Below, piece by piece: positions 1-64,000 of a stretch of 64,000 nucleotides of DNA. The stretch lies in the NCBI RefSeq assembly GCF_029490015.1, contig NZ_CP120468.1:1674001-1738000 (forward strand), given 5' to 3'. The notes beneath the pieces were generated by a model that saw only the letters and a program-made list of their open reading frames with translations, ran no database searches and was not told the DNA's origin. The stretch's first letter is position 1. Every line of letters starts with the position of its first letter. The position numbers and the translations under genes were made by a program. Origin of the DNA: Halobaculum limi (GTDB taxonomy: Archaea; Halobacteriota; Halobacteria; Halobacteriales; Haloferacaceae).

Positions 1-8404: not shown

Positions 8405-8514
8405 GCGCGAACGGGTGCGTTCGGCGGGTTTGAAGGTGGCGGTCGTGTCGGGTGTTCCCGCTTTCGGTGGTGCGAGCGCCGGGTCACTGGAGCCTGTGCA
8501 CCGCCGACACCTCG

Positions 8515-8528
8515 CCGTGTTTATCGGC
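8515..8528 (+). promoter_or_regulatory. TATA box for the 8550 gene
   Basis: CCGTGTTTATCGGC contains TTTATC roughly 27 bp before ATG 8550, fitting a leaderless promoter. Confidence 0.5.
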
Positions 8529-8549
8529 GTCGCCGTCCCACCTCTATGT

Positions 8550-9041
8550 ATGAGCGCGCCACACCGGAGCGACGTCGCCCCCGCGAGCGTCTCCATCGCT
8601 CTCCGAGAGGAGGGGGTGGAGGTGGAGTACCTCGACGGCCGGGTCACGTTCTACCACGGCGTCCCACAGCGAGTCGAGGGGACGCTGACGACAGCGCCGG
8701 GGAAAGAATCGCACGTCCTCGTCACCGACCCCACGGAGACGGAGGGCGTCCTCCTGTACGTGAACGACCTGAAGACCCACGACGACATCCTCGAGGACAC
8801 CGGCGTCGGCCGCGTCATCCTCGGTGAGGGTGAGGAGGAGGAACTGTTCCCCGGCGTCACCGCGCGGCGACCGGGCGGCCAGCGCACGGAGATCGACGCC
8901 GATCCCGAGGTGGCCGGCGGGCGCGTGTTCGTGTTCGTCGAGGACGACTGGGGCGAGGACAGCTACGAGTTCGTCGCGGCAGCAGACGACGAGGCGAGCG
9001 ACGGCGGCGACGACGCAGACGACGCCGACACGGAGGCGTGA
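8550..9041 (+). CDS. conserved haloarchaeal protein (probably DUF5796 family)
   Basis: A 163-residue acidic protein. The N-terminal ~120 residues look like a compact beta-rich domain (VEYLDGRVTFYHGVPQ, VLVTDPTETEGVLLYVND), and the last 20 are a very acidic tail. From memory it resembles the haloarchaeal family DUF5796, whose function is unknown. ATG 8550 is chosen because a TATA box lies about 27 bp upstream; upstream in-frame codons overlap the divergent shikimate kinase and look non-coding. The next gene begins 2 bp after its stop, so the two are probably co-transcribed. Confidence 0.8.
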   Translation: MSAPHRSDVAPASVSIALREEGVEVEYLDGRVTFYHGVPQRVEGTLTTAPGKESHVLVTDPTETEGVLLYVNDLKTHDDILEDTGVGRVILGEGEEEELFPGVTARRPGGQRTEIDADPEVAGGRVFVFVEDDWGEDSYEFVAAADDEASDGGDDADDADTEA

Positions 9042-9042
9042 G

Positions 9043-9276
9043 ATGAGCCTCCGAAAGGCGTGGCGCGACCTCGACCGGGCGACGGTCGGGGCCGCCCCGG
9101 ATCGATACGGCGTCTACGAGTTGGGCGACGCCGACGGCGAGTCGCTCGGCTACGCGGTCGGCATCCTCGCCGACGAACTCCGCGAGGAGTTGGCCTACGG
9201 CGACGCCGCGAAGGTGCGATGGACGGTCGCGCAGTCTCGCGAGCACGCCGAACGGATCGCGGACGAACAGTTCTGA
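9043..9276 (+). CDS. small conserved haloarchaeal protein (77 aa)
   Basis: A 77-residue protein with the stretch APDRYGVYELGD, then a helical segment (GILADELREELAYGDAAKVR) ending in EHAERIADEQF. ATG 9043 lies one base after the stop of the preceding gene, so translation is probably coupled. I recognise it as a recurring haloarchaeal small protein but cannot name a function. No metal-binding cysteines or membrane segments are present. Confidence 0.75.
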   Translation: MSLRKAWRDLDRATVGAAPDRYGVYELGDADGESLGYAVGILADELREELAYGDAAKVRWTVAQSREHAERIADEQF

Positions 9277-9288
9277 CGGGTCCGACGG

Positions 9289-9423
9289 CTACTGGAGGTA
9301 CGAGGGGTCCTCCGCGTCGCAGTGTTTTTCGTGTTCTTCTGCGTCCTCGCGATCGTCTAGCAGGAGGCCGCACGCGTCGCACTGGTACCACGTCATGTCG
9401 TCGCGCTCAGTCTCCGTGACCAT
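9289..9423 (-). CDS. C2H2-like zinc-finger micro-protein (44 aa)
   Basis: A 44-residue protein: an acidic leader (MVTETERDD), then one zinc-finger-like unit. Its metal ligands would be the Cys pair in YQCDACG and the His/Cys cluster in HEKHCD, with a DREDAEE helix between. Such one-finger proteins are common and conserved in haloarchaea; their targets (nucleic acid or protein) are mostly unknown. A TATA-like box (GATATAG on the minus strand, near 9449) sits ~26 bp before ATG 9423, supporting a leaderless gene. It is convergent with the 77-residue gene, 12 bp away. Confidence 0.8.
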   Translation of the reverse strand: MVTETERDDMTWYQCDACGLLLDDREDAEEHEKHCDAEDPSYLQ

Positions 9424-9472
9424 AGCTAACACTCGTCACTCTACGACTATATCGCTACCGCCGACACGCCGA

Positions 9473-9925
9473 TCAGAAGTCGGGCAGGTCGTCGGGTGCC
9501 TCGAACTCGCTCTCCCAGTCGACGTACTCCGCTTTGAGCACCTCACACACCACCTGTCCAAACTCGGTGAGGGCGGCGTTGATCGCCGACACTTGCCCCC
9601 AACTGGTGAGGTCGGGGTGGAGGTCGCGCTCTTTCCAGTCTTCGGGGATACCCGGTGCGTGGTAGCCGACGCGGTCTGCGAAGTCGTCCCAGAAGAAGTC
9701 GAAGCCGGCGAACAGCCCCAACTCCTCGGCGATGCGCCACGTCTCCGCGTCGACGTCGGCGTCGGCCGACCACTGATCGAACGCCTCCGCCCACGCGCCG
9801 TCCGCGAGGAACGCCTCCAACTCCTCGCGGTGGTACTCGTCGCCAGCGACCTCGGTGTCGTCGTACTGACTGGGGTCGACCGTCGCGAGTGTCGGCGTCG
9901 GCGGCGGGTCCGCGTTGAGGCTCAT
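9473..9925 (-). CDS. conserved haloarchaeal hypothetical protein (150 aa)
   Basis: A 150-residue soluble, very acidic protein. Its aromatic-rich core (GLFAGFDFFWDDFADRVGYH) and C-terminal helix (QVSAINAALTEFGQVVCEVL) look like a folded helical domain. No catalytic motif or family that I recognise is visible. The start at ATG 9925 gives MSLNADPPPTPTLATVD, a Pro/Thr-rich leader. It is divergent from the HtrA-type protease gene across 91 bp. Confidence 0.7.
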   Translation of the reverse strand: MSLNADPPPTPTLATVDPSQYDDTEVAGDEYHREELEAFLADGAWAEAFDQWSADADVDAETWRIAEELGLFAGFDFFWDDFADRVGYHAPGIPEDWKERDLHPDLTSWGQVSAINAALTEFGQVVCEVLKAEYVDWESEFEAPDDLPDF

Positions 9926-10016
9926 AGGCGACCGTACCCGGTCGCGGGCCAAAGGCCTGCCGCCAGCACTCGAGACGAGCGCCGGAGTTATTCGCTGGTG
10001 GAGCAAACTGTGTGCT

Positions 10017-11132
10017 ATGCCATCACGACGGACGTTTCTCGCTAGTGTAGCGAGTGCGGCGACGGTCGCTACCGCTGGCTGTGTGCAGGTCGGGTCGACC
10101 GACTCCGCGCCGGCCGCGAGCGAGGAGTCGGCGGGTGAAGCGGCGACCGCTGGATCGAACGCGGCCGCCGTCTCACAGTCGTCCGCGACGCAGACTGACG
10201 TGTACCGCTCGACGGTCGGGTCGGTCGTGGGCGTCCTCAATTACGGTGCGACGGGGCCACAGGGGAGTGGCTCCGGGTTCGTCGCCGGCGACGGCTACGT
10301 CGTCACTAACCAGCACGTCGTCGCGGGCGCGGACGACGTGAAACTCCGATTCGAGGGGAACGAGTGGCGAGACGCCCGTATCGTCGGTACGGACGCCTAC
10401 TCCGATCTGGCCGTGTTGCGCGCGCAAGACCGTCCCGAGTCGGCTACGCCGCTGTCGTGGGTCGACACGGACCCGGAACCACCCATCGGCACGCCGGTGA
10501 TGGCTATCGGGTCGCCGTTCGGCTTCAGCGGCTCTGCGTCCACGGGCATCATCTCCGGAATCGACCGCGTCCTCTCGGCGCCGAACAACTTCACCGTCGC
10601 CGACTCCGTCCAGACGGACGCCGCGCTCAACCCCGGCAACTCCGGCGGCCCCATCGTCACGTACGACGGGCGCGTCGTCGCCGTCGCGGCCCGAGGCGGC
10701 GGTGACAACCTCGGCTTCGGCGTCTCGGCGGCGCTCTCGAAGCGGGTCGTCCCCGCCCTCGCCAGCGACGGTGAGTACGATCACTCGTTTATGGGTGTCC
10801 GTCTCCTCGAAGTGACGCCCACTATCGCCGAAGCGTACGGCCTCGACGACGTCGGCGGCGTCCTGATGATCGAAGTAGTGGACGACGGCCCCGCGGCGGG
10901 CACCTTGCAGGGCACGGACGGACAGACGTCGGTCGATGGCGTCTCGGTTCCGACTGGCGGCGACGTCGTCGTCGGCATCGGCGGCCGATCGGTCGAGGTA
11001 CAGGCCGACCTCTCGAACTACCTCGCGCTTGAGACGTCGCCCGGTGACACGGTCCAGTTCACCATCGTCCGCGATGGTCGCGAGCAGACCGTCGAGTTCG
11101 AACTCGGCGAGCGACCCACCCCCGGAGTCTGA
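10017..11132 (+). CDS. HtrA/DegP-type serine protease lipoprotein with PDZ domain
   Basis: A 371-residue exported protease. The N-terminus has a Tat motif (SRRTFLASVAS) followed by a lipobox ending in TAGC (Cys22), so it should be a lipid-anchored protein outside the membrane. A low-complexity Ala/Ser linker (25-60) leads to a trypsin-like S1C domain with the full triad: His100 (VTNQHV), Asp130 (AYSDLAV) and Ser209 (GNSGGP). A single PDZ domain occupies ~265-365. It probably degrades or refolds damaged extracellular proteins. A TATA-like box (GTTATTC, ~9987) lies ~27 bp before ATG 10017. Confidence 0.92.
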   Translation: MPSRRTFLASVASAATVATAGCVQVGSTDSAPAASEESAGEAATAGSNAAAVSQSSATQTDVYRSTVGSVVGVLNYGATGPQGSGSGFVAGDGYVVTNQHVVAGADDVKLRFEGNEWRDARIVGTDAYSDLAVLRAQDRPESATPLSWVDTDPEPPIGTPVMAIGSPFGFSGSASTGIISGIDRVLSAPNNFTVADSVQTDAALNPGNSGGPIVTYDGRVVAVAARGGGDNLGFGVSAALSKRVVPALASDGEYDHSFMGVRLLEVTPTIAEAYGLDDVGGVLMIEVVDDGPAAGTLQGTDGQTSVDGVSVPTGGDVVVGIGGRSVEVQADLSNYLALETSPGDTVQFTIVRDGREQTVEFELGERPTPGV

Positions 11133-11172
11133 GACGCGCGGTCGCTAGTCTGCACCGCTGGGATTCGGTCAG

Positions 11173-11727
11173 CTAGTCCAACCGGTCTGCGACGTGTTCC
11201 AACTGGTTGCGACGTTCCTCGGTCGCCTCCTGTCGAAGCGCCTCCTCCTCCGGCGTGGGACAGGTCACGTCTGGCACCGGCGTCGGCCGGCCGTCGCCGT
11301 CGAGGGCGACGAACGTGAGAAACGACGTCGTCGTCTGTCGTTCCTCGCCCGTCTTGGGGTTCTCTGCACGCACGTCCACCTTCACGTCGACGCTCGTGCG
11401 CCCGGTGTTGAAGACGTACGCCTCCACGACCGCTACCTCGCCCAAGTCGATGGGCGCGATGAAGTCGACGTGGTCCATCGACGCCGTGACGCACTGGCGG
11501 CTAGAGAAGCGCATTGCAGCGATAGCCCCACAGATGTCCATCCAGTGGAGGACGGCACCACCGAGCGCCCGCCCGAGGTTGTTCGTGTCGTTCGGGAGGA
11601 TGAGTTCGGTCATCTCGGTGTACGAGTCCGCGAGCGTCACCCCTGATCCGCCGTCAGCGGTCGCTGCGGCCGCCGTCTCGTCGCCACCGGTCGCTGCGTC
11701 TCCGGCCGTCGTGGAGTCCTCGGTCAT
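11173..11727 (-). CDS. hotdog-fold acyl-CoA thioesterase
   Basis: A 184-residue protein with a single hotdog domain (~40-160). The signature stretch is NNLGRALGGAVLHWMDICGA, with the Asp and the long helix expected of YciA/BFIT-type thioesterases. It also has the second strand VDFIAPIDLGEVAVVEA and the closing TTSFLTFVALD. It hydrolyses acyl-CoA esters, with chain length undetermined. The first 38 residues are a Thr/Ala/Gly-rich tail. ATG 11727 is preferred over the in-frame codon 30 bp upstream. The C-terminal ~30 residues are a charged helix typical of this subfamily. Confidence 0.87.
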   Translation of the reverse strand: MTEDSTTAGDAATGGDETAAAATADGGSGVTLADSYTEMTELILPNDTNNLGRALGGAVLHWMDICGAIAAMRFSSRQCVTASMDHVDFIAPIDLGEVAVVEAYVFNTGRTSVDVKVDVRAENPKTGEERQTTTSFLTFVALDGDGRPTPVPDVTCPTPEEEALRQEATEERRNQLEHVADRLD

Positions 11728-11783
11728 ACACGGGCGTATCGCCGCCGCCAGTATCAACCCCGACGGTCGGCGCGTAACGGGCG

Positions 11784-11794
11784 AATAATTATCC
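11784..11794 (+). promoter_or_regulatory. TATA box for the 60-residue gene
   Basis: GAATAATTATC is ~27 bp before ATG 11818, a good leaderless promoter. Confidence 0.5.
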
Positions 11795-11817
11795 CGCTAC
11801 TCGGCCGTGTGTGAACT

Positions 11818-12000
11818 ATGATTACGAATCGTGAGATCGCGTCCGAACGACTGCTCGGAGAGGCCCTGGACGAGGTGATCGAGTCCGCTCGCGAGAACGG
11901 CTTCGACGATGCGACGCTCGCGGCCGCCCTCCACGAGCGAGCGGCCACGCTCGAACAGGGTGCGGTGAACGAGGACACCGGAGTGTCTGAAACAGAGTGA
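11818..12000 (+). CDS. small conserved acidic protein (60 aa)
   Basis: A 60-residue, almost wholly helical protein (MITNREIASERLLGEALDE, then ATLAAALHERAATLEQG) with an acidic tail. A strong TATA-like box lies 24-34 bp upstream. It has no cysteines and no membrane segment. The name and function are not known to me; the pattern fits a small regulatory or adaptor protein. Confidence 0.65.
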   Translation: MITNREIASERLLGEALDEVIESARENGFDDATLAAALHERAATLEQGAVNEDTGVSETE

Positions 12001-12032
12001 TGTGGGTGTGACCGTGACGCGGCTACATCGTT

Positions 12033-12554
12033 TCAGCGGTAGCGGTAGTCGTCGTCGCGGTCGGACGACTCCGAGCGTTCGGGGTCGTGGGCGTCGGGGC
12101 CGCGCGGCGGCGCGGTGTCGTCGTCGATGTCGACCGTCTCCGGCGGTTGGCCGGCCGCGTCGACCACCTCGTCGCTGACAAGGATCGGACACTCCAAGCG
12201 GACGGCGATGGCGAGGCAGTCGCTCGGGCGGGCGTCGAAGGTGAACTGCTCTGGTTCGCCGTCGACGTAGCGTTCTGCCCGAAGCTTCCCGTAGAAGGTG
12301 CCGTCCGACAGGTCGTCGATGCGGACCGAGTCGACTGCGCCGCCGAACTCCGTCACCATCTCCACGAGCAGATCGTGGGTCAGTGGGCGGTCGAACGACT
12401 GCCCCGCGAGTCCGCCGCGAATCGAGCGCGCCTGGTCGACGGTCACGAATATCGGGAGATACTCCTCGCGCACGAGGAGGACGACCGCCGGGACCTCCTC
12501 GCCGTTCGGGCCCGACCCCACGCCGATGCCCGCGATCTCGGCCTCGTGGTCCAT
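12033..12554 (-). CDS. bifunctional nuclease family protein (DUF151/BFN)
   Basis: A 173-residue protein. Residues ~15-135 match the BFN/DUF151 domain: PAVVLLVREEYLPIFVTVDQA, then RPLTHDLLVEMV, then FDARPSDCLAIAVRLECPI. The last ~40 residues are a charged disordered tail. Plant and bacterial members have nuclease activity, but the archaeal role is not established. Standing alone, it was assigned purely on sequence pattern. The start at ATG 12554 has no leader beyond ordinary haloarchaeal spacing. Confidence 0.87.
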   Translation of the reverse strand: MDHEAEIAGIGVGSGPNGEEVPAVVLLVREEYLPIFVTVDQARSIRGGLAGQSFDRPLTHDLLVEMVTEFGGAVDSVRIDDLSDGTFYGKLRAERYVDGEPEQFTFDARPSDCLAIAVRLECPILVSDEVVDAAGQPPETVDIDDDTAPPRGPDAHDPERSESSDRDDDYRYR

Positions 12555-12703
12555 ACGATGTGCATGCGGGCCGGGCTTGAATACCTACCGCGCGTGGCAA
12601 CCTCACGGGATCGAACGAACCCACCTGCGGCGGCCCGCACGCTCGCGTCTGTGCGACGTGAGACTCCGACAGGCGTAAATCCGCCGGACGGAAAACGCCG
12701 GCA

Positions 12704-12745
12704 ATGAGTACCGCAGTCGGTCCTCGACGGAGGTGGCTCGCGTGA
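12704..12745 (+). other. 13-codon upstream reading frame overlapping the TraB start
   Basis: ATG 12704 opens a frame reading MSTAVGPRRRWLA, and its TGA (12743-12745) overlaps the GTG start codon at 12742 in a GTGA junction. The Shine-Dalgarno sequence for the TraB gene (GGAGGT, 12729-12734) lies inside it. This is the layout of a translationally coupled leader, but it is short enough to arise by chance. Confidence 0.3.
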
Positions 12746-14487
12746 GCCGCGACGCGCGGACCGCAGACCCGCCCGACGCATCTCCCGCACCGGGCGGGAC
12801 GCCACAGCCCTCCAATCCGCGCGGCGAGGGGAGCGTTCGCGTCGTCGGGACGGCACACGTCTCGCAGGCCTCCGTCGACGAGGTCGAACAGACGGTCGCC
12901 GAGGAACACCCCGACGTCGTCGCGGTCGAACTCGACGAGGGGCGCTTCCGACAGATGAAGGGTGAGACACCGGACGACCTCGACCCCGGCGACCTCCTCC
13001 AGGGCAACACCGTCTTCCAGTTTCTCGCGTACTGGATGCTCTCGTACGTCCAGACGCGGATGGGTGAGCGGTTCGACATCGACCCCGGCGCAGAACTGCT
13101 CGCGGCCGTCGACGCCGCCGAGGAGCGCGGCATCTCGGTCGCACTCGTCGACCGCGACATCCAGACGACCATCCAGCGGTTCTGGGCGAGTCTCTCGCTG
13201 TTGGAGAAGTTGCGGATGGTCGGCGCACTCGCGTTCGGCGTCACCGACCCCCGTGTCGCCGGCATCACGTTCGGCCTCGTCGTCGGCGTCCTGCTAGGTC
13301 CAGCGGTCGGCTTGTTCGGCGGGAGCGTCGGCATCACCGGCGCAGTCCTCACCCGCGTCGGCGTCGGCGCACTCGTCGGCGCCGTCGCTGGCTACCTCAC
13401 GTACCGCGCACGGGCCGGGACAAGCGGCGGTGATGAGGCGGTCGGGACGACGACACTCGCTCTCGCGGCGGCCGTCGCGGTCGGCGTCGGCGGTGCCGTC
13501 GTCGCAACGGGTGTCGGCGTCGCCACGGTAGCGGGCGTCCTTCCCGGGACGCTCCTCACGCTCGCTGGGAGCCTCGCACTCGGTCTCGTCGGCGGCCTCG
13601 CGGTCGGTGCGGTGGCGGCCGTCGCCATCGACGCACTCGGCATCGCCGCTGCGACGGAGAGCGACGAGTTGGAGGAGTTCGACCCCGACGAACTCACCGA
13701 CACCGATGTCGTGACGGCGATGATGGAGGAGTTCCGCCAGTTCTCGCCCGGCGGCGCGGCGGCGCTCATCGACGAGCGTGACGCGTACATCGCCCACCAA
13801 CTCGTCGGCCTCAGGAACGAGGGGTACGACGTGGTCGCCGTCGTCGGCGCGGGCCACCGCGCGGGCATCGAGTCGTACCTCGAGTCGCCGGAGACGCTCC
13901 CGCCGATGGACTCGCTCATCGGCACCGCGAAGTCGGGCGGCATTCCGTGGGGGAAGATCGCTGCGTTCGGCATCTCCGCGGCGTTCATCGCCTTCTTCCT
14001 CCTGTTGGCGATGGCTGGCGTCCGCAACGAGCAACTGCTGACGCTGTTCGCCGCGTGGTTCCTCATCAACGGCGTGTTCGCCGCGGGCCTCGCCAAACTC
14101 GCTGGCGCACGCTGGCGCTCTGCGGGCGTCGGCGGCGCAGTCGCGTGGATGACCTCAGTGAATCCGCTGCTCGCGCCGGGGTGGTTCACGGGGTACATGG
14201 AACTGCGACACCTGACCGTGAACGTCGCCGACATCGGGACGCTCAACGAACTGCTCTCCGACGAGACGCGACCGATCCGTGATATCGTCTCGGACATGCT
14301 CGACGTGCCGCTGTTCCGCCTCATCGTCGTCGTCGCGGCGACGAACATCGGGAGCGTCATCGCGTCGGTGCTGTTCGCCGCGTACGTCGTCCCCGTCTTC
14401 GCAGGGAGTCTCGACGCCAGTATCACCGACCTGATGATCCAGGGCGCGCGTGAGTCTGCGCGACTCATCTGGGGGGCCGTCGCGTGA
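12742..14487 (+). CDS. TraB/Tiki-family membrane metalloprotease-like protein
   Basis: A 581-residue protein of the TraB/PrgY/Tiki family. The two hallmark GX2H metal motifs are present: GTAH (36-39) and GAGH (369-372). The family Glu lies in VVAVELDEGR, and ALIDERDAYIAHQL precedes the second motif. The C-terminal ~180 residues hold several membrane helices. Unusually, a Gly/Ala/Val-rich hydrophobic block (~168-305) sits inside the N-terminal domain, where ordinary relatives have a short linker. The GTG at 12742 was chosen because a perfect GGAGGT lies 7 nt upstream; GTG 12733 is an alternative. Its stop overlaps the start of an M50 protease gene. Confidence 0.88.
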   Translation: MSRDARTADPPDASPAPGGTPQPSNPRGEGSVRVVGTAHVSQASVDEVEQTVAEEHPDVVAVELDEGRFRQMKGETPDDLDPGDLLQGNTVFQFLAYWMLSYVQTRMGERFDIDPGAELLAAVDAAEERGISVALVDRDIQTTIQRFWASLSLLEKLRMVGALAFGVTDPRVAGITFGLVVGVLLGPAVGLFGGSVGITGAVLTRVGVGALVGAVAGYLTYRARAGTSGGDEAVGTTTLALAAAVAVGVGGAVVATGVGVATVAGVLPGTLLTLAGSLALGLVGGLAVGAVAAVAIDALGIAAATESDELEEFDPDELTDTDVVTAMMEEFRQFSPGGAAALIDERDAYIAHQLVGLRNEGYDVVAVVGAGHRAGIESYLESPETLPPMDSLIGTAKSGGIPWGKIAAFGISAAFIAFFLLLAMAGVRNEQLLTLFAAWFLINGVFAAGLAKLAGARWRSAGVGGAVAWMTSVNPLLAPGWFTGYMELRHLTVNVADIGTLNELLSDETRPIRDIVSDMLDVPLFRLIVVVAATNIGSVIASVLFAAYVVPVFAGSLDASITDLMIQGARESARLIWGAVA

Positions 14488-15143
14488 GCGGCGCCAGCCT
14501 CACGGGGACGGTCCGCAGGCTCACCTTCAGCGGGCGCGAACTACGCGACTTCCTGCTGGCGTGGGTGGCGCTGTCGGTCGCGTTCACCGTCTTCTTCGCC
14601 GGCGGCGGAACGACGGTCATCAACAACCTCGCGCTCGGCGCGTACGGCACGCTCGGCGGCCTGTTCGTCGTGAGCCTCCTCACCGCTGGCGTGGCGTTCC
14701 TCCTGCACGAACTCGCACACAAGGTCGTCGCGGTGCGCTACGGCCAGCGGGCGGCGTTCCGCGCCGACTACGGGATGCTCTTCCTCGCGGTCGTCGCCGC
14801 GACGGCTGGCTTCCTGTTCGCCGCGCCCGGCGCGGTCCACCACCAGGGACGGATCACCCAGCGACAGAACGGCCTCATCGCGCTGGCGGGCCCAGTCGTC
14901 AACCTCGTGCTCGCAGTCGTGTTCGCGCCGTTGCTCCTCCTCGGCCTCGCCGGATTCTCGGGAATCCTGCTCACCGTCGGCACGTACGGCGTCGCGGTGA
15001 ACCTCCTCTTGGCGGCGTTCAACCTCATCCCGTTCGGCCCACTCGACGGCGCGACCGTCCGGGCGTGGTCGACGCCGGTGTGGCTGGGCGTGTTCATTCC
15101 GAGCGCTGTGGTGGCAGTGTTGTTCGCGTTTATGCTCATTTGA
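14484..15143 (+). CDS. M50 site-2-protease-type zinc metalloprotease
   Basis: A 219-residue integral membrane protease. The zinc motif HELAH (in FLLHELAHKVVA, ~75-79) and the distal LIPFGPLDG motif (third ligand Asp, ~185-193) are both present, in membrane helices as expected. Members cut substrates within the membrane. The start GTG 14484 overlaps the stop of the TraB gene in a GTGA junction, so translation is almost certainly coupled. The two predicted membrane metalloproteases may therefore work as one unit. There is no PDZ or CBS domain. Confidence 0.92.
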   Translation: MSGASLTGTVRRLTFSGRELRDFLLAWVALSVAFTVFFAGGGTTVINNLALGAYGTLGGLFVVSLLTAGVAFLLHELAHKVVAVRYGQRAAFRADYGMLFLAVVAATAGFLFAAPGAVHHQGRITQRQNGLIALAGPVVNLVLAVVFAPLLLLGLAGFSGILLTVGTYGVAVNLLLAAFNLIPFGPLDGATVRAWSTPVWLGVFIPSAVVAVLFAFMLI

Positions 15144-15202
15144 GGCCGATCCGTCGCCCTCGGGTCGGTGCGCTTTTGCCCTCGCCGCAAGCCCGGTGAG
15201 AT

Positions 15203-16225
15203 ATGGGAGACGACCCCGCGCACGGCGACGGCGCGGACGCAGACGGCGAGGACACCGACGACCAACTGACCTACGCGGACGCCGGCGTCGACATCGACGC
15301 CAGCGAGGCCGCGACCGCGGCGCTCGTCTCGGCTGTCGGCGCGGGCGACGCCGAGGGGAGCGACTACGCGGGCCTCCTCGACATCGGCGACCGCTATCTC
15401 GCCTTGGCGACCGACGGCGTCGGGACGAAACTGCTCGTGGCGGAGGCGCTCTCCGACTACTCGACGGTCGGCATCGACTGCATCGCGATGAACGCGAACG
15501 ATCTGGTCGCCGCCGGCGTCGACCCGGTCGCGTTCGTCGACTACCTCGCAGTCGAGGAACCCGACGAGACGTTCTCCGAGCAAGTCGGCGCTGGCTTGCG
15601 CGAGGGCGCAGACCGCGCGGGCGTCGAACTCGTCGGCGGCGAGACGGCCGTGATGCCCGACGTGATCAAAGGACTCGACCTGGCGGGTACCTGCGCCGGC
15701 CTCGCCGCGAAAGACGCCGTCTTCGACGGCGAAGCAGAACCCGGTGACGCGCTGGTTGGGTGGGCCTCCTCGGGCATCCACTCGAATGGCCTGACGCTCG
15801 CTCGTGAGGCGGCCACCCGCGACCACGCGTACACCGACCCGTGCCCGTTCGACGGCTACGACACCGTCGGGGAGGCGCTCCTCGAACCCACGCGCATCTA
15901 CGCCGACCTGCTCGGCCCGATGCGCGACCACGGCGTCCACGGCGCGGCCCACGTCACGGGCGGCGGGTGGACCAACCTCGAACGCCTCGGTGAGTTCCAC
16001 TACGACGTGACCGACCCGTGGCCGGTTCAGCCTGTGTTCGAGTTCGTGCAATCGGAGGGCAACGTCGCCGACGAGGAGATGCACCGCACGTTCAACATGG
16101 GGACCGGGTTCGTCGCGGCGCTCGACCCGGCACAGGCCGAGTCGCTGGCCGAGGCGACCGACGGGCGTGTGATCGGCACCGTCGAGGAGGGAGACGGCGT
16201 CTCCATCCGCGGCCTCGACCTGTAA
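15203..16225 (+). CDS. purM: phosphoribosylformylglycinamidine cyclo-ligase
   Basis: A 340-residue PurM, which closes FGAM to AIR in purine synthesis using ATP. Family landmarks are DGVGTKLLVA (~71-80), IAMNANDLVAAG (~93-104, metal and ATP region), LVGGETAVMP, WASSGIHSNGLTL, and HVTGGGWTNLER. A 25-residue acidic, Asp-rich extension precedes the core. ATG 15203 follows a 59-bp gap from the M50 gene with a weak TATA-like CTTTTG ~30 bp upstream, so it probably has its own promoter. Confidence 0.95.
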   Translation: MGDDPAHGDGADADGEDTDDQLTYADAGVDIDASEAATAALVSAVGAGDAEGSDYAGLLDIGDRYLALATDGVGTKLLVAEALSDYSTVGIDCIAMNANDLVAAGVDPVAFVDYLAVEEPDETFSEQVGAGLREGADRAGVELVGGETAVMPDVIKGLDLAGTCAGLAAKDAVFDGEAEPGDALVGWASSGIHSNGLTLAREAATRDHAYTDPCPFDGYDTVGEALLEPTRIYADLLGPMRDHGVHGAAHVTGGGWTNLERLGEFHYDVTDPWPVQPVFEFVQSEGNVADEEMHRTFNMGTGFVAALDPAQAESLAEATDGRVIGTVEEGDGVSIRGLDL

Positions 16226-16278
16226 CCGACGCGCACCGACGCCGTGTCGCTCTTGGCCGGCGCACCCGTAGGCCGGGT

Positions 16279-17031
16279 ATGACCGAGGATCTCACCCTCG
16301 TCGGCGACCTCGTCGCCCGCGAGCGTCGCAGCGAGCAACTCGCCCTGCACGCCGCCGAACTCGACCGCACGTACAGTTACTGGGATCTGTGTAACACTGC
16401 CTGCAAGGTCGGCAACGTCTTGAGTCACGTAGGGATTCGCGAGGGCGACCGTCTCGTCATCGACCCCGCACCGGTTCCAGAGCCGATTCTCACCTTCCTC
16501 GGCGGCGCACTCCTTGGCACCGTCACGGAGTTCGACTCCGACCCGCCCACCGACTGTGACGCTCGTGGCGTCGTCGTCCCGGTCGAACGAGAAGCCGAGT
16601 TCGACCTGCCCGGCGGGTCGAAACTGTGCGCGTACGGCGGCGACCCCGAGCGCCCCGACACCACCCATTGGGAGCAGGAGGTGTGGAGCGAGAACCCCGC
16701 GTTCCCGCCGACGTTCCACGACCCCGCAGACCCCGTGCTTCGGGGATCGGTTGACGGCGAGGAGCGCACGCTCTCGCACGCCGACCTGCTCGGAACTGCC
16801 CGCGACGCCGTCGAGGCACTCGAGATGGATGCGGAGTCGAAGGTTGCGATCCGTGCGCCGCTCTCGGACCCGCGGACGGTCGCGGCGGGCGTCCTCGCGC
16901 CGTTGCTCGCGGGCGGGGCGGTCGCGATTCCGCACGGCGACGACGCAATGGACGCGACCGCCAGCGTCGTCGGAGCCGAGCAGACAGCGCCCGAATCCCG
17001 GACGCTCGCGGTCGATTCGATCTCGATTTAG
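16279..17031 (+). CDS. truncated acyl-CoA synthetase-like protein (N-terminal half)
   Basis: A 250-residue protein resembling only the N-terminal part of AMP-forming acyl-CoA synthetases: RTYSYWDLCNTACKVGNVL, then a GDRLVIDPAPVPEPILTFLGG Rossmann-like start, and later ALLAGGAVAIP. The ATP-binding P-loop (SSGTTGTPKG type) and the C-terminal catalytic Lys are absent, so it should be inactive as a ligase. Reading frame and codon bias are intact. It is probably a stable non-catalytic paralogue rather than a fresh pseudogene. It converges with the complete synthetase gene and the two stop codons overlap by 4 bp. Confidence 0.7.
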   Translation: MTEDLTLVGDLVARERRSEQLALHAAELDRTYSYWDLCNTACKVGNVLSHVGIREGDRLVIDPAPVPEPILTFLGGALLGTVTEFDSDPPTDCDARGVVVPVEREAEFDLPGGSKLCAYGGDPERPDTTHWEQEVWSENPAFPPTFHDPADPVLRGSVDGEERTLSHADLLGTARDAVEALEMDAESKVAIRAPLSDPRTVAAGVLAPLLAGGAVAIPHGDDAMDATASVVGAEQTAPESRTLAVDSISI

Positions 17032-19103
17032 CTCGCGTCTTTCAGCGCCTCGAGCGCCGCGGGGTTCTCCATCGACGAGAGGTCACCCGGATCCTCGCCC
17101 TCGTAGACGGAGGCGATGGCCCGGCGGATAATTTTGCCCGACTGCGTCTTGGGGAATTCGTCGACGAACAGGATCTCACGCGGGCGGAACGGCTTGCCGT
17201 GTTCCTCGCCGACGAGGTCGCGCAGTTCACCTCGGAGGTCGTCGCTCGCCTCGACGCCCGGTTCGAGGACGACGTACGCGACGACGGCGGTCCCAGTCGT
17301 CTCGTCGTCGACGCCGACGGCGGCCGCTTGGTTCACGGCGTCGTGGTCGATGAGGACGCCCTCGATCTCGGCGGGGCCGACCTTCCGCCCGGCGACGTTG
17401 AGCGTGTCGTCGGCGCGGCCGTGCAGGAACCAGAAGCCGTCCTCGTCTTTCTGCGCCCAGTCGCCGTGGTTCCACATCGCCGGGTTGGTGAACGTCGACC
17501 AGTACTCTTCGAGGTAGCGCTCGTCACCCGACCAGAGGCTCTTGGTCATCGAGGGACAGGAGTCACGCGCGACGAGATAGCCCCGTTCGTGGGTGTCGGC
17601 GATGGAGTCGCCGTCCTCGTCGACGATGTCGATGTCCATCCCGAGTCCCGGCCCGCCGAGCGTACACGGCTTGAGTGGCTGGTCCGGCATCGGCATCAGG
17701 AAACAGCCGCATATCTCCGTGCCGCCGGAGATGTTGACGATGGGGATGTCGCCGCCGCCGACGTGCTCGTAGAACCACAGCCAACTCTCGGGGTCCCACG
17801 GCTCTCCGGTCGATCCGAGGATACGCAGACTGGAGAGGTCGTGTCCCTCGACGTGGTCGTCGCCGTACTTCCGTAGGGCACGGATCGCAGTCGGCGAGAT
17901 GCCGAACTGCGTCACGTCGTGGCGGTCGATCATCTCCCAGAAGCGGTCCGGACCGGGGTGGTCGGGCGCGCCCTCGTACATCAGGACGGTGCCGCCGAAC
18001 GTGTGGTTCCCGATGAGCGTCCACGGCCCCATCATCCAGCCGATGTCGGAGACCCACCAGAACACGTCGTCCGGCTTCTGGTCGAAGCCGAAGTGGATCT
18101 CTTTGGCGCACTGCATCTGGACGCCCGCGTGGGTGTGGACGATGCCTTTCGGCGTGCCCGTCGTCCCCGAGGAGTACAGCAGCATCGACTCCTGATCGCT
18201 GGGGAGCGACTTCGTCTCGTACTCCGATGGCTGCGACTCCACCGCGTCGCTCCACCACTCGTCGCGGTCTGCATTCCAGGGAACCTCTGTGTCTGACCCC
18301 TCGTCGTTCTGCTCACGGGTCGTTTCACTCCTCGTTCGCGTATCTGCGGCGCTTCGCGCCGCGCTTCCCAATCGGTCGTACACGACCACGTCCTCGACGT
18401 GGCCCACCTCGTCGATGGCTTCGTCGGCGGTGTCCTTCAGGACGACCTCGCTCCCGCGGCGATAGAAGCCGTCGCCAGTGAACAGCACCGAACACGCGGA
18501 GTCGTCGATGCGAGTCGCCGTCGCGTCGACGCCGAACCCCGAGAAGATGGGGACGGCGATGGCACCCACTTTGAAACAGCCGTAGAGGATGCTCATCACC
18601 TCGGGAACCATCGGCATGTAGAGGCCGACCGTGTCGCCCGTCTCGACGCCGCGCGATTCGAGGTAGTTGGCGACGCGATTCGCTTGCTCGTACAGGTCGC
18701 CGAACGTCACCTCGCGCGTGTCGCCGGGTTCGCCCTCCCAGACGCACGCCACGTCGTCGCGGGCGTCGCCGGTCGCGTGCCGGTCGAGGACGTTGTGTGC
18801 GACGTTGATCCGGCCACCGGGGTACCAGTCGGTGAACTGCGGGCCGTCGGTGTCGTCGCGGACGGCGTCGTACGCCTCGTCAAACTCCACCCCGAGGTAG
18901 TCGACGAGTTCGTCCCAGAACCAGTCGACGCCGGAGTTGGGTTCGCCCGCGAGTTCCGTCGTCGTTCGCTCGATCAAGGCCTCGTAGCCGTCGATACCGT
19001 ACGCACGCTCGAACGCGCGGACGTTCGTCGCCTCGGCGACCGCCTCGTCGGGACGGTGAACCACGGTGCTGGTGTCGACCGCGTGGTCGGGGTCGTCGCT
19101 CAT
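17028..19103 (-). CDS. AMP-forming acyl/acetyl-CoA synthetase
   Basis: A 691-residue synthetase that activates a short-chain acid (acetate or propionate likely) to its CoA thioester. The P-loop is YSSGTTGTPKGIVHTH, the adenine region ISGGTEICG, the hinge GRADDTLNVAGRKVGPAEI, and the catalytic Lys657 is in KTQSGKIIRR. WVSDIGWMMGPWTL and FGISPTAIRAL match acetyl/propionyl-CoA synthetases. A polar insert of ~35 residues (about 245-280, SAARSAADTRTRSETTREQ) is not typical. The start ATG 19103 has a TATA-like TGTAAAAC ~30 bp upstream. It converges with the truncated paralogue. Confidence 0.9.
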   Translation of the reverse strand: MSDDPDHAVDTSTVVHRPDEAVAEATNVRAFERAYGIDGYEALIERTTTELAGEPNSGVDWFWDELVDYLGVEFDEAYDAVRDDTDGPQFTDWYPGGRINVAHNVLDRHATGDARDDVACVWEGEPGDTREVTFGDLYEQANRVANYLESRGVETGDTVGLYMPMVPEVMSILYGCFKVGAIAVPIFSGFGVDATATRIDDSACSVLFTGDGFYRRGSEVVLKDTADEAIDEVGHVEDVVVYDRLGSAARSAADTRTRSETTREQNDEGSDTEVPWNADRDEWWSDAVESQPSEYETKSLPSDQESMLLYSSGTTGTPKGIVHTHAGVQMQCAKEIHFGFDQKPDDVFWWVSDIGWMMGPWTLIGNHTFGGTVLMYEGAPDHPGPDRFWEMIDRHDVTQFGISPTAIRALRKYGDDHVEGHDLSSLRILGSTGEPWDPESWLWFYEHVGGGDIPIVNISGGTEICGCFLMPMPDQPLKPCTLGGPGLGMDIDIVDEDGDSIADTHERGYLVARDSCPSMTKSLWSGDERYLEEYWSTFTNPAMWNHGDWAQKDEDGFWFLHGRADDTLNVAGRKVGPAEIEGVLIDHDAVNQAAAVGVDDETTGTAVVAYVVLEPGVEASDDLRGELRDLVGEEHGKPFRPREILFVDEFPKTQSGKIIRRAIASVYEGEDPGDLSSMENPAALEALKDAS
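18346..18362. repeat. palindromic element inside the acyl-CoA synthetase gene
   Basis: GCGGCGC-TTC-GCGCCGC is a perfect 7-bp inverted repeat with a 3-nt centre. It encodes part of the unusual polar insert of the synthetase. It could be a captured repeat element or a hairpin that arose by drift. Confidence 0.55.
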
Positions 19104-19207
19104 GTCCGGCCGTTTTTGCGGCGAGGGCAAGTAGTTTTACACCGTTCCGGATCACGGTCCACCGTCCGCGCGACAAGAGCGAAGTAGCCGGGCGTCGGCA
19201 ATCGGGT

Positions 19208-20017
19208 ATGACCGACGCCGACGCGGACGCCGCCGTCGACGAGTTCGACCCCACCACTGCTTTCGACCTCTCGGGACGCGTCGCCGTCGTCACCGGCGGC
19301 ACGCGCGGCATCGGCCGCGCTATCTCCGTTGGTCTCGCCAACGCCGGGGCCGACGTGGTGCCGACGAGCAGAACCTCCGCGGACGTCGAAGAGGCCGTCG
19401 CCGCCGTCGAGACACGCGGTGGAGACTCGCTGGCGTGTCCGACGGACGTGACCGACACGAACGACGTGACCACCCTGATGGCACGCGTGCGCGACGAACT
19501 CGGCGGGACGGATGTCGTCGTGAACAACGCCGGCGTCAACCCGGACGGCGCACTCGGGCCGCCGGAAGCGACGACCGAAGACGGAACAGAGACGGTTCTC
19601 GACGTGAACCTCCGTGGTGCGCTTCGCTGTGCCCGGGCGGCCGCCGAGGGCCTCCGTGCGAGCGACGGCGGCAGTCTGATCAACGTCGCCTCCGTTGGTG
19701 GACTGGTCGGCCTCCCGCGGCAACACCCGTACGTCGCCTCGAAGCACGGCCTCGTCGGGGTGACGAAGTCGATGGCGCTCGACTGGGCGCCCGACGTGCG
19801 CGTGAACGCCGTCGCCCCCGGCTACGTCCACACGGAGTTGACCGCGGACATCGCCGAGAACGAGCGACTGCTGGCGTCGATTCGCGAGCGAACGCCGCTC
19901 GACCGCTTCGCCGACCCTGCTGAGGTCGCGGGGCCAGTGGTGTTTCTCGCGAGCGACGCCGCCTCGTACGTCACGGGCGCGTGTCTGAGCGTGGACGGCG
20001 GGTGGACCGCCCGGTGA
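19208..20017 (+). CDS. SDR-family oxidoreductase
   Basis: A 269-residue short-chain dehydrogenase/reductase of the classical FabG-like type. The cofactor motif is VTGGTRGIGRAI (28-39), NNAG is at 106-109, and the catalytic set is Ser162, Tyr175 and Lys179 (YVASK). Arg in TSRTSAD after the second strand may favour NADPH. The C-terminal motif YVTGACLSVDGGW is complete. The product could be a 3-oxoacyl-carrier or sugar/alcohol reductase; the substrate is not evident. It is divergent from the acyl-CoA synthetase gene. Confidence 0.9.
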   Translation: MTDADADAAVDEFDPTTAFDLSGRVAVVTGGTRGIGRAISVGLANAGADVVPTSRTSADVEEAVAAVETRGGDSLACPTDVTDTNDVTTLMARVRDELGGTDVVVNNAGVNPDGALGPPEATTEDGTETVLDVNLRGALRCARAAAEGLRASDGGSLINVASVGGLVGLPRQHPYVASKHGLVGVTKSMALDWAPDVRVNAVAPGYVHTELTADIAENERLLASIRERTPLDRFADPAEVAGPVVFLASDAASYVTGACLSVDGGWTAR

Positions 20018-20065
20018 GTCGATCCCTCCACAAACGGTAACTCCCGCGGGGTCGTATCACCCGGT

Positions 20066-20653
20066 ATGTACGTCCGCGACGCCAAGAACCGAGATGAGGC
20101 GTGGCTGCTCGACCACATCGAGGCGATGGGACTCGACGAGCGGTCGTTCCGGTCGCGCGACTACGTCATCGCCGTCGAGGAGGGGTCGAACACGCGGGCG
20201 GGATTCGGCCGACTGCGCATCCACAAGACCGACGATGGCGAGTTCGTCGAACTCACCGGCATCGGCGTCCTCGAGTCCTGGCGCAAGCAGGGCGTCGGCG
20301 CACACGTCATCGAGCGACTCGTCGAGAAGGCCGGCGACGCCGACTTCGACGAGGTGTACTGCTTCACGCCGACGGCGACGTACCTCACGCAGTTCGGATT
20401 CGAGACGCTCGACGACGACGAGGTTCCGGACGCACTCGCCGAGCGATTGGACGTGGTTCGCGGCGACAGCGACGGCGACGTGACGCCACTCCGACTCGCG
20501 CGCGAAGCGTTCGTGATGCCCGACCGCCTCCGCGAACGGTTCAAGGTCGCCAGCGAGGGCCAACAGACCGACGAACCGGCCATCGAGGAGACGGCGGAGG
20601 ACTTCGGCATCGACCCCGACGAGGTGACGTACAAGTACGACACCGGACGGTAA
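20066..20653 (+). CDS. GNAT-family N-acetyltransferase
   Basis: A 195-residue protein whose first ~120 residues form a GNAT fold. The acetyl-CoA-binding motif A is WRKQGVGAHVIERLVEKA (residues ~72-90; R/QxxGxG pattern). The following strand reads EVYCFTPTATYLTQFGFE. The last ~70 residues are an acidic extension not needed for the fold. The acceptor is unknown; archaeal relatives modify protein N-termini or small amines. ATG 20066 is used; a weak promoter lies upstream. Confidence 0.85.
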   Translation: MYVRDAKNRDEAWLLDHIEAMGLDERSFRSRDYVIAVEEGSNTRAGFGRLRIHKTDDGEFVELTGIGVLESWRKQGVGAHVIERLVEKAGDADFDEVYCFTPTATYLTQFGFETLDDDEVPDALAERLDVVRGDSDGDVTPLRLAREAFVMPDRLRERFKVASEGQQTDEPAIEETAEDFGIDPDEVTYKYDTGR

Positions 20654-20694
20654 CCGCCGTCAGTATCGGAGCGGTACACGCCTGCTGGCGGCGC

Positions 20695-20955
20695 TTACGT
20701 CCGCCCGTCGAGGAAGTCCGTCGAGAACACGAGGTACGCGAGCACCGAGCAGAAGAGGATTGGCGGGAGGATCAGAAATCCCCACAACGGCCGGAGCCCC
20801 TGAAACAGCATCAGCACGACGTTCGCGAGGCCGATAGCGAGAAACGGCAACACCGCGAGCACCGCCCGTTTGCGGTTCCGGTTCGACCCGGCCTCCTCGG
20901 GCCCGTCCGGCCCCCCATCGTTCGACTCGGCGGCGTCACTCGCGTTCGTTGCCAT
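20695..20955 (-). CDS. small membrane protein (86 aa, two helices)
   Basis: An 86-residue protein: an acidic N-terminal tail (MATNASDAAESNDGG, about 28 residues), then two hydrophobic segments (VLAVLPFLAIGLANVVLMLF and FLILPPILFCSVLAYLVFS), ending in a short polar tail. Gene length, position and hydrophobicity match a recurring haloarchaeal small membrane protein. No function can be assigned. It forms a likely unit with the next minus-strand membrane gene upstream. Confidence 0.7.
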   Translation of the reverse strand: MATNASDAAESNDGGPDGPEEAGSNRNRKRAVLAVLPFLAIGLANVVLMLFQGLRPLWGFLILPPILFCSVLAYLVFSTDFLDGRT

Positions 20956-21010
20956 ACGCTCAACTCGGGTCCCCGGCCACAAAAGCGGCGCGCTCGCACC
21001 GCGAGGCCGC

Positions 21011-21334
21011 CTACTCCACCGCGTTGTCGTCGAACCGAGCGGCGACGGTCACGAGGCCGAACAGCGTCCCGACGACGAGCAACGAGAGGACGGCCCCGTA
21101 CACCGCCATCGCCGCCGGTGTGCCGGGAAGCGTGACAGCGCCGAACACCGTCACCGCGCCAACCTCGTTGTTTGCGGCGACGACGTAGCCCGCGGCGGCC
21201 GCGAACAGCGTCACTGCTCCGGCCGCGCCGACCAGATATGGCCTGCCCGACACCTCGACGGTCGTCTCCTCACCCTCGACGCCCGGCGGGGCGTCGCTGT
21301 CGGCGTCACCGGCGGTCGCGCCTCGGTCGCTCAC
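21011..21334 (-). CDS. small membrane protein (107 aa)
   Basis: A 107-residue protein with a soluble N-terminus (~35 residues), then hydrophobic segments LVGAAGAVTLFAAAAGYVVA and AVYGAVLSLLVVGTLFGLVT. The start was set at GTG 21334; upstream codons are in the divergent promoter and look non-coding. It precedes the 86-residue membrane gene on the same strand. It is divergent from cytidine deaminase. No enzymatic motif is visible. Confidence 0.65.
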   Translation of the reverse strand: MSDRGATAGDADSDAPPGVEGEETTVEVSGRPYLVGAAGAVTLFAAAAGYVVAANNEVGAVTVFGAVTLPGTPAAMAVYGAVLSLLVVGTLFGLVTVAARFDDNAVE

Positions 21335-21420
21335 GGGCGGGATTAGGGCGGCCCACACAAGGCGCTGTCGGGGACGGATCGCTCGCCGTGAGTGCGCGTG
21401 CCGTGTTCGGCGCACACGAC

Positions 21421-21431
21421 CTACGATTAAG
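21421..21431 (+). promoter_or_regulatory. TATA box for cytidine deaminase
   Basis: TACGATTAAGT lies about 25-35 bp before ATG 21456, a good leaderless promoter. Confidence 0.5.
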
Positions 21432-21455
21432 TGCGCGCAGGCGGTCGGTCCGAGT

Positions 21456-21896
21456 ATGACCGACACCGCTGCCGACCCCGCCGAAGACCCACTCGTCGCT
21501 GCCGCTCGCGAGGCGTTCGCCGACGCACACGTCCCCTACTCTGAGTACCCCGTCGGTGCGGCGCTGCGCGCGGCCGACGGCACCGTCTACGTCGGCTGTA
21601 ACATCGAGAACGCCAACTACTCCAACTCGCTGCACGCCGAGGAGGTCGCCATCGCGGAGGCGGTCAAGAACGGCCACACGGAGTTCGACCGCCTCGCCGT
21701 CGCCTCCGACGCCCGCGACGGCGTCACGCCCTGCGGAATGTGTCGGCAGACGCTCGCGGAGTTTTGTGACGCGGATCTGGAGGTCGTCTGCGACGAGGGT
21801 GACGACGTCTCCACGTACACGCTCGGCGAACTGCTCCCCGACACCATCAGCCTCCAGACGCTGACGGACGCCGCGGAGCGTCGCAGGCAGCGGTAG
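21456..21896 (+). CDS. cdd: cytidine deaminase
   Basis: A 146-residue cytidine deaminase that converts (deoxy)cytidine to (deoxy)uridine. The zinc site is complete: the Cys in GVTPCGMCRQ pairs and the catalytic Glu in SLHAEEVAIAEA, with a Cys in place of the bacterial dimer His. The early FPVGA-like motif reads YPVGAALRA. The substrate loop CNIENANYSNSLHAE is family-typical. With the nucleoside phosphorylase at 23904 it forms a pyrimidine or ribonucleoside salvage route. Confidence 0.95.
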   Translation: MTDTAADPAEDPLVAAAREAFADAHVPYSEYPVGAALRAADGTVYVGCNIENANYSNSLHAEEVAIAEAVKNGHTEFDRLAVASDARDGVTPCGMCRQTLAEFCDADLEVVCDEGDDVSTYTLGELLPDTISLQTLTDAAERRRQR

Positions 21897-21949
21897 CGTC
21901 GATATCTGCCGCCGGCCGCAGCCACGGCAACGGCGACAACGCCACCCGC

Positions 21950-22591
21950 TCACCGAACCCGACGCGCGCCGACGAGAAACGCTGGGTTGCGCGACTCCCG
22001 CCGCTCGAACACCGTCTGGTACACGAACGCCAACTCCCACCCGCGTTCGGGCCGGAACAGGTCGCGGATGTCTGCACGCGAGAGCGACGCCCACGTCGCC
22101 GGAACCCGGTCGCCGCGGGCGTCACACAACAGGTAGTACCACCCACCCGGTCGGAGCGTCCGTCGGATAGCGTCGGTCGCCACTCGCTGTTCGTGGCGAC
22201 CGAGACAGTGCAGCATCGCGGAGTCGACGACCGTGTCCGCACGCACGCCCAACTCGTCGAGGCGGAGCGAGTCCCACACGAGGAACTGGGCGCGGACCCG
22301 TCGCCAGCGGGCCTTCTCGCGGGCCTGCGCGATGGCGGTCGGTGCAACGTCGACGCCGAGTACCTCGTGTCCCTGTCGTGCGAGAAACATCGTGAGTTCG
22401 CCCGTTCCACAGCCCACCTCGATGACGCGGGGACCGATCCGTCCGGCCTCTTCCAGATACACGAACGGACGCTGTGGTCGGCCGATGTCCCAGTTCGGCG
22501 GGTACCCACGGTAACTCTGGTCGAAGGCGTACGCGGCGGCAGGGTTTTGATAGTCGAGACCAGGGTCGGGGGGTGACGCCACAGTCGACAC
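21950..22591 (-). CDS. class I SAM-dependent methyltransferase
   Basis: A 213-residue enzyme with a Rossmann methyltransferase fold. Motif I is VIEVGCGTGELTMFLA (residues ~57-72), the acidic end of strand 2 is VLGVDVAP, and motif IV sits in TVVDSAMLHCLG. The N-terminal region carries several Tyr/Pro-rich motifs (YRGYPPNWDIGRPQ) typical of the thiopurine-methyltransferase-like group. It may detoxify or modify a small thiol or nucleobase. The substrate is unknown. It is convergent with cytidine deaminase. Confidence 0.85.
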   Translation of the reverse strand: MSTVASPPDPGLDYQNPAAAYAFDQSYRGYPPNWDIGRPQRPFVYLEEAGRIGPRVIEVGCGTGELTMFLARQGHEVLGVDVAPTAIAQAREKARWRRVRAQFLVWDSLRLDELGVRADTVVDSAMLHCLGRHEQRVATDAIRRTLRPGGWYYLLCDARGDRVPATWASLSRADIRDLFRPERGWELAFVYQTVFERRESRNPAFLVGARRVR

Positions 22592-22644
22592 TCGGCCCGA
22601 TCGCGCTTAGTACCAAGCGACGGCTCCGACTGCTCTGACAGCGG

Positions 22645-23787
22645 TCAGACGCCGTCGAGTAGGCGGGCGAAGAAGTGATCCTGATTCGGCATGTCCTCGC
22701 GGTCGGCGTAGTCGTCTGCCAGCGCCAGCCATCGGAGGACGACGACGAGGTCGTGGTCGGGGTCGACCCAGACGACGTTCTGGCCGTGGCCGAGCATCGC
22801 GTACGCCGACTCCGGCGCCGACGGCCACAGGGCGTTGTCGGTGTTGAGCCACAGCAGGAAGCCGTAGTTGGGGTTCTCCGTACACGGCTCGGTCGCCATC
22901 TCGACCCACTCCCGAGAGAGGAGGCGCTTGTCACCCCATCGCCCCTCGTTCAACAGCAGGTGGCCCGCCCGCGCGAGGTCGCGTGTCGACCCCCAAAAGC
23001 CGCCGCCCCAGTGGCCGCCGCCGGAGACGGATTTCATCGTCCGGCCGTCGACCGCTACGTCGGAGTTGTGGTAGCCGTGCCATTCCCACGACCGTGTCGC
23101 ACCTGCGGGGTCCAGCACTTCGTGGGCCAACACGCGGGGGAGTGGCTTCGCCCACAGGCGCAACAGCGAGAGTGCGAGGCGATTGATCCGCACGTCGTTG
23201 TACTCCCAGTGGGTGCCCGGGGCCTCCAACTCGCGGTGCTCGCCCTTCCCAGGACCGTCCGTCTTGCCGACGCCGCGGTTGCGGTCGATGCTGTCCGGAC
23301 GGTCGAACAGCGTTCCCTCCCACTCGCTGGTCTGCTGGAGGAGGTGTCGCCACGTGATGGGGGCGTTCTGCTCGCTCGTGTAGCCGTCGTCTGCTGCGTG
23401 GCCCTCGCTGTCGGCGACCCGGTCGTCGAGGTCGAACAGGCCGCGGTCCCACGCCACCCCGGCGACGAGCGACAGCATCGACTTCGCCACCGAGAAGGAG
23501 TGGTCGACGCGTCGGGTGTCACCCCACTCGGCGACGAGGCTTCCCTCTTTCAGGATTACGCCCGCCGGCCCGCCGCGACGGTCGGGCATCGGCCCGAGCG
23601 TGTAGCCCAGTTCGCCCTCGGACTCGTCCCACGGCTCCTGGTTCGAGAAGTCGTACGCCACCTGTTCGGGCGGCGTGCCGGTCGTGAGGTGGAACTCCAC
23701 GGCGTCGCGGACGGCGTTCGGGTCGAGACCGACCGTCTCGGGGGAAACCGACTCGAAGCCGTCGTCGCCGGCGTCGGGGACTCGCAT
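22645..23787 (-). CDS. serine hydrolase, beta-lactamase class C-like
   Basis: A 380-residue cytoplasmic serine hydrolase. The SxxK motif is Ser99-Val-Ala-Lys102 (HSFSVAKSMLSL). A Tyr-based second motif lies in HWEYNDVRINRL, and the third element is near AMLGHGQNVVW. Relatives include 6-aminohexanoate-dimer hydrolase and esterases. No signal peptide is present, so it is not a cell-wall enzyme of the classical kind. The physiological ester or amide is unknown. It is divergent from the nucleoside phosphorylase gene. Confidence 0.85.
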   Translation of the reverse strand: MRVPDAGDDGFESVSPETVGLDPNAVRDAVEFHLTTGTPPEQVAYDFSNQEPWDESEGELGYTLGPMPDRRGGPAGVILKEGSLVAEWGDTRRVDHSFSVAKSMLSLVAGVAWDRGLFDLDDRVADSEGHAADDGYTSEQNAPITWRHLLQQTSEWEGTLFDRPDSIDRNRGVGKTDGPGKGEHRELEAPGTHWEYNDVRINRLALSLLRLWAKPLPRVLAHEVLDPAGATRSWEWHGYHNSDVAVDGRTMKSVSGGGHWGGGFWGSTRDLARAGHLLLNEGRWGDKRLLSREWVEMATEPCTENPNYGFLLWLNTDNALWPSAPESAYAMLGHGQNVVWVDPDHDLVVVLRWLALADDYADREDMPNQDHFFARLLDGV

Positions 23788-23903
23788 ACTCGCGTCTCCG
23801 TCGGGGAGGGCATAAACCGACGGGAGGGGGAACCCGGTGCCGGATGCCGCCTTCGGGGGACGAAACGAGCGAACTACAAGGGCGCTTCCAGTACAGACCG
23901 GAT

Positions 23904-24740
23904 ATGAGCGACCACGGTCCCAGCGACGACAGCGAGGATCCGAACAGCGACGTGCAGTACCACATCGAGGTCGGCCCCGACGACGTGGCCGACACCGTCC
24001 TCCTCCCCGGCAACCCCGAGCGCGTAGACAAGGTGACGGCGCTGTGGGACGACCACGACGAGAAGGCGTACCACCGCGAGTACCGCACCGCGACCGGCAC
24101 GTACGACGGAGAACCGCTGTCGGTCACCTCCACCGGCATCGGGTCGCCGTCCGCCGCCATCGCCGTCGAGGAACTTGCTCGCGCCGGCGTGGACACGTTT
24201 ATCCGCGTCGGCTCTTGCGGCGCGATTCAGGAGGGGATGGACGTCGGCGACCTCGTCATCACCTCCGGCGCGGTCCGCCAGGAGGGGACCAGCAAGGAGT
24301 ACGTCCGCGAGGACTACCCCGCCGCCGCCGACCACGAGGTCGTCTCTGCGCTCGTCGCCGCCGCCGAACGCCTGGGCTACGACTACCACGTCGGCATCAC
24401 GATGTCGGCCGACTCCTTCTACGCCGGGCAGGGTCGACCGGGGTTCGAGGGGTTCGAGGCCGCCGGGTCGGACGAACTGGTCGAGGAACTCCGCGACGCG
24501 AACGTGAAGAACATCGAGATGGAGGCGGCCGCCATCACGACCATCGCGAACGTGTACGGCCTCCGCGCCGGCGCAGTGTGTACGGTGTACGCCAACCGCG
24601 TCACCGGAGAGTTCCGAACCGAAGGCGAGTCGCGGGCGGCCGAGTGTGCCAGTCTCGCGGCGGCGCTGCTCGCGCGGATGGACGAGGTGAAACGCGAGGC
24701 GGGCGTCGACCGCTGGCACGCCGGTCTCTCGCTGGAGTAG
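23904..24740 (+). CDS. nucleoside phosphorylase (uridine/purine type)
   Basis: A 278-residue NP-I-family phosphorylase that splits a nucleoside to base and ribose-1-phosphate. It has the family landmarks VLLPGNPERVDKV, FIRVGSCGAIQEGMDVGDLV, and the base-contact region KNIEMEAAAITTIA. The N-terminal 15 residues are an acidic tail. Annotation as uridine phosphorylase is usual, but haloarchaeal members can use guanosine in the non-carboxylating pentose bisphosphate route, so specificity is left open. A cytidine deaminase gene 2 kb upstream fits a salvage role. Confidence 0.88.
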   Translation: MSDHGPSDDSEDPNSDVQYHIEVGPDDVADTVLLPGNPERVDKVTALWDDHDEKAYHREYRTATGTYDGEPLSVTSTGIGSPSAAIAVEELARAGVDTFIRVGSCGAIQEGMDVGDLVITSGAVRQEGTSKEYVREDYPAAADHEVVSALVAAAERLGYDYHVGITMSADSFYAGQGRPGFEGFEAAGSDELVEELRDANVKNIEMEAAAITTIANVYGLRAGAVCTVYANRVTGEFRTEGESRAAECASLAAALLARMDEVKREAGVDRWHAGLSLE

Positions 24741-24837
24741 TCGACCGGGTCGACGCCGACGCGCCCCCGTCGCGTTCGTCGCTCTCGTTCGGATCGGGGG
24801 TACCGTACCGTGGTTCGTTGCTGGCGGTTTCAACACG

Positions 24838-24846
24838 ACTTTATCC
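24838..24846 (+). promoter_or_regulatory. TATA box for the NDH-2-like gene
   Basis: CTTTATCCT sits 22-30 bp before ATG 24868. Confidence 0.5.
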
Positions 24847-24867
24847 TCTGGCTTGGAAAATCGGCGT

Positions 24868-26118
24868 ATGAGTACGCAGGTCGTCGTCGTCGGTGCCGGG
24901 TACGCCGGTGCCGGGACGGTGAAAGCATTCGAAGACGCGATCGAACCGGGCGAAGCAGAACTGACGTGGGTGTCTGATCACGACTACCACCTCGTCCTCC
25001 ACGAGGCCCACCGCGTCATCCGCAAGCCCGAAGTCGAGTCGAAGATCGCTATTCCGGTCGACGAGATCAAAGACGACTCCACCGACTTCGTGAAGGGACG
25101 CGTCACCGACATCGACACCGACGAACGAGTCATCCACACGAACGCTGGCGACGAGGTCGACTACGACTACGCGCTCGTCGCGGTCGGCTCCGCGACCGCC
25201 TTCTTCGGTATCGACGGCCTGCGCGACCACGCGCTGACGCTCAAGAGCCTCGACGACGCCCGCGAGATCCACCAGGCAGTCAAGAGTGCCGGGCAGGAGG
25301 CGACGACGACCGACCCCGCGAAGGTGCTCGTCGGCGGTGCTGGCCTGTCGGGAATCCAGTCTGCGGGTGAGATCGCCGAGTTCCGCGACGACCACAAGGC
25401 TCCCATCGACATCGAACTCGTCGAGGGACTGGACTCGGTGTTCCCGAACAACGACCCCGAGGTGCAGGGTGCGATCCGCAAGCGCCTCGACCAGAAGGAC
25501 ATCGCTGTCTCCACCGGCGAGTTCATCTCGAAGGTCGACGACAACGCCGTCTACCTCGGCGGCGCCGAGGCGGAGTACTACGGCGAGGACGGCGACGGCG
25601 AGGCCCCCGAGAAGGAGGATATCGACTTCTCGGACGACCTGGTGATGGACTACGACGTCCTCCTGTGGACGGGTGGCATCACCGGCCAGCCAGAAGTCGA
25701 CGACTTCCACCTCGACGCCGACGACCGCTCCCACCGCGTGTACGCCGAGTCGACGTTCGAGACGAGCGACGACCGCGTGTTCGCCATCGGCGACACCGCC
25801 CTCATCGACCAGGGCGACGACAACGTCGCGCCCCCGACCGCGCAGGCCGCGTGGCAGGCCGCCGACGTCGCCGGCGAGAACCTCGCGCGCGCCGTCCGCG
25901 GTGCGCCGCTGAAGTCGTGGCAACACGAGGACAAGGGGACGCTCATCTCGGTCGGCGAGGAGGCCGTCGCCCACGACGTGAAAGGCCCCGGCTTCTCGGT
26001 GCCGATCAACACCTTCGGCGGCCCCGCGGCCAAGGCGCTGAAGAAGGGCGTCGCGAGCAAGTGGATCGCAGACCTCACCGGCTTCGGGCGTGCGCTCAAC
26101 GCCTGGAGCGACATGTAA
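24868..26118 (+). CDS. NAD(P)/FAD-dependent oxidoreductase, type II NADH dehydrogenase-like
   Basis: A 416-residue flavoprotein with the two-dinucleotide-fold design. The FAD fold starts at VVVVGAGYAGAGTVKAF (5-21), the NAD fold at VLVGGAGLSGIQSA (~145-160), and the second FAD motif is VFAIGDTAL near residue 305. It resembles type II NADH:quinone oxidoreductase, which feeds electrons to menaquinone without pumping. An acidic insertion (EYYGEDGDGEAPEKED) lies before the C-terminal domain. ATG 24868 is preferred because of the TATA box. Just after the stop codon the same frame stays open for 50 more codons. Confidence 0.88.
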   Translation: MSTQVVVVGAGYAGAGTVKAFEDAIEPGEAELTWVSDHDYHLVLHEAHRVIRKPEVESKIAIPVDEIKDDSTDFVKGRVTDIDTDERVIHTNAGDEVDYDYALVAVGSATAFFGIDGLRDHALTLKSLDDAREIHQAVKSAGQEATTTDPAKVLVGGAGLSGIQSAGEIAEFRDDHKAPIDIELVEGLDSVFPNNDPEVQGAIRKRLDQKDIAVSTGEFISKVDDNAVYLGGAEAEYYGEDGDGEAPEKEDIDFSDDLVMDYDVLLWTGGITGQPEVDDFHLDADDRSHRVYAESTFETSDDRVFAIGDTALIDQGDDNVAPPTAQAAWQAADVAGENLARAVRGAPLKSWQHEDKGTLISVGEEAVAHDVKGPGFSVPINTFGGPAAKALKKGVASKWIADLTGFGRALNAWSDM

Positions 26119-26271
26119 GCGGCGGCAAAAACCGCTTCAAGAACCGCGTTCTCGACGGGTCGAGACTCACCAGCGGACGCCGTCTCCAACACTGCTGTCG
26201 CGTTCGTCGTCACGCTGATCGCTGTCGTGGCTAGCGCACACGGCAGGACGTGGCGACGACTCGCTATCTGA
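26119..26271 (+). other. in-frame hydrophobic tail after the NDH-2-like stop codon
   Basis: The 50 codons after TAA 26116-26118 stay open in the same frame up to a TGA at 26269-26271. They encode a stretch containing VAFVVTLIAVVASAHG, which looks like a short membrane segment, and then a basic end. It has no start codon of its own near the stop. It could be a leftover C-terminal anchor, a read-through tail, or chance. Confidence 0.25.
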
Positions 26272-26292
26272 CTCCGTAGATCCGGCCGCCGA

Positions 26293-26826
26293 TCAGTGTT
26301 CGGGCGGTTCTGCGGGCGCTTCCATCCCGTCGATCTTGAGGATGAGAACGGAGGCGGTGTCGTCCTTCCCGTCGAGCGTACCGTCGATGACGAGTTTCGA
26401 CAGCGGCGTCGGACCGACGCTCACGTCGTCGCCCTCGTGGAAGTCGCGGACCGACCCCTGCAGGTGAATCTCCGCGCGGCACAGTTCGGGGTGGTGGACG
26501 GAGGTGAGGTTGATCTCTTGGACGTTGACGTTCTCTAACTTCTCGCCGTTGTGGAACAGCGGCGTCGACGCGGGTTCGTCGAGGCTCTGGAGGTCGAGTG
26601 CTTCGAAGGCGTTCGCGGTCGGCTTGTAGCCGCCTTTCGGCCCGGGTACACCCTCGACCAACTGCAGCGCTTTCAGGCTCTGCATCTGGTTGCGAATCGT
26701 ACCGGCGTTGCGCCCGACGGCGTCGGCGATAGTCTCGCCTTTCACCGCGTCTTCCTCCTCGCGGTAGAGGTTGACCAGTTCGTTGAGGATCTTCCGCTGG
26801 CTGTCCGTGAGTTCGATGGACGACAT
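26293..26826 (-). CDS. winged-helix transcriptional regulator
   Basis: A 177-residue regulator. The N-terminal ~75 residues match the winged helix of COG2524-type regulators (LTDSQRKILNELVNLYREEE, then GRNAGTIRNQMQSLKAL and a wing at GVPGPKGGYKPT). The usual paired CBS domains are absent. The C-terminal ~90 residues form a beta-rich sensor-like part ending in SVLILKIDGM. A TTTTAAG element near 26854, read on the minus strand, sits ~28 bp before ATG 26826. It is divergent from arginase, so regulation of arginase is possible but unproven. Confidence 0.8.
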   Translation of the reverse strand: MSSIELTDSQRKILNELVNLYREEEDAVKGETIADAVGRNAGTIRNQMQSLKALQLVEGVPGPKGGYKPTANAFEALDLQSLDEPASTPLFHNGEKLENVNVQEINLTSVHHPELCRAEIHLQGSVRDFHEGDDVSVGPTPLSKLVIDGTLDGKDDTASVLILKIDGMEAPAEPPEH

Positions 26827-27000
26827 TTGTTTATGGTTTTACCGGCCACCGCTTAAAACCACGGACCCGGTACGGCGACGTGACGCCGCCTCATTCAAAC
26901 GTCAATCCGCCGACGGCACGGGGGTGGCCGAATCTCGTGACGACGGTGCGGTCGGTCAGAACCACCGTGTTTGAAGCCCCCGGACACCGCCGCTTGGGGT

Positions 27001-27903
27001 ATGACCGTTCGTATCATCGGCGTCCCGACCGACTACGGTCAGGACCGACGCGGTGTCGACATGGGCCCCTCGGCCATCCGCTACGGCGGCCTCTCGGATG
27101 CGCTCGCGGCGGCGGGCGTCGACGCCGTCGACGACGGCGACCTCACAGTGCCGCGTGCGGAGGAACGCGACCCCGACTCACGCCCGCCGAGTCAGGGGAA
27201 CGCGAAGTTCCTCCGTGAGACTGAGGAGGTGACGACGGCGCTTGCCGACCGCGTCGCGGCCACCATCGACGACGGCGACACTCCACTCGCGTTGGGTGGC
27301 GACCACTCCATCGCCATCGGATCGCTGCGTGGGAGCGCCCGCGACGCCGATATCGGCGCGGTGTGGTTCGACGCGCACGGCGACTACAACACGCCGACCA
27401 CCTCGCCGTCGGGCAACGTCCACGGGATGCCGCTGGCGGCGGCGCTCGGCTACAACGAGTGGGACGGTGTCGAGTGGGCCAACGCCCCTGGACTGAGCGA
27501 GGAGAACGTGGCGTACGTCGGCCTCCGCGCCCTCGACGACACCGAACAGGCGGCCATCCGCGACTCCGAGATGACGGCGTACACGATGTCCGACATCGAC
27601 GAACGTGGCATCACCGACGTCGTCGAAGCGGCCCTCTCGGTCGCCGCCGACGGGGTCGACGGCGTCCACGTCAGCCTCGATATGGACTGGCTCGATCCGA
27701 CCATCGCGCCCGGCGTCGGGACGCCCGTCCGCGGGGGCGCTACCTACCGTGAAGCGCACCACGCGATGGAACTCGTCGCAGAGGCCAACTCCGTCCGTTC
27801 GATGGAGGTCGTCGAGGTGAACCCCGTCCTCGACGAGTCGAACGAGACGGCGTCGCTGGCGACGGAACTGGTCGCGAGCGCGTTCGGCAAGCGCATCCTG
27901 TAA
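27001..27903 (+). CDS. rocF: arginase
   Basis: A 300-residue ureohydrolase that splits arginine to ornithine and urea. The two-manganese site is complete: His102 (GGDHS), Asp124, His126 and Asp128 (FDAHGD), Asp227 and Asp229 (SLDMDWLDP). The motif SGNVHG (137-142) is the arginase form used to bind the amino acid's alpha groups, which agmatinases lack, so arginase is favoured over agmatinase. A GTTTGAAG TATA-like box is ~27-34 bp before ATG 27001. It is divergent from a winged-helix regulator. Confidence 0.92.
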
Positions 27904-28129
27904 CGGCGGTTCGTCCAGTCACTCGACTGTCGACTCCTGGGCACGCTTTTATGTAGAACACGTTTGTGGGCGCCACCGCCCGCAGTGGACGGGTGCGATG
28001 CCGGGATGTCGAACGTTCGGGCGGCCCCCGAGCGCTCGAAGCCGTTCGATTCCGAACGCGCGAATTGCGTTCTGTGACTGTCTCAAAAGATCGCAGCGTG
28101 GCGATGCGGTCGCCTTCGACGCGAGCGAG
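27904..28129. other. convergent intergenic region with hairpins and a TATA-like box
   Basis: Between the arginase and gyrA stop codons I see no convincing gene. CTTTTATGTA at ~27947-27956 is TATA-like. After it come several strong self-complementary segments: CGAACGTTCG at 28010-28019 and the perfect hairpin CGTTCG-ATTC-CGAACG at 28043-28058. This is either a two-sided terminator or a small structured RNA. Confidence 0.4.
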
Positions 28130-30607
28130 TTACGCTTCTCGCTCGGGGTCGACTCGTTCGGCCGAGAGCACGTCGACGGCGGCGACGGTGTCGCCCTCGT
28201 CTAAGTCCATCACGGTGACGCCCATCGTGTTGCGCCCGATGGTCGAGATGTCCTCGACGCGAGTGCGCATAATCTGCCCGGCGGCGCTCATCGCGAACAG
28301 GTGGTCGCCGTAGGTGACGGCCTCCACCGCGCAGACGGAACCGTTTCGCTGGTTCGTCTTGATGTCGATGAGCCCCTTCCCGTTGCGACTCTGTCTCCGG
28401 TACTGGTCGAGGTCCGTCCGTTTCCCGTAGCCGTTCGCGGTGACGGTCAACACCCAGTTGTGGGTCTCCTCGTCGATGGCAGCCAAGCCGGCGACTCGGT
28501 CGTCACCCTCCAGTTTGACGCCGCGGACGCCCCGGGCGGTGCGGCCCATCGCGCGCACCTCACTCTCGTCGAAGCGGATGGCCATCCCGTCGCGCGTGCC
28601 GATGACCAGATCGCGGTCGCCGTCGGTCACCTCCACGTCGACGAGTGCGTCGTCGTCCTCCAGCGAGATGGCGCGAATCCCCGTCGAGAGGATGTTCTCG
28701 AAGTTGTCGCCGGCGGTGCGCTTGATGTAGCCACCAGCGGTGACCATCGTGAGGTACTCGTCGCCGTTGAGGTCGGCCGTGTTGACGACCGCGGTGAGGT
28801 CCTCGTCGTCGTCTAAGTCGAGGACGTTCACCGCGGATTTCCCGCGGGCGGTGCGCCCCATCTCGGGCACCTGGTACGTCTTCAGTTGGTACACCTGCCC
28901 CTTGTCGGTGAAACACAGCAGGTAGTCGTGTGTGGACGCCAGGAACACCGACGAGACGCGGTCACCCTGCTTGAGGTCTGCGCCGATGATGCCTTTCCCG
29001 CCGCGATTCTGCGCGCGGAAGTCGGCCGCGGGCATCCGCTTGATGTAGTCGTCTTCCGAGAGGACGACCACGGACTCCTCCTCCGGGATGAGGTCCTCGT
29101 GGGTGACAGAGCCAGTGTCCTCGACGAAACCGGTGCGCCGGTCGTCGTCGTACTGGTCTTTGATCTCGCGCAGTTCCGTCTTGATGACTTTCAGCAGTTC
29201 CGACTCGGAACCGAGAATCTCGTTGAGGCGCTCGATGGTCGCCTGCACGTCCTCGTACTCGTTTTCGATCTCGGCGGCCTCCATCGAGGTGAGCGAGCCG
29301 AGTTGCATCCGGACGATGTGTTCGGCCTGCTCTTCGCTGAAGTTGAAGCCCTGCCGGAGCGCGGCTTTCGCGGCGTCGCGATTCTCGCTCTCACGAATCG
29401 TCTCGACGACGTCCTCGACGTTCTCCAGCGCCTTCAGCCGACCTTCGAGGATGTGTGCGCGGTCTTCGGCCTCCTGCAGGTCGAACTCCGAGCGCCGGGT
29501 GACGACCTCCTTGCGGTGGTCGATGTAGTGTTCGAGCGTCTCCTTCAGCGTGAGCACTTTCGGCTGGCCGTCGACCAGCGCGAGGTTGATGACGCCGAAC
29601 GTGGATTCGAGGTGGTGTTCCAGCAGTTGGTTCTTCACCACGTCGACGTTCGCGCCGCGCTTGAGTTCGATGACGACGCGGACGCCGTCGCGGTCGGACT
29701 CGTCGCGCAGGTCCGAGACGCCCTCGATGACGCCCTCGTTCACGTCGTTGGCGATGCGTTCGACGATGCGCGCTTTGTTCTCCTGATACGGGAGTTCGGT
29801 GACGACGATGCGCTTGCGATCGTTGCCGAACTCCTCGACGTCCATCTCCGCGCGGACACGGACGCGACCGCGGCCGGTGGTGTACGCCTTTCGGACGGAG
29901 TTGCGCCCGACGATGTTCGCGCCGGTCGGGAAGTCGGGCCCCTTGACGTGTTCCATCAGGTCCGCAATCTCCGCGTCGGGGTTGTCGATGAGTTCGATCG
30001 TCGCGTCGATGACCTCACCGAGGTTGTGCGGCGGCACCTTCGTCGACATCCCGACCGCGATACCGGTCGATCCGTTGACGAGGAGATTCGGGTACGCCGC
30101 CGGGAGGACGTCCGGTTCTTGTAGGCGGTCGTCGTAGTTGGAACTGAAGTCGACGGTGTCTTTCTCGATGTCTTCGAGCAGTTCCTCGGCGATGTTCGCC
30201 ATCCGCGCCTCCGTGTACCGCATCGCCGCGGCGGGGTCGCCGTCCATCGACCCGAAGTTCCCCTGGCCGTCGACCAACGGGTAGCGCATCGAGAACTCCT
30301 GGGCCATATTGACCAGCGTGTCGTAGATTGCTTGGTCGCCGTGCGGGTGGTAATCACCCATCGTCTCGCCCACGACGGACGAGGACTTCCGGTGACTCGT
30401 ATTGCTGGTGACGCCCATCTCGTGCATCGCGTAGAGGATGCGCCGGTGGACGGGCTTGAGACCGTCACGGACGTCGGGGAGCGCTCGACCCGCGATGACC
30501 GACATCGCGTAGTCGATGTACGACTGCTCCATCTCGTCTTCGATGCGGACGCGGTTGATCTGTGCGGCGCGGACGTCTTCGGGATTGACTGGGGCGTCTG
30601 AACTCAT
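28130..30607 (-). CDS. gyrA: DNA gyrase subunit A
   Basis: An 825-residue GyrA. The active-site tyrosine is Tyr131 in [10 protein letters not shown], in the DNA-cleavage domain. The usual QRSP-like region is [20 protein letters not shown], and the GyrA box lies near AQNRGGKGI. The C-terminal ~320 residues are the beta-pinwheel DNA-wrapping domain, with repeated blades (e.g. [26 protein letters not shown]). It acts with GyrB to introduce negative supercoils using ATP. The gene is 58 bp downstream of gyrB on the same strand and is convergent with arginase. Confidence 0.97.
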
Positions 30608-30665
30608 CGGTACACCTCCGTCTCGTGCGTGCGTCGTGTCCGTTGCATCGTCTTCGTCGGTCGCA

Positions 30666-32877
<2,212 letters not shown>

Positions 32878-35283
32878 ATGACGTCGTTCCAGTCGCAACT
32901 CGGCGAGGACCAGGGGATCGCCGACGAGTTGGCAGAGAGCCAACGAGAGATCTCCATCGCCGAGTTCTTCGAGAAGAACAAGCATATGCTCGGGTTCGAC
33001 TCGGGTGCACGCGGCCTCGTCACCGCCGTCAAGGAGGCCGTCGACAACGCACTCGACGCCTGCGAGGAGGCAGGCATTCGCCCCGATATCTACGTCGAAA
33101 TCCGCGAAGTCGGCGACTACTACCGCCTCGTCGTCGAGGACAACGGTCCCGGCATCACGAAGGCACAACTCCCGAAGGTGTTCGGGAAACTGCTGTACGG
33201 GAGTCGCTTCCACGCCCGCGAGCAGTCGCGCGGGCAGCAGGGGATCGGTATCTCCGCGGCGGTCCTCTACTCCCAACTCACCTCCGGCAAGCCCGCGAAA
33301 ATCACTTCCCGGCCGAAAGGCGAGGCCGACGCGCAGTACTTTGAGTTGATCATCGACACGGACACGAACGAACCCGAAATCAAAGCCGAGCGGACCACCT
33401 CGTGGGACCGCTCGCACGGGACGCGCATCGAAGTGGAGATGGAGGCGAATATGCGCGCCCGCACCCAACTCCACGACTACATCAAACACACCGCGGTCGT
33501 CAACCCCCACGCCCGCCTCGAACTTCGCGAACCCGGTATCGACGAACCGCTGAAGTTCGAGCGTGCGACCGACCAACTCCCTGCCGAGACGAAAGAGATC
33601 CGTCCGCACCCGCACGGCGTCGAACTCGGCACGCTGATCAAGATGCTGGAGGCGACCGAGAGTTACTCCGTCTCCGGGTTCCTCCAAGAGGAGTTCACCC
33701 GCGTCGGCCGCAAGACCGCCGACAAGGTGTGTGACAACTTCCGCGACCGCCACTTCGGCCGCGAACTCGGCTGGAGCGCGGACGAGTCGGCCGTCACGGC
33801 GGCACTGTCCGCGGCCGTCTCGAACAAGGGTGCAGAGGCCACGGACTTCTTCGCGGGCGAGGTAGCGAGTACGCTCGCGGGGCGTGACCGCACGGCCTAC
33901 AGCGAACTCCAGGAAGTCGTCGACAACGTCGCGGAGGCCGCACAGGAGGAGTACGGCACCCGCTTCGGCGCAACAGTCCGCGAGAACGCCGTCGAGGCGG
34001 CGTGGGCGTCGATAACCGCCTTCGACGAAGAGGCCGACGAGGACGAACTCACCGACGACCTCTACCCCATCGTCGACGACGCCACCTCCACTCGGAAAGA
34101 CGACGCGGTCGTCGCGGGGATGGCCCAGCGTCTCGCACGCCGGTTCGCCGCCGGCGACGAGCGCTCGCGGGCGACGCACAAGCGCCTGCTCCAACTCGTC
34201 GACGAGGCCGCGGACGACACCGAGGAGTTCGACGACGCCACCTTCGGCGACACCGCTCGTGAGAACGTCGTCGAGGCACTGTGGTCGCGGATGGTCACCG
34301 TCCCCGACGAGGTGCCGAAGGTGCGCGAGACGGCCGACGACCGCGACACCGCCTCCGAACTGTTGGAGGCGATGCGCGAGACGGACATCCTCGCCCCGCC
34401 CACCGACTGTCTCGCACCCATCACCTCGCAACTGGTCGAGGCCGGCCTCCGCAAGGAGTTCGACGCCGACTTCTACGCGGCGGCGACGCGCGACGCCGAG
34501 GTGCACGGCGGCGACCCGTTCATCGTCGAGGCTGGTATCGCCTACGGCGGCGAACTCCAAGACGGCGGACAGGTCGACCTGCTTCGCTTCGCCAACCGCG
34601 TCCCCCTCGTCTACCAGCGCGGGGCGTGTGCGACGACCGATGTCGTCAAGCGAATCGGCTGGCGCAACTACGGCCTCGACCAACCGGGTGGATCGGGGAT
34701 GCCGAACGGCCCGGCCGTCATTATGATCCACGTCGCCTCGACGAACGTGCCGTTCACCAGCGAGTCGAAAGACGCCCTCGCCAACATCCCAGCCATCGAA
34801 GACGAGATCGAACTCGCGGTCCGGGAGGCCGCCCGCGAACTCAAGAGTTACCTGAAGAAGCGGCGCTCGATGCAGAAGCGTCGCGAGAAGCAGGACGTCC
34901 TCGGGCGTATCCTCCCCGAGATGGCCGACAAAGTGGCGGAGGTCACGGGCCGCAACCGCCCGAACATCGACGGTGCGATGGCGCGCATTATGAACAACGT
35001 CGGCGTCGAACGCGAACGCGACGGCGACACCGTTCGCCTCATCGTCGAGAACCACTCCGACCGCACCGAGGAACCCGACGTGACCGACATCGTCAGCGTC
35101 GAACCGACGGACGTGCCCGAGGAGGCGACCGTCGTCGACCTCGACGGCGAGTGGTTCGTCAAGTGGAACCCGACCGTCCCCAGCGGCGAGGAGGCCGTCC
35201 TCGAGTACACCGTAGGAGAGGAGGCGGAGTTCGACGTGAACGTCGACGGTATCGAGACCGAGAAACTCACCGTGAACGCCTGA
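32878..35283 (+). CDS. top6B: DNA topoisomerase VI subunit B
   Basis: An 801-residue ATPase subunit of topoisomerase VI. The GHKL domain is clear: [16 protein letters not shown] (N box), [19 protein letters not shown] (G1), and [18 protein letters not shown] (G3 lid). A transducer domain follows, with the conserved Lys/Arg-rich [16 protein letters not shown]. Compared with hyperthermophile homologues (~530 aa) it carries a ~200-residue insertion in the middle (roughly 280-480: several acidic helical segments), as in other halophiles. It pairs with top6A, whose start is 1 bp after its stop. Together they relax and decatenate DNA. Confidence 0.96.
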
Positions 35284-35284
35284 T

Positions 35285-36400
35285 ATGAGCGCAGACACAC
35301 CCGAATCCGACACGAAACTGAACGAACAGGAGGCCCGCGAGCAGTTGATCGATCTGGCGGCCGACATCTACGACCAGTTCAACCGCGGCGACATCCCGCA
35401 GATGACGCTGCCGACGCGGACGAAGAGCAACATCGTCTTCGACGAAGACTCCGGCGTCTGGGTGTACGGCGACCGCACGTCGACGCGGTCGGCCAACTCC
35501 GTGCGCGGCGCGCGGAAACTTCTGAAGGCCGCCTACACCATCGACTTCCTCGCGCAGCAACTCGACGAAGACCGCTCGTCGACGCTGCGTGAGTTGTACT
35601 ACCTCTCGGAGTCGTGGGACTCTGACGAAGCCGGCTTCTCCGACCAAGACGAGTCGAATCAGTTAGTCGAGGATCTGGAGATCGTCTCGGGCGTCACTCG
35701 CGAGGACTTCCATATGCGTCCCGAGGAGTCCGGCGCGACGCTGATGGGCCCACTCGAACTGCGTGAGCAGACCCGCCGCGGCGAACGCGACATCCACTGT
35801 CAGGAGGACGTCGGCGAGGGGGGCTACCAGATTCCGAACAACCCCGACACGATCCAGTTTCTCGATCACGACATCGACTTCGTCCTCTGTGTCGAGACGG
35901 GTGGGATGCGCGACCGCCTCATCGAGAACGGCTTCGACACCGACTACAACTGCCTCGTCGTCCACCTGAAGGGCCAACCGGCGCGTGCGACGCGTCGGAT
36001 TACGAAGCGCCTGCACGACGAACTCGACCTACCGGTCGTGGTGTTCACTGACGGCGACCCGTGGTCGTACCGCATCTTCGGGTCGGTCGCCTACGGGTCG
36101 ATCAAATCCGCACACCTCTCGGAGTACCTGGCGACGCCGGAGGCTCGCTACGTCGGCATCCGCCCGCAGGACATCGTCGACTACGACCTGCCGACCGACC
36201 CACTCGCGGATTCGGACGTGAACGCCCTCGAGTCCGAACTGGACGACCCGCGCTTCCAGACCGACTTCTGGGAAGAGCAGATCGAACTCCAGCTCGACAT
36301 CGGGAAGAAGGCCGAACAGCAGGCACTCGCCGCACAGGGCCTCGACTTCGTCACCGACACCTACCTTCCCGAGCGACTCGGGGAGATGGGCGTCCTCTGA
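35285..36400 (+). CDS. top6A: DNA topoisomerase VI subunit A (Spo11 family)
   Basis: A 371-residue DNA-cleaving subunit related to Spo11. The catalytic tyrosine lies in the pair Tyr105/Tyr106 of [12 protein letters not shown], in the winged helix. The TOPRIM domain carries [12 protein letters not shown] and the metal motif [19 protein letters not shown]. The N-terminal ~25 residues are a halophile extension. It starts 1 bp after top6B stops (TGATATG), consistent with co-translation in a 1:1 complex. Convergent with a membrane protein gene. Confidence 0.96.
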
Positions 36401-36406
36401 GCACTG

Positions 36407-37348
36407 TCACTGAAGTTCCGCTTCCAGTTCGCGCTCTCGAGTGTCGCGGCGGCGTTGCGCGTCTGCACTCCCCGCGTCGGGCGACTGTGACTCTCGCCGC
36501 ATCCGGTCGAGTTCTGCCTCGATTTCGTGGTCGGCGAACGGCCCGCTCACTTCGTCTGCGCACGCCGCACAGTAGGTGTTCTCGCCCGAGGTGGTCGTCG
36601 CAACTGGAATCCCGGCGACGTATCGCCGCTCGGCGTATCCGCGGCGTTCGCCGTGGAAGATGCGTTTTCCACAGGCGGCACACGGCTCTGGTGGGTTGCG
36701 GACGCGTTCGCGCTCGATAGACTTCTTGCGGCCGAACGTCGACACCGGTTCGACGCCGGTCCGAATCACCGTCGGCGCGAGCGCCATCGCCAGCGACGTG
36801 AGGACGAACAACAGCGCCCCGGTCACCATCGCGGCCGCCGACAGACCGAGGAGGGCGGCGACGCCGACCCACACCACCCCGGCGAGCAACGCGAGCACCG
36901 CCGCCGCGACGGCACCGACCGTGAGCAAGTCGACCGACGGCCCCTCGTTGACTCGCTGCTCGGTGCCGTCGGCGTGGACGGTTCGGCGAGACGCGCCGAC
37001 GGTGAGGCTGTAGGCGGCGTACAACAGATTCCCGATGCCGCCAGTCAGCAGAAACACGATGACGTGGATGGGCAAACGCCCGAACCCTCGCTTGCGCAAG
37101 ACGACGCGGTCGCCGTCGTCTTCGAGGGTTCGCCACCCGGCGGCGTTGAGGTCGGCGGTGCGGCGGCGAAGCCACGCGCGGTCCTCGTGAGTCACCGTCT
37201 GCGGGCCGCTGTCGACGCCGCCGTCGGTCGCAATCGATCGTGCGTCGCCGTCGCCGACCCCGCCACAGTCCGAACGGACGCGGTCGCCCGCGGCGGCGTC
37301 GCCCCCGCAGTGGGGGCACGCCTGCGGGCCGGACGTGGGTGTGAACAT
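36407..37348 (-). CDS. membrane protein with N-terminal zinc-ribbon-like motif
   Basis: A 313-residue protein. The N-terminus has one Cys pair of a zinc ribbon (QACPHCGGDAAAGD) and a second site with only one Cys (RSDCGG). Two or three hydrophobic segments lie in the middle (e.g. LPIHVIVFLLTGGIGNLLYA and a long one after DLLTVGAVAAAVLALL). A C-terminal pair of CxxC motifs follows: PCAACGKRI and YCAACADEV. Membrane-anchored with cytoplasmic metal sites is the likely form. It ends in a charged helix. ATG 37348 is preferred over an upstream frame that looks non-coding. Function unknown. Confidence 0.7.
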   Translation of the reverse strand: MFTPTSGPQACPHCGGDAAAGDRVRSDCGGVGDGDARSIATDGGVDSGPQTVTHEDRAWLRRRTADLNAAGWRTLEDDGDRVVLRKRGFGRLPIHVIVFLLTGGIGNLLYAAYSLTVGASRRTVHADGTEQRVNEGPSVDLLTVGAVAAAVLALLAGVVWVGVAALLGLSAAAMVTGALLFVLTSLAMALAPTVIRTGVEPVSTFGRKKSIERERVRNPPEPCAACGKRIFHGERRGYAERRYVAGIPVATTTSGENTYCAACADEVSGPFADHEIEAELDRMRRESQSPDAGSADAQRRRDTRERELEAELQ

Positions 37349-37422
37349 TTCATACGAACTATGGTTCCGCAGTTGGAAAGCGTTTGCGCGGCGACGGGAA
37401 GCGGAGACCAGCGGTCGACACA

Positions 37423-37442
37423 ACACCGCGTCGGCGCGGTGT
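37423..37442 (-). terminator. hairpin terminator after the MBL-fold gene
   Basis: ACACCGCG-TCGG-CGCGGTGT is a perfect 8-bp stem with a 4-nt loop. It begins 4 bp after the stop of the minus-strand gene ending at 37447. On the transcribed strand it is followed by a mildly U-rich TTGTG. It is the clearest hairpin terminator in the window. Confidence 0.6.
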
Positions 37443-37446
37443 CGGG

Positions 37447-38223
37447 CTATTCGGTCGACTCGTCGAGGGCGACTGGGACCGCCCGCTTCGCGACGCCACT
37501 GGCGAACGCCGCGGAGTCGGCTTCGAGGAACGCCTGTGTGTTGTAGTGGATGGGGACGACGAGGTCGGGGTCCATCCGCTCGGCCAGGTCGGTGGCCTCG
37601 GGACCGCTCATACAGACGGACCCCGAGATGTTCGCGAGGAACAGCGACACGTCGAGTTCCGCGAACGCGTCGAGTGCGTCGGAGTCACCCGGCCAGAATA
37701 CCGAGGTTCCCGCCTCGCCGACGGTGAAGCGATAGCCGACGCCGAGCCCTTTCGGGTGTGGGAGGGAGCCGTCGTCGTTCGCGTGCGGGCCACCCGCCTC
37801 GTTGAACGCCGGGACGGACCATACGTCGCCGACGCCGTCGACGGCGACGTGGTCTTCCTCGCCGACGCGGACGACGTCGAACGGCAACTCCTCGACCGGT
37901 TTCACGTCGCGGTCGATGTTCGCTGCGTCGACGCCCTCGTAGACGACGATGGTGGCGTCGTCTGCGGCGACGCGTTCGACGCCCTCCGAGTCGTAGTGGT
38001 GGTCGTGCGTGACGACGACGAGGTCGGCGTCCATCGGTCGGTGGTCGGTCGCGCGGGGATGGGCGGCCTCCTTCGGGTTGCCACCGCCTGGCGGGGTCCA
38101 CTCACCCGAGAGCACGCCGTAGCGGCCGGGGTCAGTGTAGACCACGGTTCCGTCCTCGCTCTCGATGCGCGCGGTCGCGTAGCCGTACCACGTCACCCGC
38201 AGGTCGTCGTGTCTGACGGTCAT
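37447..38223 (-). CDS. metallo-beta-lactamase-fold hydrolase (UlaG/UPF0173-like)
   Basis: A 258-residue MBL-fold protein. The metal motif is VVTHDHHYDSEGV (HxHxD, ~71-80), and later ligands are seen in FWPGDSDALD and VPIHYNT. The N-terminal strands VTWYGYATARIE and VVYTDPGRY match the UlaG-like family. The hydrolysed substrate is unknown; relatives act on lactones or phosphodiesters. ATG 38223 is used. A hairpin terminator lies right behind its stop. Confidence 0.85.
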   Translation of the reverse strand: MTVRHDDLRVTWYGYATARIESEDGTVVYTDPGRYGVLSGEWTPPGGGNPKEAAHPRATDHRPMDADLVVVTHDHHYDSEGVERVAADDATIVVYEGVDAANIDRDVKPVEELPFDVVRVGEEDHVAVDGVGDVWSVPAFNEAGGPHANDDGSLPHPKGLGVGYRFTVGEAGTSVFWPGDSDALDAFAELDVSLFLANISGSVCMSGPEATDLAERMDPDLVVPIHYNTQAFLEADSAAFASGVAKRAVPVALDESTE

Positions 38224-38248
38224 ACGCACGAGTGCGGGCGTGAGCCGT

Positions 38249-38452
38249 CTATAAGTACCGCTCCGCGAGCGGTCCCGCGGAGAAGCCGACGGCGAACACG
38301 AACAGCACCGTGGTCAGCGCGGCCAGCCTGAGCGTCAGCGCCAGCGACGCGCCGCCGGAGGCGACGACGAGCGTCGCCACCAGCGCCACGAACGTCGCCG
38401 CGCCGAGCAGGACCTGCAACGGGAACGCCGCGATGGTCCGACGAACGTCCAT
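38249..38452 (-). CDS. small membrane protein (67 aa)
   Basis: A 67-residue protein with two hydrophobic segments (LQVLLGAATFVALVATLVVA and LAALTTVLFVFAVGFSAG) and a basic N-terminus (MDVRRTIAAF), suggesting an N-in topology. It lies between the ligase gene and the MBL-fold gene, all on the minus strand. Function unknown. Confidence 0.6.
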   Translation of the reverse strand: MDVRRTIAAFPLQVLLGAATFVALVATLVVASGGASLALTLRLAALTTVLFVFAVGFSAGPLAERYL

Positions 38453-38486
38453 ACCGGCGCGAGGAGCGCCCCCGCATAGTGTCTTG

Positions 38487-40229
38487 TCACTCGTCGCCGG
38501 CGAGGCGACGTACGCGCGTCAGGTCGTCGGCGTCGGCGGGGGGCTTGTCTTCGCGGACCGCGAGAAAGCGCGGGAACCGCAGCGCGTACCCCGAGTCGTA
38601 CGTCGGCGAGGTCTGTATCTCCTCGTAGCCCACCTCGAACACCACCTCGGGCGCGAACGTCACGGTCTGTCCCGACTCGGTGGTGACGTGCGGTTCAAGG
38701 CGGTCGGTCAGGTCGGCCAACTCCTCGTCGCTGATGCCGGTCGCCACCTTCCCGACGGTGGCGTAGTCGTCACCAACGCGGACGGCCACCTCGAACGTCC
38801 CGAACAGTTCCGCGCGGCGACCCTCGCCCCACTCCGCGCCGGTGACGACCAGGTCCAGTGTCTCCACGTCGGGCTTGCGCTTGAGCCAGTCTTTCCCGCG
38901 GTCGCCCGGCGAGTACGTCGAGTCCGGCCGCTTGAGCATCACGCCCTCGTGGCCCGCCTCCAGAGCGTCGGCCTCGAACGACTCGATCGCTTCGGCGTCG
39001 GCGGAGACGAGCAACTCCGAGACGCCCGCCTCCAGCGTCTCGTGCAGGCGGTCGTGTCGCTCGGTCAGCGGTGCATCCAAGAGGTCGTCGCCGTCGGCGT
39101 GGAGGCAGTCGAACGCCCGTAACTCGACGCGGACCTCCTCGCGCATCCGATCGACGTCGTACTTCCGGCGGAAGCGACGAAGGATCTCTTGGAACGGAAG
39201 TGGCTCGCTGTCGTCGTCGACGGCGACCGCCTCGCCGTCGATGATCGCTGGCGGCGTCGCGTGGTCGCGGACGTGTTCGACCAGTTCCGGCAGCGCCGCG
39301 GTCACGTCCTCCATATTTCGCGAGTAGATGGAGACGGGGCCAGTCTCGGCGTCCGCCGTGTCGTCGTCGTGGGCGGCATCCTCGTAGTGAATCTGCACCC
39401 GTGCGCCGTCGAACTTCGTCTCGACGGCGGCCGTCTCCCAGGCGTCGAGCGCATCGGAGACGGTGCCCGCCTGCGCGAGCATCGACCGAACGGGACGACC
39501 CACCGCTAGAGAGACATCGCGTAGGCCTGGTTCGCCCTCGTCGCGAGCGAGTTCCGCGACCCGACCGTGGTCGTTGGTCACCTGGAGGGCGCGTTCGACG
39601 AGGCCGATCAGTTCCGCGGTGCGGTCGTCCTCCTCACGCTCGTCGGCGGGCGTCGTCACGGCGGCGTCGAGGAACGCCTCGGCCGTCGCGTCGCGAAGCG
39701 CGCCGCCGCCGACGCCGAGGCGCATCTCCCCGAGGACGAGTCGCGCGAGGTACTTCGCCTCGGTCGGACTCGCACGGGTGAACAGGCCGAACAGCGTGTC
39801 GAGGCGGACGGACTCGCTCCCGTCGCCGGTCGCCTCTGCGACCGCGACGAGGTCGTCGTACACCTCGCGCACGGTGAGGTCGCCGCCGCCGGTGCCGCCG
39901 CCGAACGCCGAGAGGCCGGTCTGTCCGCCCAAGTCGAGGCCGGCGGCGACGGCGCCGATTTCGCCCGTCTCCGCGAGACGCGTCTCCACGTCGTCGGCGG
40001 TCACGTTCGCGCCCGCCGCGCGGGCCAACGCCTCGTGACACAGCGACGGTCCGACCGACAGTTTTCGTCCGTCCCACCCGGGGAACACCGCTCCGCGGAG
40101 GAATCGTGCGACGATACCCAGGTCGTCGCCCGCGGCGGTGAGCGACTCGGCGACGAGGCCGACCGTCGCGAGGTCGCCGTCCTCGGCGGCCATCGCCTCC
40201 GCTCGCTCAGCGAACGCTGCGAACTCCAT
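38487..40229 (-). CDS. ligA: ATP-dependent DNA ligase
   Basis: A 580-residue replicative/repair ligase that seals nicks using ATP. The AMP-accepting lysine is Lys272 in VETKFDGARVQIH. Other nucleotidyltransferase motifs follow: SIYSRNMED (III), IIDGEAVAVDD (IIIa), EGVMLKRPDSTYSPG (IV) and DWLKRKPD (V). The N-terminal ~230 residues are the DNA-binding domain, and the C-terminal ~130 an OB fold. The length is normal for archaeal type. A TTAATC-like box near 40252 on the minus strand gives a leaderless promoter at ATG 40229. Confidence 0.95.
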   Translation of the reverse strand: MEFAAFAERAEAMAAEDGDLATVGLVAESLTAAGDDLGIVARFLRGAVFPGWDGRKLSVGPSLCHEALARAAGANVTADDVETRLAETGEIGAVAAGLDLGGQTGLSAFGGGTGGGDLTVREVYDDLVAVAEATGDGSESVRLDTLFGLFTRASPTEAKYLARLVLGEMRLGVGGGALRDATAEAFLDAAVTTPADEREEDDRTAELIGLVERALQVTNDHGRVAELARDEGEPGLRDVSLAVGRPVRSMLAQAGTVSDALDAWETAAVETKFDGARVQIHYEDAAHDDDTADAETGPVSIYSRNMEDVTAALPELVEHVRDHATPPAIIDGEAVAVDDDSEPLPFQEILRRFRRKYDVDRMREEVRVELRAFDCLHADGDDLLDAPLTERHDRLHETLEAGVSELLVSADAEAIESFEADALEAGHEGVMLKRPDSTYSPGDRGKDWLKRKPDVETLDLVVTGAEWGEGRRAELFGTFEVAVRVGDDYATVGKVATGISDEELADLTDRLEPHVTTESGQTVTFAPEVVFEVGYEEIQTSPTYDSGYALRFPRFLAVREDKPPADADDLTRVRRLAGDE

Positions 40230-40277
40230 ACCTGACCGGAGTCGGGCGACGAGATTAACTCCGACGACTCTCGGTTC

Positions 40278-40291
40278 GCCAGTCGACTGGC
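40278..40291. repeat. 14-bp perfect palindrome upstream of DNA ligase
   Basis: GCCAGTCGACTGGC is a perfect palindrome between the stop of the DUF6884-like gene and the ligase TATA-like box (~40252). Its place just upstream of the promoter could mark a regulator site, or it may be part of a terminator for the upstream gene. Confidence 0.45.
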
Positions 40292-40322
40292 ACTCGCGAC
40301 ACCCAACGGAGAAACACCGTCG

Positions 40323-40856
40323 TCAGATCGTGCCGTCGGAGTTCTCGTCGGCCGCGTCGGCCGTCTCCACGCTGCGATCCGGGTTCGCCGCCGAATCTTC
40401 CGCCCGTCTGATGGCCAACTGCTCGTCGAGCCACCGTTCCTGTCGCTCGCGGTCGCCGATGCCCGCGAGCGGTTCGACCGTCTCCGCGCCTGCGGCCGCC
40501 ATTCGACTGACCAATCCGCCGCGTTCTTTCAGTGCGTCGCGCGTCGGCCGGTCGGCAAACACGGCGACGCGGTCGTACTCGTGTTTGCGGACCCGAGAGG
40601 CGACCTCGGACACGACGGCCATCGACCACCGGGCCTGTTCAGCGGGGTCCAGCGCTGTGAACTCGCGGTCGACGCCCTCGACCTCTGCGTCCGGGTCGAC
40701 GACACCGCTCCCCTCCGTCAACACGACCCAGTCGTCGCAGGTCAGCCGGGCGAGGTCGGCCTTCTTCGAGAAGAAGGTGGTCGCGTAGCGGTCGACCGCT
40801 CGTCCGCGCCCCCGAAACGGACAGGCACCTGCCTGTACGAGTCCGACGGTGTTCAT
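40323..40856 (-). CDS. DUF6884-like protein
   Basis: A 177-residue protein resembling the DUF6884 family (a nucleoside-related fold seen in many archaea and phages): MNTVGLVQAGACPFRG at the start, ATTFFSKKADLARLTCDDWV, then VLTEGSGVVDPDAEVE, a typical YGLL-like position. The C-terminal ~50 residues are a charged tail. It has a strong TATA-like box (TTATAAATC, minus strand, ~40880-40889) ~26-30 bp before ATG 40856, with AT-rich DNA around it. It is divergent from a GCS2-like ligase. Biochemical role unknown. Confidence 0.7.
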   Translation of the reverse strand: MNTVGLVQAGACPFRGRGRAVDRYATTFFSKKADLARLTCDDWVVLTEGSGVVDPDAEVEGVDREFTALDPAEQARWSMAVVSEVASRVRKHEYDRVAVFADRPTRDALKERGGLVSRMAAAGAETVEPLAGIGDRERQERWLDEQLAIRRAEDSAANPDRSVETADAADENSDGTI

Positions 40857-40962
40857 ACTCGCTGCAACTGAGACGTGATTTATAAGTTTTAATTCCCAGC
40901 GTTGATAGGTGTTGGATCGGTCTGCCAACGGCTTCAAGAGCGACGCGGCTACACCGAGAGGT

Positions 40963-42528
40963 ATGAGTGACGACGGGCCCGAGTTGGCCGACCGAGTCCG
41001 GGACGTGTTGGAGACAGACGCCGAGGCGTTCCGCAGACGGGCCGAAGCCGACGCGGAGACGGTGAAAGCGGAACTCCGCGACGGCACCTTCGACAACCAC
41101 CAGTCCATCGTCGGGCTGGAGTACGAGTTCTACGCCGTCTCCGAGGGGCGCTGGCGAGAGGGTGACCCCGCAAGCGGGTCGTCCGCCGAGAACGACGCGT
41201 ACCACCTGAGTCGCGTCCCCCGACGGATGCTGGAACTCATCGGGTTCGAGAAGGAACTGGGCCTCCACAACGCCGAGATGACGACAAGTCCCCAACCGTT
41301 GAACGCCGACGGCCTCCACGCGCAGGCCTCAGAGGTCCGGGCACGGCTGGACGCCGCGCTCAACACGACCAGCGCCGAGGGGACACGCCTCGTCTCCGAC
41401 GGGATGTGGACTATCCCGCCTGTCGGTGAGACGGCTCGGAGCTACCTCGCCGACTCCGTCGACGACGACGGCGTCCGTCTCGCGACGAACATGAGCGAGT
41501 CCGTCCGCTACCACGCGATGGCGAACGGCAGCGGTCGCGACGAGTTCGCCGTCGACGCGCCCCACGTCGACTTGGTGGCGGACACCGTGATGCCCGAGAG
41601 CCTCATCACCTCTATCCAGCCCCACTACCAGGTCGCCAGCGCTGAGGACATCCCCGTGTACCACAACCTCGCGCTCCGCATCGCCGGTCCGTTGCTCGCA
41701 CTCGGCGTGAACGCGCCGTTCTTCCCGCCGGACCTGTACGAGGAGGGCGTCGACGCCGAGGATATCCTACGCGACGGCTGGCACGAGAACCGCATCGCGG
41801 TGTTCGAGTCGGTGTTGAATCGCGACGACGCACAGAAAGTGACGTTCCCCGCGGACCTCGACACCGTGGAGGAGGCGGCCGACCGGGTCGCCGCCGATCC
41901 GAGTGTGGTACCGATGCCCGTCGAGGAGGGCGACCGCTTCGACGACGCGTTCGCCACGCTTCGCCGGAAACACGGCACCTACTGGCGGTGGGTCCGCCCG
42001 GTGTTCGACGGCGCGACGCGGTCGGCCGCGAACGCCCGCATCGAGTTCCGTCCGATCCCCGCCCAGCCGACCGTCCGCGACTCCGTCGCGTTCCTCGCGG
42101 CGTTCGCCGGCCTGATGGAGAGCCTCCCGCGCCGTCACCACCCCGTCGCGGATCTGGACTGGGAGACCGCCGAAGCCAACTTCTACGCCGCCGTGCGCGA
42201 CGGCTTCGACGCCGACCTCTCGTGGGTGAGTAACGACGGGACCGAGACGAGCGACCCCGTCGCCATCTTCGACGACCTCCTCGCCCACGCCGAGGACGGC
42301 CTAGAGAACGCTGGCCTCGACGAACGCGACGCGGAGACGTACCTCGCACCGCTCCGCTGGCGCGTCGACACCGCGACCACGCCCGCCTCGTGGAAACGCG
42401 ACCGCGTTCGCGCCCACCTCGACGACGGTGCCGACCTCACGGACGCCATCTCCGCGATGCAACGGGCGTACATCGACAACCAACGCGACACGCTCGTCGA
42501 CGGGTCGTTCAGCGACTGGGTCGCGTAG
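40963..42528 (+). CDS. glutamate-cysteine ligase-like (GCS2-type) protein
   Basis: A 521-residue protein with the glutamine-synthetase-like fold signals of GCS2 ligases: IVGLEYEFYAVSEG (Glu residues that bind metal-ATP), KELGLHNAEMTTSPQPLN, and RIEFRPIPAQPTVRDSVAF. It is longer than a typical ~370-residue GshA, so it may be a distant paralogue. Gamma-glutamylcysteine synthesis is possible because haloarchaea use that thiol, but the substrate should be treated as unknown. ATG 40963 is preceded by a conserved-looking upstream region. It is divergent from the DUF6884-like gene. Confidence 0.7.
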   Translation: MSDDGPELADRVRDVLETDAEAFRRRAEADAETVKAELRDGTFDNHQSIVGLEYEFYAVSEGRWREGDPASGSSAENDAYHLSRVPRRMLELIGFEKELGLHNAEMTTSPQPLNADGLHAQASEVRARLDAALNTTSAEGTRLVSDGMWTIPPVGETARSYLADSVDDDGVRLATNMSESVRYHAMANGSGRDEFAVDAPHVDLVADTVMPESLITSIQPHYQVASAEDIPVYHNLALRIAGPLLALGVNAPFFPPDLYEEGVDAEDILRDGWHENRIAVFESVLNRDDAQKVTFPADLDTVEEAADRVAADPSVVPMPVEEGDRFDDAFATLRRKHGTYWRWVRPVFDGATRSAANARIEFRPIPAQPTVRDSVAFLAAFAGLMESLPRRHHPVADLDWETAEANFYAAVRDGFDADLSWVSNDGTETSDPVAIFDDLLAHAEDGLENAGLDERDAETYLAPLRWRVDTATTPASWKRDRVRAHLDDGADLTDAISAMQRAYIDNQRDTLVDGSFSDWVA

Positions 42529-42555
42529 GCGCTCGCGTTCCTCGACGGCCCGAAC

Positions 42556-42969
42556 TCAAAACGAGAGGTGTGAGGTCGACCCCGGGCCGTCGTCGTCGAC
42601 GCCGCCCTCGTGACGGTACGTGTACCCTTCGTCGACGAGATACACCGCACCGTCCGAGACCGCGATTTCTACCCTTGGGAGCGTCGTTCCCGCCGCTTGG
42701 CCGTTGTCGCACTCGCCGCTACACGCGTCGAACATCGACCCGTGTTTCGGACAGATCACTTCGCCGTCGCGCATCGCCGCGCCGTCGCCGCGGTCGAGGC
42801 GCTGAAACTCGTGAGGGCAGGTGTTGATCCACGCGCGGACGCCCGGCGTCTCGTCGCAGGTGACGAGGATCACTTCCCGGTCGGTGCTGTGACGGTCGCC
42901 GACGGTGAACAGGTAGGAGCCGACTTCGGGAACCTCCTCGACGCTCGCGACTCGTGTTCCGTTCGGCAT
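42556..42969 (-). CDS. stand-alone Rieske [2Fe-2S] protein
   Basis: A 137-residue soluble Rieske protein. The cluster ligands are complete: INTCPHEFQ (Cys-x-His) and VICPKHGSMFD (Cys-x-x-His). No membrane anchor or fused oxygenase is present, so it could be a ferredoxin-like electron carrier for a partner oxygenase or nitrite reductase not found here. The C-terminal ~20 residues are a polar tail. It is convergent with the GCS2-like gene. Confidence 0.88.
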   Translation of the reverse strand: MPNGTRVASVEEVPEVGSYLFTVGDRHSTDREVILVTCDETPGVRAWINTCPHEFQRLDRGDGAAMRDGEVICPKHGSMFDACSGECDNGQAAGTTLPRVEIAVSDGAVYLVDEGYTYRHEGGVDDDGPGSTSHLSF

Positions 42970-43064
42970 CGTCCACGAGGACGCGGCGGTGAGTGAAAAA
43001 CACCTGTGTGGGGGTGCGACTGGGGGCCGACTCTCGGGGTTTCCGGCGCGTCGGTTCCTGAGTG

Positions 43065-43301
43065 CTACCGGGGGCCGTCTCCGGCGCGTTCGGCGGCCGG
43101 GTCGTACTCGGGCACGTCGCCGACCCCGTAGCCGAAGTACGTGCAGGTCGCGTACGCCAGCGCCGCCCACACACCCGCGAGGAACGTCCCTCCGACGATG
43201 ACGAGCGGACGAGAGAAGGCGAGGCCAACCGCGAGACCGACGGCGATGCTCACCAGTGCAGGGCCGACGGTGATCCAAAAGCGCGTCTCGAAATCGAACA
43301 T
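43065..43301 (-). CDS. small membrane protein (78 aa)
   Basis: A 78-residue protein with two hydrophobic segments (WITVGPALVSIAVGLAVGLA and LVIVGGTFLAGVWAALAYA) and a short acidic C-terminal tail (DVPEYDPAAE). It sits 23 bp downstream of psmB on the same strand and 95 bp upstream of the Rieske gene. It may share the proteasome transcript. Function unknown. Confidence 0.6.
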   Translation of the reverse strand: MFDFETRFWITVGPALVSIAVGLAVGLAFSRPLVIVGGTFLAGVWAALAYATCTYFGYGVGDVPEYDPAAERAGDGPR

Positions 43302-43324
43302 CGAACGGCGACGGACAGCGTCGC

Positions 43325-44050
43325 TTACGCCGTGAGTTCGTCGATGTCTTTGTGCTTCGTGACCTCGACGCCGTCCTCGGTCACGACGCACATATTGATG
43401 CCGTTGCCGGAGGCGGTGTCACGCTCGACTGCGGACTTGATGGCGCGAGCGGCGACGCGCTTGGCCTCCTCGATGGACAGGTCCTCGTCGTACTCCTGTT
43501 CGAGGACACCGAGTGCGAACTGCGACCCGGAGCCAGTGACCGTGTACTCTTCTTCGGTCATCCCACCGGCCGCGTCGATGGAGTAGATGTGCGAACCCTC
43601 GTCGTCGACACCGCCGAGGATTGGCTGGACGATGAAGAACGCGCCCGAGCGAAGGAGGTTGCCGGTGAGCGTCGACAGCGCCTGCATGCTCATGTCCTTG
43701 CCGCGTCGCGCCTCGTAGAGGTTCGTCTCGGCTTTCAGCGTCTGGATGAGGTTCTGCGCGGCTGACACGGACCCGGCGATGGTGAGCGCGCCCGTCGGGT
43801 GGATCTCTTCGACTTTCTGGACGTCCTTCGAGGAGACCATCCGACCCAGCGACGCTCGCATGTCCGTCGCGAGGACGACGCCCTCGGTCGTGCGGAGGCC
43901 GACGGTGGTCGTTCCGGTCTTCATCTCGCCTTCGCCGGTCGACTGGGCGCGGCGTTCGTCGGCGTTGGGGAACTCGCCGAGTTCCGGGCCGAACACAGTC
44001 TCGTCGCCCCCGATAGCGTCGATGTCCGCGAGGTCTCTAGATGGTCGCAT
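43325..44050 (-). CDS. psmB: proteasome beta subunit
   Basis: A 241-residue 20S proteasome beta subunit. The autocatalytic cleavage site is KTG-TTTVG, so Thr47 would become the nucleophile of the mature subunit. Catalytic Asp and Lys positions are seen in ATDMRASLGR (Asp17/Lys33-type region) and GSGSQFALG. Residues 1-46 are a propeptide. It forms the inner rings of the 20S core with an alpha subunit not in this window. A TATA-like GATAAATG (44075-44082, plus) is ~28 bp upstream of the start, on the minus strand. Confidence 0.94.
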   Translation of the reverse strand: MRPSRDLADIDAIGGDETVFGPELGEFPNADERRAQSTGEGEMKTGTTTVGLRTTEGVVLATDMRASLGRMVSSKDVQKVEEIHPTGALTIAGSVSAAQNLIQTLKAETNLYEARRGKDMSMQALSTLTGNLLRSGAFFIVQPILGGVDDEGSHIYSIDAAGGMTEEEYTVTGSGSQFALGVLEQEYDEDLSIEEAKRVAARAIKSAVERDTASGNGINMCVVTEDGVEVTKHKDIDELTA

Positions 44051-44114
44051 TGACTCGCGGTAAGGCGTCGTCGCTGATAAATGCACCCCTTGCGGAACTC
44101 ACACGACCGCAGCG

Positions 44115-44312
44115 CTATCGCTCGGTCTCGTCGCTGTCGAGCGCTCGCTCGTACGCGTCGTGGATCCGCGAGACGACCGCACCCATCGGAATGGAAACGC
44201 CGACGCGGCGGCTGAGGAGGACGAAGGGGAACGCGAGGATCCCCGCGAGGACGGTGAGGTGGTGAAGCGCGTTCAATCCGGCGTGGCGAACGGTTCGGGC
44301 GGCGTGAGTCAT
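44115..44312 (-). CDS. small conserved membrane-associated protein (65 aa)
   Basis: A 65-residue protein with one hydrophobic segment (LTVLAGILAFPFVLLSRRVG) and a helical end (IHDAYERALDSDETER). A TATA-like element, ATACTTATTACC (read on minus, ~44336-44347), lies ~30 bp before ATG 44312. It is upstream of psmB on the same strand, 64 bp away. I cannot name a family. Confidence 0.55.
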   Translation of the reverse strand: MTHAARTVRHAGLNALHHLTVLAGILAFPFVLLSRRVGVSIPMGAVVSRIHDAYERALDSDETER

Positions 44313-44582
44313 ACCGATACCAGCCCTCGCATCGTTGGTGGTAATAAGTATGGTGGCCATTGCATACACGGTTATCCTCACGCTGTCGTGCGATTTTGTC
44401 GAGCGTGTCGGTTATGTAATGGCTTATTCAAACACGGGCGGATCGCTCGGATGGATTTCGAGCGCGAACGCGCGGGATTCGCATAAGTTACGAGGAACGT
44501 CGGCGTTCCGTGCGCGCTCCCATCCGCTGAGCGATGTGCTCGAGGAACGGAGAGAATCGTCGATTCGTCGAGAGAACTGTGG
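44313..44582. other. 270-bp non-coding stretch of lower GC
   Basis: Apart from the promoter of the 65-residue gene I see no gene here. The composition is lower in GC than the flanks, and all frames lack acidic, GC3-rich coding character. Elements to note are TATA-like GTTATGTAATGGCTTATTC (~44411-44429) and the inverted GAACGTCGGCGTTC (~44491-44504). Confidence 0.4.
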
Positions 44583-44759
44583 TTACTCGTGTGCCGACTG
44601 GCGAGTATCGACAGTCGATGGGCCAAGCGCACCTGGCTGTGAGCGGAGGTACGACGCCAGTTCGTCGGGTGAGAGGCCGCTGTGGGCCGCCGCCTGTTCG
44701 AGCGTCAGCGACGTTCCGCGATACAGCGTCGAAGCCGTTGTCAGCGCTTTCAGAGACAT
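44583..44759 (-). CDS. small helix-turn-helix-like protein (58 aa)
   Basis: A 58-residue protein: MSLKALTTASTLYRGTSLTL, then EQAAAHSGLSPDELASYLRS, which has the spacing of a helix-turn-helix, and a short tail. Relatives of the form ALTTASTLYRGG-LTLEQAAR are, as far as I know, common in haloarchaea and are thought to be small DNA-binding proteins. Upstream AT-rich DNA could hold its promoter. The reading frame has the GC3 pattern of real genes. Confidence 0.75.
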   Translation of the reverse strand: MSLKALTTASTLYRGTSLTLEQAAAHSGLSPDELASYLRSQPGALGPSTVDTRQSAHE

Positions 44760-45006
44760 TTGGTCGTCTATCTCGGCCGACGCGCTACGTTACTAAAGCA
44801 TTTTCGGAATTTCTACTACGAGCGTATTCTAATTTCACCAATTCTGCACCAATACACATCTATGGTTGCTGGGTTGGTGGTGTTCGTACTATTTCGCCGT
44901 CAACTCACACGGTATCGTGGAATTCCGCACACTGAGCGCCGTCTCGGGAGTCGAGTGGGCCGAAAAACTCAGATCCGCTGTTGCCGAGGTGCTCCCCACA
45001 CGCGGA
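44760..45006. other. AT-rich non-coding stretch, possible gene remnant
   Basis: This 247-bp segment is unusually AT-rich for the window (for example CTACGTTACTAAAGCATTT around 44783-44801). One plus frame contains VNSHGIVEFRTLSAVSGVEW (around 44895-44954), which has coding-like composition, but it has no plausible start and collides with the antisense gene at 45007. It may be the decayed end of an old gene. Confidence 0.35.
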
Positions 45007-45285
45007 TTACTTGACGCTGGGCTTCCCGTCGTCGGGTGGCGACTGCTGGGCAGCGCGCTTCTCGTACGTGTTCAGCCCGATCGCCGCGTTGAGCGGGCAC
45101 TTCTGTGTCGTGGCAGTCACGGTCAAGACTGCGCCGACCAGGAGTGCGATGGCAGCGATCACGAGTCCGAGCGTCCCCGCCGCAAGCGTGAGGAATCCGC
45201 CGAGTGCAGCGCCGCCGACGACGATTAGTACTGGTCCGACGACGAACCGGGCGATACGGTCGTATCCACCGACGTTCTTCTCCAT
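45007..45285 (-). CDS. DUF2892 (YgaP-like) membrane protein
   Basis: A 92-residue protein with two hydrophobic helices (FVVGPVLIVVGGAALGGFL and LVIAAIALLVGAVLTVTAT). It begins MEKNVGGYDRIARFVVG and ends with CPLNAAIGLNTYEK, the hallmark of the DUF2892 family. In some bacteria this domain is fused to rhodanese sulphur-transfer domains, but here it stands alone. A palindrome GTACTAGTAC (45306-45315) lies 20-30 bp before the ATG at 45285, at the TATA position. Confidence 0.85.
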   Translation of the reverse strand: MEKNVGGYDRIARFVVGPVLIVVGGAALGGFLTLAAGTLGLVIAAIALLVGAVLTVTATTQKCPLNAAIGLNTYEKRAAQQSPPDDGKPSVK

Positions 45286-45305
45286 TGTTGAGTCACCAAT
45301 CTGCA

Positions 45306-45315
45306 GTACTAGTAC
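45306..45315. promoter_or_regulatory. palindrome at the DUF2892 promoter
   Basis: GTACTAGTAC is a perfect 10-bp palindrome 21-30 bp before ATG 45285 (minus strand). It could be both TATA element and regulator site. Confidence 0.4.
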
Positions 45316-45440
45316 GGGGTGTGATGAGTTAACACTATCTTCCGAGTCGCTCGTCCCCGCGTTTCGACCGTGCGCGATTCTCCCACTCACTGCAACCGGT
45401 GAATCAACGGGTTATTGTCCTCAGGTCGGTGAAGCCCTGT

Positions 45441-45803
45441 ATGAGCAATTATCTCGTCGCTCTAGAGGCGGCGTGGTTGGTGCGCGACGTCGAAGCGATC
45501 GACGACGCTATCGGCGTCGCCGTGAGCGAGGCCGGTCGGCGACTGAACGAGGCGAACAAGGAGTTCGTCGACGTGGAAGTGGGCGCGACGCCGTGTCCCG
45601 CCTGTGGCGAACCGTTCGACTCCGCGTTCATCGCCGCGTCGACCGCACTCGTTGGCCTGATGCTCGAGATCAACGTCTTCAACGCCGACAGCGAGGAACA
45701 CGCCACCCGTATCGCGAAAAGCGAAGTCGGCGGTGCACTCCGCGACGTTCCCCTGGACGTCATCGACATCATCGAGACGGAAGCCGACGACGAGGACGAG
45801 TAA
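45441..45803 (+). CDS. DUF555 (UPF0212) family protein
   Basis: A 120-residue protein matching archaeal UPF0212/DUF555: MSNYLVALEAAWLVRDVEAI, EFVDVEVGATPCPACGEPFD (one CxxC), and a C-terminal AEDDED-like acidic tail. The CxxC may bind metal or be redox-active. The function is unknown despite wide archaeal conservation. ATG 45441 has a TATA-like GGTTATTG ~27 bp upstream. The next gene, the HTH-CBS regulator, is 49 bp away with its own promoter. Confidence 0.88.
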   Translation: MSNYLVALEAAWLVRDVEAIDDAIGVAVSEAGRRLNEANKEFVDVEVGATPCPACGEPFDSAFIAASTALVGLMLEINVFNADSEEHATRIAKSEVGGALRDVPLDVIDIIETEADDEDE

Positions 45804-45822
45804 CCGCTCGAACGACCGAACG

Positions 45823-45845
45823 ATTTTTAATTACCTCGGGTAATT
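45823..45845 (+). promoter_or_regulatory. TATA box with overlapping inverted-repeat operator
   Basis: ATTTTTAA (45823-45830) is TATA-like and lies 23-30 bp before ATG 45853. Overlapping its end is the perfect inverted repeat AATTACC-TCG-GGTAATT at 45829-45845. A protein bound there would block the promoter, so autoregulation by the HTH-CBS gene is likely. Confidence 0.65.
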
Positions 45846-45852
45846 CCTCGGT

Positions 45853-46392
45853 ATGGAACTCCCGACGTCACAGGACCTGCGTGAGCGGCGGACGTCGCTC
45901 GATCTGACACAGAGCGCGCTTGCAGAGCGTGCCGACGTCTCTCAACCACTCATCGCACGCATCGAGGGCGGCGACGTCGACCCCCGACTGTCGACACTTC
46001 GACGCATCGTCGAGGCACTCGACGAGGTGGAGGGCGACGTCGTCCGCGCGAGCGACATTATGCACGAATCGGTCATCAGTGTCGCCCCCGACCAGTCGGT
46101 CCGCGAGGCCGTTACCCTGATGGAAGGCGAGGCGTACTCGCAACTCCCGGTGATCCAGAACGGGACGCCTGTCGGGTCGATTTCGTTTTCGGACGTGAAC
46201 AAGGCCGGCGAGGACGCCGCCGACCTCCCCATCAGCGAGGTGATGTCGGAGTCGTTCCCGCCCGTCAGCCCGGATGCGACCGTCGACGAGATTCGGAATC
46301 TGCTCGACCACTACAAGGCGGTCGTTGTCACCGAGAGCGGCGACGCGGTCGGCATCATCACAGAAGCGGACTTGGCGGCGCAGTTGTCCTGA
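45853..46392 (+). CDS. HTH-CBS transcriptional regulator
   Basis: A 179-residue regulator. Residues ~7-60 form an XRE/Cro-type helix-turn-helix (LTQSALAERADVSQPLIAR, then IEGGDVDPRLSTLRRIV). It is followed by two CBS domains (~65-175: IMHESVISVAPDQSV, LPVIQNGTPVGSISF, then PVSPDATVDEIRNLL and VVTESGDAVGIITEADL). CBS pairs usually sense adenylates, so energy-dependent DNA binding is likely. An inverted repeat right over the promoter suggests it controls its own gene. Confidence 0.9.
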   Translation: MELPTSQDLRERRTSLDLTQSALAERADVSQPLIARIEGGDVDPRLSTLRRIVEALDEVEGDVVRASDIMHESVISVAPDQSVREAVTLMEGEAYSQLPVIQNGTPVGSISFSDVNKAGEDAADLPISEVMSESFPPVSPDATVDEIRNLLDHYKAVVVTESGDAVGIITEADLAAQLS

Positions 46393-46431
46393 CTGAAGCC
46401 TGCGTGCGGGTAGCGAGGTCGAAGCGGTCGT

Positions 46432-47613
46432 CTACAGGGAGTTTTTGATCTTCTCGAAGAAGCCTTCCTTCACGTCGATGTCCTCGCCGCCAGCCTCCGC
46501 GAACGTCTTCAGCGCCTCTCGCTGTTCGCTCGTGAGGTCCTCGGGTGTGACGACCTGCACCTGCACGTAGAGGTTCCCGTTCCCACGGCGGCGCAGGCGC
46601 GGCATCCCCTTCCCTTTCAGGCGGAACTGCTCGCCGCTCTGGGTGCCTGCGGGCACCTCGAACTCGACGGCGCCGTCGAGCGTCTCCAGTTTGACCGTGT
46701 CGCCGAAGACGGCCTGCGGGAACGACACTGGCTCCGTGAGGTACAGATCCGCCCCGTCGCGTTCGAACCGCTCGTCGCCCTCGACGTGCACCTCGATGAG
46801 GAGGTCACCGTCGCGCGCGCCGGGTTCGCCGGGCGCGCCCTCGCCGTCCATCCGGAGCGTCTGTCCGTCCTGAATCCCGGCGGGCACGTCGACGGTGAGC
46901 GTCGTCTCCTCGCGCGTGATGCCCGACCCGTCACAGACGGCGCAGTCCTCGGAGTACAGTTCGCCCTCGCCCTCACAGCGGGGGCAGGTGCTCGTCTGCT
47001 GGACGCGACCCAGCGGCGTCTGCTGGACCTGCCGGACCTGCCCGCGGCCCTCACACTGCGGGCACGAGCGCACGTCGGCGTCGTCGGGGTGGCCCTCGCC
47101 GTCGCACTCGTCACAGCGGGTGGGCCGCGCGACGGTGAACTGCTTGGTGACGCCGTCGTGGGCGTCCTGCAGGTCGATTTCGAGGTTCGTTCGGAGGTCC
47201 TTGCCGGGGCGTGGACCGCCGCGACCGCCGCGGCCGCCGCCGCCGAAGAACTCCTCGAAGATGTCGCCGAGACCGCCCATCCCGCCGCCGCCGTTGCCGC
47301 CCATTCCGCCCATCCCGCCGAACGGGCCGCCGCCCATCCCGCCAGCGCCTGCACCGCCGGGGCCGCCGTCGAAGCCGCCGCGCTTCTCGGCCTGTTCGAA
47401 CTGGTCGTGACCCATCTGATCGTACGCCTGCCGCTTCTCCTCGTCGGTGAGGACCTCTTTGGCCTTCTTCACCTGCTTGAACTTCTCTTCGGCGTCCTCG
47501 GCGTCGCTGACGTCGGGGTGATACTCGGTCGCCTTCTGCCGGTACGCCTGTTTGATCTCCTCCTCGGATGCGTCCCGCGAGACTCCGAGTACGTCGTAGA
47601 AGTCCTCGCTCAT
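46432..47613 (-). CDS. dnaJ: chaperone DnaJ
   Basis: A 393-residue type I DnaJ. The J domain (5-70) has the HPD tripeptide in YHPDVSD. A Gly/Phe/Met-rich linker follows (~80-130). The zinc domain has four CxxCxGxG repeats: CDECDGEG, CPQCEGRG, CPRCEGEG and CAVCDGSG. The C-terminal substrate domain ends in the charged helix EKIKNSL. It stimulates DnaK ATPase and delivers substrates. It lies 168 bp downstream of dnaK on the same strand with its own weak TATA-like element (AATCGCG preceded by TATTTCA, ~47641-47652). Confidence 0.96.
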   Translation of the reverse strand: MSEDFYDVLGVSRDASEEEIKQAYRQKATEYHPDVSDAEDAEEKFKQVKKAKEVLTDEEKRQAYDQMGHDQFEQAEKRGGFDGGPGGAGAGGMGGGPFGGMGGMGGNGGGGMGGLGDIFEEFFGGGGRGGRGGPRPGKDLRTNLEIDLQDAHDGVTKQFTVARPTRCDECDGEGHPDDADVRSCPQCEGRGQVRQVQQTPLGRVQQTSTCPRCEGEGELYSEDCAVCDGSGITREETTLTVDVPAGIQDGQTLRMDGEGAPGEPGARDGDLLIEVHVEGDERFERDGADLYLTEPVSFPQAVFGDTVKLETLDGAVEFEVPAGTQSGEQFRLKGKGMPRLRRRGNGNLYVQVQVVTPEDLTSEQREALKTFAEAGGEDIDVKEGFFEKIKNSL

Positions 47614-47781
47614 TCGTTACTCGTCTGTTCGTCACTCGTCCTATTTCAATCGCGTGGCTCGCGTGTCGACAGGTCTGAGTCGGTGGTCGTAGCTGTCGCT
47701 CGTGACTCGAACCGTCGGAAATCCGCATACACCGTCGGTCCGTCCACGAGAAAAACGGTCTCGTAGGCGGGCGTGACGAGT

Positions 47782-49698
47782 TTACGACTCGTCGTCTTCG
47801 TCCACGTCCTCGAAGTCGGCGTCGACGTACTCCTCGTCGTCGCCGTCGGCGGCCGCGTCCGCGCCCGGGCCCTGACCGCCCATCCCGCCCATACCACCCA
47901 TTCCGCCGGGACCGGCTCCGGCGCCGCCCGCGCCGGCCTGGGCTTCCTGGGCCTGCTGCTGGTACATCTGCTTGCCGATCTCCTGGAGTGCCTCCGAGAG
48001 CGACTCGGTGGCGTCCTCCAACTCCTCGGTCTCGACGTCCTCGTCGCCGAGGAGCTCTTGGACGTTCTCGATCTCCTCGCGGATATCCTCCTCGAGGTCG
48101 TCGTCGACGTTCTCCTCGTTCTCTTCGAGGAGCGTCTCCGCGCGCTGGACCGCGCTCTCGGCCTCGTTGCGGGCCTCGATGCGGCGACGACGCTCCTCGT
48201 CTTCTTCGGCGTGCTGTTCGGCCTCCTCCTGCATCCGGTCGATCTCCTCGTCGGAGAGGCCCGCACCGCCCTCGATGGTGATCGACTCGGCGTTGCCGGA
48301 GCCTTTGTCTTCGGCCTCGACGTTGACGATGCCGTTCTCGTCGATGTTGAACCCGACTTCGATCTGCGGCGTGCCGGCGGGCGCGGGCGGGATGCCCGTC
48401 AACTGGAACTCGCCGAGCAGTTCGTTCTCCTCGGCGATCTCACGCTCGCCCTGGAAGACGCGCACCTGCACCGATGTCTGGTTCGCGGCGGCCGTCGTGA
48501 AGATCTTCGACTCCTCGGTCGGGATGGTCGTGTTCTTGTCGATGAGACGCTCGAACAGCCCGCCCTTCACCTCGATCCCCAGCGACAGCGGCGTCACGTC
48601 GAGGAGGACGAGGTCGTCGACGTCGCCCGAGAGGACACCGCCCTGGATGGCCGCGCCCAGCGCGACCGCCTCGTCGGGGTTGACGTTCTTCTTCGGCTCC
48701 GTCCCAAGGATCTCAGTGACCTTCTCTTGCACCTGCGGCATCCGGGTGGACCCACCGACGAGGATGACCTCGTCGATGTCGTTGGCGTCGTAGCCAGCGT
48801 CCGACAGCGCCTGCTCCGTCGGGCCGACCGTCCGCTCGATGAGGTCCGAGGTGAGGTTCTCGAACGTCGCGCGAGTGATCTCTGTTTCGAGGTGGACCGG
48901 GCCGGAGTCGGTCGCCGTGATGAACGGGAGGTTGATGCTGGCCTGCTTGCGCGAGGACAGTTCGATCTTCGCCTCCTCTGCGGCGTCTTTCAGGCGCTGG
49001 AGCGCCTGGCGGTCCTCGCGGAGGTCGATGCCGTGGTCGTTCTGGAACTCCTCGGCGAGGTGCTCGATGATCGCCTCGTCCCAGTCGTCGCCACCGAGGT
49101 CGTTGTCCCCGTTGGTCGCGACGACCTCGTAGACGCCGCCGCCCAGGTCGAGGACGGAGACGTCGAAGGTGCCGCCACCGAGGTCGTACACCATCACCGT
49201 CTGGTCGGACTCGTCGTCGAGGCCGTACGCCATCGACGCCGCCGTCGGTTCGTTGACGATGCGCTCGACGTCGAAGCCGGCGATCTCACCGGCGTCTTTC
49301 GTCGCCTGCCGCTGTTTGTCGTTGAAGTACGCAGGGACTGTGATGACCGCCTTCTCGACGTCGTCACCGAGGTACTCCTCGGCGTCGCGTTTGATCTTCT
49401 GGAGGATCATCGCCGAGATCTGCTGGGGCGTATAGTCCTCGCCGTCGATCTCGACGGTGTAGTCTTCCTCACCCATATGCCGCTTGATCGACTGGATCGT
49501 GCGGTCGGGGTTCTGGACAGCCTGGTTCTTCGCCGGTTTCCCGACGAGACGCTCGCCGTCGTCGGTGAACGCGACGACCGAGGGCGTCGTTCGGTCACCC
49601 TCGCCGTTGACGATGATCTCCGGGTCGTCACCTTCCATCACCGCGAACGCCGAGTTCGTGGTCCCGAGGTCGATCCCGAGAATCTTGTTAGTCGCCAT
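47782..49698 (-). CDS. dnaK: chaperone DnaK (Hsp70)
   Basis: A 638-residue Hsp70. The nucleotide-binding domain starts [15 protein letters not shown] and carries [18 protein letters not shown] and [10 protein letters not shown]. The substrate-binding domain includes [16 protein letters not shown] and the hydrophobic cleft, and the lid is followed by a Gly/Met-rich tail (GGMGGMGGM) and an acidic end. Hsp70 folds nascent and stressed proteins. A 7-bp inverted repeat sits upstream of the TATA-like GTTTAAC (minus strand, ~49726-49732). It is the centre of the grpE-hydrolase-dnaK-dnaJ row. Confidence 0.97.
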
Positions 49699-49743
49699 CT
49701 TGCCCCCGAGTAGCGGCGCGAGTCCGTTAAACGTTACTAGACA

Positions 49744-49762
49744 GACCGTGACTCGGTCTGAC
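49744..49762. promoter_or_regulatory. inverted repeat upstream of dnaK
   Basis: CAGACCG-TGACT-CGGTCTG is a perfect 7-bp inverted repeat 46-64 bp before the dnaK start. It is immediately upstream of the TATA-like GTTTAAC (minus strand). It may bind a heat-shock regulator, or form a terminator for the gene upstream. Confidence 0.5.
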
Positions 49763-49872
49763 CGGAACCCAGAGCCCGCTTGCGATTTCCAGATCTCGAT
49801 GTGGGAGTGAGTAACAACGCTTAACACGAACCGCGATTCGACTCGGTGCGAGCGGTTCGGCGACGGCGCCGG

Positions 49873-50574
49873 TCAGCGGTCGGTCGGGTCGTCCGCTCGG
49901 AGCGATTCGACCACGTCAGCTACGATGGCCTCGCGGTCCTCCGACGCGAAACACTCGTGGCCTCCATCGTACAGGCGGATGCGTTCGGCCGGGAGTCGCT
50001 CACCGATGGCGTCGGTGCCGACGAGGCCGTCCGTCAACGTGCAGAACGCCGTCTCCGCGTCCGTCGCCTCGGGGAGTGACGTCTGTGCCCGTCTGATCTC
50101 GCGGACGAACGACGGCGCGAGGCCAGTCGAATCGCGGGCGGACTCGTCGGCGAGGCTGCCTAGCACGTCTCTGTCGGGGTCGACCGACACCAGTTCTCGA
50201 CTCGTCGGGAGGCGTCGGAGAAGCCGAAACGGAATCCGTTGACTCGGGTGCAGTCCCCACCACGGACTCAGGTGGACGGTGTGCTCGGGGAGGACGCCCC
50301 GCCGAATCGCGTGGGCAGCGATGAGGCCGCCCGTGCTGTGTGAGAGCGCCCGCTCGAAGTCGGGGCCGTCAGCGACGTAGTCGGCGAGTGGGGCGAGATA
50401 CTCCGCCTCGAAGTCGTCGACGTTCGTCGGGATGGTCGCCGCGTGGGTGCGGAACCCAGCGTCGGCGAGCGTCTCCAACAGCCAGTCGACCACGGGTTGG
50501 TCGGGGGCGTTCCCCCACCCCATCACGAAACAAAGCGGGTCGCCGTCGTCGGGACCGTGAACGGTGAACTCCAT
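49873..50574 (-). CDS. alpha/beta hydrolase
   Basis: A 233-residue alpha/beta hydrolase. The nucleophile elbow is SHSTGG (in ALSHSTGGLIAAH), where the canonical GxSxG has Ser in place of the first Gly. An acid Asp and final His are consistent with GGHECFASED near the C-terminus. It starts 48 bp after grpE and lies before dnaK, so it belongs to the stress row. The substrate (ester or peptide) is unknown. Confidence 0.8.
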   Translation of the reverse strand: MEFTVHGPDDGDPLCFVMGWGNAPDQPVVDWLLETLADAGFRTHAATIPTNVDDFEAEYLAPLADYVADGPDFERALSHSTGGLIAAHAIRRGVLPEHTVHLSPWWGLHPSQRIPFRLLRRLPTSRELVSVDPDRDVLGSLADESARDSTGLAPSFVREIRRAQTSLPEATDAETAFCTLTDGLVGTDAIGERLPAERIRLYDGGHECFASEDREAIVADVVESLRADDPTDR

Positions 50575-50622
50575 ACCGTCGGTGTGAGCGCCGACGGGAA
50601 AACAGTACGTGCGGTGACGAGA

Positions 50623-51210
50623 CTACTCCTCGTCGCTGACGGTGACCTGCGCTGCCTCGATGACCTTGTCGGCCATCTCGTACCCCTGTTTGAATACGCT
50701 GGCGACAGTTCCCGCAGGCTGGTCGGAGTCGACACGCATCATCACTTCGTGGCGCTCGGGGTCGACGTCCTCGCCGGGTTCGGGGTCGATGACGGTGACG
50801 TTCTCCTCACCGAGGACGCGGTCGAACGTCTCCAGCGTCGACTCCACGCCGGGGCGGATGTCGGCTCCCTCCTCTTGGTCGAGGGCGCGCACGAGGTTGT
50901 CGCGGACCTCCGTCAGCCGCGAGACCAGATCCTCGGTCGCCCGCTGTTTCTGCTGTTCCTGCCGCTTCTTCGCGCGCTTCTTGTAGTTCTGGAAGTCGGC
51001 TTTCGTCCGCTTGAGGCTCGACTCCAGTTCCTCGACGCGGTCGGTCGTCTCCGCGGCCTCGCGTTCGAGAGCGGCGACTTCGGCGGCGAGTCTCTCGTCG
51101 TACTCCGCGACCGCGTCGGCGAGCGCCTGGGATGCGTCGGTCGCGTCCTGGGCGGGCTCGGCCGTCGCGTCTTCCGGGTCGTCGTGACCGGCGTCGACTT
51201 CGTCGCTCAT
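50623..51210 (-). CDS. grpE: nucleotide exchange factor GrpE
   Basis: A 195-residue GrpE that speeds ADP release from DnaK. The long N-terminal helix (AEVAALEREAAETTDRVEEL...) is followed by KADFQNYKKRAKKRQ, a hallmark of the dimer. The C-terminal beta-wing has VTVIDPEPGEDVDPERHE and PAGTVASVFKQGYEM. The first ~40 residues are acidic and low-complexity, common in halophile GrpE. It heads the minus-strand stress row, after a 60-residue acidic gene. Confidence 0.95.
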   Translation of the reverse strand: MSDEVDAGHDDPEDATAEPAQDATDASQALADAVAEYDERLAAEVAALEREAAETTDRVEELESSLKRTKADFQNYKKRAKKRQEQQKQRATEDLVSRLTEVRDNLVRALDQEEGADIRPGVESTLETFDRVLGEENVTVIDPEPGEDVDPERHEVMMRVDSDQPAGTVASVFKQGYEMADKVIEAAQVTVSDEE

Positions 51211-51278
51211 ACCACGGTGAAGCAGTCCCGCGGAGATACGGATTGCGGATTCGGAAGCGCCTCCCTCCCCGAACCGGG

Positions 51279-51461
51279 TTACGACTCGTCGTCGGAAACC
51301 GCCTCGCGCAGGTCGTCGATCCGACCCGACAGCAGCGACAACGCCGCGTCCGCGTCCATATACCCCTGGTCGTACTCGCCGTACACGTCGTCTGCTCCCG
51401 AGAGGAACTCTGTGACTGCCTCGTGCATCTCCGCCGCGTCCACCTCGTCACTGTCGCTCAT
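51279..51461 (-). CDS. small acidic protein (60 aa)
   Basis: A 60-residue, highly acidic protein (MSDSDEVDAAEMHEAVTEF, then GEYDQGYMDADAALSLLSG, ends DDES) with helical content and no cysteines. It begins upstream of grpE on the same strand (69 bp apart). A TATA-like CATAAGC (read on minus, ~51489-51495) lies ~30 bp before ATG 51461. It may be a halophile micro-protein; function unknown. Confidence 0.6.
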   Translation of the reverse strand: MSDSDEVDAAEMHEAVTEFLSGADDVYGEYDQGYMDADAALSLLSGRIDDLREAVSDDES

Positions 51462-51619
51462 ACACGACCTTTCGAGGGTGACGTATGAGTGGCTTATGGG
51501 CACGGGCGCGACAGACAGCCCCGACTAACAAAGCGCACGGGAGCCGAATTGGAGACATCTCCGATGGCACAGCCTCGTCAACCGATCCGAATGGCTGCGC
51601 CAAACGGTCGGTGGCGACG

Positions 51620-52408
51620 ATGGCGATAACCGACATCGACTGGCCGCGCGGGACGGGAGTCGTCCGTGCTGTCGTCGACCGCTGTCGCTCGTGCGGACTC
51701 GGCTTTCTCGCGGCGGGAGTGGCGTACTACGCGCTCGTCTCGCTCGTCCCGTTACTGGCGCTCGTTCTGCTCGCAGTCTCGACGGTCGCCGGCGACGTCG
51801 TCGCCGCTCGCGTCGTCGCGGCCGCGGGAGATGCGCTCTCGGTGACTGGCCGGGAGACGGTCCAGCGCGTGTTGACGACGGCTGCGGGGCGTGCTCGCGC
51901 GACCGGCATCGGCATCGTCGTCCTCGTGTGGGGTGGGTGGCGACTGTTTCGCGGCCTCGACCACGCGTTCGGGCGCGTGTACCGCTGTGACGACGACGGG
52001 ACCGTTCACCACCTACTCGACGCCGCGGTCGCACTCGTCGGTGTGCTCGTCGCCGGTGTCGCCGTCGTCGCCGTCGAGGTGCTTCCGGCCGCGTGGTGGT
52101 CCGGACCGCTCGGCGGAATCGCAGGCGGCGGACTACAACTCCTCCTCGTCGTCGTGTTCCTCGTGCCTGCGTTCTACCTGCTCCCGAACGTCGAGATGCG
52201 GGTGCGAGAGGCCGTCCCCGGTGCGGCAGTCACCGCCGTCGGCTGGGCCGCGCTGTACGCTGGATTCGACCGCTACGTGAGCGTGAGCGGCGGGAGTGCC
52301 CTGTCTGGACTGCTCGGCGGCATCGTCCTCGTCGTCACCTGGCTGTACCTCGCTGCCGCGACGTTGCTCGTCGGGGCGGCGGTCAACGCCGTCCTCGCGG
52401 AGCAGTAA
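51620..52408 (+). CDS. YihY/BrkB-family membrane protein
   Basis: A 262-residue protein with about six membrane helices, matching YihY/BrkB (UPF0761): a front helix after AGVAYYALVSLVPLLALVLL, a soluble part with RGLDHAFGRVY, and four helices to the end, including WLYLAAATLLVGAAVNAVLA. The function in archaea is unknown; bacterial members were once thought to be RNase BN. ATG 51620 is preferred over a longer frame because the upstream 45 codons lack conservation-like pattern. Confidence 0.82.
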   Translation: MAITDIDWPRGTGVVRAVVDRCRSCGLGFLAAGVAYYALVSLVPLLALVLLAVSTVAGDVVAARVVAAAGDALSVTGRETVQRVLTTAAGRARATGIGIVVLVWGGWRLFRGLDHAFGRVYRCDDDGTVHHLLDAAVALVGVLVAGVAVVAVEVLPAAWWSGPLGGIAGGGLQLLLVVVFLVPAFYLLPNVEMRVREAVPGAAVTAVGWAALYAGFDRYVSVSGGSALSGLLGGIVLVVTWLYLAAATLLVGAAVNAVLAEQ

Positions 52409-52465
52409 CCAAGCAGGTCGTCCTCCTGCGGCGAACTTATCTCCCACCGGGATACATCCCTGTCC

Positions 52466-53812
52466 GTGTCGTCGGTCACGCTCCGATACGAGGACGGAAC
52501 GATCCGTGTCGAAGGAGCCGAGACAGCGTCGCTTCCACACGTCGAGTCGGACGACCGCTCGGGCGTCGGCCGCGCCCCCGCCTACCGCTACGCCGCCGTC
52601 CGCGACGCGCTTCACGACCAGGGAGTCGGCGTCGTCGACGACGTGCTCTCGCTCCCCAACCTCTCACCGCTCACCTCGCCGTACACGCTCCGCGACTACC
52701 AACGGGAGGCCTTGGACGCGTGGGTCGACAACGACCGCCGGGGCGTCCTCGAACTCCCGACCGGCAGCGGCAAAACCATCATCGCGCTGTCGGCCATCGC
52801 GGAGGCTGGAACGCCGACGCTCGTCGTCGTCCCGACGGTCGACCTCCTCGACCAGTGGCAGCGCGAACTCGAGACGGCGTTCGACTGTCAGATCGGTCGC
52901 CTCGGCGGCGGCGAGCAACGAGTCGAACCGCTCACCGTCTCCACGTACGACTCGGCGTACCTCCGCGCCGACGAGTTGGGCGACCGCTTCGGTCTCCTCG
53001 TGTTCGACGAGGTCCACCACCTCGGCGGCGAGGGGTACCGCGACATCGCCCGCCTGTTCGCCGCGCCCGCCCGCCTCGGCCTGACGGCCACGTTCGAACG
53101 ACCCGACGGGGCGCACGAGACGATTACGGAGCTGGTCGGCCCGGTCGTGTTCGACCTGTCTGCCGACGACCTCGCGGGTGAGCACCTCGCGGAGTACGAG
53201 GTCCGACGAGTCGAGGTGGAGTTGAGCGACGAGGAACGCGAGCGATACGAGACCGCACAGGGCACGTTCGTCGACTACGTCCGCGACGCCAACATCCGGT
53301 TCACCTCGGGGTCGGACTATCAGGAACTGGTGAAACGTTCCGGCAACGACCCGCGTGCCCGCGAGGCGCTGCTCGCGAAGCAGCGCGCCCGCGAAGTGAT
53401 GATGAACGCGGACGCGAAACTGACTGAACTCGCGCGCATTCTCGACCGCCACCGCGACGAGCGGATCATCGTGTTCACCGCCCACACCGACCTCGTGTAC
53501 CGCATCTCCGAACGGTTCCTCATCCCCGCCATAACCGCGGAGACCGGCGTCGAGGAACGACGTGAGACGCTTCGTCGCTTCCGCGAGGGGACCTACAGCC
53601 GCGTCGTCGCCGCGAACGTCCTCGACGAGGGCGTGGACGTTCCGGACGCGAGCGTCGGCGTCATCCTCTCTGGAAGCGGGTCGGAACGGGAGTTCACCCA
53701 GCGACTCGGGCGCGTCCTCAGACCCGGCTCAGACGGGTCGAAGCGGGCGACGCTGTACGAACTAGTGACCAGCGAGACGGCAGAGGAGAACGTGGCTCGC
53801 CGCCGTCGGTAG
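52466..53812 (+). CDS. rad25: XPB/Rad25-type DNA helicase
   Basis: A 448-residue superfamily 2 helicase of the archaeal XPB type. Walker A is LPTGSGKTII (98-107), Walker B is VFDEVHHLGG, motif III LTATFERPDGA, and motif VI is TQRLGRVLRP. A thumb-like insert sits between the two RecA domains (RRVEVELSDEERERYETA...). It starts at GTG 52466. It unwinds or remodels DNA in repair with the Bax1 nuclease, encoded 0.6 kb downstream. Confidence 0.92.
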   Translation: MSSVTLRYEDGTIRVEGAETASLPHVESDDRSGVGRAPAYRYAAVRDALHDQGVGVVDDVLSLPNLSPLTSPYTLRDYQREALDAWVDNDRRGVLELPTGSGKTIIALSAIAEAGTPTLVVVPTVDLLDQWQRELETAFDCQIGRLGGGEQRVEPLTVSTYDSAYLRADELGDRFGLLVFDEVHHLGGEGYRDIARLFAAPARLGLTATFERPDGAHETITELVGPVVFDLSADDLAGEHLAEYEVRRVEVELSDEERERYETAQGTFVDYVRDANIRFTSGSDYQELVKRSGNDPRAREALLAKQRAREVMMNADAKLTELARILDRHRDERIIVFTAHTDLVYRISERFLIPAITAETGVEERRETLRRFREGTYSRVVAANVLDEGVDVPDASVGVILSGSGSEREFTQRLGRVLRPGSDGSKRATLYELVTSETAEENVARRRR

Positions 53813-53838
53813 CGACGAGCGGCGACAGGATGACAGTC

Positions 53839-54243
53839 TCAGTACTGCACGTTCACACGGAGTGACCCGCTCTGACTGAACGCCTCGAACGACAGCGAGG
53901 TGGCGACCGTCACGTCGACGCGTTCGCCGCCGGGGACAGTCACGTCCTCCGACACCGTCTCCTCGGTGTCGCCCGCGGTCGCGGTGACGACGATGGTTCC
54001 CGTCTGTCGGTCGCCGCTGCGGTTCTCGACGGTGACGCGGACGAGGAGGTTGCCCTCCTCGCCCTCGACGTCGACGAAGTCCCTGACCACCAGCGACGCA
54101 CCGCTCGTGTCCGTCTCCTCCGGCGCTCGCGGCGGCGTCAGGGGGCCGGTCGGCGAGGCGGCGTCCGTACAGCCAGCACCGGCGGTCACCCCCCCGACGA
54201 CGAGGAGTCGTCCGACCGATCCGAGCAGTCCGCGTCGGTTCAC
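53839..54243 (-). CDS. Tat-type lipoprotein with an FxLYD-like domain
   Basis: A 134-residue exported lipoprotein. The signal has a twin-arginine motif (NRRGLLGSVG) and a lipobox ending in GAGC, so it should be lipid-anchored outside. The mature part (~35-134) is beta-rich (ASLVVRDFVDVEGEEGNLLV, TGTIVVTATAGDTEETVSED) like an FxLYD immunoglobulin-like fold. The start is GTG 54243. It sits on the opposite strand between the XPB and Bax1 genes. Confidence 0.75.
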   Translation of the reverse strand: MNRRGLLGSVGRLLVVGGVTAGAGCTDAASPTGPLTPPRAPEETDTSGASLVVRDFVDVEGEEGNLLVRVTVENRSGDRQTGTIVVTATAGDTEETVSEDVTVPGGERVDVTVATSLSFEAFSQSGSLRVNVQY

Positions 54244-54384
54244 GTTGGGCCTGTTTCGGGGGTTCGGTATGAGCCTTGTCCATCGGCGTGTGCTAGGCCC
54301 TTCGGAGCGTCGGGGTGCGTCCTCGTGGCTCTCTGCTCTCACCGTCGTCGCTTTACGTCCGCGTTCGGTACAGACGAGTCGACC

Positions 54385-55920
54385 GTGCTCAGGAAAGACC
54401 TCCTCCGTGTCACCCGGCGCGGCGGCTACCGCCCGCAGTTCGTCGCGGGCGACGGCGACGCTCGCCGTCTCGCCGCACGCGTCGTCGGCGTGTATCAGGG
54501 CCACGTCGGGAAGACCCGAGCCAACTTGGAGGAGGCACTCACCGAACTGGAACGCGAGGCCGACGACTTCAAACTCGTCCGCGGGTTCGCCGCCCTCCTC
54601 GAACGGGAAGCGGCGTTCGAGACGCGAGCGTCGCTCCCGCCACGTCGTGCCCGCCGTGTCGCGTTCGAGGCCGCAGAGACGGTTGGCGTCGCCAGCGACG
54701 AGGAGCGGACGGCGGCGCTCGACCGCGCAGCAGACCGCCTCGGCGTCGCCGCCGCGGACGTGACCGAGTCGCTGTACGCCGACCGCGACGTGAATCAGGT
54801 GCTCACCGAGTTCGACTCGCGATGGTCGCCCGAGGAACTCTGCACGCAGTACGACCTCTCGCTTGCACAGACCGCCCTGTTCGACGCGACGGAGGTGCGC
54901 GTCCGCTCGACGGACCCGAAGGCGCTCGTCTCGGCGGCAAAACGGCTGGGCCTCCTCTACGAGATTCGCGTGCGCGAAGCGGACGGCCCGACCGACCGGG
55001 AGGTGGTCGTCACCGGCCCGGACGCGCTGTTCCGCCGCACCCGCCGGTACGGCACGGCGTTCGCCCGCCTGCTTCGGACCGTCGCCGCGACCGCCGACGA
55101 GTGGGAGTTGACCGCCGACATCGACGACCGCGGCCGCGCGTACGAACTCCACCTCACCCACGAGGACGTGTCGGTTCCGGGCGTGGAACCGCTGGCGGAA
55201 CCTGCCTTCGATTCCGGCGTCGAGGCCGATTTCGCCGCTCGATTCCGGGCGCTGGATCTGGACTGGGACCTCACCCGAGAGCCGGAACCGCTCCGGGTGG
55301 GGACGAGCGTGATGATTCCCGACTTCGCGTTCGAGTACCGTCACGCCGACTTCCGCGTGTTCTTCGAGGTGATGGGCTTTTGGACACCAGAATACGTGGA
55401 GAAGAAACTCTGGCAGTTGGCCGACGTGGAAGACGTCGAGATGGTCGTCGCCGTCGACGAGTCGCTCGGCGTCGGCGAGGAAATCGCCGCCCGCGACCAC
55501 CGTGTGATCACCTACTCGGGGACCGTCCGGGTGAAAGATGTGGTCGACGTCCTCCGCGAGTACGAGGCAGACCTCGCGGCCGAGGTCACGGCTGACCTCC
55601 CCGACGAACTGGCCCCCGCGAGCGACGTGGTCGCGGTCGATGACCTCGCCGCCGAGTACGGCGTGCCCGTCGACGCCCTCGACGACGTGTCGTTCCCCGA
55701 GCATCGTCGCCTCGGCGGGACGCTCGTTCGCCCGGCGGTCCTCGACCGCGTCGGCGACGACGTCGAGGCCGGGATGGCCTTCGCGGACGCCGAGGCCGTC
55801 CTCGCGGACGCGGGCCTCACCGACGCGAGCGCCGCGCTGTCTGCGCTCGGCTACCGCGTCGCGTGGGAGGGGCTGGGTGGTGGAACCGTCCGGGAGAAGG
55901 AAAAAAGAGAACGCGAATGA
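54385..55920 (+). CDS. Bax1 (DUF790) nuclease, XPB partner
   Basis: A 511-residue DUF790/Bax1 protein. It starts at GTG 54385 with MLRKDLLRVTRRGGYRPQ, typical of the family. The nuclease active region shows acidic residues in IPDFAFEYRHADFRVFFEV, then a Tyr/Lys-rich stretch (GFWTPEYVEKKLWQL). Known Bax1 proteins bind XPB and cut 3' of junctions, like XPG. Its gene lies downstream of XPB (rad25), separated by an antisense lipoprotein. The C-terminal tail is very basic (REKEKRERE). Confidence 0.9.
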   Translation: MLRKDLLRVTRRGGYRPQFVAGDGDARRLAARVVGVYQGHVGKTRANLEEALTELEREADDFKLVRGFAALLEREAAFETRASLPPRRARRVAFEAAETVGVASDEERTAALDRAADRLGVAAADVTESLYADRDVNQVLTEFDSRWSPEELCTQYDLSLAQTALFDATEVRVRSTDPKALVSAAKRLGLLYEIRVREADGPTDREVVVTGPDALFRRTRRYGTAFARLLRTVAATADEWELTADIDDRGRAYELHLTHEDVSVPGVEPLAEPAFDSGVEADFAARFRALDLDWDLTREPEPLRVGTSVMIPDFAFEYRHADFRVFFEVMGFWTPEYVEKKLWQLADVEDVEMVVAVDESLGVGEEIAARDHRVITYSGTVRVKDVVDVLREYEADLAAEVTADLPDELAPASDVVAVDDLAAEYGVPVDALDDVSFPEHRRLGGTLVRPAVLDRVGDDVEAGMAFADAEAVLADAGLTDASAALSALGYRVAWEGLGGGTVREKEKRERE

Positions 55921-56040
55921 GCGTGTGGAGTAAGCGACTCAGTCGATCCACTCGCCAGGTGATAGCGACAGGATACCTGACACACAGGGCGCTGTCAGCA
56001 GCCGACCGCGCTTTGGTTCCCCGATGACCGGTCGATCCTC
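55921..56040. other. intergenic region between convergent genes
   Basis: No gene is seen. The segment is 120 bp, less GC-rich than its neighbours, and has weak inverted repeats. It separates Bax1 from the DUF2332 gene and may hold both terminators. Confidence 0.4.
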
Positions 56041-57108
56041 TCAGTTCTGTACACCCCGAGCGCCGCTCCAGTTGAGCCACGTTCCGTATGATTCGAACGT
56101 AGCGAGTTGGGTCTCTTTCACCACTCCGTCGTCGAACTGCACCCAGCGATAGGTCGGGTCACTGAGCGCTTCCTCCGGGTCTATCGATAACCAATGAACG
56201 GGCTGGGTCGAACTGTGACAAGATATGATGGCCCGCAACTCGGCGATCGTCTCCTCGGGAAGTTGGTAGAGCACGTGCGTACTGAACACGATGAGTGGGA
56301 TATCGTCCGGGGCGGTAGAAAGCATCCGAGGGAGTTCTTCGATGACGTCACCTTCGATCAGTTGGTGCCGGTGCTCTCGTCCGATTTCAATGGCTCCCGC
56401 GAGCCGCTCGTGACGACGGTGTTGATTCGGGTGGACAAGCGCGTGGAGCCAGCGGGCGTCCGCTTCGTCGGTCACGTCGAGGACGTTGAGGTCGACGCCA
56501 CATCGATGCTTGACAGTTGGAACCGACTGGCTGAGCGGCGGGCGGGTCTCCCCTCGCACGGTGGTCTGAATTGTGACGGGTGAGTCGGTGTCGCCGAACG
56601 ATCCGACGCCCGCGAAGTCGTACTGGTAGCGGTCCCAGTTGAGGTTGAGTCCAGCACTCGTACCGATCTCCAGTTGTGCGACCGTCTCCGCACCCGTGGT
56701 GTTCGCGACGTGTTCGAATGCGGGGCGGAGAACAGCAGATCGACCGACGTCGTTGGTCTGACACCGGCGCGTTCGGATAATCCTGCGAAGCTCAGTCTCG
56801 TACGTGAGGCAAAAGTCCCGAAATGACGACACTGGAGAGTCTTCAGGAGGCGTGCCGGCACACGAGGGGTAGAACGCTCTCAATCGGTGTTCCTTCCCAT
56901 CCAACAAGAGCGAATGAACCGCAGCGAGCAGAAGTTCGGGCTCAGGTTGTTCTGGGCGGGCTTCACGAGCGATCTCCAGCAGTCGCCGATCTTCGGCCGT
57001 CGCTCGCGACAACGTTGCGTACAGTTCACACTTCGGCTCGACCCAGTCTGCATATCGCCGAAATTTCCGCTCGGTTCTCACGGTCACCACACGTCGGCTC
57101 TCGTACAT
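56041..57108 (-). CDS. DUF2332 family protein
   Basis: A 355-residue protein matching DUF2332: ELLLAAVHSLLLDGKEHRLR, the helical region AVLRPAFEHVANTT, ETVAQLEIGTSAGLNLNWDR, and VIEELPRMLST, then FSTHVLYQLPEETIAELRAI. The AGLNLNWDRY part resembles a SAM- or nucleotide-binding loop, but enzymatic activity is unproven. Base composition is lower in GC than in the neighbours. The protein is less acidic than usual, with more Cys and His, suggesting recent acquisition. ATG 57108 is chosen. Confidence 0.8.
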   Translation of the reverse strand: MYESRRVVTVRTERKFRRYADWVEPKCELYATLSRATAEDRRLLEIAREARPEQPEPELLLAAVHSLLLDGKEHRLRAFYPSCAGTPPEDSPVSSFRDFCLTYETELRRIIRTRRCQTNDVGRSAVLRPAFEHVANTTGAETVAQLEIGTSAGLNLNWDRYQYDFAGVGSFGDTDSPVTIQTTVRGETRPPLSQSVPTVKHRCGVDLNVLDVTDEADARWLHALVHPNQHRRHERLAGAIEIGREHRHQLIEGDVIEELPRMLSTAPDDIPLIVFSTHVLYQLPEETIAELRAIISCHSSTQPVHWLSIDPEEALSDPTYRWVQFDDGVVKETQLATFESYGTWLNWSGARGVQN

Positions 57109-57356
57109 AAGTGTCAGCCGTGTCGTTGTGCGCAACCGACGTGGCCGACGCCAGATGCGTGATAGTCACTAAGATAGCACTTCAACCGGGGTATCGACGA
57201 ATCCACATCGCGATTGCGTGCTGACTATCCTCTCTACACCTAGCGAATCGACAGTTCATCACCTGCTGTGAGTACTGTGGCTGAGACGCATTTTCTTCTC
57301 AGCACAAGCATCGATACGGTATCAGCGGCGAACGATCTCACTTGGGCAGCGTGTAC
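57109..57356. other. 248-bp non-coding spacer
   Basis: I see no coding potential here. The segment is relatively AT-rich, with mixed composition and no clear TATA box at leaderless distance from the DUF2332 start. It may hold a promoter for that gene or a terminator for the PUA-like gene. Confidence 0.35.
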
Positions 57357-57899
57357 TTACAGTTCTGGCAGTTCCTCACGGTAGCCCTTCGGGACGACCG
57401 ACCGGAGTTCGTCGTAGAGGTACAGGCCGACGCCGATGGGCACTCGCTCGCCGGCGAGGTCGTGGGCGGCGATGAGGTAGCCCCAGTCGCCGTCCCACTC
57501 GGCGAGGTCCTGGTCGTGGCCCGCAGCGAACGCCGTCGCCTGGCCGCCGGAGAGGTTGATGACGTTCTTCTCCGCGAGGTGCCCCCATTTGCGAACTGCC
57601 GTCGTCGTCGGCTTCCAGTGCTCTTGCCGGACGCGGAGGAACGTCATCCCGACGCCCTCTCGCTCCTGCGGGCTGGGCAGGTCGCCCGCGAACGCCCACA
57701 ACTTCCCCTTCCCCTTCTCCCAGAAGGTGTGGTGCTCGAACGTCTCCGGCGGGATGCCAAACCGCTCGTCCCACCAGTCGATCACCTCCTGGCGGGTCGG
57801 TCGCCCCGGCGACTCGCGCTCCTCGTCTGTCGCAGGCAGGCGGTCGAACTGACTCCCGTCGTTGCCCGGCGCGCCCTCGTCTGCGCCGCCCTCGCTCAT
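57357..57899 (-). CDS. PUA-like protein linked to an RNA methyltransferase
   Basis: A 180-residue protein that resembles the C-terminal PUA-like domain of RsmF/NSUN-type enzymes: RQEVIDWWDERFGIPPETFE, then KGKGKLWAFAGDLP, and NVINLSGGQATAFAAGHDQD. PUA domains bind structured RNA. Its start overlaps the stop of the upstream RNA methyltransferase gene in an ATGA junction, so the two proteins are probably made together and act as one RNA-modifying enzyme split over two genes. The N-terminal ~30 residues are a disordered acidic leader. Confidence 0.75.
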   Translation of the reverse strand: MSEGGADEGAPGNDGSQFDRLPATDEERESPGRPTRQEVIDWWDERFGIPPETFEHHTFWEKGKGKLWAFAGDLPSPQEREGVGMTFLRVRQEHWKPTTTAVRKWGHLAEKNVINLSGGQATAFAAGHDQDLAEWDGDWGYLIAAHDLAGERVPIGVGLYLYDELRSVVPKGYREELPEL

Positions 57900-58816
57900 C
57901 GGGCCACCTCCAGTTTCGCGAGGAAGAACCCACCCGTGTCGTTGTGGTGGGGGTAGATGCGCGTCGCCTTCTCGACACTCGGATCGTACTCCTCGCCCTT
58001 CCATTCGGTCACGCCGGGGACCGACTCCAGCGGGCAGTCCCACTCGACGATCTCACAGTCCTCTTGCCGGAGGACGTGGTCGAGGACGGCCTCGTTCTCC
58101 TCGGGCGCGAACGTACACGTCGAGTAGACGACCGTGCCGCCCGCGCGGGTCGCCTGCACCGCCCGACGCAGGATGCCCTTCTGGATGCCCGCGACTTCGT
58201 GGACGTGGTCGAGCGTCCACGTCTCGAAGGCGTCGGGGTTCTTGCGGATGGTCCCCTCACACGAACAGGGCGCGTCCACGAGCGTCACGTCGAACGTCTC
58301 GAAGTCGTACCCCTGCATCGAGTAGTTGCGAGCGTCCTGCTGGTCGACGACGAGGTTCGTCACGCCGAGGCGCTCGGCGTTGTGCCGGAGCGCGGAGAGC
58401 CGACCAAGGCTGGTGTCGTTGCCGACGAGGACGCCCGTGTCGTCCATCTGTGCGGCCAGTTGCGTCGTCTTGCTTCCGGGAGCGGCGCACGTGTCCCACA
58501 CACGAGTCTCGGGGTCGGGGTCGAGCGCCAATGCCGGGAGACACGACACCTCCTCTTGCCCGTGGACCCACCCGTGAGCGTACGGCCACGTCGTCCCCGG
58601 CGAGCGATCGGCCATCCGAAAGATGCCGTCGTGCCAGCCTGCTCGCTCGTAGTCGGTCCCCTCCTCGTCGAACGCGCGGGCGACGCGGTCGGCGTCGGCC
58701 GCGAGCGTGTTGACGCGGACGACCGACGGGAGCGGTCGGTCGCAGGCGGCCCGAAACGCCGCCTCGTCGTCGACGAGGGGGGCGTAGCGGTCGAGCACGC
58801 CGTCATCGTCGTTCAT
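57896..58816 (-). CDS. RsmB/NOP2/NSUN-family RNA m5C methyltransferase
   Basis: A 306-residue SAM-dependent RNA cytosine-C5 methyltransferase. Motif I is WDTCAAPGSKTTQLAA, motif IV is DAPCSCEGT with Cys184 (catalytic or release), and motif VI has STCTF with Cys234. Two Cys in these places are typical of NSUN enzymes. The C-terminal region is complete except for the PUA part, which is on the downstream gene. It probably modifies rRNA or tRNA. The start is ATG 58816. Confidence 0.9.
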   Translation of the reverse strand: MNDDDGVLDRYAPLVDDEAAFRAACDRPLPSVVRVNTLAADADRVARAFDEEGTDYERAGWHDGIFRMADRSPGTTWPYAHGWVHGQEEVSCLPALALDPDPETRVWDTCAAPGSKTTQLAAQMDDTGVLVGNDTSLGRLSALRHNAERLGVTNLVVDQQDARNYSMQGYDFETFDVTLVDAPCSCEGTIRKNPDAFETWTLDHVHEVAGIQKGILRRAVQATRAGGTVVYSTCTFAPEENEAVLDHVLRQEDCEIVEWDCPLESVPGVTEWKGEEYDPSVEKATRIYPHHNDTGGFFLAKLEVAR

Positions 58817-58930
58817 ACACCGCGATTCGCGCCGCCGCGTTTGTCGGTTTCGGAGGGCGAGTGCAGTCGCCACGAACCGCCCAACGCACGCCCGGCGTAC
58901 GTTTATCAGCAATCCGGAACGAGTACGAGT

Positions 58931-59671
58931 ATGGGACACATCGACGTGATCGACGAGCGAGCGTTCGAGAACCCGGTGCTCATCGAGGGATTTCCCGGCG
59001 TCGGACTCGTCGGGAAAATCGTCGCAGACCACCTCGTTGAGGCATTAGAGATGGACCACTACGCGAACGTCTTCTGTGACGCTCTACCGTCTGCGGCCGC
59101 CTACGGCGGCGGCGACCGTGCGATTCGCACGCCGGTCCGCCTCTACGCCGCGCCCGACGCCGACCTCCTCGTACTCCAGTCGGACGTGCCCGTCTCGCCG
59201 GCGGCCGCCGAAGAGTTCGCCGGGTGTATCGACGGCTGGTTCCGCGAGGAGTCGGTGCTCCCGCTGTACATCGCCGGCCTGCGCCGTGAGGGGGACGCGG
59301 CCGACCACCCGTCGTTGCGCGGCATCGGCGTCGGGGTGGGTAAAGACGTCCTCTCGCAGGTGAACATCCCCAGCCCAGAAGCGCCAGGACTGGTCTCTGG
59401 GCCGACCGGTGCGTTGCTCGCGCACGCTATGGAGACGAACCTCGATGCCGTCGGCCTCGTCGTCGACGCCGACCCGCAGTTCCCCGACCCGGCGGCCGCT
59501 CGGATCGTACTGGAGGGAGCGGTCGAACCGATCACCGAACTGGACGTCGACGCCAACGCTCTCGACGCACAGGCCTCGCGGATCCAGGACGCGAAAGAGC
59601 GCCTCGCCGCACAGATGCGAGACGCCGACGAGAACGCCTCGCAGGCGCGGCCGCTCAGGATGTACCAGTAG
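58931..59671 (+). CDS. PAC2-family proteasome assembly chaperone-like protein
   Basis: A 246-residue member of the PAC2 family: ENPVLIEGFPGVGLVGKIVA, then RIRTPVRLYAAPDADLLVLQ and a helical C-terminal end (SRIQDAKERLAAQMRD). Eukaryotic PAC2 helps build the 20S proteasome; archaeal homologues have been linked to the same job, but this is inference here. The gene is divergent from the RNA methyltransferase gene and 15 kb from psmB. Confidence 0.82.
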   Translation: MGHIDVIDERAFENPVLIEGFPGVGLVGKIVADHLVEALEMDHYANVFCDALPSAAAYGGGDRAIRTPVRLYAAPDADLLVLQSDVPVSPAAAEEFAGCIDGWFREESVLPLYIAGLRREGDAADHPSLRGIGVGVGKDVLSQVNIPSPEAPGLVSGPTGALLAHAMETNLDAVGLVVDADPQFPDPAAARIVLEGAVEPITELDVDANALDAQASRIQDAKERLAAQMRDADENASQARPLRMYQ

Positions 59672-59759
59672 GCGAGCGACGTCCGGGCGAGCCCTGACTG
59701 AGGCTCCCGATGGGTACTCTGTTCGGTGCGCTTTTCGTTCGGGTCTGAGACTGCTACCC

Positions 59760-60263
59760 GTGTCGCCTTCGCCCTCCACTCGACTCCGACGTGTCGTAGC
59801 GTCGTCCCCGGCGACGGTTCCGTTCGTCGCCGGGGTCGTCTGCTTGCTCGACGGCCTCGCCATCGCGTACCGTGAGCACGCGAAGATTCTCCTCTCTACC
59901 TGGGTCGACCTCTCGGTCGTCGAGTGGGTCGGATTCCTGGTAGTGCCGTTCGCAGTCGCCCCAGTCGGTTTGGTCGTCGCGGTGTCCCTCCTCCGGTCAC
60001 GGTGGGCCGCCCCCGGGGAACTGACGACTCTCCTTCCGGTCGCCATCTTCGCAGTCGCAGTCGGCCACGTCGCAGGGCAGTACCTCGGGATGGTGGCGTA
60101 CGCCGGAGCGACACGGATGCCCGTGTGGCGTGCGTTCGCTGGGATCGGTATCAAACAGTCACCGCTCGCTATCGACGCGTGGGTGGCCCTGATCGAACCC
60201 ATCGTCTACGACACGCTTGCCGTGGTGGCCGCAGTTGCGTACGCAGACGCCTCGGCCGAGTAG
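59760..60263 (+). CDS. membrane protein (167 aa, four helices)
   Basis: A 167-residue protein with four hydrophobic segments (VPFVAGVVCLLDGLAIAYRE..., FLVVPFAVAPVGLVVAVSLL, LLPVAIFAVAVGHVAGQYLG, IVYDTLAVVAAVAYADA). The start is taken at GTG 59760, which gives a basic N-terminus. It follows the PAC2 gene by 88 bp on the same strand. No function is evident. Confidence 0.55.
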   Translation: MSPSPSTRLRRVVASSPATVPFVAGVVCLLDGLAIAYREHAKILLSTWVDLSVVEWVGFLVVPFAVAPVGLVVAVSLLRSRWAAPGELTTLLPVAIFAVAVGHVAGQYLGMVAYAGATRMPVWRAFAGIGIKQSPLAIDAWVALIEPIVYDTLAVVAAVAYADASAE

Positions 60264-60313
60264 CGCCAGTAGTATGAGGCCGCACTCAAGTCGCTCCCGC
60301 GCAAGCGACGAGT

Positions 60314-61123
60314 ATGCCCGCCCCGACCGTCTGTCTCACCTTCGACTTCGACGCCGTCTCGCCGTGGCTCCATATGGACGGCGGCGACCGCAACACCCCG
60401 ACGAACCGCTCGCGCGGCCTGTACGGCGCGGAGGTGGGCGCGCCGAACGTCCTCGAGTTCCTCGCCGACCGTGACCTTCCGGCAACGTGGTTCACGCCCG
60501 GCCACACCGTCGAGAGTTTCCCCGAGGTGGCAGAACGGGTCGCCGACGCGCACGAACTCGCCCACCACGGGTGGAGCCACACGCCGCCCGGCGACTACGA
60601 CTCGCGTGCGGCCGAGCGTGCCGACCTCGAACGCGGTATCGCCGCCATCGAGGAGTTGACTGGGTCGCCGCCGACGGGCTATCGCTCGCCGTCGTGGGAC
60701 TACTCCGAACACACCGTCGACCTCTTACTCGACCTGGGCTTCGACTACTCCTCCTCGGGGATGGCCCGCGAATTCCACCCGTACCGCGTCCGGCACGATT
60801 CAGCCCCTGTCGACGCCCCGTACGACCGCGGCGAGGAGGCCGACCTGATCGAAGTGCCCGTGTCGTGGGGTCGTGACGACTACCCGCCGTTGGCGTTCTC
60901 GGGGAGCCGTGGCTACACGGCCGAACAAGTCGTCTTCGACGACTGGCGCGCGCAGTTCGACCACGCGCCCGACGAGGGCGTGTTCGTCGTCACGATGCAC
61001 CCACAGGTGATCGGTCGGGAGGACCGACTGGTGAAACTCGGTGCGTTCGTCGACCACGCTCGCGACGCGGGCGCATCGTTCACCGAGGTGCGGGAGGTGG
61101 CGGCAGCGTGGGAGTCGGGGTGA
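60314..61123 (+). CDS. polysaccharide deacetylase (NodB-fold)
   Basis: A 269-residue deacetylase with the NodB fold. The metal site is Asp11/Asp13 in TFDFDAVS, and His84, His85 and His89 in AHHGWSH. The substrate motif GYRSPSWDYS is at the third conserved position, and the C-terminal His lies in VTMHPQVIG. No signal peptide is present, so it should act in the cytoplasm, perhaps on an N-acetylated sugar or on a nitrogen compound, as some members (allantoinase-like) do. The substrate is unknown. Confidence 0.88.
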   Translation: MPAPTVCLTFDFDAVSPWLHMDGGDRNTPTNRSRGLYGAEVGAPNVLEFLADRDLPATWFTPGHTVESFPEVAERVADAHELAHHGWSHTPPGDYDSRAAERADLERGIAAIEELTGSPPTGYRSPSWDYSEHTVDLLLDLGFDYSSSGMAREFHPYRVRHDSAPVDAPYDRGEEADLIEVPVSWGRDDYPPLAFSGSRGYTAEQVVFDDWRAQFDHAPDEGVFVVTMHPQVIGREDRLVKLGAFVDHARDAGASFTEVREVAAAWESG

Positions 61124-61215
61124 GCGGTCTTCGGTGAGGGTTCGAGACTCGCTGTCGGACCGGCACGATCCCGACGAGGGAAACGACTAACCCCGCCGGT
61201 GCCACCCGTTCTGGT

Positions 61216-62334
61216 ATGACGACGTTCTCAGATCGCGTGGAGCGAATCTCCATCAGCGGCATTCGTGAGGTGTTCGAGGCGGCCGGTGCGGACGCCATCA
61301 ACCTCGGCTTGGGCCAACCGGACTTCCCGACGCCCGACCACGCCAAACGCGCCGCCATCGACGCAATCGAGGCGGGCCACACCGACGCCTACACCGGCAA
61401 CAAGGGGACACAGGAACTCCGCGAGGCCATCGCCGCAGAACACGACCGAAGCCTCGGCGTCACGGTCGACCCCGACGACGTCATCGCGACGGCAGGTGGG
61501 AGTGAAGCGCTCCACCTCGCGATGGAGGCACACGTCGACCACGGGCAGGAGGTGCTCATCCCTGACCCCGGCTTCGTCGCTTACGACGCCCTCACGAAAC
61601 TCGCGGGCGGCGAACCCGTCCCGGTCCCACTCCGCGACGACCTCACCATCGACCCTGCGGCTATCGAGGAGGCCATTACCGACGACACCGCCGCGTTCGT
61701 CGTCAACTCTCCCGGCAACCCAACGGGAACCGCATCTTCGAAGGCCGACGTGCAGGAGTTCGCCCGCATCGCCCGCGAACACGACGTGCTGTGCATCTCC
61801 GACGAGGTGTACGCGCCGTTCGTCTTCGACGGCGACCACCACTCGCCGTTCGAGTACGAACGCGACAACGTCGTCGTCGTCGACGCCTGCTCGAAGCGCT
61901 ACTCGATGACCGGGTGGCGACTCGGCTGGGTCACGGGGTCGACCGAGCGAATCGAGCGGATGCTTCGCGTCCACCAGTACGTCCAAGCGTGTGCCTCCGC
62001 ACCCGCCCAGTACGCCGCCGAAGCCGCGCTCTCGGGGCCCCAAGGCGTGGTCGACGAGATGCGCGAAGCGTACGAGCGCCGCCGCGACTTGGTCGTCTCC
62101 GGCCTCGCAGACGCCGGCCTGGAGTGTCCGACTCCGCAGGGAGCGTTCTACGCGATGCCGCGCGTCCCCGAGGGGTTCGTCGACGAGTGCATCGAGCGTG
62201 GCGTCGTCGTCGTCCCCGGTGAGGCGTTCGGCGAACACGGCGCGGGCCACGCCCGCATCTCCTACGCCGCGAGCGAGGACGACCTGCGGGAGGCACTCGA
62301 CATCATCGCCGACGCTGCCGAGGCGGTTCGCTGA
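61216..62334 (+). CDS. class I/II PLP-dependent aminotransferase
   Basis: A 372-residue aminotransferase. The PLP lysine is Lys227 in ACSKRYSMTGWRLGW. Other motifs are INLGLGQPDFPTP, VNSPGNPTGT (Asn for the ring), and SDEVYAPFVF. It matches the aspartate/aromatic aminotransferase subgroup; the amino donor is not certain. It is followed by a class V aminotransferase gene 2 bp after its stop, so the two are translationally linked. Confidence 0.9.
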   Translation: MTTFSDRVERISISGIREVFEAAGADAINLGLGQPDFPTPDHAKRAAIDAIEAGHTDAYTGNKGTQELREAIAAEHDRSLGVTVDPDDVIATAGGSEALHLAMEAHVDHGQEVLIPDPGFVAYDALTKLAGGEPVPVPLRDDLTIDPAAIEEAITDDTAAFVVNSPGNPTGTASSKADVQEFARIAREHDVLCISDEVYAPFVFDGDHHSPFEYERDNVVVVDACSKRYSMTGWRLGWVTGSTERIERMLRVHQYVQACASAPAQYAAEAALSGPQGVVDEMREAYERRRDLVVSGLADAGLECPTPQGAFYAMPRVPEGFVDECIERGVVVVPGEAFGEHGAGHARISYAASEDDLREALDIIADAAEAVR

Positions 62335-62336
62335 CT

Positions 62337-63497
62337 ATGACCGACTTCGACCCCGCTCTCGGTCCGCGGCCCGACTCACTTGCGGACCTCCGCGAAGCCA
62401 TCCCCGCGTGCGACCGCGTGGCCTATTTCAACACGGGCGCGACCGGCCCCTCGCCCGACCGCGTCCTCGACGCCGCGGCGGCGTGGGAGCGCTACCACAA
62501 GGTGGACGTCCTCGCGGACGCCGACCCCTACGAGGTCGCGTTCGCGGAGTACGAACGCCTTCGCGAGCGCCTGTCGTCGTTCCTCGACGCCCCGATCGAG
62601 ACGGTCGGACTGGTCGAGAGCACCGCCGACGGTCTCAGCGCCGTCGCCGCCGCCTTCGACTGGGAACCGGGTGACGTGGTCGTGCGCACCGACCTCGAAC
62701 ACCCCGCCGGGACGCTCCCGTTCGACCGCCTCGCCCGACACCACGGCGTCGAGGTGCGAGTGGTCGAGACGGAGCGAGGGCACATCGACACTGACGCGTT
62801 CGCGGACGCCGTTGCCGACGCGGAGATGGCGTGTTTCTCCTCGCTGTCGTGGAACTACGGCACTCAGCTTCCGGTGGAAGAACTCGTCGAAATAGCGGAC
62901 GACGCAGGCTTGTTCACGCTCGTCGACGCGGTCCAGTCGCCGGGACAGCGACCGCTCTCGGTGCCCGAGTGGGGCGCAGACGCCGTCGCCTGTTCGGGTC
63001 ACAAGTGGTGTCTCGGGCCGTGGGGTGCGGGGATGCTGTACGTCGATCCCGCGGTCGCCGCCGACCTCCACCCTGCGCAGGTGACGTACCGGAGCGTCGA
63101 GGACGCGATGGCCCACGAGTACGTGCTGAAGCCCGGCGGTGCACGATTCGAGCGCGGCACCGCGTCACTCGCGCCGCACGTCGGTCTGCGTGAAGCGGTC
63201 GGCACGCTGGAATCGGTCGGACTCGACGCCATCGGCGACCGGGTGTTGGAGTTGGCGGGACGGCTGACCGACCGCCTCGACGACGACCGCCTACTGTCGC
63301 CGGCAGCGCCGGAATCCGGCCTCGTCACCGTCGACGTGGCCGACCCCGAGGCGACCGTCGAACGCCTCCACGACGACGGACTGGTGATCCGCGACCTGCC
63401 CGACCCCGAGGCGGTGCGGGCGTCGGTTCACGCGTTCAACACGGAGGCAGAAGTAGACAGGCTGGCAACGGCGCTGAACGACGAACCCGCGCCGTAG
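62337..63497 (+). CDS. class V PLP-dependent aminotransferase
   Basis: A 386-residue class V (cysteine desulfurase-like fold) aminotransferase. The PLP lysine is Lys223 in SGHKWCLGPWGAG. NTGATGPSPDRVLDA is near the N-terminus, and VDAVQSPGQRP carries the Asp that binds the ring nitrogen. It lacks a desulfurase-type catalytic Cys loop that I can see, so aminotransferase or epimerase/kynureninase-like roles are possible. Two bases separate its start from the upstream aminotransferase stop. Confidence 0.88.
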   Translation: MTDFDPALGPRPDSLADLREAIPACDRVAYFNTGATGPSPDRVLDAAAAWERYHKVDVLADADPYEVAFAEYERLRERLSSFLDAPIETVGLVESTADGLSAVAAAFDWEPGDVVVRTDLEHPAGTLPFDRLARHHGVEVRVVETERGHIDTDAFADAVADAEMACFSSLSWNYGTQLPVEELVEIADDAGLFTLVDAVQSPGQRPLSVPEWGADAVACSGHKWCLGPWGAGMLYVDPAVAADLHPAQVTYRSVEDAMAHEYVLKPGGARFERGTASLAPHVGLREAVGTLESVGLDAIGDRVLELAGRLTDRLDDDRLLSPAAPESGLVTVDVADPEATVERLHDDGLVIRDLPDPEAVRASVHAFNTEAEVDRLATALNDEPAP

Positions 63498-63664
63498 GTC
63501 GCGACGAGCACGTATCGGCTACCGCCGCGATACTGATTCGGTACGTTCCGTGCCGCTTTCGCACGCATTCTGTCGGATGATGAGGAAGAAGCGTGTCGAA
63601 GCCGTGTCAAGGCTGACATCTGACGACAGATACAGAGATGTCCACGAGGCGGAAATTCTAGGTT
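63498..63664. other. promoter region of a Tat-type secreted protein
   Basis: A 167-bp non-coding stretch with lower GC. Promoter-like AAATTCTAG (63653-63661) is too close to ATG 63665 for a leaderless TATA box, and GATACAGAGATG is about 30 bp upstream. No gene is visible. Confidence 0.35.
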
Positions 63665-64000
63665 ATGCACAGACGACAGTACGTCATCACGGTTCTCGGG
63701 TCGGCCGTCTTGGCTGGACCGGGAGTGGCACACGCGGGCCGCGACAGGAGCGGAGAAGAACGGCCGGATTCGAACACCGGTGACCGACGACAGACGGAAC
63801 CCACGACACCGACCCCGGAATCTGAGGGATTCGGGCCACGGACGTTTTCGGGGACTGGAACGTCGACCTCAGCGGAGTTCGACCTTCGCCGTGGGCCGAT
63901 TACGGCGACGTTCTCGGCCGAAGAGCGTGGGTCGTTCACGACGCAACTGCTGGCCGTCGAGGGCGAGAGTTACGACGATGTCTACCTGACAATTCTGCTC
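63665..64000 (+). CDS. Tat-type secreted protein, partial
   Basis: The first 112 codons of a gene cut by the window edge. The N-terminus starts MHRRQYVITVLGSAVLAGPG, a twin-arginine-like signal (RRQYV), with a possible cleavage after AHA. Then comes a Thr/Pro-rich linker and a beta-rich segment (SAEFDLRRGPITATFSAEER). It resembles haloarchaeal secreted adhesin-like or PKD-type proteins, but the remainder is needed to decide. Confidence 0.7.
   Translation, partial: MHRRQYVITVLGSAVLAGPGVAHAGRDRSGEERPDSNTGDRRQTEPTTPTPESEGFGPRTFSGTGTSTSAEFDLRRGPITATFSAEERGSFTTQLLAVEGESYDDVYLTILL

What the first reader, a model, noticed from the sequence alone, without database searches (positions are those of the whole stretch)
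12742..15143. Co-translated pair of predicted membrane metalloproteases (TraB/Tiki and M50)
The TraB gene has both GX2H motifs (GTAH, GAGH) and its stop overlaps the M50 start in a GTGA junction. Both enzymes would act at or in the membrane. A shared two-protease module, perhaps cutting a common membrane substrate in sequence, is not a system I know as described.
Basis: partly seen in the sequence, partly recalled or inferred. Interest (0 to 1): 0.7.

Follow-up and report, generated by a model that had tools for sequence, protein, structure and literature searches.

The report
Conserved archaeal TraB–site-2-protease gene pair
Two neighbouring genes in this salt-loving archaeon encode membrane enzymes predicted to cut peptides, and the pair has been kept side by side across almost all haloarchaea and recurs in methanogens, so the two probably work on the same job, which nobody has yet tested.

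Summary
TraB (12742-14487) and a small M50 protease (14484-15143) overlap by GTGA, and both carry intact active-site motifs. The pair is not local. It is linked in 20 of 20 genera sampled in the window's own family and in 61 of 64 genomes from the other haloarchaeal families. A 4-nt overlap occurs in 40 of 56 loci. The M50-purM link beside it is much looser. Beyond haloarchaea (same phylum), TraB is flanked by the same small M50 and/or, more often, by a second site-2 protease with two CBS domains upstream. Some lineages show CBS-S2P > TraB > small S2P > aspartokinase > purM, and six Archaeoglobus-type loci show CBS-S2P > TraB > archaemetzincin. The TraB belongs to the same TIGR00261 subfamily as enterococcal PrgY, which acts on a peptide released by the M50 protease Eep. 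Charge bias puts both active sites on the cytosolic face, so a classical outside-first site-1/site-2 cascade is unlikely. Most likely the pair is a membrane peptide-processing and clearance module. Substrate, TraB catalysis and physical interaction are untested, and a mirror-tree test gave no support beyond shared ancestry. No description of the module was found in the papers held.

The parts
12742..14487 (+). TraB-family protein, 581 aa: TIKI-fold catalytic domain in two halves, hydrophobic insert between them, C-terminal membrane domain
   Evidence: TIGR00261 239.6 bits, PF01963 98.5 bits; model pLDDT 88.5; best fold match is the TraB family protein of Tetrahymena complex IV, Z 13.3-13.9
12729..12735 (+). 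Shine-Dalgarno-like GGAGGTG before the TraB start
   Evidence: read directly
12847..12858 (+). first GX2H motif, GTAH (residues 36-39)
   Evidence: GT[AS]H found in 81 of 86 TraB sequences; the other five appear truncated or mis-started in my extraction
12928..12930 (+). conserved Glu63 (VELD)
   Evidence: invariant in 64 of 64 TraB sequences
13249..13635 (+). hydrophobic insert (residues 170-298, four helices in the model) splitting the catalytic domain
   Evidence: four predicted TM segments in 30 of 55 haloarchaeal TraBs, two in 10, three in 8, none in 6; none in 29 of 31 non-haloarchaeal ones; helices in the model
13846..13857 (+). second GX2H motif, GAGH (residues 369-372)
   Evidence: invariant; 86 of 86
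13948..14409 (+). C-terminal membrane domain of TraB (residues 403-556), with a conserved broken helix TSxNPLLAPGW
   Evidence: model helices 403-424, 429-453, 458-473/479-488, 523-556; G480, E487, N535, G537 invariant
14484..14487 (+). GTGA overlap of TraB stop and M50 start
   Evidence: read directly; 4-nt overlap in 40 of 56 haloarchaeal loci
14484..15143 (+). small M50 (site-2 protease core only), 219 aa
   Evidence: PF02163 36 bits; model pLDDT 94.5; the top matches are RseP, SpoIVFB and MjS2P, Z 7.8-8.9
14706..14720 (+). HELAH zinc motif (residues 75-79)
   Evidence: H75, E76, H79 invariant in 49 of 49
15021..15050 (+). NLIPFGPLDG, second S2P motif (residues 180-189)
   Evidence: N180, P183, D188, G189 invariant in 49 of 49
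15203..16225 (+). purM, the next gene; conserved neighbour but more loosely linked
   Evidence: TIGR00878 309 bits; found in 48 of 63 loci, gap under 300 nt in 21 of them

Best explanation
The two genes encode an archaeal membrane peptide-processing and clearance module. The M50 protein is a minimal site-2 protease that cuts transmembrane segments or leftover signal peptides near the cytosolic face. TraB, anchored by its own membrane domain with its catalytic domain in the cytosol, then destroys or trims the hydrophobic peptides released, much as PrgY/TraB disposes of the pheromone peptide that the M50 protease Eep releases in enterococci. Shown: gene order, overlap, family membership, conserved motifs, association with site-2 proteases across several lineages. 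Inferred: shared substrate, order of cuts, catalysis by TraB, topology (from charge bias and the predicted helices).
For: Linkage in 20/20 own-family genera and 61/64 other haloarchaeal genomes. In non-haloarchaea TraB lies within 500 nt of an upstream CBS-type S2P in 26/40 loci and of a downstream small S2P in 6/40; in the second, named set the counts are 44/74 and 4/74. Archaemetzincin follows TraB in six Archaeoglobus-type loci. Active-site residues of both proteins are invariant or nearly so. The window TraB and pCF10 PrgY score above cut-off in the same subfamily, and archaeal TraB aligns with enterococcal TraB over 98% of its length at 33% identity. Eep releases and PrgY is thought to degrade the same pheromone peptide (PMC7117660). 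K+R bias puts the TraB domain and the HEXXH end of M50 on the cytosolic side.
Against: TraB and M50 are unlinked in three basal haloarchaea and in the Methanomicrobia-like families sampled, so adjacency is not obligatory. Partial mirror-tree correlation TraB-M50 (0.37) is no higher than TraB-PurM (0.39). The PrgY literature places its action outside the cell, against the cytosolic topology inferred here. No archaeal TraB has shown catalysis; a TraB deletion in Methanococcus maripaludis could be made and showed no transformation defect (PMC10133366).
Confidence: 0.42

Rival explanations
1. TraB is not a protease here but a membrane partner or adaptor of site-2 proteases: it docks on the S2P, presents substrates or gates access, and keeps its TIKI-fold pocket for binding or another hydrolysis.
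For: The membrane domain of TraB is strongly conserved (G480, E487, N535, G537 invariant). TraB stands next to two different S2P types. The fold family includes a metal-independent protease, esterases and an inactive toxin domain (PMC6254334), and the structural neighbours found include erythromycin esterase.
Against: H39, E63 and H372 are kept in nearly all or all TraBs, which argues for catalysis; TraB also occurs alone, away from any M50.
Confidence: 0.25
2. Sequential regulated proteolysis: TraB makes the first cut in a membrane protein, creating the substrate for the M50 protease, which releases a regulator.
For: Two protease-like genes in one transcription unit; S2P homologues often work after a first cut (PMC9263693).
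Against: Charge bias puts the TraB catalytic domain on the cytosolic side, whereas a site-1 cut is normally on the outer side (own knowledge). No conserved anti-sigma-like or regulator gene sits beside the pair.
Confidence: 0.13
3. No functional link: TraB and the M50 are housekeeping genes in an old conserved gene block with purM, co-inherited by synteny.
For: The order TraB > small M50 > (aspartokinase) > purM is probably ancestral and vertically inherited; purM remains near in 48 of 63 loci; the mirror-tree test shows no excess over purM.
Against: Within the same loci TraB-M50 stays within 300 nt in 56 of 57 (the exception is a hit-joining artefact; its gap is 92 nt) while M50-purM does so in 21 of 48 found; other flanking genes are mostly lost. 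TraB is linked to a second, different protease elsewhere.
Confidence: 0.17

Closest known systems
Eep and PrgY/TraB of enterococcal pheromone plasmids
   Same: An M50 membrane protease plus a TIGR00261 TraB protein whose peptide substrate is shared; PrgY of pCF10 matches the archaeal TraB end to end, membrane domain included (PMC7117660).
   Different: In enterococci eep is chromosomal and traB/prgY plasmid-borne; here both are adjacent chromosomal genes, nearly universal in haloarchaea, and no pheromone is known.
MjS2P (MJ0392) and CBS-type archaeal site-2 proteases
   Same: Same M50 core and motifs; MjS2P is the only convincing sequence match in the PDB (3b4r, E 9e-7) and among the top fold matches.
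   Different: The window protein lacks CBS domains and forms a separate small type (about 205-230 aa); the CBS type in this genome is probably the unlinked gene at C1:285670, 1.4 Mb away (its CBS domains were not checked).
Tiki / TRABD (eukaryotic TIKI/TraB family)
   Same: Same Pfam family and fold; Tiki is described as a membrane-tethered metalloprotease (PMC12329661).
   Different: Archaeal TraB has a multi-pass C-terminal membrane domain and, in most haloarchaea, a membrane insert within the catalytic domain; no protease activity has been shown.
RseP / SpoIVFB (bacterial site-2 proteases)
   Same: Fold and zinc motif; Z 7.5-8.9.
   Different: No PDZ or CBS domain, no sigma-factor context.

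Membership tests
M50 site-2 protease family | PF02163 match over the curated cut-off | tested here: met
   36 bits against a cut-off of 27.2
M50 site-2 protease family | HEXXH and a distal NxxPxxxxDG motif | tested here: met
   HELAH and NLIPFGPLDG; invariant in 49 of 49 relatives
M50 site-2 protease family | S2P core fold | tested here: met
   model pLDDT 94.5; RseP, SpoIVFB, MjS2P rank first at Z 7.8-8.9 over 130-136 residues, only about 1 above unrelated helical matches; Foldseek E 0.03
M50 site-2 protease family | intramembrane proteolysis | not testable with these tools
   needs a biochemical assay
TraB subfamily TIGR00261 (PrgY/TraB) | score over the curated cut-off | tested here: met
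   239.6 bits against 178.35
TraB subfamily TIGR00261 (PrgY/TraB) | two GX2H motifs and the conserved Glu | tested here: met
   GTAH, E63, GAGH
TraB subfamily TIGR00261 (PrgY/TraB) | C-terminal multi-pass membrane domain | tested here: met
   model helices 403-556; aligned with PrgY
TIKI metalloproteases (Tiki) | metal-dependent proteolysis | not testable with these tools
   no assay; the fold family includes metal-independent and inactive members
TIKI metalloproteases (Tiki) | TIKI fold | tested here: met
   TraB family protein of Tetrahymena complex IV Z 13.3-13.9; HopBA1 and EreC next at Z 6.5 and 6.1
site-1/site-2 regulated intramembrane proteolysis cascade | first protease acts on the extracytoplasmic side | tested here: inconclusive
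   charge bias favours a cytosolic TraB domain: K+R 3.3 before the first C-terminal TM against 0.14 after it; no experiment
Eep/PrgY pheromone system | a peptide shared by both enzymes | not tested
   no candidate peptide gene was sought or found

The most novel reading that the evidence does not exclude
Euryarchaea carry a multi-protease membrane module (CBS-regulated site-2 protease, TraB, small site-2 protease, and archaemetzincin in Archaeoglobus relatives) that makes and destroys peptides derived from signal peptides or membrane stubs, an archaeal counterpart of Eep/PrgY that could include peptide signalling between cells.
Probability: 0.12. Interest if true: 0.85.

Novelty: new variant of a known kind. 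Interest (0 to 1): 0.52.

Why it matters
Haloarchaeal membrane proteases have few known substrates, and the review of H. volcanii membrane proteases lists its four M50 homologues as function unknown and does not mention TraB (PMC9263693). A near-universal gene pair gives a partner to test for one of them. It links, in one operon, two families whose only experimentally connected members act on the same peptide in enterococcal pheromone control, so it makes the question 'what do archaeal TraB proteins do?' directly testable in a genetically tractable host.

Tried and rejected
Mirror-tree test: partial correlation TraB-M50 given PurM 0.37 (permutation p 0.0005), but TraB-PurM given M50 0.39, so no excess co-evolution. 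Foldseek against the PDB gave no E under 0.001 for either model; the VIA-align second look was needed. Paper searches for TraB with haloarchaea and M50, or with Tiki, archaea and metalloprotease, found nothing; broader ones found no description of the pair. The archaeal fusion survey does not mention TraB. The Bazan 2013 and Chandler 2005 papers are not held. Plasmids carry no relative of the small M50. The purM-operon artefact idea was kept as a rival because purM really is an old neighbour. No natural TraB-M50 fusion was noticed in the hit tables, but none was searched for systematically. Other archaeal phyla could not be sampled: the one genome-contig scan filled up with close relatives of the query from the same phylum.

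Full report
OBSERVATION. TraB runs 12742-14487 and M50 14484-15143, both on the plus strand, and they share GTGA at 14484-14487. TraB scores 239.6 bits to TIGR00261 (cut-off 178.35) and 98.5 bits to PF01963; M50 scores 36 bits to PF02163 (cut-off 27.2). GTAH, GAGH, HELAH and NLIPFGPLDG are all present. A Shine-Dalgarno-like GGAGGTG precedes the TraB start at 12742 (read directly).

CONSERVATION IN HALOARCHAEA. Both genes are present in 391 of 391 haloarchaeal genomes searched. In 64 genomes from families other than the window's own, TraB is followed directly by the M50 on the same strand in 61 (hit-edge gaps -10 to 147 nt). All 20 genera sampled from the window's own family are linked too. The three exceptions, in families f5 and f11, branch at the base of haloarchaea in the TraB tree and keep the M50 next to purM. 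The stop and start overlap by exactly 4 nt in 40 of 56 loci.

WITHIN-LOCUS CONTROL. Across 57 linked loci TraB-M50 lies within 300 nt in 56; the exception, L134, is a hit-joining artefact (one search gives 92 nt for that genome). M50-purM does so in only 21 of the 48 loci where purM was found. Other flanking genes of the window are found in 1 to 32 of 63 neighbourhoods. So TraB-M50 is held much more tightly than its surroundings, although purM is also an old neighbour.

BEYOND HALOARCHAEA. TraB is nearly universal in the phylum (192 of 197 genomes). In 40 neighbourhoods from other families it has an M50 upstream within 500 nt in 26 and a small M50 downstream in 6; in a second, named set the counts are 44 of 74 and 4 of 74. 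The two sets overlap in part (for example L165 and L186 are the same locus). The upstream M50 carries two CBS domains, like MjS2P. Four loci, one of them from a Methanocellales genome, show CBS-S2P > TraB > small S2P > aspartokinase > purM, which would explain the haloarchaeal order TraB > M50 > purM as an inherited remnant. In six Archaeoglobus-type loci TraB is followed by an archaemetzincin (PF07998 104 bits). Methanomicrobia-like families have no M50 beside TraB in the stretches read. On the TraB tree each linkage needs at least four changes. Only the phylum of the window was sampled.

ANATOMY. The M50 model (pLDDT 94.5) has a bare site-2 protease core; RseP, SpoIVFB and MjS2P are the best structural matches, Z 7.8-8.9, though unrelated helical chains follow closely at up to Z 7.7. 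The TraB model (pLDDT 88.5) matches the TraB family protein of Tetrahymena complex IV, Z 13.3-13.9, then HopBA1 and the esterase EreC. Most haloarchaeal TraBs carry a hydrophobic insert between the two catalytic halves (four predicted TM segments in 30 of 55, two in 10, three in 8, none in 6), absent from 29 of 31 others. An even number keeps both halves on one side. Positive charges cluster before the first C-terminal TM helix (3.3 K+R) and not after it (0.14), and after the HELAH helix of the M50 (2.8). Both active sites are therefore predicted on the cytosolic face (inference).

LINK TO A KNOWN PAIR. TraB-family proteins of enterococcal plasmids align with the archaeal TraB over 98% of the query at 33% identity. 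The pCF10 gene between traC and prgX, which I take to be prgY, belongs to the same TIGR00261 subfamily and aligns through the membrane domain. In that system the M50 protease Eep releases the pheromone peptide from a lipoprotein signal peptide and PrgY is thought to degrade it (PMC7117660). This is the only case I found in which members of both families have been tied to one substrate. It is a guide to what the archaeal pair works like, not proof that it is the same system; the PrgY literature also places its action outside the cell.

WHAT IS NOT SHOWN. No catalysis by any archaeal TraB. Metal dependence varies in the fold family: Tiki is metal-dependent, one bacterial member is metal-independent and another inactive (PMC6254334). 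Mirror-tree correlation does not exceed that with PurM. TraB and its neighbour MMJJ_07800 (annotated as a CBS domain protein) could each be deleted in Methanococcus maripaludis without a transformation defect (PMC10133366). Substrate and physical interaction are unknown.

VERDICT. The pair is real and old, and TraB's recurring association with site-2 proteases is, as far as the held papers show, undescribed. The most likely function is membrane peptide processing and clearance, stated with moderate confidence.

Noticed in passing
L146, L147, L148, L149, L151, L154: In Archaeoglobus-type loci TraB is followed directly by an archaemetzincin (M54), giving CBS-S2P > TraB > archaemetzincin.
   Followed up: partly
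L165, L166, L176 (TraB neighbourhoods): A PRC-barrel gene and a Thg1 tRNA-His guanylyltransferase gene lie divergently just upstream of CBS-S2P > TraB > small S2P > aspartokinase > purM.
   Followed up: no
L141, L143, L145: Basal haloarchaea keep the small M50 beside purM while TraB lies elsewhere.
   Followed up: partly
window 13249-13635: A membrane insert inside the TraB catalytic domain varies from none to four predicted TM segments among haloarchaea.
   Followed up: partly
window 9993-11132: HtrA-like serine protease with a twin-arginine and lipobox-like N-terminus (SRRTFLASVASAATVATAGC), near the pair in only a few relatives.
   Followed up: no
G004, G029, G064, G136 and others: Shorter second TraB paralogues (open frames about 255-380 aa) occur in some family f4 genomes.
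   Followed up: no
G377:C68, G032:C1:569192-570697, G212:C1:1860171-1861667: A second full-length, divergent TraB (about 35-43% identity) exists in a few genomes; its neighbours were not examined.
   Followed up: no
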